22,844 bases of DNA from a virus. Within the stretch, counting starts at the first letter, position 1. Each line of letters starts with the position of its first letter. The position numbers were made by a program, and so were the translations under genes. Below, piece after piece: positions 1 through 22,844 of this stretch. The stretch covers positions 1-22,844 of IMG/VR virus record IMGVR_UViG_3300035086_000051, one strand, 5' to 3'. The notes beneath the pieces are model-generated. The model saw only the letters and a program-made list of their open reading frames with translations. It made no database searches and was not told where the DNA came from.

Positions 1-1
1 G

Positions 2-787
2 ATAGCTGGCTCGTTGGCGACGCTGATCTCGGAGATGAAGCTCGACGTCGTCAAGGTGCCGAACCTGAGCGAGGAGTTGTCGACGCAAACCGGGACCGAC
101 AAGATTATCAGTCGGTTCAGCAACGCCAACGTCGCCAAGTCGATCATCAACACCATTCTGCTCGACTCGAGCGAGGAGTGGCAGCGCATCGGGACCAATT
201 TGGCCGGGGCTGAGTCATTGCTCACGGCGTATCTGCAGATTGCGTCGGGTGCCGCGGATATTCCGGCATCGCGGTTTCTGGGTCTTCCGCACCGCGGCCT
301 CAACACCACCGGCGAGGCGGATTTTCGCAACTACTACGATCGGCTGGCGAGCGAGCAGTCGGTCAACCTGACACCGGCGATGAACATTCTCGACGAGGTG
401 CTGATTCGTTCGTCGCTGGGCAACCGGCCGGACGAAATCTATTACGAGTGGAATTCGTTGTGGCAGCAGACCGACAGCGAGAAGGCCGATCTCGCTCTCA
501 AGAAGGCGCAGACCTACAAGATCGACGCCGACGAGGGCCAGATCCCGGCGACCGCGCTGGCGCACGCGCGCATAAATCAGTTGATCGAGGACGGGTTCTA
601 TCCTGGGCTTGAGCAGGCGCTGGAGGATGCGGAGGCCGAGGGCGACACGGTCGAGGAACAGAACGCGCCCGCGCCGCCACCGCCGCAACTGGCGCCTTTC
701 ACGGGACAACCGCCCGATCCAAATGCGCCACCGGCTGATCCAAACGCTGCCTTACTGCCGCCGCCGATGCCGGCACCGAACGCTTGA
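2..787 (+). CDS. Phage portal protein, DUF1073 family (5' truncated by window edge)
   Basis: The portal forms the dodecameric ring at the capsid vertex through which DNA is packaged and to which the tail attaches. The frame is open from the first bases, with no stop before the TTG at 14, so the gene begins outside the window and only about the last 260 residues are visible. Typical DUF1073 landmarks are present: a pattern around EEWQRIGTNLAG, then ASGAADIPASRFLG, GLNTTGEADFRNYYDRLA, and IYYEWNSLWQ, followed by an alanine/glutamate-rich helical part and a Pro/Ala-rich C-terminal tail (about residues 218-257 counted from codon 14). Databases sometimes give this family an anti-CBASS (Acb1) name; nothing in the visible part supports that role. 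Its place before minor head, protease and capsid genes fits a portal. The family call is by memory of conserved motifs. Confidence 0.88.
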   Translation: MAGSLATLISEMKLDVVKVPNLSEELSTQTGTDKIISRFSNANVAKSIINTILLDSSEEWQRIGTNLAGAESLLTAYLQIASGAADIPASRFLGLPHRGLNTTGEADFRNYYDRLASEQSVNLTPAMNILDEVLIRSSLGNRPDEIYYEWNSLWQQTDSEKADLALKKAQTYKIDADEGQIPATALAHARINQLIEDGFYPGLEQALEDAEAEGDTVEEQNAPAPPPPQLAPFTGQPPDPNAPPADPNAALLPPPMPAPNA

Positions 788-809
788 GCAACAACTACCT
801 TCAACCAAC

Positions 810-813
810 GGAG
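810..813 (+). promoter_or_regulatory. Ribosome binding site deciding the ATG 823 start
   Basis: GGAG lies 9 bases before the ATG at 823, whose product starts with a clean signal peptide. A TTG at 784 in the same frame overlaps the portal stop and would add 13 polar residues ahead of the signal peptide, so 823 is preferred. Confidence 0.6.
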
Positions 814-822
814 AATAAACCT

Positions 823-1605
823 ATGAAGAGAGTTTTGGCTACGACCGCCATCCTGGCGGCGCTTACCTGTCCTGGCGCGGCCAGCACCGTCACGCTAGGC
901 GGTGTGACTTGGGATACCACCAACTCGGGCAGCCTGAGCCTCGGAAACGTGGTGCCCGCCGGGAATCAGCCGCAGAACGCGCCGTGCGTCATCTGCGGTG
1001 CCAACCAGCCGCAGCAACCGGCGAACTTCGGCTACAACGACTACAGCAACAACGGAAGCGTGTCTTCGATCACCGCATTCTCCGATCAAGGCAACGGCGG
1101 CCGCAACACGCTTGCCGACAACACGTTCGCCACCGGCTACACCGTCGGCGCTGGCTCACCCTTCCTGCTCTTTCTGCTCGCCCACGGCGACACCAGCCTC
1201 GGCTTCAGCATCGGCGTTGACGTCAACGACACCAACCAGGCGCAGACGCTGAACTCGTTTTTCTTCCTCGACTTCACTACGCATACCGTGCTGGCCAGCT
1301 TTACGGGCGGCACCACAGGCAATGTGCCGTCACTCAACAATGGAACAGGCTTCCCGGACTACTCTATCACCGGAGCTCTCCTCAACCTCAACGATGTCCA
1401 TCTGGGCGACACGATTGGCTTCGTGGCGCTCATGTCCGGGTTGAACGACGGGCCGGACTCGTTCTTCATTGAGGCCGCACCGGCGGCAGTGGTGACCCCG
1501 TTGCCAGCAAGCTTGCCGTTCTTCGCCGCCGGCTTACTGGGCTTGGCCGGGCTGACGCGGTCGCTGCGCCGGCAGTGCCGAGGCGATGCCACGGCATCAG
1601 CATAG
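823..1605 (+). CDS. Secreted VPLPA-CTERM-like surface protein (cargo gene in head operon)
   Basis: A 260-aa exported protein. Residues 1-20 (MKRVLATTAILAALTCPGAA) form a Sec signal peptide. The body is rich in Gly, Asn, Thr and Ser and looks like a beta-sandwich domain. The C-terminus carries the tripartite sorting signal of VPLPA/PEP-CTERM proteins: TPLPAS at 225-230, a hydrophobic helix to about 244, then the basic RSLRR. Proteins of this class are processed by exosortases and placed on the cell surface or in exopolysaccharide; VPLPA variants are typical of Alphaproteobacteria. Two cysteines sit in a CVICG motif near residue 58. It does not look like a virion component, and sits as a moron-like insert between portal and head genes, followed by a hairpin at 1778-1812. 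Reading the C-terminus as a sorting signal is well supported; any function in infection is inference. Confidence 0.8.
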   Translation: MKRVLATTAILAALTCPGAASTVTLGGVTWDTTNSGSLSLGNVVPAGNQPQNAPCVICGANQPQQPANFGYNDYSNNGSVSSITAFSDQGNGGRNTLADNTFATGYTVGAGSPFLLFLLAHGDTSLGFSIGVDVNDTNQAQTLNSFFFLDFTTHTVLASFTGGTTGNVPSLNNGTGFPDYSITGALLNLNDVHLGDTIGFVALMSGLNDGPDSFFIEAAPAAVVTPLPASLPFFAAGLLGLAGLTRSLRRQCRGDATASA

Positions 1606-1732
1606 GAAGCGGCGGCACGAGGTTCACGCCTACTGGCGTGTAATTCGTAATAAGGACGGCAGCGTCAAAAAGCGTATTCGAGTTGATAGCTACAAGCGCG
1701 GAAACGCAAACCTGAGGCCTAAAGAGAAATAG
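1586..1732 (+). CDS. Small very basic protein, 48 aa, unknown
   Basis: ATG at 1586 opens a 48-residue frame that overlaps the last 20 bases of the VPLPA-CTERM gene in another frame and ends with TAG at 1730-1732. The product starts MPRHQHRKRRHEVHAYWRV and ends in GNANLRPKEK; roughly a third of its residues are Arg, Lys or His. The pattern of an aromatic-rich strand (VHAYWRVI), a KDGSVKK turn and a second strand (RIRVDSYKRG) resembles small basic beta-hairpin proteins common in phage genomes. A GAGG at 1580-1583 is only two bases from the ATG, so initiation may depend on coupling to the upstream gene. It is too short to be sure; the sense of the sequence over the whole gap favours a real gene. 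Confidence 0.5.
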   Translation: MPRHQHRKRRHEVHAYWRVIRNKDGSVKKRIRVDSYKRGNANLRPKEK

Positions 1733-1777
1733 AGTCCCGCCCCGCTGATCCATCCATCAATGCTCAGTAGGCAGGAA

Positions 1778-1812
1778 GGCCCACCGGGAGCACCATGTCT
1801 CTCCGGTGGGCC
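1778..1812 (+). terminator. Strong hairpin, possible terminator or attenuator
   Basis: GGCCCACCGG at 1778-1787 is exactly complementary to CCGGTGGGCC at 1803-1812, a 10-bp GC-rich stem with a 15-base loop. It is followed by ACCAAATTTG rather than a T run, so intrinsic termination is uncertain; partial termination, RNA processing or a boundary of the inserted cargo are alternatives. Confidence 0.5.
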
Positions 1813-1838
1813 ACCAAATTTGATGCAGAGGTAACACG

Positions 1839-2210
1839 ATGACTTTGCAGGTTCTAAACGGCCCTTTCATACAAGCCGGCGAGTCGTTGTCTGACGCCGT
1901 CGACTGTAGCGCCGGCGAATTGGTGCGTCTCACCATGCCGGGTGCCTGGTCGGATGCGGCGCCGCTGACGTTTCAGATCAGCACGGACGGCGTGTTCTAC
2001 AACGATCTGTTCACGCTCGATGGTCATGAGCTCACGTTGCCGGTCGTGGTGCCGGGCGCGGCGGTGCTCGTCTCGCATGATGTCGGGCGCGCGATTGCGT
2101 TCATCAAGTTTCGCTCGGGCACGCGAGCTGCGCCGGTGCCGCAGCAGGAGCTACGCGAGTTCGCGGTGGCGATCGATGTGCCCGATGCCGCGGGAGCCGC
2201 CCGCCGGTGA
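1839..2210 (+). CDS. Small phage head-region protein, unknown function
   Basis: A 123-aa protein of about eleven predicted beta-strands with few charged stretches: MTLQVLNGPFIQAGESLSDA, then an RLTMP-type strand, FQISTDGVFYNDLF, VVVPGAAVLVSHDVGRAI and IKFRSGTRA. It has the look of a compact jelly-roll or beta-sandwich, as found in decoration or connector proteins, but I recognise no characterised family; I recall similar unnamed proteins in rhizobial prophages next to minor head genes. The ATG follows GAGG at 1828-1831. Its stop overlaps the GTG start of the minor head gene (GTGA), indicating translational coupling and a head-assembly context. Function is unassigned. Confidence 0.72.
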   Translation: MTLQVLNGPFIQAGESLSDAVDCSAGELVRLTMPGAWSDAAPLTFQISTDGVFYNDLFTLDGHELTLPVVVPGAAVLVSHDVGRAIAFIKFRSGTRAAPVPQQELREFAVAIDVPDAAGAARR

Positions 2211-3562
2211 GCGACCCAACCGGCACCGCGGGCCTCCGGCGATCATTCCTGGCCGAAGGCAATCGCCGACTGGCGCGCGTGCGCTCGCTCACACACACGA
2301 TGCTGGTGGAGCACGACCTGATGGCGGCGCGCGGCGACCCGCTGGCGCAGTTGCTGCCGCATCCCGGCAATCGGCTGGCGGCGTTCATGCAATGGTTCGA
2401 GCAGACGGTTAACGCTCAGTTGCTCGGTGGCCGCTGGTGGGAGCGTTTCCTCGAGCGTGCCTACGCTTCCGGATTTAAGGCGGGCAGTGCGCTGACACAC
2501 ACGCCTCCCGGTGCCGCGCCACTGCCGGCGGTGTTCCGCGAGCTCGCCGGTCGCGAGTTCGCGGGCATCGCGGCTGCGCTTGTGCAGCAGGTGACACGGC
2601 AGGCCGCCGGTGCCGCGCTCGGCCGGCGCAAGCCGCAGCCGATGTATCGGCGGGTTCTGCCGGTGCTGCGGAAGGTCGGTGACGCTCGCGTGCGGCTGGC
2701 GACCAACACCTTGACGGTGAAGCTGCATAACTCCGGCCGGCTGGCCCAATTCCGCGCCGCCGGCATCACGCGCGTCGGCATCACGCCGGAACGCCTGGAG
2801 CCGCGCAAGCCTTCGCGGTTCTTGAGGCGGGATCATTTGCGGCATGATCACCGGCTGCATGATCGCGAGACGCAAAAGGAACGAACAGAACGGGCGGCCA
2901 ACGAGTTGTTTGCGGCACAGCAACGCCAGCGGGAAGCCGAGCAAGCGGTGGCGCAAGCGGAGCTCGAAGCCGAACAAGCGCGCGTGGCGGCCGAGGTTGA
3001 GGCCCATATGGCTGGCGCCATGCTGGGACTGAGCCGGGCGCAGGCTCAAGTGGGATTGGCGGCGTCGCGTGCTCGAGCCGGCGAGGAAGTGGCGGCGGCG
3101 AAGGCCGCAACGGCGGCGAGAGAAAAAGAGGCGGCGGCGGCGTGGCAGAAAGTCCTTGCTGCCAGAAAAGAGGCGCGCGCGGCCGAGTATGCGGCCAAAG
3201 CGGCCGAGCAAGCCGTCGAGCAGGAGGCTGCACAGGCGGCCGCCGAAGAAGCTGCGGCAGCGGAGGCAGAGCAAGCAGCGGCAGCCGAGGCCGAGCAAGC
3301 CGCTTTAGCGGAGGTTGAGCAAGCCCTTGCGCCGGAGCCTGCGGAAGAAGAAGCGGCAGCGGAAGAAGTGAACGTGCAGACTGCAGGCGATGACCGCGTC
3401 TGTGACGAATGCGACGAGCTCGCCGCCGACGGGCCGTATTCACTCGACGAGGCGGACGACCTGATTCCCGCGCACCCAAATTGCCGTTGCGCGCTGGTGC
3501 CGGTGCTCGCTGATCCTGCGCAACTTTCATTTCTAGGAATTGGCGGGGCAGAGGAAGGCTGA
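2207..3562 (+). CDS. Minor head protein, Mu gpF-like, with large coiled-coil insertion
   Basis: A 451-aa protein starting at GTG 2207, coupled to the preceding stop. The Mu F-like (SPP1 gp7-type) signature is split in two: a first part at about residues 155-193 (ATNTLTVKLHNSGRLAQFRA) and a C-terminal part at about 389-433 with DDRVCDECDELA, YSLDEADDLIPAHPNCRC, containing the paired Cys-x2-Cys and His-Pro-Asn-Cys-Arg-Cys residues of the family. Between them, about residues 213-388, lies an Ala/Glu/Gln/Arg-rich segment without proline until its end, predicted to be one long coiled coil. Family members bind the portal and capsid interior and are packaged in a few copies. The inserted rod is unusual and may span a longer distance inside the head or act in ejection; that is inference. 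The antisense reading frames here are artefacts of the biased composition. Confidence 0.85.
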   Translation: MSDPTGTAGLRRSFLAEGNRRLARVRSLTHTMLVEHDLMAARGDPLAQLLPHPGNRLAAFMQWFEQTVNAQLLGGRWWERFLERAYASGFKAGSALTHTPPGAAPLPAVFRELAGREFAGIAAALVQQVTRQAAGAALGRRKPQPMYRRVLPVLRKVGDARVRLATNTLTVKLHNSGRLAQFRAAGITRVGITPERLEPRKPSRFLRRDHLRHDHRLHDRETQKERTERAANELFAAQQRQREAEQAVAQAELEAEQARVAAEVEAHMAGAMLGLSRAQAQVGLAASRARAGEEVAAAKAATAAREKEAAAAWQKVLAARKEARAAEYAAKAAEQAVEQEAAQAAAEEAAAAEAEQAAAAEAEQAALAEVEQALAPEPAEEEAAAEEVNVQTAGDDRVCDECDELAADGPYSLDEADDLIPAHPNCRCALVPVLADPAQLSFLGIGGAEEG

Positions 3563-4113
3563 TGGCGATTGGCATTCGCGTTGTTGGACCGCCGTTGGAT
3601 GCACAACTCGATCGCAATCTGGAAAAGTATCGGCTGAAGGTCCAAGCCGCGATCGACTCGGCCACCGATCAGCTCGCGGAGACGATGGTTGAGAAAGGCC
3701 GTGAAGACATTGCATCGGCCGGCAAGTTTGGCTCGCGCTGGACCACCGAGGGATTGACGTCTGACGTCAGCGGCAGCGGCACCATCCGCACCATCACGAT
3801 TCGGGAAGCGGTGCCGTATTGGCGGGTCTTTCAGAACGGCGCCATTATCCAGGGAAAACCGCTGCTTTGGATTCCGTTGAGTTTTGCGACCGAGGCACAA
3901 GGCGTTTCCGCAAAAGATTACCCCGGTCGTTTGTTTCGTGTCGATCGCAAGTCCGGTGGGGCACCGCTGCTGATGTCGGCCGATGACAAGCAACCCAAAT
4001 ACTCCGGACATGAGAGTGTTCGCATTCCCAAAAAATTCCATCTGGTGGAGATCGTGACCGCCGAGGCCAAGACATTTGGCGCTCTCTACCGGGTGGAGAT
4101 GACCAAATCCTAA
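3562..4113 (+). CDS. Putative neck/minor structural protein (DUF6441-like)
   Basis: A 183-aa protein whose ATG overlaps the preceding stop (TGATG). Residues 15-55 form amphipathic helices (RNLEKYRLKVQAAIDSA), followed by a beta-rich half with VPYWRVFQNGAIIQGKPLLW, RLFRVDRKSGG and a C-terminal IPKKFHLVEIV. The arrangement 'helical start, then WRVFQ.G..I.GKPLLWIPL' resembles DUF6441-type and tail-completion-like phage proteins that act at the neck or between head and tail. The call rests on remembered motif similarity and on position after the minor head gene, so the precise role is open. The DNA has the same codon style as its neighbours. Confidence 0.55.
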   Translation: MAIGIRVVGPPLDAQLDRNLEKYRLKVQAAIDSATDQLAETMVEKGREDIASAGKFGSRWTTEGLTSDVSGSGTIRTITIREAVPYWRVFQNGAIIQGKPLLWIPLSFATEAQGVSAKDYPGRLFRVDRKSGGAPLLMSADDKQPKYSGHESVRIPKKFHLVEIVTAEAKTFGALYRVEMTKS

Positions 4114-4127
4114 CGGAGGGTAGTCAC

Positions 4128-4376
4128 ATGAGCCTGAGCGGACTCGTTCTTGGTATCATCAATATAGCGATCGTGGTCGTCATCCTGCTCCTAGTCGGGG
4201 CGGTCATTCTCTGGTTCTGCAGCTGGCTGAACTTCCCGGTTCCAGCGATGGTGCAGAAGCTCTACATCGCGGTGGTCGCCCTGATCGCGCTCTACATGCT
4301 GGTGGCGCTGCTGCTGGGCATCCCCTCGATCCGCATTATCTCGCATGCGGGCCTGCTGCCGCTGGCGCTGACCTGA
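4128..4376 (+). CDS. Small membrane protein with two transmembrane helices
   Basis: An 82-aa very hydrophobic protein: helix 1 at about residues 6-33, a short loop with NFPVPAMVQK, and helix 2 at about 45-67. There is no signal peptide and almost no soluble part. ACGGAGGGTAG just upstream of the ATG gives a good ribosome binding site. Its stop overlaps the start of another tiny membrane gene (TGATG at 4374-4378). Size and topology allow a holin, but there is no lysin or spanin nearby and the gene sits inside the head-assembly run, so a membrane factor for assembly or exclusion is equally possible. I do not recognise a named family. Confidence 0.7.
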   Translation: MSLSGLVLGIINIAIVVVILLLVGAVILWFCSWLNFPVPAMVQKLYIAVVALIALYMLVALLLGIPSIRIISHAGLLPLALT

Positions 4377-4510
4377 TGCCCAGCGGCCGGCACTTTTTCT
4401 TTTCCGTATTCGTACTGATCGTTGCCGCGATGCTTGCGCTTGCGGCCTACGGCTATTTCAGCGGCGCGTGGGACCGCAATCCGATCGCCTCACCAGCCAT
4501 AGTCGACTGA
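4376..4510 (+). CDS. 44-aa single-helix membrane protein, coupled to upstream gene
   Basis: ATG at 4376 overlaps the TGA of the previous gene and opens a 44-residue frame ending at TGA 4508-4510. The product, MPSGRHFFFSVFVLIVAAML and onward, has one transmembrane helix (about residues 7-27) after a short basic N-terminus, then a polar tail ending NPIASPAIVD. It is short, but the overlap geometry, coherent hydrophobic pattern and the tight fit between two genes (the next ATG is 13 bases on) support a real gene. It might act with the two-helix protein before it. No family recognised. Confidence 0.55.
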   Translation: MPSGRHFFFSVFVLIVAAMLALAAYGYFSGAWDRNPIASPAIVD

Positions 4511-4522
4511 AAGGTCACGCCC

Positions 4523-5887
4523 ATGAACATGCTCGATAGGATCGAGGTCGAGGAGCGCTGCGACCTCAGCGACGCCGGCGCCAAAATGCGGATTACTGAA
4601 GACGGCTATCTGGTGGCCTCGCCGCGGATCGCTCGCACCGGCATCCAGCTATATAGCGGACACGAAGTCGGCCGCGACGACCTCGAGGTGGTGCGGGTCT
4701 ATCGGCCAGCCGAGCAGGTATTCGACAAGGCGGCAATGGCATCGCTGGCCTGGCGGCCGGTCACGCTCGATCATCCTGACGATGCAGTCACCGCGAAAAA
4801 CTGGAAGCAGCTTGCCGTCGGGTATGTCACCGGCAAGGTCGCCCGCGACGGTGACTATATCGAAGTGCCGCTCGCGCTCATGGATCACGATGCGATCACC
4901 GCGGTGCAGAACGGCCATGCGCAGTTGAGCGTCGGCTATGGGGCGAAGCTCGTTTGGGGCGATGGCGTGACGCCGGCCGGCGAGCCTTATCACGCGGTGC
5001 AGACCGACATTCGCGCCAACCATGTGGCCGTCGTCAAGATGGCGCGCGGCGGCGACAAGCTCAAGATCGGCGACGATAAGACCGGCGATCGCGAGTTCTC
5101 GACCGCCGAGCGCGAGGCTGCAGCCGAGAAGGGCCAGGCGATGCCCGGCGGCGGCTTCCCAATCAAATCGGAAAAGGATCTCAAGAACGCCATCCAGGCG
5201 GTCGGGCGCGCCAAGGATCCGGCTGCCGCCAAGGCGCACATCAAAAAACGAGCGAAGGCTTTGGGCTTGACATCGCTCATTCCCAAACAATGGGGCGATA
5301 CCGCCCCGAGAAAGGAGACCAACATGAGTGTGAAGACGATCGACGGCGTTAACATCGAGCTGGAGGACAAGGACGGTCAGATTCTCGACCGTTACCTCGG
5401 CGGTCTGCAGAGCAAACTGGCCGACAACGAAAAGAAGGTCGGCGAGTTGACTGCGCAAGTCGTAGCACTCGGCAAAACCGTCGAGACCAAGGACGGCGAG
5501 ATCATCGGCCTGAATAAGAAACTGGCCGACGCCGAATGGACGCCGCAGAAACGCGACCAGGCCATTCGCGACAGCATGGAGGTCTTCGACCGCGCACGCC
5601 GCGTGCTCGGAGACAAGCTGGTCACCGACGGCAAGACCGACACCCAGATCAAGCGTGAAGTCGTTGCCGCCGAGATCGGTGACGAGGAAGCCAAAGCGAT
5701 GTCGGACGAGGCCATCGCCGGCGTGTTCAGTGCCGTGACCAGACAGGTCAAGAAAGACGGATTCCAGCGCACGGTCAGTGCGTTGTCCCAGCCTCCGTCG
5801 GCGTCCTCGATGTTGACGCCGTCCCAGACCGCCTACGCAAAATATGTCGACGGCCTAACCAACGCCTACAAGGCCAAGAGCGCGTAA
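4523..5887 (+). CDS. DUF2213 prohead protease fused to capsid scaffold region
   Basis: A 454-aa protein. The N-terminal DUF2213 part (about residues 15-178) has the landmarks of a predicted phage prohead serine protease: TLDHPDD (His84), AQLSVGYG (Ser136) and IRANHVAVV (His167). Residues about 206-255 carry a short helical module (GGGFPIKSEKDLKNAIQAVG) often met in phage proteases. From about residue 268 the protein is a heptad-rich coiled coil (SKLADNEKKVGELTAQVVAL) typical of scaffolds, ending in a Ser/Pro linker and a short helix. Assembly role: it would build and then cleave the procapsid scaffold before DNA entry. A strong internal start at 5324 suggests a separately made scaffold (see nested entry). 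Catalytic assignments are by family analogy. Confidence 0.8.
   Translation: MNMLDRIEVEERCDLSDAGAKMRITEDGYLVASPRIARTGIQLYSGHEVGRDDLEVVRVYRPAEQVFDKAAMASLAWRPVTLDHPDDAVTAKNWKQLAVGYVTGKVARDGDYIEVPLALMDHDAITAVQNGHAQLSVGYGAKLVWGDGVTPAGEPYHAVQTDIRANHVAVVKMARGGDKLKIGDDKTGDREFSTAEREAAAEKGQAMPGGGFPIKSEKDLKNAIQAVGRAKDPAAAKAHIKKRAKALGLTSLIPKQWGDTAPRKETNMSVKTIDGVNIELEDKDGQILDRYLGGLQSKLADNEKKVGELTAQVVALGKTVETKDGEIIGLNKKLADAEWTPQKRDQAIRDSMEVFDRARRVLGDKLVTDGKTDTQIKREVVAAEIGDEEAKAMSDEAIAGVFSAVTRQVKKDGFQRTVSALSQPPSASSMLTPSQTAYAKYVDGLTNAYKAKSA
5311..5318 (+). promoter_or_regulatory. Internal ribosome binding site inside the protease gene
   Basis: AAAGGAGA lies 5 bases before an in-frame ATG (5324). It is as strong as the sites in front of the cement and capsid genes and stands exactly at the domain junction between protease and coiled coil. 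Confidence 0.65.
5324..5887 (+). CDS. Nested capsid scaffold protein (in-frame internal start)
   Basis: ATG 5324 is codon 268 of the DUF2213 gene (same frame) and is preceded by AAAGGAGA. The resulting 187-aa product begins MSVKTIDGVNIELEDKDG and consists of a long coiled coil (about residues 20-75), a basic/acidic helical region and a short C-terminal helix that would contact the capsid protein. This mirrors the known lambda C/Nu3 arrangement, where an independent start makes scaffold in excess over protease. The site and domain junction are visible in the sequence; that both products are made is inference. The alternative is a historical gene fusion in which the former ribosome binding site survives. 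Confidence 0.6.
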   Translation: MSVKTIDGVNIELEDKDGQILDRYLGGLQSKLADNEKKVGELTAQVVALGKTVETKDGEIIGLNKKLADAEWTPQKRDQAIRDSMEVFDRARRVLGDKLVTDGKTDTQIKREVVAAEIGDEEAKAMSDEAIAGVFSAVTRQVKKDGFQRTVSALSQPPSASSMLTPSQTAYAKYVDGLTNAYKAKSA

Positions 5888-5920
5888 CCCCAAACCCGTA
5901 ACAGCGAAAGGAGGCAGCAC

Positions 5921-6391
5921 ATGCCTGCTGTTCAAACTACCTATAGTGCAACGCTTCAGCCTGGCCTGGAAGGTCAGATCGCCAGCATGCTCGACGACGA
6001 TGATGTCGAGACTCGACTCTGCGAAACCGCGGCTGGCATCGCATTCGGGCGCGCGGTGTCTGAAGGCACCAATGCGCGCGGCGCGGTGCTCGGCGGCGCC
6101 ACAAAATTCATTGGCATTACCGCCATCGACACGACGCTGATTATCAAATCCGGTCAGACCGTCGATCTGTATCAACAGCGCGATAGTATGGCGGTGTTAA
6201 ACGAGGGCGATATCTGGGTGCGTCCGGTCGCGGCCGTCACGCACGGCTTGGCGGCGACCTACGACAGCACAACCGGGCAGCTCAATCCGGCTACCGCCGG
6301 CGTAGCGATCCCGGCCTCGCGCTACATCACATCGGCCGGCGCCGGCCAGCTCGCGCTGCTGCGGCTTACCGCAACCGCTCCGGGTGCGTAA
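5921..6391 (+). CDS. Capsid cement/decoration protein (Gp24-like)
   Basis: A 156-aa beta-rich protein starting at ATG 5921 after AAAGGAGG (5907-5914), the strongest ribosome binding site in the window, consistent with high expression. Sequence landmarks: SATLQPGLEGQIASMLDDDD, AGIAFGRAVSEGTNARGAVL, then TLIIKSGQTVDLYQQRDSM and GDIWVRPVAAV, VTHGLAATYDSTTGQLN and SRYITSAGAGQLALLRL. This order of strands is what I recall for the phage 'structural cement protein Gp24' family, which sits on or between capsomers. Position directly between protease/scaffold and major capsid gene supports this. It is possible that it is instead a head-fibre or vertex protein. Confidence 0.72.
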   Translation: MPAVQTTYSATLQPGLEGQIASMLDDDDVETRLCETAAGIAFGRAVSEGTNARGAVLGGATKFIGITAIDTTLIIKSGQTVDLYQQRDSMAVLNEGDIWVRPVAAVTHGLAATYDSTTGQLNPATAGVAIPASRYITSAGAGQLALLRLTATAPGA

Positions 6392-6415
6392 CCCAGCAAA
6401 GATGGAGACCAACAC

Positions 6416-7369
6416 ATGAGTTACCAATTAGGCGATGCTGCTCAGCAGGCGCTCAGCTTCGTGGTGCAGCAGGCTCAATATATCGAGCCTCAAGTTTATG
6501 AGGTGGCGTACCCGGAAATCCAATACCCGAACCTTGTGCCGATCGACTCCTCCGGTAACGAGTGGATGAAATCGATCGCGTTCTTGTCCCTCGACAAGGT
6601 CGGCCAGGCAAACTGGTTCAATCACCTCGCGGCAGACGTTCCGTTTGCAGATGTCATGCTCAACAAATTCGAGCAAGGCATCGAAATGGCCGCGATCGGC
6701 TACTACTGGACTCTCGAGGAGACGGGTCAGGAGGCGATGATTTCCGGACCTACCATCAACAGGGTGATGGAACGCGCCAAGGCCGCGCGTCGGGCCTCCG
6801 AAGAGATGATCGATCGCATCGCGTTCTTCGGCGATACGACCAAGGGTTGGACCGGCCTCACCAACGACCCGAACGTCACGATCACCGGCGCGCCGGCGGA
6901 TGGCACCGGCTCGTCGGCTTTGTGGTCCACCAAGACCGCCAACCAGATGGCCCGCGACATCAACCTGATCTTGTCCGGGGTTTATACCAACTCACTGACA
7001 ACGGAAATTGCGGACACGCTGTTGCTGCCGCCGGATCGGTTTACAGCGTTGGCACAATCGCTGGTCACCAATACGGCGGTGACCGGGCTCAATCTCGTGC
7101 AGCAGGGCAATGCCTACACTGCACTGAGCGGTAACCCACTCACCATCCGCACAGTGCGCGGACTGGAGACCGCGGGCGCCGGTGGCGTTGCGCGCGCGAT
7201 CGCCTACCGCCGCGATCCGCAGATCCTCAAACTGCATCTCCCGATGCCGTTCAACTTCCGCTCGCCGATGCAGGTGACGGCACTTCGGTTCGACGTTCCC
7301 GGCATCTTCCGTACCGGCGGCGTCGAGGTCCGACGGCCGAAGTCCATGCAATATCTAGACGGCATTTGA
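6416..7369 (+). CDS. Major capsid protein, DUF2184 family
   Basis: A 317-aa protein; the ATG follows ATGGAGACCAACAC. Its features match DUF2184 major capsid proteins (the BPP-1-like HK97-fold branch): an N-terminal helix with LSFVVQQAQYIEPQVYEVAY, IDSSGNEWMKSIAFLSLDKV, a long helix with MERAKAARRASEEMIDRIAF, FFGDTTKGWTGLTNDPNV, LLLPPDRFTALAQSL and the C-terminal PMPFNFRSPMQVTALRFDVP, ending in GGVEVRRPKSMQYLDGI. It forms the icosahedral shell. No N-terminal scaffold (delta) domain is present, which fits the separate scaffold proposed at 5324-5887. Expected stoichiometry of hundreds per virion agrees with its strong translation signals. Confidence 0.9.
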   Translation: MSYQLGDAAQQALSFVVQQAQYIEPQVYEVAYPEIQYPNLVPIDSSGNEWMKSIAFLSLDKVGQANWFNHLAADVPFADVMLNKFEQGIEMAAIGYYWTLEETGQEAMISGPTINRVMERAKAARRASEEMIDRIAFFGDTTKGWTGLTNDPNVTITGAPADGTGSSALWSTKTANQMARDINLILSGVYTNSLTTEIADTLLLPPDRFTALAQSLVTNTAVTGLNLVQQGNAYTALSGNPLTIRTVRGLETAGAGGVARAIAYRRDPQILKLHLPMPFNFRSPMQVTALRFDVPGIFRTGGVEVRRPKSMQYLDGI

Positions 7370-7374
7370 GGAGA
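7368..7374 (+). promoter_or_regulatory. Ribosome binding site deciding the ATG 7381 start
   Basis: GAGGAGA overlaps the capsid stop codon and lies 6 bases ahead of ATG 7381. It makes the in-frame TTG at 7366 unlikely, since that codon would begin before the site. Confidence 0.6.
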
Positions 7375-7380
7375 ACTTCT

Positions 7381-7839
7381 ATGACCGAGCACAAGGAAGT
7401 CGCGAAGCAGACGATCAAAGTCAAGAACACCGGCAAGGCTCCGCATGTCCTGCATGCCGCCAGCGGTGAGGCAAAGGTAATCGGGCCCGGCCAGGAGGCC
7501 GAGGTCGAAGTCGCGGAGCCGCAGGCCAAGATACTGCAGGAGGCTTCCAAGCGCGGTAGCCATCTCACGGTGTCGGGGCACGAGCCGGAGAAGGAAGAAC
7601 CGTCCGAGGTCGAAGCCGCAACACCGGACGAGCAGAAGTCACGCCATGCATTGGCCGAGAAAGAGACGGAGCTGATGCAGGCCGGCCAGGAGGCCGGCAA
7701 GGACGCGCGCGAGAAGATGGCCAAGAAGGATTGGCAGAAGCTCGCGGCCGAGACCGGCATCGGCATCATGGGCCGCGGCGGCGTGGATGCGCTCGAGACG
7801 GTCGCCGAGGCGCCGGACGCACCGGCCAAGAAGAAATAG
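7381..7839 (+). CDS. Charged capsid-region accessory protein, unknown
   Basis: A 152-aa protein in two parts. Residues 9-65 are beta-type: QTIKVKNTGKAPHVLHAA, then KVIGPGQEAEVEVAE and SHLTVSG, resembling short phage proteins encoded just after capsid genes. Residues 66-152 are extremely charged and helical (EPEKEEPSEVEAA, KSRHALAEKETELMQ, REKMAKKDWQKLAAETG), ending in a Lys tail (APAKKK). I know no characterised function; a decoration, head-fibre anchor or DNA-facing protein is possible. Its start overlaps the capsid gene's translation signal region, suggesting coexpression at high level, and a weak hairpin follows at 7856-7875. Confidence 0.68.
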   Translation: MTEHKEVAKQTIKVKNTGKAPHVLHAASGEAKVIGPGQEAEVEVAEPQAKILQEASKRGSHLTVSGHEPEKEEPSEVEAATPDEQKSRHALAEKETELMQAGQEAGKDAREKMAKKDWQKLAAETGIGIMGRGGVDALETVAEAPDAPAKKK

Positions 7840-7855
7840 CGCCTGCGTTTCGTTT

Positions 7856-7875
7856 GGGGTGCCAGCGCTCGCCCC
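7856..7875 (+). terminator. Weak hairpin in the gap after the capsid pair
   Basis: GGGGTG (7856-7861) pairs with CGCCCC (7870-7875) with one G-U pair, loop of 8, followed by a pyrimidine-rich stretch (GCCTTTCCCTATTCCCC). This is one of the two largest untranslated gaps (7840-7916). It could lower transcription after the highly expressed capsid genes; the stem is short. Confidence 0.3.
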
Positions 7876-7916
7876 GCCTTTCCCTATTCCCCACATCGTC
7901 ATAGGAGGCCAGCGTT

Positions 7917-8546
7917 ATGGCAAACGCAGTATATCCGCTATTCAAACAGTCGCTTCTTACCGAAGCCGACGCCAACAAATCGCTCAACCAAACCGGAAGC
8001 AATGCGCCCTACGCGGCCTTGATCACCACCTCGTCCGGCTACACCTATTCGGCAGCGCATCAGTTCTATTCGTCGCTGTCGAACATCGTCGGCACGCCGC
8101 AACCGATCACCACGCCGACGGTGGTCAATGGCACGTTCGACGGCGACGACGTCACCTTCACGGCGGTCTCGGGCACGGTGGTCGGCGCGATCGTGATCTA
8201 CCGGCAGAACGCTGGTGCCAACACCACGTGGCGGTTGACGCTGTTCGAGGACACCTCGGTCACAGGCCTGCCGGTCACGCCAAACGGCGGCAACATCGTG
8301 ATTACCTGGAACGCCTCCGGGATATTCACGCTGAGCGACGCTGCGGCGAAGGAAGACATCATCCGCATCGGCGAGCTGCCGGATGGGTTGCCGCTGTACC
8401 GCTACAACTACCGCCGCTCTCACGTGCCTTCGATCGGTGTGCTGGCGCACGAGGCCGAGCAGCAATACCCGGATTGCGTCGGCCGGCTCGGTGCTTTCCA
8501 GGCCGTCGACTATCCAAAAGTCATGGAGCGCGCGCTGCATGGTTGA
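7917..8546 (+). CDS. Small fibre-like protein with C-terminal S74-type chaperone domain
   Basis: A 209-aa protein starting after AGGAGG. Residues 1-138 form a beta domain seen in many phages (YTYSAAHQFYSSLSNIVGT, VVNGTFDGDDVTFTAVSG, GLPVTPNGGNIVITWNASG). From Ser140-Asp141 the pattern changes to the intramolecular chaperone domain of tail fibres (Peptidase S74): SDAAAKEDIIRIGELPDGLP, LYRYNYRR, VPSIGVLAHEAEQQYPDCV and FQAVDYPKVM. In characterised members this domain trimerises the fibre and cuts itself off at the Ser of the Ser-Asp pair. Here it is short, only about 70 residues, with the Ser-Asp pair and Lys145 retained. Lying between the capsid and connector genes it may be a head fibre or adaptor. 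Cleavage is inferred from the family. Confidence 0.68.
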   Translation: MANAVYPLFKQSLLTEADANKSLNQTGSNAPYAALITTSSGYTYSAAHQFYSSLSNIVGTPQPITTPTVVNGTFDGDDVTFTAVSGTVVGAIVIYRQNAGANTTWRLTLFEDTSVTGLPVTPNGGNIVITWNASGIFTLSDAAAKEDIIRIGELPDGLPLYRYNYRRSHVPSIGVLAHEAEQQYPDCVGRLGAFQAVDYPKVMERALHG

Positions 8547-8865
8547 CGACCCGCTCAAGCACCTACCGCGACAGGAACGGGTGCTGTTCGACATGATCAC
8601 GCACGCGTCTACCGGCATGCCTGTCGAGGCGGTGATGGGCGCCGCCATCAACATGCTGATCAATGCGATTCGGCAGAACTATCCATTGCGCAAGGACGCC
8701 GAACAGAAATTCGATGAGCTGTTCGGTCGTGGCAAGCAAATGTTGCTGGCCAATCACTATGACGCAACCACAGGCAGGCGGCGGACGGTGATTCCGCACA
8801 CCCAAGTCCTCCGCATGCCCTATGTCATGGATCCGGACGCGACCAGGAAGCCGAATGGACGTTGA
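8539..8865 (+). CDS. 108-aa helical protein, unknown
   Basis: ATG 8539 overlaps the end of the S74 gene by 8 bases and gives a 108-residue protein. An earlier in-frame ATG at 8383 lies deep inside the preceding gene with no ribosome binding site and is not preferred. The N-terminal two thirds are helical (LKHLPRQERVLFDMITHAS, VEAVMGAAINMLINAIRQNY, AEQKFDELFGRGKQMLL), then a basic Thr-Gly-Arg-Arg-Arg segment and VIPHTQVLRMPYVMDPDA. It looks like a small cytoplasmic phage protein, perhaps an assembly partner of the fibre-like protein encoded before it, a common arrangement for fibre chaperones, but no family is recognised. Confidence 0.6.
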   Translation: MVDDPLKHLPRQERVLFDMITHASTGMPVEAVMGAAINMLINAIRQNYPLRKDAEQKFDELFGRGKQMLLANHYDATTGRRRTVIPHTQVLRMPYVMDPDATRKPNGR

Positions 8866-10075
8866 CCTAAGGGCAAAATCGCAGACCATCGGTCCACCGT
8901 CCATTGTCGTGGATGGCGAGGACTTCCACACACCGAATGGCATCAGTGTGGTCCTGGTCGATGCCATCTATCATGATCTCGGGGATGTATTTCCTGCCCC
9001 GATTGCCAGTGCGGGCAATGTTCAGTTACCCGCTCTGTTCAATGACGCGAACATATTTTGGGTACCGGTATTGTTGGGAACTGCCTGGACCACACCGCAG
9101 GGAGGGATCGACAATGACGGGGTGGGCAGCGCGGCTCTTATCAGCCTGACGACATTGCAGCCGGAATCTTATGATGATTCCGTCGGTGGGTCGTATGACA
9201 TACAAACGACCTTCATTGTTTTTGCACCACTTGTCGGTCCTACCGATTTTATTTGCAAGCCATCCATGGGTGTCGGCGCCGTTCAAATGGCACCATCGCT
9301 GGTCAGTGATATTGAAATCGTCATTGAACCAGACCTCGTTGGGTCTTATGGCACCACCACCGCAGCCGTGATCGATGACGACCAGGTCATGTCATCGGCC
9401 GTCCTGCTGATGATCCAGTACTTGACGCCGATGACCCATGTCGATGTCGAGGACACGTTGGATCCCGACGGGGTTGCGGCATTCGGGCATTTGATGCCGG
9501 AACTGGGCATCATGGACGCGGACATGTTTTCGACCGCTGTCATGACACCGGGGGACGTGACGTTGTCGGCGGGTTTCATCGCTGCGCCGGAAGCCGAGTA
9601 CCCGCCCGATCTGCAGGCGAGCGCCGCGTTAATTACCTCATTGGTGACCGACGACGACCAATCCCACGATGTCGTCGCTTTGCCGGGTGATGTTTTGTGG
9701 CAAGATCCCGACACGACGCATGACGACGCGTTCAGCGGTTCGGCCATGTCTCCGGGGCCGGTCGGGATGCAAGTCGATTGGTTTGGGGATACCGATTTGT
9801 TGTACGCATCGGTATGCATGCGTGGCGATGCGAATATCGGACCATATCCATATGAGGAGATGGATGTTATTCCGGCCTGGATGTCCGAGCAGAAGTCGAC
9901 ATTTGCCATGCCAAGGCTGATCGACTTCGAGCGCTTTTTCTCCGCTCGTGTCAGCGGTGGTCATTACCACTCGACGCAAGGTTCGCGGCTCGTCGGTTCG
10001 ATGTCCGGCCCGGCCTACATGGTCGGTGGGACGAAGACGCATTCCCTCAAAGGTTCGATTGATACCGCAGCATGA
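8855..10075 (+). CDS. Acidic tandem-repeat protein (about 22-residue period), unknown
   Basis: Start chosen at ATG 8855 (MDVDLRAKSQ) with AGGAAG just upstream; an ATG at 8822 in frame lies inside the previous gene. The 406-aa protein is made almost wholly of a degenerate repeat whose core is Asp-x-Asp or similar followed by hydrophobic/aromatic residues and Pro or Ala: VDGEDFHTP (19), HDLGDVFPAP (40), NDANIFWVP (63), IDNDGVGSA (85), GPTDFICKP (128), SDIEIVIEP (151), IDDDQVMSS (173), VDVEDTLDP (196), MDADMFSTA (220), TDDDQ (265), GDTDLLYAS (311). Spacing is about 22 residues throughout. Net charge is strongly negative. The last 90 residues leave the pattern. A solenoid structural protein on the virion is plausible; no named function. 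A distant relative is encoded at 19875-21194. Confidence 0.72.
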   Translation: MDVDLRAKSQTIGPPSIVVDGEDFHTPNGISVVLVDAIYHDLGDVFPAPIASAGNVQLPALFNDANIFWVPVLLGTAWTTPQGGIDNDGVGSAALISLTTLQPESYDDSVGGSYDIQTTFIVFAPLVGPTDFICKPSMGVGAVQMAPSLVSDIEIVIEPDLVGSYGTTTAAVIDDDQVMSSAVLLMIQYLTPMTHVDVEDTLDPDGVAAFGHLMPELGIMDADMFSTAVMTPGDVTLSAGFIAAPEAEYPPDLQASAALITSLVTDDDQSHDVVALPGDVLWQDPDTTHDDAFSGSAMSPGPVGMQVDWFGDTDLLYASVCMRGDANIGPYPYEEMDVIPAWMSEQKSTFAMPRLIDFERFFSARVSGGHYHSTQGSRLVGSMSGPAYMVGGTKTHSLKGSIDTAA

Positions 10076-10791
10076 CCGAGCTTCGACAAAATTTCAGCCT
10101 GATCGCCGGCGACGACACCGATGTCGACTATGGCATCGTGCCACCGCCAGATCCGCCGTTTGACATGGCGCAGGCGAACATGACCTGGACCGCCTATCCG
10201 CAAGTGCGCGGGGTCGCCGACAAGACTGCGTCGGTTGTCATTAAGACGTCGGCCGATGGGAGCATTGTTGTCGAGGACGCGTCGTCCTATGCCTTTTCGG
10301 TGCTGCTTGCTTCCACCGATACCATGGCTCTATCCGGCAACTATTATTATGAGATCGTCATCATCGATCCGTTGAACGACAACAGGCGCTCGACGCCGAC
10401 AATCGGCACGATGACGGTGATCGACACCGCGAATCCGATCAATGTCGTCGCCTTCAAATCCATGTTCCCGGAGTTCATGTCGGTGGACGATAGCGTGGTG
10501 CAGACGGCCTTGGATGAAGCCGCCCTGTTTATCGGTGATGATTGGGATCCGGTGGACGCGCAGGCCGCGACTTTTTACCTCGCGGCCCATTTCATAGCGC
10601 AAGGCCAGGCAGCCGCAGGTGGGACAGGGCGGGTGGTCACGTCCGAGCGCATCGGACAGATTTCGGTTCAGTATGCGGCGGCGTCCAGCACTTCCGGCGG
10701 GTCGGCCTATCCGTCACTGACCAACTCGTCCTATGGCTTGATGTTCCTCGCGGTGATGCGGCGCAACAGTCCGGGCATTGCGGTGGTGTAA
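10072..10791 (+). CDS. Fusion of Ig-like/baseplate-type domain and DUF4054 head-tail connector
   Basis: A 239-aa protein whose ATG overlaps the previous stop (ATGA). Residues 1-118 look like the small beta-sandwich common in phage structural proteins (RQNFSLIAGDDTDVDYGIV, SVVIKTSADGSIVVEDASS, YYYEIVIIDPLNDNRRS, PTIGTMTVIDTANP). Residues about 124-239 match the DUF4054 connector family: VVAFKSMFPEFMSVDDSVV, TALDEAALFIGDDW, AQAATFYLAAHFIAQGQAA and the C-terminal SYGLMFLAVMRRNSPGIAVV. DUF4054 proteins sit on the portal and receive the tail. No internal start with a ribosome binding site is seen at the junction (about 10440), so the two domains are expected as one chain. Family calls are from motif memory. 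Confidence 0.75.
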   Translation: MTELRQNFSLIAGDDTDVDYGIVPPPDPPFDMAQANMTWTAYPQVRGVADKTASVVIKTSADGSIVVEDASSYAFSVLLASTDTMALSGNYYYEIVIIDPLNDNRRSTPTIGTMTVIDTANPINVVAFKSMFPEFMSVDDSVVQTALDEAALFIGDDWDPVDAQAATFYLAAHFIAQGQAAAGGTGRVVTSERIGQISVQYAAASSTSGGSAYPSLTNSSYGLMFLAVMRRNSPGIAVV

Positions 10792-11133
10792 ATGGACTAC
10801 TCGCGCGAGCGCGCCATTGCCGATGCCATGATCGCCAAATACGGGTCGCCGGCGATCCTGCGGCGCGAGAATGGCGGGGACCGATCCTGCATCGCCTTCA
10901 TCTCGGAGTACTCGCCGCATGAGCGGGTCGGGAAGTTGATCAATCAGACGGATCGCAAGGCATTGTTGTCGCCTGTCGGCCTGACCATCGAGCCGGATTC
11001 AGAACAGGACACGTTGGTGACACTCGACCCGGCGTCCGGTGCCGAGCTCGAGACGTTGCGCATCGTTTCGCCTACCGGCAAGTTGGCGCCAGCTAACATC
11101 GTCGTGTATTGGGAACTGCAGGTTAGGCGTTGA
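10792..11133 (+). CDS. Head-tail joining-like protein
   Basis: A 113-aa protein; its ATG follows the preceding TAA with no gap. It begins with an N-terminal helix (YSRERAIADAMIAKYG), followed by beta-strands: PAILRR, CIAFISEYSPHERVGKLI, TDRKALLSPVGLTIEPD, DTLVTLDPASGAELETLRIV and a final NIVVYWELQVRR. The pattern (helix, RR strand, 'D.K.L.S..GL...P...D.L', final WELQVRR) and the location between DUF4054 connector and tail terminator are typical of small head-tail joining or stopper proteins. Exact ring position is inference. Confidence 0.65.
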   Translation: MDYSRERAIADAMIAKYGSPAILRRENGGDRSCIAFISEYSPHERVGKLINQTDRKALLSPVGLTIEPDSEQDTLVTLDPASGAELETLRIVSPTGKLAPANIVVYWELQVRR

Positions 11134-11134
11134 A

Positions 11135-11608
11135 ATGCAGGACAAGCGAGAAACCATACTGTCGCGCATGCTGGTGCTGCTGGGGACGGTGAACGGGACG
11201 CCGGACCCCTTGAACGTGTTTCGCAACCGTGCCGAAATCCCGACCGACAAGCTGCCGGCGCTTGTTTTGTTGGACGGCAAGGAAGTCCTCAAAAATCCGC
11301 AGGCGGTACATACCCGCGGCGGCGCACGCGCGCCCGGCATATTTGAACTGTCCCCGCAGGTGTTCATCGTATTGCGTCCACGTAATACCATCGACAATCC
11401 CGGCGTTGGCGAGGAGCTCTCCGGCTTGCGGATGCAGGTGCTAAAGGCGTTCACCAACGATGATGAGTTGTGGGCCTTGCTCGGCTCAAACGGCGAGCTG
11501 ATACATTCCGGCCACGACACGGACTTGCAGACCGGATCGACGCTGGTCGGTCAAATGCAAATGCGCTTCCAACTCACTTACGTTTTGGACCCTAACGATC
11601 TCAACTGA
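11135..11608 (+). CDS. Tail terminator-like protein
   Basis: Start chosen at ATG 11135, one base after the previous stop; an in-frame ATG at 11039 lies inside that gene. The 157-aa protein has an N-terminal helix (RETILSRMLVLLGTVN), then KLPALVLLDGKEVL, FELSPQVFIVLRPRN, SGLRMQVLKAFTNDDELWAL and a final strand ending MQMRFQLTYVLDPNDL. This alternation, 'P.lvl.dG.E' then 'P.v.i.l', a helix and a C-terminal F.L.Y..dP strand, matches tail terminator proteins, which cap the completed tail tube and bind the neck. Location immediately before the tail tube gene agrees. Assignment by pattern, not by identity to a named protein. Confidence 0.65.
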   Translation: MQDKRETILSRMLVLLGTVNGTPDPLNVFRNRAEIPTDKLPALVLLDGKEVLKNPQAVHTRGGARAPGIFELSPQVFIVLRPRNTIDNPGVGEELSGLRMQVLKAFTNDDELWALLGSNGELIHSGHDTDLQTGSTLVGQMQMRFQLTYVLDPNDLN

Positions 11609-11627
11609 AAGAGCAGGAGAATCAAAC

Positions 11628-12479
11628 ATGGCTTACGGTGTCAGCAGTCCGGATGTCAGCAACCTTGCAGTCGGCAAGGGCTTCATTCTGTTCAAGCCGA
11701 TAGATCAGCTTAGCTTCTTTCATGTGGGCAATGTACCGACCTTTACTTTCACCCCAAAGGTGACGACCCTTGATCATTACAGCTCGATGGCGGGATCACG
11801 CATCAAGGATTTGACCATCATCACCGAGAAATCGGGCGAGGTGAAGATGGATCTGGAAGAGTTGACCGCGCAGAACCTGGCAATGTTGCTGATGGGCGAT
11901 GTCGGCAACGATGGCGGTACGCCGCCAAACCCGCAGGTCCAAATCTTCTCGCGCAGCTCGTTCATCGGCGAGTTGAAGTTCTATGCCACCAACGAGGTGG
12001 GCCCGCGTTGGTATGTCGATCTGCTCAGCGTCAACCTGACACCGTCCGGGGATTTTTCGCCCATCATCGACAATGCCTTCGTCAAGATGGTGGTCAGCGG
12101 CTCGGTGCAGTCAATCGACGGTGTGTTCGGGACCATGACGTTGATGCCCCCGGTAAATTCGGTTGTACCGACGAACGTGCTGCTGCCGACAATCACGGGC
12201 GGCGCCTCCGTCTCCTCGCCTGGCGCGCCAAAGGTCGGAGATGTTTTGACTGCAACCATCGGCGGTTGGACGGGGGCGCATAGCTATACCTATGCGTGGC
12301 AGAGCGTCACGGGCACCACCGGCCCGTGGGTGCCAATCGCTCCACCACAGATCGGCAAGACATATACGGTGGTCGCCGGTGATGTTGGCAAATCGTTCAA
12401 GGTCATAGTCACCGGCGTCAATCCGATTGGCAGTACGCCGGCGACCAGCACGAATACGCTCGTAGCGGCAGCGACGTAA
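11628..12479 (+). CDS. Major tail tube protein with C-terminal Ig-like domain
   Basis: A 283-aa protein preceded by AGCAGGAGAATC. Residues 1-175 have a tail-tube layout: N-terminal GVSSPDVSNLAVGKGFILF, PTFTFTPKVTTLDHYSSM, a helix with DLEELTAQNLAMLLMGDVG, a strand IGELKFYATNEVGPRWYVDL and FGTMTLMP. Residues about 187-283 form a separate Ig-like domain, with GWTGAHSYTYAWQ and GKTYTVVAGDVGKSFKVIV, of the kind often attached to tail tubes and capsids and thought to aid weak surface attachment. Position before the chaperone and tape measure genes is the canonical place. The absence of a recognisable sheath gene implies a non-contractile tail. Confidence 0.82.
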   Translation: MAYGVSSPDVSNLAVGKGFILFKPIDQLSFFHVGNVPTFTFTPKVTTLDHYSSMAGSRIKDLTIITEKSGEVKMDLEELTAQNLAMLLMGDVGNDGGTPPNPQVQIFSRSSFIGELKFYATNEVGPRWYVDLLSVNLTPSGDFSPIIDNAFVKMVVSGSVQSIDGVFGTMTLMPPVNSVVPTNVLLPTITGGASVSSPGAPKVGDVLTATIGGWTGAHSYTYAWQSVTGTTGPWVPIAPPQIGKTYTVVAGDVGKSFKVIVTGVNPIGSTPATSTNTLVAAAT

Positions 12480-12505
12480 GCGAAAAAGCAAAGGAGAAAG
12501 GGCAT

Positions 12506-12979
12506 ATGAGCAGCCTGCTAGACCTTGGCCCGTTGACCGAGGATGTCGAGGTTCGCGGCGTCAAATTGTCGGTGCGCGGGCTGACTGCCGCAAATCTGTT
12601 CAGATTGTTCGCCGAGTTTCCGAAGATGCAAGAAGCACTCGCGGAAATGGGTACAACCAGCAGCGCGATCTTGGAGCTGGCACCAGATCTGTTTGCGAAA
12701 ATAATAGCGATCGCGACTGGGTCGCCGGATGACGAGGCCGTTGTTGCGAAGGCGAAGGAGCTCGGGGCGGCCGATCAAATGGCGATCCTGTCGGCGGTGG
12801 GGAGGCTGTCGTTCCCGCAGGGCTTCGGCCCTTTCGTCGAGCAGATCACCCGGCTGATGGTGCCGGATACGCCGAGCCAGCCGAGCGGGCCGGGGAACTC
12901 ATCGCCCGCGCCATCCAACGCGGCATTGCAGACGGACTCTCCTGGGATCGCGCGTGGGGCCTCACCCCGCGTCAATTAG
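12506..12979 (+). CDS. Tail assembly chaperone, short (unshifted) form
   Basis: A 157-aa protein after AAAGGAGAAAGG. Its first part is a typical small helical chaperone: MSSLLDLGPLTEDVEVRGVK, LSVRGLTAANLFRLFAEFP, ILELAPDLFAKIIAIATG, AADQMAILSAVGRLSFPQGF and FVEQITRLM. The remaining 35 or so residues (SQPSGPGNSSPAPSN and on) are Pro/Ser/Ala-rich and look like chance sequence, while a different frame looks coding there. Such chaperones (lambda gpG-like) bind the tape measure protein and guide tube polymerisation, and are made in two forms by frameshifting. The C-terminal tail of this form is likely disordered. Confidence 0.78.
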   Translation: MSSLLDLGPLTEDVEVRGVKLSVRGLTAANLFRLFAEFPKMQEALAEMGTTSSAILELAPDLFAKIIAIATGSPDDEAVVAKAKELGAADQMAILSAVGRLSFPQGFGPFVEQITRLMVPDTPSQPSGPGNSSPAPSNAALQTDSPGIARGASPRVN

Positions 12980-13113
12980 CGGCCTGGATAAAGCTGTCCG
13001 AACGTAATCGCCAGATCAACCTCGCCCACGAGTTCGTCAACCTTTGCAACGCCCACGGCGACAACAAGGGTATGCAGCAACATCTGGCAAAGTTGTTGAC
13101 TGACACTGAATGA
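12506..13113 (+). CDS. Tail assembly chaperone, -1 frameshifted long form (G-T-like fusion)
   Basis: In the frame one base back (-1) the DNA from about 12835 to TGA 13111-13113 reads without a stop and makes clear coding sense: GELIARAIQRGIADGLSWDR, AWGLTPRQLAAWIKLSERN, FVNLCNAHGDNKGMQQHLAK, ending LLTDTE. This stretch has no useful start codon, so it must be reached by frameshifting from the upstream chaperone. The fused product is 202 aa whichever slip point is used, e.g. 12506-12835 joined to 12835-13113. A GT-type fusion binds tail tube and tape measure in lambda. The location directly before the tape measure gene is the classical one. Confidence 0.75.
12829..12835 (+). promoter_or_regulatory. 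Candidate -1 slippery heptamer C CCT TTC
   Basis: CCCTTTC fits X XXY YYZ in the correct phase (zero-frame codons CCT TTC, shifted codons CCC TTT). A 5-bp hairpin CCGGC/GCCGG (12850-12854 with 12862-12866) follows 14 bases later, somewhat farther than usual. Confidence 0.4.
12892..12898 (+). promoter_or_regulatory. Alternative -1 slip site G GGG AAC
   Basis: Zero-frame codons GGG AAC can re-pair as GGG GAA; the P-site match is perfect, the A-site match is poor. A 5-bp hairpin CCGCG/CGCGG (12906-12910 with 12919-12923) starts after a 7-base spacer, the usual distance. This later site keeps the well-formed FVEQITRLM helix in the zero frame. Confidence 0.4.
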
Positions 13114-13128
13114 AGGTGAGCGCATAAC

Positions 13129-14631
13129 ATGGCCGAAGACGATATCGTCCAAAAAGTAGTTATTGAGGTTGATGACGCGGCGCTCGCCAGGGTTGGCACG
13201 ACCGCGCAGCAATCGTTTGGCCAGTTGGAGCGCGCCGCCGATAGCGCCGGGACGTCGATGGCCGGCGTGCAGGCCGCGGCCGGCCAGGTCGGTACCGGCG
13301 CGGCCAAGCTCGGCGCCGGGCTGGATCAGGTCACGGAGAAGACCGTCGTCACCACCCGCCAGATGCGGGCGATGGGCACGGTCATGCGCGTCGTCGGTGA
13401 ATCAGGGGCGGCCAGCGTCGCCACCGGGTTTGTGAAGATAGGCGCGGCGCTCGGGCCGATCGGCATCGCGCTGTACGCGGCGGCGGAAGCGTTCTCGTTC
13501 ATCAAAGGCAAAATGAAGGAGTGGGAAGATCAGGCGAAGGCGACCATCGAAGTGATGGGAAACATTGCGAAGATCGCCAAGGAGAACGCCCCCACTGGGC
13601 CTATGCCTTTCACTGGCGGGGCCGCCTACGACCTCCCGAAGGCTATTGATAGCGCAAAGGCGTTTGTCGCCGTGCTGAAGGACGCCGGTATTGCAGTTGA
13701 TGATGTTGCTGCCGACACCAAGAAGATCGGCGATGCGTCCTACCAGGCCAGCCTGCAGGCCGCGAAGCTCTACGAAAAGATGTCGCCGATCGAAAAGTTG
13801 GATTTCGAGAAAGTGCTCAAGGGGCTCGGCTTCCCGCCTGAGGCCATCGCGAGCATCGAGAAGGGAACGGCTTCACTCAAGCAAGCGCGAGCTGAAGCTG
13901 AGGCCTCATCGTGGGAAAATTGGGCGCCGGCGTTCAGAAAGATCGGGGAGGCCATACAATCCGCAGCCCAGGCCGCAGGTGCGTTCTTCTCGAGCCTGGC
14001 CGCATCCGCGGGTGCGTTCTTCGCGGACTTCTGGCAACGTTTGGTTGATGCGGTCAATTTGTCTGTTCAGCAGGTCAAGGACGCTTTCACCAGCGTCGCC
14101 ACCACCATCGAGAACGCGTTCAACGCGATCATGGCCCCGATCCAGACGGTGTTGACCACGATCGGCGGCTGGGTCAACGCGCTGCTCGGCAAGGCGCAGG
14201 CGTTGTTGGGCGTTGTCCAAGGACTGATCGGTGGTGGCGGCGCGCCCTCCGGCGGCGGTGGCATCGGTCACGCAGCTACGGGCGGGTTGTTCGTCGGCCG
14301 GCATGGCGGGATCGACACCAATCTCGCCTATTTGACCTCCGGTGAGTTCATCATGAATACGGCCGCTGTGCAAAAGTACGGCGTTGCGGCGATGCACTCC
14401 ATCAATTCGATGCAGGCTCCGCGCTTCGCCATGGGCGGGCTGAACACCGGCGCGCGGCCTTCGTTTGCCGGGTATGCCGCATCGGCTGCACCACGCGTGC
14501 TCAATTTGTCGATCGAGGGGCGGTCTTTCCCTGGCCTTTCGATCCCCGAGGCCACCGCCGCTTCATTGGAACGCTTCTCGGTGCATTCGCAGCTCGCCTC
14601 GACCGGGCGCAAGCCGAGCTGGAAGCGGTGA
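13129..14631 (+). CDS. Tape measure protein (short)
   Basis: A 500-aa protein starting after GAAGGTGAG. It begins like many tape measures (VQKVVIEVDDAALARVG, then an Ala/Gly-rich coiled-coil stretch), has hydrophobic helices at about residues 105-125, and amphipathic helices with AFFSSLAASAGAFFADFWQ and TIENAFNAIMAPIQTVLTT. The C-terminus holds the characteristic Gly-rich hinge (IGGGGAPSGGGGIGHAATGG) followed by GGIDTNLAYLTSGEFIMN and AVQKYGVAAMHSINS, the conserved ending of tape measure proteins. It sets tail length and probably enters the cell envelope with the DNA. At 1.5 angstrom per residue, 500 residues imply a tail of at most about 75 nm. Confidence 0.85.
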   Translation: MAEDDIVQKVVIEVDDAALARVGTTAQQSFGQLERAADSAGTSMAGVQAAAGQVGTGAAKLGAGLDQVTEKTVVTTRQMRAMGTVMRVVGESGAASVATGFVKIGAALGPIGIALYAAAEAFSFIKGKMKEWEDQAKATIEVMGNIAKIAKENAPTGPMPFTGGAAYDLPKAIDSAKAFVAVLKDAGIAVDDVAADTKKIGDASYQASLQAAKLYEKMSPIEKLDFEKVLKGLGFPPEAIASIEKGTASLKQARAEAEASSWENWAPAFRKIGEAIQSAAQAAGAFFSSLAASAGAFFADFWQRLVDAVNLSVQQVKDAFTSVATTIENAFNAIMAPIQTVLTTIGGWVNALLGKAQALLGVVQGLIGGGGAPSGGGGIGHAATGGLFVGRHGGIDTNLAYLTSGEFIMNTAAVQKYGVAAMHSINSMQAPRFAMGGLNTGARPSFAGYAASAAPRVLNLSIEGRSFPGLSIPEATAASLERFSVHSQLASTGRKPSWKR

Positions 14632-14635
14632 GCGT

Positions 14636-15091
14636 ATGGGTGCGCTGTACCCCGGCCCGCCAACCGACAGTCAGAGTGTGCTGCAAATCAGCGTCATGGG
14701 TGTGCCTTTGTATTCCGCGCGCGGGCTGTCCCAGACATTGGAGCCGATTGCCGCGTCGAAAAACCAGCGGCGCTCGATCAATGGCATTCTGACCAATGTG
14801 GCGCATTCGCAGTTTTCCAAGTACATGTCGAAGATCACCTGCACCGACGCACGGACCCCGGCAGTCGACGGGATATGGCCCGGCTTGACAGTAGTGGTCG
14901 ATTGCGCCGCGTTCCTATCCTATCCTGCAGGCGGATCGCCGCATCGCACGGTAATAGCGGGTAGCGCCTTCACGGAAGGCAGCTTTACATTCTATCGACC
15001 GCGGCTGACCATGATGATCACGACTACCACGCTCCAGGTCGACGAATGGGCCGGGACGGTGCCCTGGGAAATAGATTTGGAAGAGGTTTGA
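14636..15091 (+). CDS. Tail-tip protein, unknown family
   Basis: Start chosen at ATG 14636, 4 bases after the tape measure stop; an in-frame ATG at 14465 lies inside the tape measure gene. The 151-aa protein is beta-rich: LQISVMGVPLYSARGLSQTL, EPIAASKNQRRSINGILTNV, then KITCTDARTPAVDGIWPGL, TVVVDCAAFLSYP and RLTMMITTTTLQVDEWAGTV, closing with PWEIDLEEV. Two cysteines (CTD and DCA) could be paired. I recall similar unnamed proteins after tape measure genes in rhizobial prophages. By position it is a distal tail or hub accessory protein; the role of ring-forming Dit protein is possible, not shown. Confidence 0.62.
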   Translation: MGALYPGPPTDSQSVLQISVMGVPLYSARGLSQTLEPIAASKNQRRSINGILTNVAHSQFSKYMSKITCTDARTPAVDGIWPGLTVVVDCAAFLSYPAGGSPHRTVIAGSAFTEGSFTFYRPRLTMMITTTTLQVDEWAGTVPWEIDLEEV

Positions 15092-15092
15092 G

Positions 15093-17057
15093 GTGCCGTT
15101 TTATTTCGCGTGGTGCGGTCCGGGCGAGGCTTTCAGCGAAGCCCATCTGCGCGAGGACGAGCTTATTCTGTCGTTCGACATCGCGCATCTCGAGGGGCAA
15201 ATCCCGACGCTCGACGTTGAGGTGAAAAATCCGCATGTGGGCCTGCTCGCGCCGGGCCGGCTGCAATGGGCCTGGTTCTCTTATTTCGATGGCGCGGCCT
15301 ATACACCATTGTTCTACGGCAGATTGATTGCGCTGCCGTCCAATCTGCTGGGCGAGGTCGTCACCCTGAAGTTTATTTCGCGTCCGACGAACTTCATGGC
15401 GCAAAAGCAGTCGAGGGCCGAATCCTTGAAGGTGTCGCCGTACTATGATCCGATCTGGATCAACCAATCGATGCTCGACGATCCCGATACGATCCTGGAA
15501 TCCTACAGCATGGCATGGCACGTTGACCGGTTCGCGCAGTCGGTCACGGTCAGCGACATCACCTTCGGCGAGGATGTGACCGAGGAGTTCATGCCGGAGG
15601 ATTCGTTCTACGACAGCGTCTCGATTTCATTTGCGCAAACTACGCAGAACCAGGTCATATTTGACGGCAAGATCGACTGGACGCAGGAGGAGGTCGGTGT
15701 GGTTGCGTTGCCGCCGACCAGCATAACGGCGGCGAACAGTGGGCAGATCGCGACCGACTTCCCCAAAGCTGGGCAAACCCTGGCGGACGGGGTGACCGTT
15801 GCCAGCAGCACGGTCGACATCACTACTGGAGATGTTTCCGGCGGCAAAATTGCACCGAAAGAGTATCACTTTCAATACAAGAACTACGAGGCAACGCACC
15901 GTGATGGTGACGTTCTCACCTATAACTTTTCTCAGACCGGGTATTTGAGTGGAGGAGTTGTCCATCTCACCGGCGGGGGAACATCGGGCGATCCTGAGCA
16001 CGGCATAGCTGCTGAGCACCATTACAGCGCCGATTACAAAGGCATCATGAATGGCGGAAATGGGCACCCTAATGTGCAGGCAAACCTGTCGGTGCGGTAT
16101 GAGATGCAGCGCGGGCGCACCGAGATCCTCAAATTCGTCATGGTGAGCGAGCTCCAGTCGATCATCACCACTCCCGACGATGCGCCGTTCAATCCGATAA
16201 AGATTTCGATGCAGGGTTCCGATGTCAACCTTGCATTGGCTGGGCAGCCTCCGCCTCTCGGCTATTCCGGGCGCAGCACGTTCATTCCGACGGATCGTGG
16301 TCTGCAGTCCATGATTTATCCCATGCTGGTCGGTCGCGCGCATCTGATGCAGGCCGCTCGCGCGGTCAAGGTGTCATTCGATTGCACGTTCGAGCGTGCC
16401 TTGACCTTGAGTTGCAGGAAGAATGCCCTGCTGCACGACGCCCGATTGCCCGGTGGGCAGGTGATCGGCAAGATCACCGAATATCACATCAAGGGCTCCG
16501 GCGACTCCGGTGATCTGGTCGGTACGGTGCAGCTGGAATCGACCATCGGCACCGGAAATCAGATATTCATTTCCGAAGGCAACCCGACCTACGTTGCCGA
16601 TGGATATGCGGCGGTCGGCTACCAGTTCTATGAGAATGCCGATCTGTCTTTGCCGACCAGCGACATGACGATTGAGATGCCGGCAAGTGTTCAGGTCGAC
16701 GATGGTTTGGTAACCCCGTTGACGCTCAACCAAATCGTGACAAAGTTTGTGATCCATCAGGGCGTCCAAATGGATGACATCTTGTCTAGCTCGGCGCCAT
16801 TCACGCCGTCTTTTCCCACCGATATCCCGGTCAACAATCCAGGGCTGCCGAGCGTCGAGACTCAGTACAATAGCGCAGTGACGGCCGGTAACCTGATAGA
16901 CCAAACGCTGGCGGCGGCCATACAGGCCGATCCAACTTGGATAGAGCTGCAGATTCAACCTGTGGCCAATCAGTCGTTCCATGCCGAGTATGATCTCGGT
17001 GTTGGAATTCTCGTCGTTCCCAAAATGATAAATTTGGACGCTGCTGCCAATGGCTGA
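15093..17057 (+). CDS. Tail hub/baseplate protein
   Basis: A 654-aa protein with a GTG start (15093), one base after the preceding stop and with GAGG a few bases upstream. The N-terminal 110 residues have a hub-like pattern: FSEAHLREDELILSFDIAHL, DVEVKNPHVGLLAPGRLQWA, FSYFDGAAYTPLFYGRLIAL, VVTLKFISRPTNF, a pattern that resembles hub proteins whose first domain builds the tail-tip ring. The middle is beta-rich with polar loops; residues about 330-345 (VRYEMQRGRTEILKFVMV) and 410-450 (FIPTDRGLQSMIYPMLVGRA) are better conserved-looking. No lysozyme or peptidase motif is visible. Next to the tape measure this is the likely central tail-tip component to which fibres attach. Confidence 0.7.
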   Translation: MPFYFAWCGPGEAFSEAHLREDELILSFDIAHLEGQIPTLDVEVKNPHVGLLAPGRLQWAWFSYFDGAAYTPLFYGRLIALPSNLLGEVVTLKFISRPTNFMAQKQSRAESLKVSPYYDPIWINQSMLDDPDTILESYSMAWHVDRFAQSVTVSDITFGEDVTEEFMPEDSFYDSVSISFAQTTQNQVIFDGKIDWTQEEVGVVALPPTSITAANSGQIATDFPKAGQTLADGVTVASSTVDITTGDVSGGKIAPKEYHFQYKNYEATHRDGDVLTYNFSQTGYLSGGVVHLTGGGTSGDPEHGIAAEHHYSADYKGIMNGGNGHPNVQANLSVRYEMQRGRTEILKFVMVSELQSIITTPDDAPFNPIKISMQGSDVNLALAGQPPPLGYSGRSTFIPTDRGLQSMIYPMLVGRAHLMQAARAVKVSFDCTFERALTLSCRKNALLHDARLPGGQVIGKITEYHIKGSGDSGDLVGTVQLESTIGTGNQIFISEGNPTYVADGYAAVGYQFYENADLSLPTSDMTIEMPASVQVDDGLVTPLTLNQIVTKFVIHQGVQMDDILSSSAPFTPSFPTDIPVNNPGLPSVETQYNSAVTAGNLIDQTLAAAIQADPTWIELQIQPVANQSFHAEYDLGVGILVVPKMINLDAAANG

Positions 17058-17271
17058 CCTCGTACAGATCATCAGGCCGTGGGTCGTGGTAGACGTCACC
17101 CCTCCCGCGGTGGGACAGACGGCGCCTTCGTCTACTGCTGTGGCACCATCCACGATCAATATCGGCAAGGCAGTATCGTCTTCCAGCGTGCAAAGCACAT
17201 CTGGAAACTACTCCTATGACCTAACGTGCTACATGCACTCGGTCGTCAAGGAGAGAGGGTCGACGAATTGA
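17050..17271 (+). CDS. Small tail protein, tandem paralogue copy 1
   Basis: A 73-aa protein overlapping the hub gene by 8 bases (ATGGCTGA). It reads MADLVQIIRPWVVVDVTPP, then a Thr/Ser/Ala-rich linker, NIGKAVSSSSVQSTSGNYSY and DLTCYMHSVVKERGSTN. It closely matches the next gene (17275-17598) over about 65 residues, with a single-residue length difference in the linker. The first 20 residues may form a beta hairpin; the polar second half is repeat-like Ser/Thr. A small tail-tip or fibre adaptor is plausible from position. This copy carries a cysteine (position of the LTCY motif) where the other has histidine. No family recognised. Confidence 0.65.
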   Translation: MADLVQIIRPWVVVDVTPPAVGQTAPSSTAVAPSTINIGKAVSSSSVQSTSGNYSYDLTCYMHSVVKERGSTN

Positions 17272-17500
17272 CGAATGACGGATTTAGTTCAAATCATCAG
17301 ACCGTGGGTGGTTGTCGATGTCACCCCGCCTCAGGTGGGACAGACGGCATCTTCGGCTAATGGAACGACATCGCCCTCCGTACTCAATATCGGCAAGGCC
17401 GTGTCGTCTTCGACCGTGCAGAGTACGTCCGGCAACTATTCATACGATGTAACGCATTACATTCACGGTGTTTCGCAGGAGCAGAAGGCTCAAAAATCGC
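17050..17500 (+). repeat. Direct tandem gene duplication (unit about 225 bp)
   Basis: The starts of the two small genes are 225 bases apart. Shared stretches include GTGGGACAGACGGC and AATATCGGCAAGGC in equivalent places. Divergence is mostly synonymous, so the duplication is old. Confidence 0.75.
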
Positions 17501-17598
17501 CGGGCGATTCTCCAGGCAAGGCTCTTGGTCCGAATGGTTCCGATCAAAGCGGTCAATTACCTGGCGCGACAGACGAAGATCCTAGTGTGAAGTCATGA
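17275..17598 (+). CDS. Small tail protein, tandem paralogue copy 2 with extended C-terminus
   Basis: A 107-aa protein 3 bases after copy 1, preceded by GAGAGAGGG (17250-17258). It reads MTDLVQIIRPWVVVDVTPP, NIGKAVSSSTVQSTSGNYSY, DVTHYIHGVSQEQKAQK, then a 36-residue Gly/Ser/Pro/Asp tail (SPGDSPGKALGPNGSDQSG) absent from copy 1. The two copies agree in protein far more than in DNA: many differences fall at third codon positions, which shows that both have been kept functional since duplication. The tail looks disordered and could tether another fibre part. Function unknown. Confidence 0.65.
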   Translation: MTDLVQIIRPWVVVDVTPPQVGQTASSANGTTSPSVLNIGKAVSSSTVQSTSGNYSYDVTHYIHGVSQEQKAQKSPGDSPGKALGPNGSDQSGQLPGATDEDPSVKS

Positions 17599-17614
17599 CG
17601 GTTGAAACCTGAAA

Positions 17615-18454
17615 ATGCCGATCATTTACAGAACAGCAGGACCGTGGGGTGCCGGCAAGGGTGCCAACCTCGTCGCTGGCGAGGTCGACGGCAATTTCTA
17701 CGACCTCGACGCGCGGCTGATGGTGACCGAGGGGGCCATTCCGGAACTCGTCTCGATCTCGTTTTTCGAGGTCGTGGGCAACTCCTTTTACATCCATATG
17801 ACGAACGGCACCATCCAGGGACCGTTCGCCCTGCCGCAGCTTGCCTGGAACTTTCGCGGCGAGTGGCTGCCGAGTATCGTTTATTACGTGAACGATGTCG
17901 TTACCCACAACGGCAGCGTTTACATGGTCATGTTCAACCACGTCAGCGGTTCGACATTCGATCCGAATGCCAATGACGGTCTTGGCCATCCTTATTATGG
18001 GTTGCTGCTGACGGAGCCTGGCAGCGTCTTGCCTACCGGGGGAAACATCGGCGACTATTTGTATAAGCGCTCGAGCACCGATTTTGATTGCACCTGGAGT
18101 CCTCCGGTCGTGTTTCCGGCGCAGGCGTTGCGGGAAGCGCCCAATCCGACATATACGGTGACCCTCGATAATATCGCCAGTTATGTTCGCTGCATCAATG
18201 GGTCGGGTTGCACCGTCGCGATCCCGACCGATGCGGCACTGAATTTTCCGCTGTCGACCGAGATTTCGCTGCGCCAGTGCACGGACTCGCCCGTCATCCT
18301 GCAGCCGGCGAGCGGCGTGGTGTTCAACACGATAAAAGGCTTCTTGTTTTCGAACGGCACCGTGCAGACCGGTCGTAACGGAGCGGTGATCACCGCGAAG
18401 AAAATTGGCCCCAACACTTGGGATATCTTCGGGTTGCTGGCGGGGGGGGTGTGA
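17615..18454 (+). CDS. Tail fibre-like protein with chitin-binding-like motif
   Basis: A 279-aa protein. The N-terminus (GPWGAGKGANLVAGEVDGNF, YDLDARL) matches the opening found in many phage fibre proteins. Residues about 76-118 resemble a CBM5/12 chitin-binding-type module: LAWNFRGEWLPSIVYYVNDV, VTHNGSVYMVMFNHVSGST, with the Trp, Tyr and 'Y..ND.V...G..Y' spacing. Residues 143-166 (GNIGDYLYKRSSTDFDCTW) are a fibre linker motif, and 176-275 form a beta domain common at fibre ends (TVTLDNIASYVRC, VAIPTDAALNFPLSTEISLR, AVITAKKIGPNTWDIFG). It is probably an attachment protein recognising surface polysaccharide. The gene ends in a run of eight G (see 18442-18449). Ligand is unknown. Confidence 0.72.
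   Translation: MPIIYRTAGPWGAGKGANLVAGEVDGNFYDLDARLMVTEGAIPELVSISFFEVVGNSFYIHMTNGTIQGPFALPQLAWNFRGEWLPSIVYYVNDVVTHNGSVYMVMFNHVSGSTFDPNANDGLGHPYYGLLLTEPGSVLPTGGNIGDYLYKRSSTDFDCTWSPPVVFPAQALREAPNPTYTVTLDNIASYVRCINGSGCTVAIPTDAALNFPLSTEISLRQCTDSPVILQPASGVVFNTIKGFLFSNGTVQTGRNGAVITAKKIGPNTWDIFGLLAGGV
18442..18449 (+). repeat. G8 homopolymer at the end of the fibre gene
   Basis: The last codons of the fibre gene contain eight G in a row. Loss of one G, or a +1 translational slip, would bypass the TGA at 18452 and run in frame into the next gene (start 18459). Confidence 0.6.
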
Positions 18455-18458
18455 GGTC

Positions 18459-19040
18459 ATGGCATTTGTCAAGCGCGAAAGCCACATCAAGCGCATTTAC
18501 ATGAACAACGACAAGAACAGTGGCGTGTGGGTCGACATCGAGCGGTCGGATAATTTCACCGTCGATACCGTTCATCAAGATAACGCCGGTGGGCAAAGCA
18601 TCGACTACTCGTTTGATTGGGACAGCTTCGATCCGAACCATCCGAACAACGATGTCCTGACGATTGTTCAAGGTGACAATCCTGATGCCTCGGTGGGGTC
18701 CAAAATAAAAATTCCGTTGCGGAATTACATCAATGTCCAGATCGGCAGTCGTTTGTACTACATCTATTTCGACAACACGGAGAACAATCAGGTTCGCAAG
18801 ACTCACACCAACCGTATCTACAATCGTGCCATACCGAAGGATCAGTTGGATCAGGATGGCCAGCCACCGCGGGATGCCGATGCCTATTTCGCACTGATAC
18901 AAGACATCCAGCCAGACGAGGCGCAATATATCGATGTCGAAGTCATCGACAAGTACGTGTTGGACCAGGACAGGAAACATACTTACTCGGAGAAGGATTG
19001 GGCGCAGAACATCGACGCGATCATATCCGAGGCTTTATAA
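18459..19040 (+). CDS. Conserved-looking tail-region protein, unknown
   Basis: A 193-aa protein beginning MAFVKRESHIKRIYMNNDKN, with GTGAGG just upstream of ATG 18459. It is rich in Asp and Asn, contains DYSFDWDSFDPNHPNNDV, VGSKIKIPLRNYINVQIGSR and a YYIYFDNTENNQVRKTH stretch, and ends with a helical, acidic part (EVIDKYVLDQDRKHTYSEKD). Its frame is open upstream into the preceding fibre gene. No named family is recognised; by position in a fibre block it may be a fibre accessory or baseplate component. Low lysine and high Asp/Asn content differ from the head genes. Confidence 0.6.
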   Translation: MAFVKRESHIKRIYMNNDKNSGVWVDIERSDNFTVDTVHQDNAGGQSIDYSFDWDSFDPNHPNNDVLTIVQGDNPDASVGSKIKIPLRNYINVQIGSRLYYIYFDNTENNQVRKTHTNRIYNRAIPKDQLDQDGQPPRDADAYFALIQDIQPDEAQYIDVEVIDKYVLDQDRKHTYSEKDWAQNIDAIISEAL

Positions 19041-19871
19041 ATGGCTGATGGTGACGTCGCTACGATCAACCCGCCGTGGCGTCTCGACCCGTTGCAGAAT
19101 ATCGTCAACATCAGTTGGGGTGTCGATGTCATCGTGGTCTTCGTGACTGGCTCGATTTATAAGTGCGAATCAGCTGGGTTCGATGTTGTGACCGATACCA
19201 ACAACAATCCTGCTGCGGAGTACCTGGGTGCTTGGAATTCGCCGTACATACCTGATCCAGACCCGGATCTTACGCCGATTTTCCCATCAGTTGCTTACAG
19301 GGTTGCGTCCGGCGCCGGTGAGTTCATCACATCTACGGCGCCTGCTGTTGGTGATACGGGTTACAATGAATTCTGGATTGACTGTGCTGTGTTTGCTATC
19401 GACGGCTCGGCCGATGATAGCGGCCTGCAGCGCGCAATTGACGGCACGCGTTTGATCGAATCCTACTCTGACAATGCTCCACCTGGGCTGTTGTGGCTCG
19501 TGGATGCACCGTCGATGCGTGAAGGCACGACAATCAGATGGAAGGTCAGACATGGGCCGCACAGACTTGATGACTTTACCGATCCCCCAAATAGCATGAC
19601 GCAAGTGTATCCTCTTGGCCCATCTTATAATTCAACGCCAGAGTATGGAACGACGTGGTTTGGATACGTGTTATATGCCTATCGGTTGGACGCCGATGGT
19701 TTGGGCACGGCTTATAGTGAAATAGTTTCAGGCGAAGCGGGGGTCAGGCAAGACGTTCCTCCTGAGTGGAATGCTCAAATTTCGGAGAACGTGGCTGGGG
19801 CTCCGGTTCTCGGAATCCCGTTTCAAGATCCACCACCGTATATCACAGAAGACTTGATAACTGAGCAATGA
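19041..19871 (+). CDS. 276-aa tail/fibre-region protein, unknown
   Basis: The ATG follows the previous TAA without any gap. The protein is polar, beta-like and Pro/Asp-rich: WRLDPLQNIVNISWGVDVIV, GSIYKCESAGFDVVTD, YIPDPDPDLTPIFPSVAYRV, GYNEFWIDCAVFAIDGSADD, LLWLVDAPSMREGTTIRWKV, FGYVLYAYRLDADGLGTAYS, ending PPYITEDLITEQ. There is no signal peptide, membrane helix or catalytic motif that I can name. It may be a structural or receptor-binding part; its Trp/Tyr-rich strands would suit glycan contact. Gene edges (stop overlapping TGATGG before the next gene) indicate cotranscription with the second repeat protein. Confidence 0.58.
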   Translation: MADGDVATINPPWRLDPLQNIVNISWGVDVIVVFVTGSIYKCESAGFDVVTDTNNNPAAEYLGAWNSPYIPDPDPDLTPIFPSVAYRVASGAGEFITSTAPAVGDTGYNEFWIDCAVFAIDGSADDSGLQRAIDGTRLIESYSDNAPPGLLWLVDAPSMREGTTIRWKVRHGPHRLDDFTDPPNSMTQVYPLGPSYNSTPEYGTTWFGYVLYAYRLDADGLGTAYSEIVSGEAGVRQDVPPEWNAQISENVAGAPVLGIPFQDPPPYITEDLITEQ

Positions 19872-19874
19872 TGG

Positions 19875-21194
19875 ATGATCGCTGGAGTCGTCGCCGAGGA
19901 ACTATTGTTGCCATTGGCGATTCCGCCATCTGCCACCTATGTCGATCCCGATATTTTTCCGCAGGCGATAATCAAGGTTCCCGGCTTCCTTTTGTTCGAG
20001 GGACAGTTCAATGATAGCGATCTCATCTATGCTGCTTATGTCGGTGATGTCACTGATAGTATCTTCCCGCCGCTATATGTCGATCCCGATGCCGTCTACA
20101 ATTTTTCCAAGGACTTTAGCGCCGCAATCGTTACCCCGCCGTTCAGCGATGTCGATGTCGTCTACAGCCCGACGGTGCTCAGCAAGGTGCTCGGCCCGCA
20201 GCTGTTCGTCGATGTCGACGTCTTCGGTGGCACCAGGAAGATCACGCAGGGCAAGGCGACCATCAATCAGACCGTCCCGATCAGTAATGTCGTCGATCTC
20301 GATATTATCTACGGTCCGATTATCGAGCGCGCTGGCCGCACTATCGTCACGCAGCAGGCTGCACTCGCGACCGACAGCGACGTAATTCATCTCGACGAGA
20401 CAACTGCTGCGATCAGTGTCTTGCTCGGGACATTGGTCAGTGAGACCGCGTCATATACACCGCCGCCACTCGGATATTTGTCGCCGGCATCGGTCAGCAG
20501 TGCGGACGTGGTGTGGTCGGCTGGTATGGTCGGACCGCTCGCGCCGGCCGCTCTCGTCGATGGCGATGTGTTCTACCCGCCCGCTCAGCAGCTCAACGTC
20601 ATTCCCGGCACCGTTCCTGCGGATGACGCATTCCCTGTGGTGTGGCTCGCGCGAGGACTCGGGGCGCCGATCGTCGTCGATGCGGACATCATCAACGGTC
20701 TGGCTCTCGGGCAGCCTGGCTCATTCGCCCTGTATGTCGATGCCGGCGAGTTCATTTCGTCTGCGACCGTCACGTTGCAGTCGACCTACCTCACATCCGC
20801 GTCGGTTACCGATACCGACACCTTCTATCCGCCTCTTGAAGGGCAGGGCATCGGCGTCGCTTACGACCCATTGCTAGGAGCCGACGTGGTACCGGCGCCG
20901 GCCGTCAATCGCGCCCCACTTTTCCCGGTTGTTCCGGTCATCGATCCTGAACCGGTCTACGTGCCCGTTATCGGGGACGCCCCACATGTGCCGAGCTTGG
21001 TCGTGGACACGGATGCCGTCCTCGCACCGAGCGTCGGCATTACCCAGACACTGACGGCCGGCATCCTCACCGACGTGGATGCGTTCAATACGCCTGCACT
21101 GGCAGCGGCTGCGGGCTTTGATGGGACACTTGCGCTCGATGGCCCGATCATGCCGGCCACCCCGCAGCCCACCGTGATCTATATCGAGGGTTAG
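19875..21194 (+). CDS. Second acidic tandem-repeat protein (about 22-residue period), unknown
   Basis: A 439-aa protein, ATG 19875, 3 bases after the preceding stop. Nearly the whole chain is built from one degenerate unit with a Asp-x-Asp-x-hydrophobic-aromatic core: VDPDIF (23), NDSDLIY (46), VDPDAVY (69), SDVDVVYSP (91), VDVDVF (112), VDLDIIYGP (140), TDSDVIH (166), SSADVVW (208), VDGDVFYPP (228), VDADII (268), VDAGEF (288), TDTDTFYPP (312), VDTDAVLAP (377), TDVDAFNTP (399). Including weaker copies there are about 18 units. No hydrophobic transmembrane part or signal peptide is seen, and the chain ends in a short Pro-rich tail (MPATPQPTVIYIEG). It is a distant relative of the protein at 8855-10075. 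Location among fibres suggests a rod-like virion component; no function known. Confidence 0.75.
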   Translation: MIAGVVAEELLLPLAIPPSATYVDPDIFPQAIIKVPGFLLFEGQFNDSDLIYAAYVGDVTDSIFPPLYVDPDAVYNFSKDFSAAIVTPPFSDVDVVYSPTVLSKVLGPQLFVDVDVFGGTRKITQGKATINQTVPISNVVDLDIIYGPIIERAGRTIVTQQAALATDSDVIHLDETTAAISVLLGTLVSETASYTPPPLGYLSPASVSSADVVWSAGMVGPLAPAALVDGDVFYPPAQQLNVIPGTVPADDAFPVVWLARGLGAPIVVDADIINGLALGQPGSFALYVDAGEFISSATVTLQSTYLTSASVTDTDTFYPPLEGQGIGVAYDPLLGADVVPAPAVNRAPLFPVVPVIDPEPVYVPVIGDAPHVPSLVVDTDAVLAPSVGITQTLTAGILTDVDAFNTPALAAAAGFDGTLALDGPIMPATPQPTVIYIEG

Positions 21195-21199
21195 ACTTC

Positions 21200-22844
21200 A
21201 TGGCCTTCTATGACACCTATTGGTATTGCAACGCCGGGGATCAATCGACCACCGGTTACTATGCCGTCACGAAATGGGCGACGGGCGCGACGATCGCGGC
21301 CGGCGCCCTTCGTCGGCAGAACGCGGCTCCCGCAGTTGGCAGCGAGCGGGTGTTCGTGGCGATCGTCGGTGGCACGACCCACGCGACGACGGAACCGACG
21401 TGGGTCATCACGCGTGGCGGCAAGACCACTGACAACACGGTCACGTGGCAGGAATGCACGGGCGCGTCTGCGGTCAACGGCGATCTGACCAACACACCAA
21501 CATGGTCGCAAGCAAGGGCGATCAACACAGCCGTCACGCTCGGCGCAATCATCCAGCGCAACAATGGCGCGAGCTACTGGATATGCAGCACGGCGGGAAG
21601 CGTAGGCGCATCTGAGCCGGCTTGGGCGAACAATACTGCGGGTACGACACAGGCCGACAGCACTGTGACGTGGACCTGCTTGGGCGTGATTGGTAACTTC
21701 ACCGGCGGTCAGGCCCCGCACGCGCGGGTGCAGAACGCTTGCACCGCGACTTGGTGGGTTGCTGGTAACACGATCTACATTGGCGACAATCACGCCGAAT
21801 CGCAGGCGACGGCAATCACGATCACGCCTGCGCTTACTACTGCGACCATGAGCCGGATAATCTGCCATAACCATTCCGGCAGCTACCCGCCTACGTCTGT
21901 CGCGACCGGTGCGACAATCTCGACTACCGCGGCAGTTAATCTCACTTTTAACCCGACTAACGGTGGCATTTACCTTTACGGAATTACGTTCATAGGTGGG
22001 GTTGGGCAGTCCTCGTCCGGGTCTATCATTATGGGGCCAAGCGGGGCTTTTTATTATTTCGATAATTGTGTTTTCAAGTTAGCAACTACTTCAGCGGCAG
22101 CTCTGTTGCAGGTCAATTCGCTTGGACTAGGCGGTGTTGTTCTTTGGAACAATTGCACAGTTAGCTTTGCAGCGGCTGGACAATCCATTGACGTTGGCAC
22201 CACTAATTTTACTTGGCAAAATACCGGGCAAATTCTGGTGAGCGGATCGTCGGTGCCCACCAGTCTTTTCAACTGGTCTGCGGGTGGTCGTTTAAGCAAC
22301 GTGACATTGGAGGCGCTCGATCTAAGTCAGATCACCGGCGGTCTTTTGGGCGGCGCTCAGTCTTCCGAGATGAGCAATTGGGTGGTGAAGGACTGCAAGC
22401 TGAACGCTTCGATGTCGGCGCCCGCTCCCGCGGCCCTGGCGCAGGTCATTCAGATGGTCCGTTCCGACAGCGGAGCAACCGGTTACAAGTCAGCCCGCTA
22501 TCAATATGAGGGCGCCGAGACGACCGAGACCGCGATCACGCGCGTCGGCGGCGCAAGCGATCCGACAGGGCAAGCGCAATCGCGCAAGATCGTCACCACC
22601 GCCAACTCGCAGTGGCTGCGGCCGTTCAAGGCCGAGCCCTACGCGATCTGGAATCCAACCACGGGTGCGAACGTCACGGTGACGGTGTGCGGGACGGTCA
22701 ACGCGGGGGCACTGCCGAACAACGACGACATCTGGCTGGAGGTCGAGTATTTGGGGTCGTCTGGAAGTCCGCTGGGGACGATCGTCACCACGACCAAGGC
22801 CAATCTGCTGACGGCGAACGCTGCGATCGCGTCGGATGGCTCGA
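21200..22844 (+). CDS. Large fibre / beta-helix-like protein, 3' end outside the window
   Basis: ATG 21200, 5 bases after the repeat protein, opens a frame that reads 548 codons to the window edge with no stop, so the gene is cut at its 3' end. Residues 21-88 and 103-162 are two copies of a fibre module with the pattern 'A..G......N....V.....G.....EP.W....G..T.D.TVTW..CTG' (compare TTDNTVTWQECTG with QADSTVTWTCLG). Residues about 185-400 are Asn/Gly/Ser-rich beta sequence with alternating short strands (GGIYLYGITFIGGVG, FYYFDNCVFKLATT, VVLWNNCTVSF) as in right-handed beta-helices of receptor-binding or depolymerase proteins. A further beta domain follows (ANVTVTVCGTVNAG). Catalytic residues cannot be named. 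Part of the beta-helix region is visibly AT-richer than its flanks. Confidence 0.72.
   Translation, partial: MAFYDTYWYCNAGDQSTTGYYAVTKWATGATIAAGALRRQNAAPAVGSERVFVAIVGGTTHATTEPTWVITRGGKTTDNTVTWQECTGASAVNGDLTNTPTWSQARAINTAVTLGAIIQRNNGASYWICSTAGSVGASEPAWANNTAGTTQADSTVTWTCLGVIGNFTGGQAPHARVQNACTATWWVAGNTIYIGDNHAESQATAITITPALTTATMSRIICHNHSGSYPPTSVATGATISTTAAVNLTFNPTNGGIYLYGITFIGGVGQSSSGSIIMGPSGAFYYFDNCVFKLATTSAAALLQVNSLGLGGVVLWNNCTVSFAAAGQSIDVGTTNFTWQNTGQILVSGSSVPTSLFNWSAGGRLSNVTLEALDLSQITGGLLGGAQSSEMSNWVVKDCKLNASMSAPAPAALAQVIQMVRSDSGATGYKSARYQYEGAETTETAITRVGGASDPTGQAQSRKIVTTANSQWLRPFKAEPYAIWNPTTGANVTVTVCGTVNAGALPNNDDIWLEVEYLGSSGSPLGTIVTTTKANLLTANAAIASDGS

Follow-up and report, generated by a model that had tools for sequence, protein, structure and literature searches.

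In a 22,844-nucleotide stretch of viral DNA (IMG/VR record IMGVR_UViG_3300035086_000051, positions 1 to 22,844; hereafter the window), a gene between the portal and head genes encodes a protein with a predicted signal peptide and a C-terminus resembling a bacterial surface-sorting signal. PEP-CTERM systems, to which such signals belong, are tied to exopolysaccharide genes in bacteria (PMC1569441). Here, we ask what this gene is, how its product would reach the cell surface, and what it may do there.

Architecture of the gene

The gene (823–1605, + strand) is a single open frame of 260 residues (MKRVLATTAILAALTCPGAAST...AAVVTPLPASLPFFAAGLLGLAGLTRSLRRQCRGDATASA*), which starts 35 bp 3' of the portal gene. 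A GGAG ribosome binding site (810–813, +) lies 9 nt upstream of the ATG at 823, and purine-rich stretches of the Shine–Dalgarno kind are found upstream of most relatives' genes as well. Residues 1–20 (823–882, +) form a predicted Sec-type signal peptide with a basic n-region and a hydrophobic core, and cleavage is predicted after A20. The signal peptide, already noted in the preliminary description, was supported by the alignment of 20 relatives, which revealed a conserved A/GxA cleavage motif: A20 at position −1 is invariant and A18 at −3 is nearly so, with G18 in the window protein (P0001).

The mature body, or payload (883–1494, +; about 200 residues), was characterised using alignments, dN/dS, and an AlphaFold model. 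It is mainly beta and carries a Cys55/Cys58 pair (codons for C55-V-I-C58 at 985–996, +, from the alignment) and a conserved NDGPDSFF segment. Both cysteines are replaced in one relative (L077, AIIS), a joint loss that is compatible with a disulfide. The C-terminal elements named in the preliminary description are all visible in the translation, namely the TPLPAS sorting motif (residues 225–230; 1495–1512, +), the hydrophobic helix LPFFAAGLLGLAGL (residues 231–244; 1513–1554, +; helix 231–253 in the model), and the basic end RSLRR (residues 246–250; 1558–1572, +).

Two further features lie at the 3' end. A small basic frame of 48 residues (MPRHQHRKRRHEVHAYWRVIRNKDGSVKK...; 1586–1732) overlaps the gene's tail in another frame, and it was found again in L082, L213, and L222. 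A strong GC-rich hairpin (GGCCCACCGG...CCGGTGGGCC, approximately 1779–1812; −30.8 kcal/mol for 60 nt), which has no long T run, separates the cargo gene from the next gene (1839–2210, +). In L064, a hairpin followed by T runs is located downstream of its copy.

Profile scores of the sorting tail

The preliminary description regarded the tail as a CTERM sorting signal. In profile scans with the window protein alone, the tail reached no curated CTERM cut-off: the protein scored 13.9 bits (E 0.041) against VPLPA-CTERM TIGR03370, for which the cut-off is 25.35, and 12.9 bits against PEP-CTERM PF07589, for which it is 20.7. The TPLPAS tail aligns at positions 2–20 of TIGR03370, so the protein is similar to this class but, scoring under the cut-off, is not counted as a member. 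Since the window tail is sub-threshold, the case must rest on its relatives (hereafter the main family), several of which did pass. Three members exceeded the TIGR02595 PEP-CTERM cut-off of 16 (22.5, 20.0, and 20.6 bits), one exceeded that of PF07589 (23.8 vs. 20.7), and L181 exceeded that of PEPxxWA-CTERM (41.5 vs. 35); the cut-offs passed within the family include that of NF035944. Moreover, PF07589 was above its cut-off in 9 of 25 phage contigs, including G002, which shares the window's backbone, and the mapped matches in those contigs corresponded to the main-family gene or to tandem PEP-CTERM genes. The sorting-signal claim thus stands for the family, whereas the window protein itself remains under the curated cut-offs.

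A C-terminus with P-x-P, a hydrophobic stretch, and a basic end was present in 67 of the 4102 distinct open frames of at least 100 codons in the phage DNA analysed. The main family accounted for 43 of them; among the 24 others, 19 begin with a signal-peptide-like segment, and PEP-CTERM-like tails are visible in 18 of these 19. Judged from these frames, the combination of a signal peptide with the P-x-P/helix/basic architecture is not due to chance.

A second phage family with a signal peptide and PEP-CTERM was also observed (L115:9186–9935, P0002; L190–L199), with 15 IMG/VR loci. It passes TIGR02595, and the L191 protein passes the VPLPA-CTERM cut-off. Its genes are often arranged in tandem with further genes of the PEP-CTERM kind (L115, L192), and a similar tandem gene in L068 encodes a protein with weak similarity to the model of the flocculation protein PepA (40 bits, E 4e-10; cut-off 80). 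No relatives of this tandem family were found in cultured phages or plasmids.

Genome context

In the window, the portal gene (14–787, +, cut by the window edge; phrog_146, E 7e-51) is followed by the gene under study, the small gene at 1839–2210, the minor head or head morphogenesis gene (2207–3562, +; phrog_4728 and phrog_115), a head protease, and the major head protein (6416–7369, +; phrog_264, E 9e-81). The phrog matches on both sides therefore confirmed the placement between portal and head genes. In L215 and L216, the insert is absent, and the portal and the next gene are almost adjacent. L216 lies on contig G028, whose portal and TerL are 92% and 96% identical to those of the window, and the main family was absent from the whole 42.7-kb contig.

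The gene occupies other sites in other phages. In the close relative L085, it is found between TerL and the portal, and the small gene starts 12 bp after the portal, as revealed by locus comparison. In L106, it comes soon after a different terminase, and in the podovirus-like contig L113, it lies between the portal and the major capsid protein. The L113 portal shares 53% identity with its counterpart in Rhizobium phage RHph_TM27A, where three short genes and one of 1 kb, all annotated as hypothetical, occupy the corresponding interval. A baseplate wedge gene is present in L115, which also carries two tandem PEP-CTERM genes. Family members were also located between integrase and endolysin (L129), after a primase-like gene (L182), and after a DNA polymerase gene (L184). 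Integrase was above its cut-off in 8 of the 25 contigs, including G001, which encodes a protein identical to that of the window. In two loci (L313 and L314, on G031 and G030), a far more distant member (E ~1e-39) was observed at another genome position, with a portal 69% identical.

Because the gene is missing from a close relative, sits at different sites in close relatives, and is present in unrelated phages, these comparisons identify it as phage cargo rather than a structural gene, as the preliminary description had proposed. The members that adjoin integrase, endolysin, and replication genes indicate that the description "late cargo" fits the window but not the whole family. A virion or head-assembly protein would agree with a location flanked by portal and head genes, as seen in the window and in the podovirus-like contig. 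However, the protein has a signal peptide and a CTERM tail, and in other phages its gene adjoins integrase, primase, or DNA polymerase; this reading is very improbable, and a structural role in the virion was rejected since L215 and L216 have the same head genes without it.

Distribution of the family

An IMG/VR scan with the window protein found 193 places that encode relatives; when a distant member served as the query, 191 were found, partly in different places and samples. The body is encoded at about 190 IMG/VR places. Identity within the body ranges from 60 to 100% among the first 80 relatives, and approximately 50 alignment columns are invariant even when members at about 50% identity are included. 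Within clades, the dN/dS of the body is 0.05–0.2, a range indicating that the body is under purifying selection.

No relative of the main body was found by tblastn in the cultured phage collection, including RHph_TM27A, nor of the main family in plasmids with a PEP-type member as the query; a PDB sequence search gave no match. In GTDB genome contigs, two peptide-pattern scans across 84,980 species, which reach only fairly close relatives, also found none. Since no bacterial relative of the body emerged from the pattern scans, the family looks like a phage-lineage family rather than a borrowed host gene, and the earlier label "host-type" was abandoned in that sense. A bacterial gene misassembled into phage contigs might have been suspected because PEP-CTERM proteins are known as bacterial, but the scans found no bacterial relative. 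This scarcely credible explanation was rejected since the same junctions repeat in independent contigs (window, L002–L009, and L050), and other phage junctions occur elsewhere.

Among the cultured matches listed for the major head protein, most are Rhizobium phages (44–46% identity), together with Acinetobacter phage Silvergun (47%). The preponderance of Rhizobium phages suggests an alphaproteobacterial host. No exosortase was encoded in the 18 phage contigs searched. Hence, processing of the tail, if any, would be carried out by the host, consistent with the use of host machinery envisaged in the preliminary description.

Exchange of tails on one body

The body carries at least four kinds of tail, TPLPAS/VPLPA, VPEPGS, PEPATWAMM, and VP(G/A)PxxGAGxPG (hereafter GAG-type). 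In all of them, a hydrophobic stretch and R/K residues come after the motif. A tree calculated from 55 bodies, with the tails left out, implies at least 10 changes in the kind of tail, where the minimum is 4; PLPA requires five changes and PEPxxWA three.

These exchanges bear on an alternative explanation, in which the protein is exported by Sec, held by its helix in the inner membrane, and blocks DNA entry of other phages without an exosortase step. Many superinfection exclusion proteins are membrane-anchored, a C-terminal hydrophobic helix with a basic end could in principle suffice, and the window tail is below the CTERM model cut-offs. Nevertheless, the tails switch among profile-recognised signals (PEP, PEPxxWA, and PLPA) with P-x-P kept, and an anchor needs none of that. 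A plain membrane anchor is therefore unlikely.

The GAG-type tail, VP(G/A)PxxGAG(L/I)PG with a hydrophobic stretch and an R/K-rich end, was found in L071–L081, L130, L133, L136, L163, L180, L182, L183, and many of L251–L286. The members tested had no NCBIfam or Pfam match, and this tail alone, a short query, had no plasmid match. Because on this body it stands in for known sorting tails, we infer that it is a candidate new sorting signal. In addition, another secreted protein of 230 residues with a GAG-type tail was observed in L130 (3318–4010) and L136 (12963–13655), both of which carry the main family too; in L136, its gene is beside an endolysin-like gene.

Exchange of payloads between fixed ends

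L212–L214 have the window's backbone (portal 95% identical) and a gene at the same site. The signal peptide of this gene is nearly the same as that of the window gene and its 36-residue tail is identical, but its body is unrelated, with no significant similarity between the window and L213 bodies. DNA homology between the window and L213 spans positions 1–883 and resumes from 1495. The first boundary is one base beyond the codon of A20, the predicted cleavage residue, and the second is the first base of the TPLPAS tail. Together with the tail exchanges, this pattern indicates that tail and payload are separate modules, each exchangeable.

The second payload represents a family of 18 IMG/VR loci, and the distinct members read all have TPLP/VPLP tails. 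The proteins (L213:4819–5496; L315–L332) start with LDW(N/D)FQDH and have a conserved CG(S/A)GCN near the end. A weak N-terminal similarity to the exosortase-dependent protein XDP1 was noted for this payload (18 bits, E 0.002). Further XDP1 matches, where inspected, are due to the tail, and membership in XDP1 was rejected.

Retention of the tail while the payload is swapped, and location of the gene in the head operon of the window, would also agree with a decoy role, in which the protein saturates the host exosortase so that host surface proteins (phage receptors or biofilm proteins, for example) fail to be displayed. However, purifying selection on the body is strong within clades, and a decoy has no need of a conserved payload, which makes this explanation improbable.

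Proposed mechanism and role of the payload

Taken together, the gene is probably a phage surface-display cassette that uses the Sec pathway and an exosortase of the host to put its payload on the envelope or exopolysaccharide. The phage would make the precursor; in the window, the head operon is the apparent source, as the 35-bp spacing after the portal and the common strand imply. The signal peptide would route the precursor through host Sec, and the TPLPAS/helix/RSLRR tail would keep it in the inner membrane, where a host exosortase of the VPLPA/PEP-CTERM type may cut or transfer it. The mature payload of about 200 residues would then reach the outer surface or bind exopolysaccharide. Tails are presumably exchanged as phages meet hosts with different exosortases.

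The AlphaFold model of the body (pTM 0.70, pLDDT 68) is mainly beta, and fold searches with two AlphaFold models (pLDDT 68) gave no match at E ≤ 0.001. Matches to CBM35, CBM2, and lectin folds and to picornavirus capsid folds were non-significant and were set aside as generic beta-sandwich likeness.

A role in surface specificity would fit the exchange of payloads between fixed ends. Tentatively, the most likely role of the payload is to change or mask the envelope or exopolysaccharide of the infected cell or lysogen, such that fewer competing phages adsorb. The next-best role, possible though on the whole unlikely, employs the same delivery route: expressed in the lysogen or during infection, the payload would attach polysaccharide to the cell and so lead to aggregation or to a change in phage release and spread. 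Overexpression of the bacterial PEP-CTERM protein PepA converts soluble exopolysaccharide to bound polymer and restores flocculation (PMC9850573), and an effect on the matrix would also be in line with the weak similarity of the L068 tandem protein to the PepA model, the non-significant CBM35/CBM2 likeness, and the integrase in 8 of the 25 contigs. On the other hand, the window body has no PepA match, the fold matches are non-significant, and payload swapping suits a specificity function equally well.

Beyond this locus, we lean slightly towards the existence of a class of modular display cassettes in uncultured phages, with fixed delivery ends, exchangeable payloads, and a tag refitted to the host exosortase. 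Such cassettes would redecorate the infected cell, most likely against rival phages, and the GAG-type tail would be an undescribed signal among them. If this is true, phages make use of the exosortase pathway, the physiological function of which remains poorly understood, and have performed natural tail-swap and payload-swap experiments on which exosortase reads which tag. It would also constitute a previously unrecognised way of bringing about superinfection exclusion or matrix change in environmental bacteria. Furthermore, the tag class is a possible link from host-less phages to host groups.

Comparison with known systems

PEP-CTERM proteins, exosortases, and phage morons are already known. 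Phage-encoded, exosortase-tagged cargo was not found in the open-access literature searched, a scope that excludes most subscription journals. With the bacterial substrates of PEP-CTERM/exosortase (EpsH, Xrt) systems (Haft et al., 2006, PMC1569441), the phage family has in common the signal peptide, the P-x-P-like motif with helix and basic end, and the diversity of bodies. In contrast to those substrates, the family is phage-encoded, no exosortase is present in the 18 contigs, the body was not found in the bacterial genomes searched, and one body is combined with several tail classes. As for PepA (NF033554), the phage tandem proteins score up to 40 bits, under the 80-bit cut-off, and the window body has no match.

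Known moron and exclusion genes encode lipoproteins, small membrane proteins, and O-antigen enzymes. Genes of phage morons, lysogenic conversion, and superinfection exclusion are likewise non-structural, occupy variable sites, are absent from close relatives, and sometimes stand beside integrase and endolysin; the phage family differs from the known morons in that its cargo is exosortase-tagged. The "choice-of-anchor" domains of NCBIfam are bacterial surface domains in which one body bears alternative sorting tails. NCBIfam scans found no match between these models and the body. The phage family shares with them the combination of one body with alternative tails, but in the phage family the body is swapped as well.
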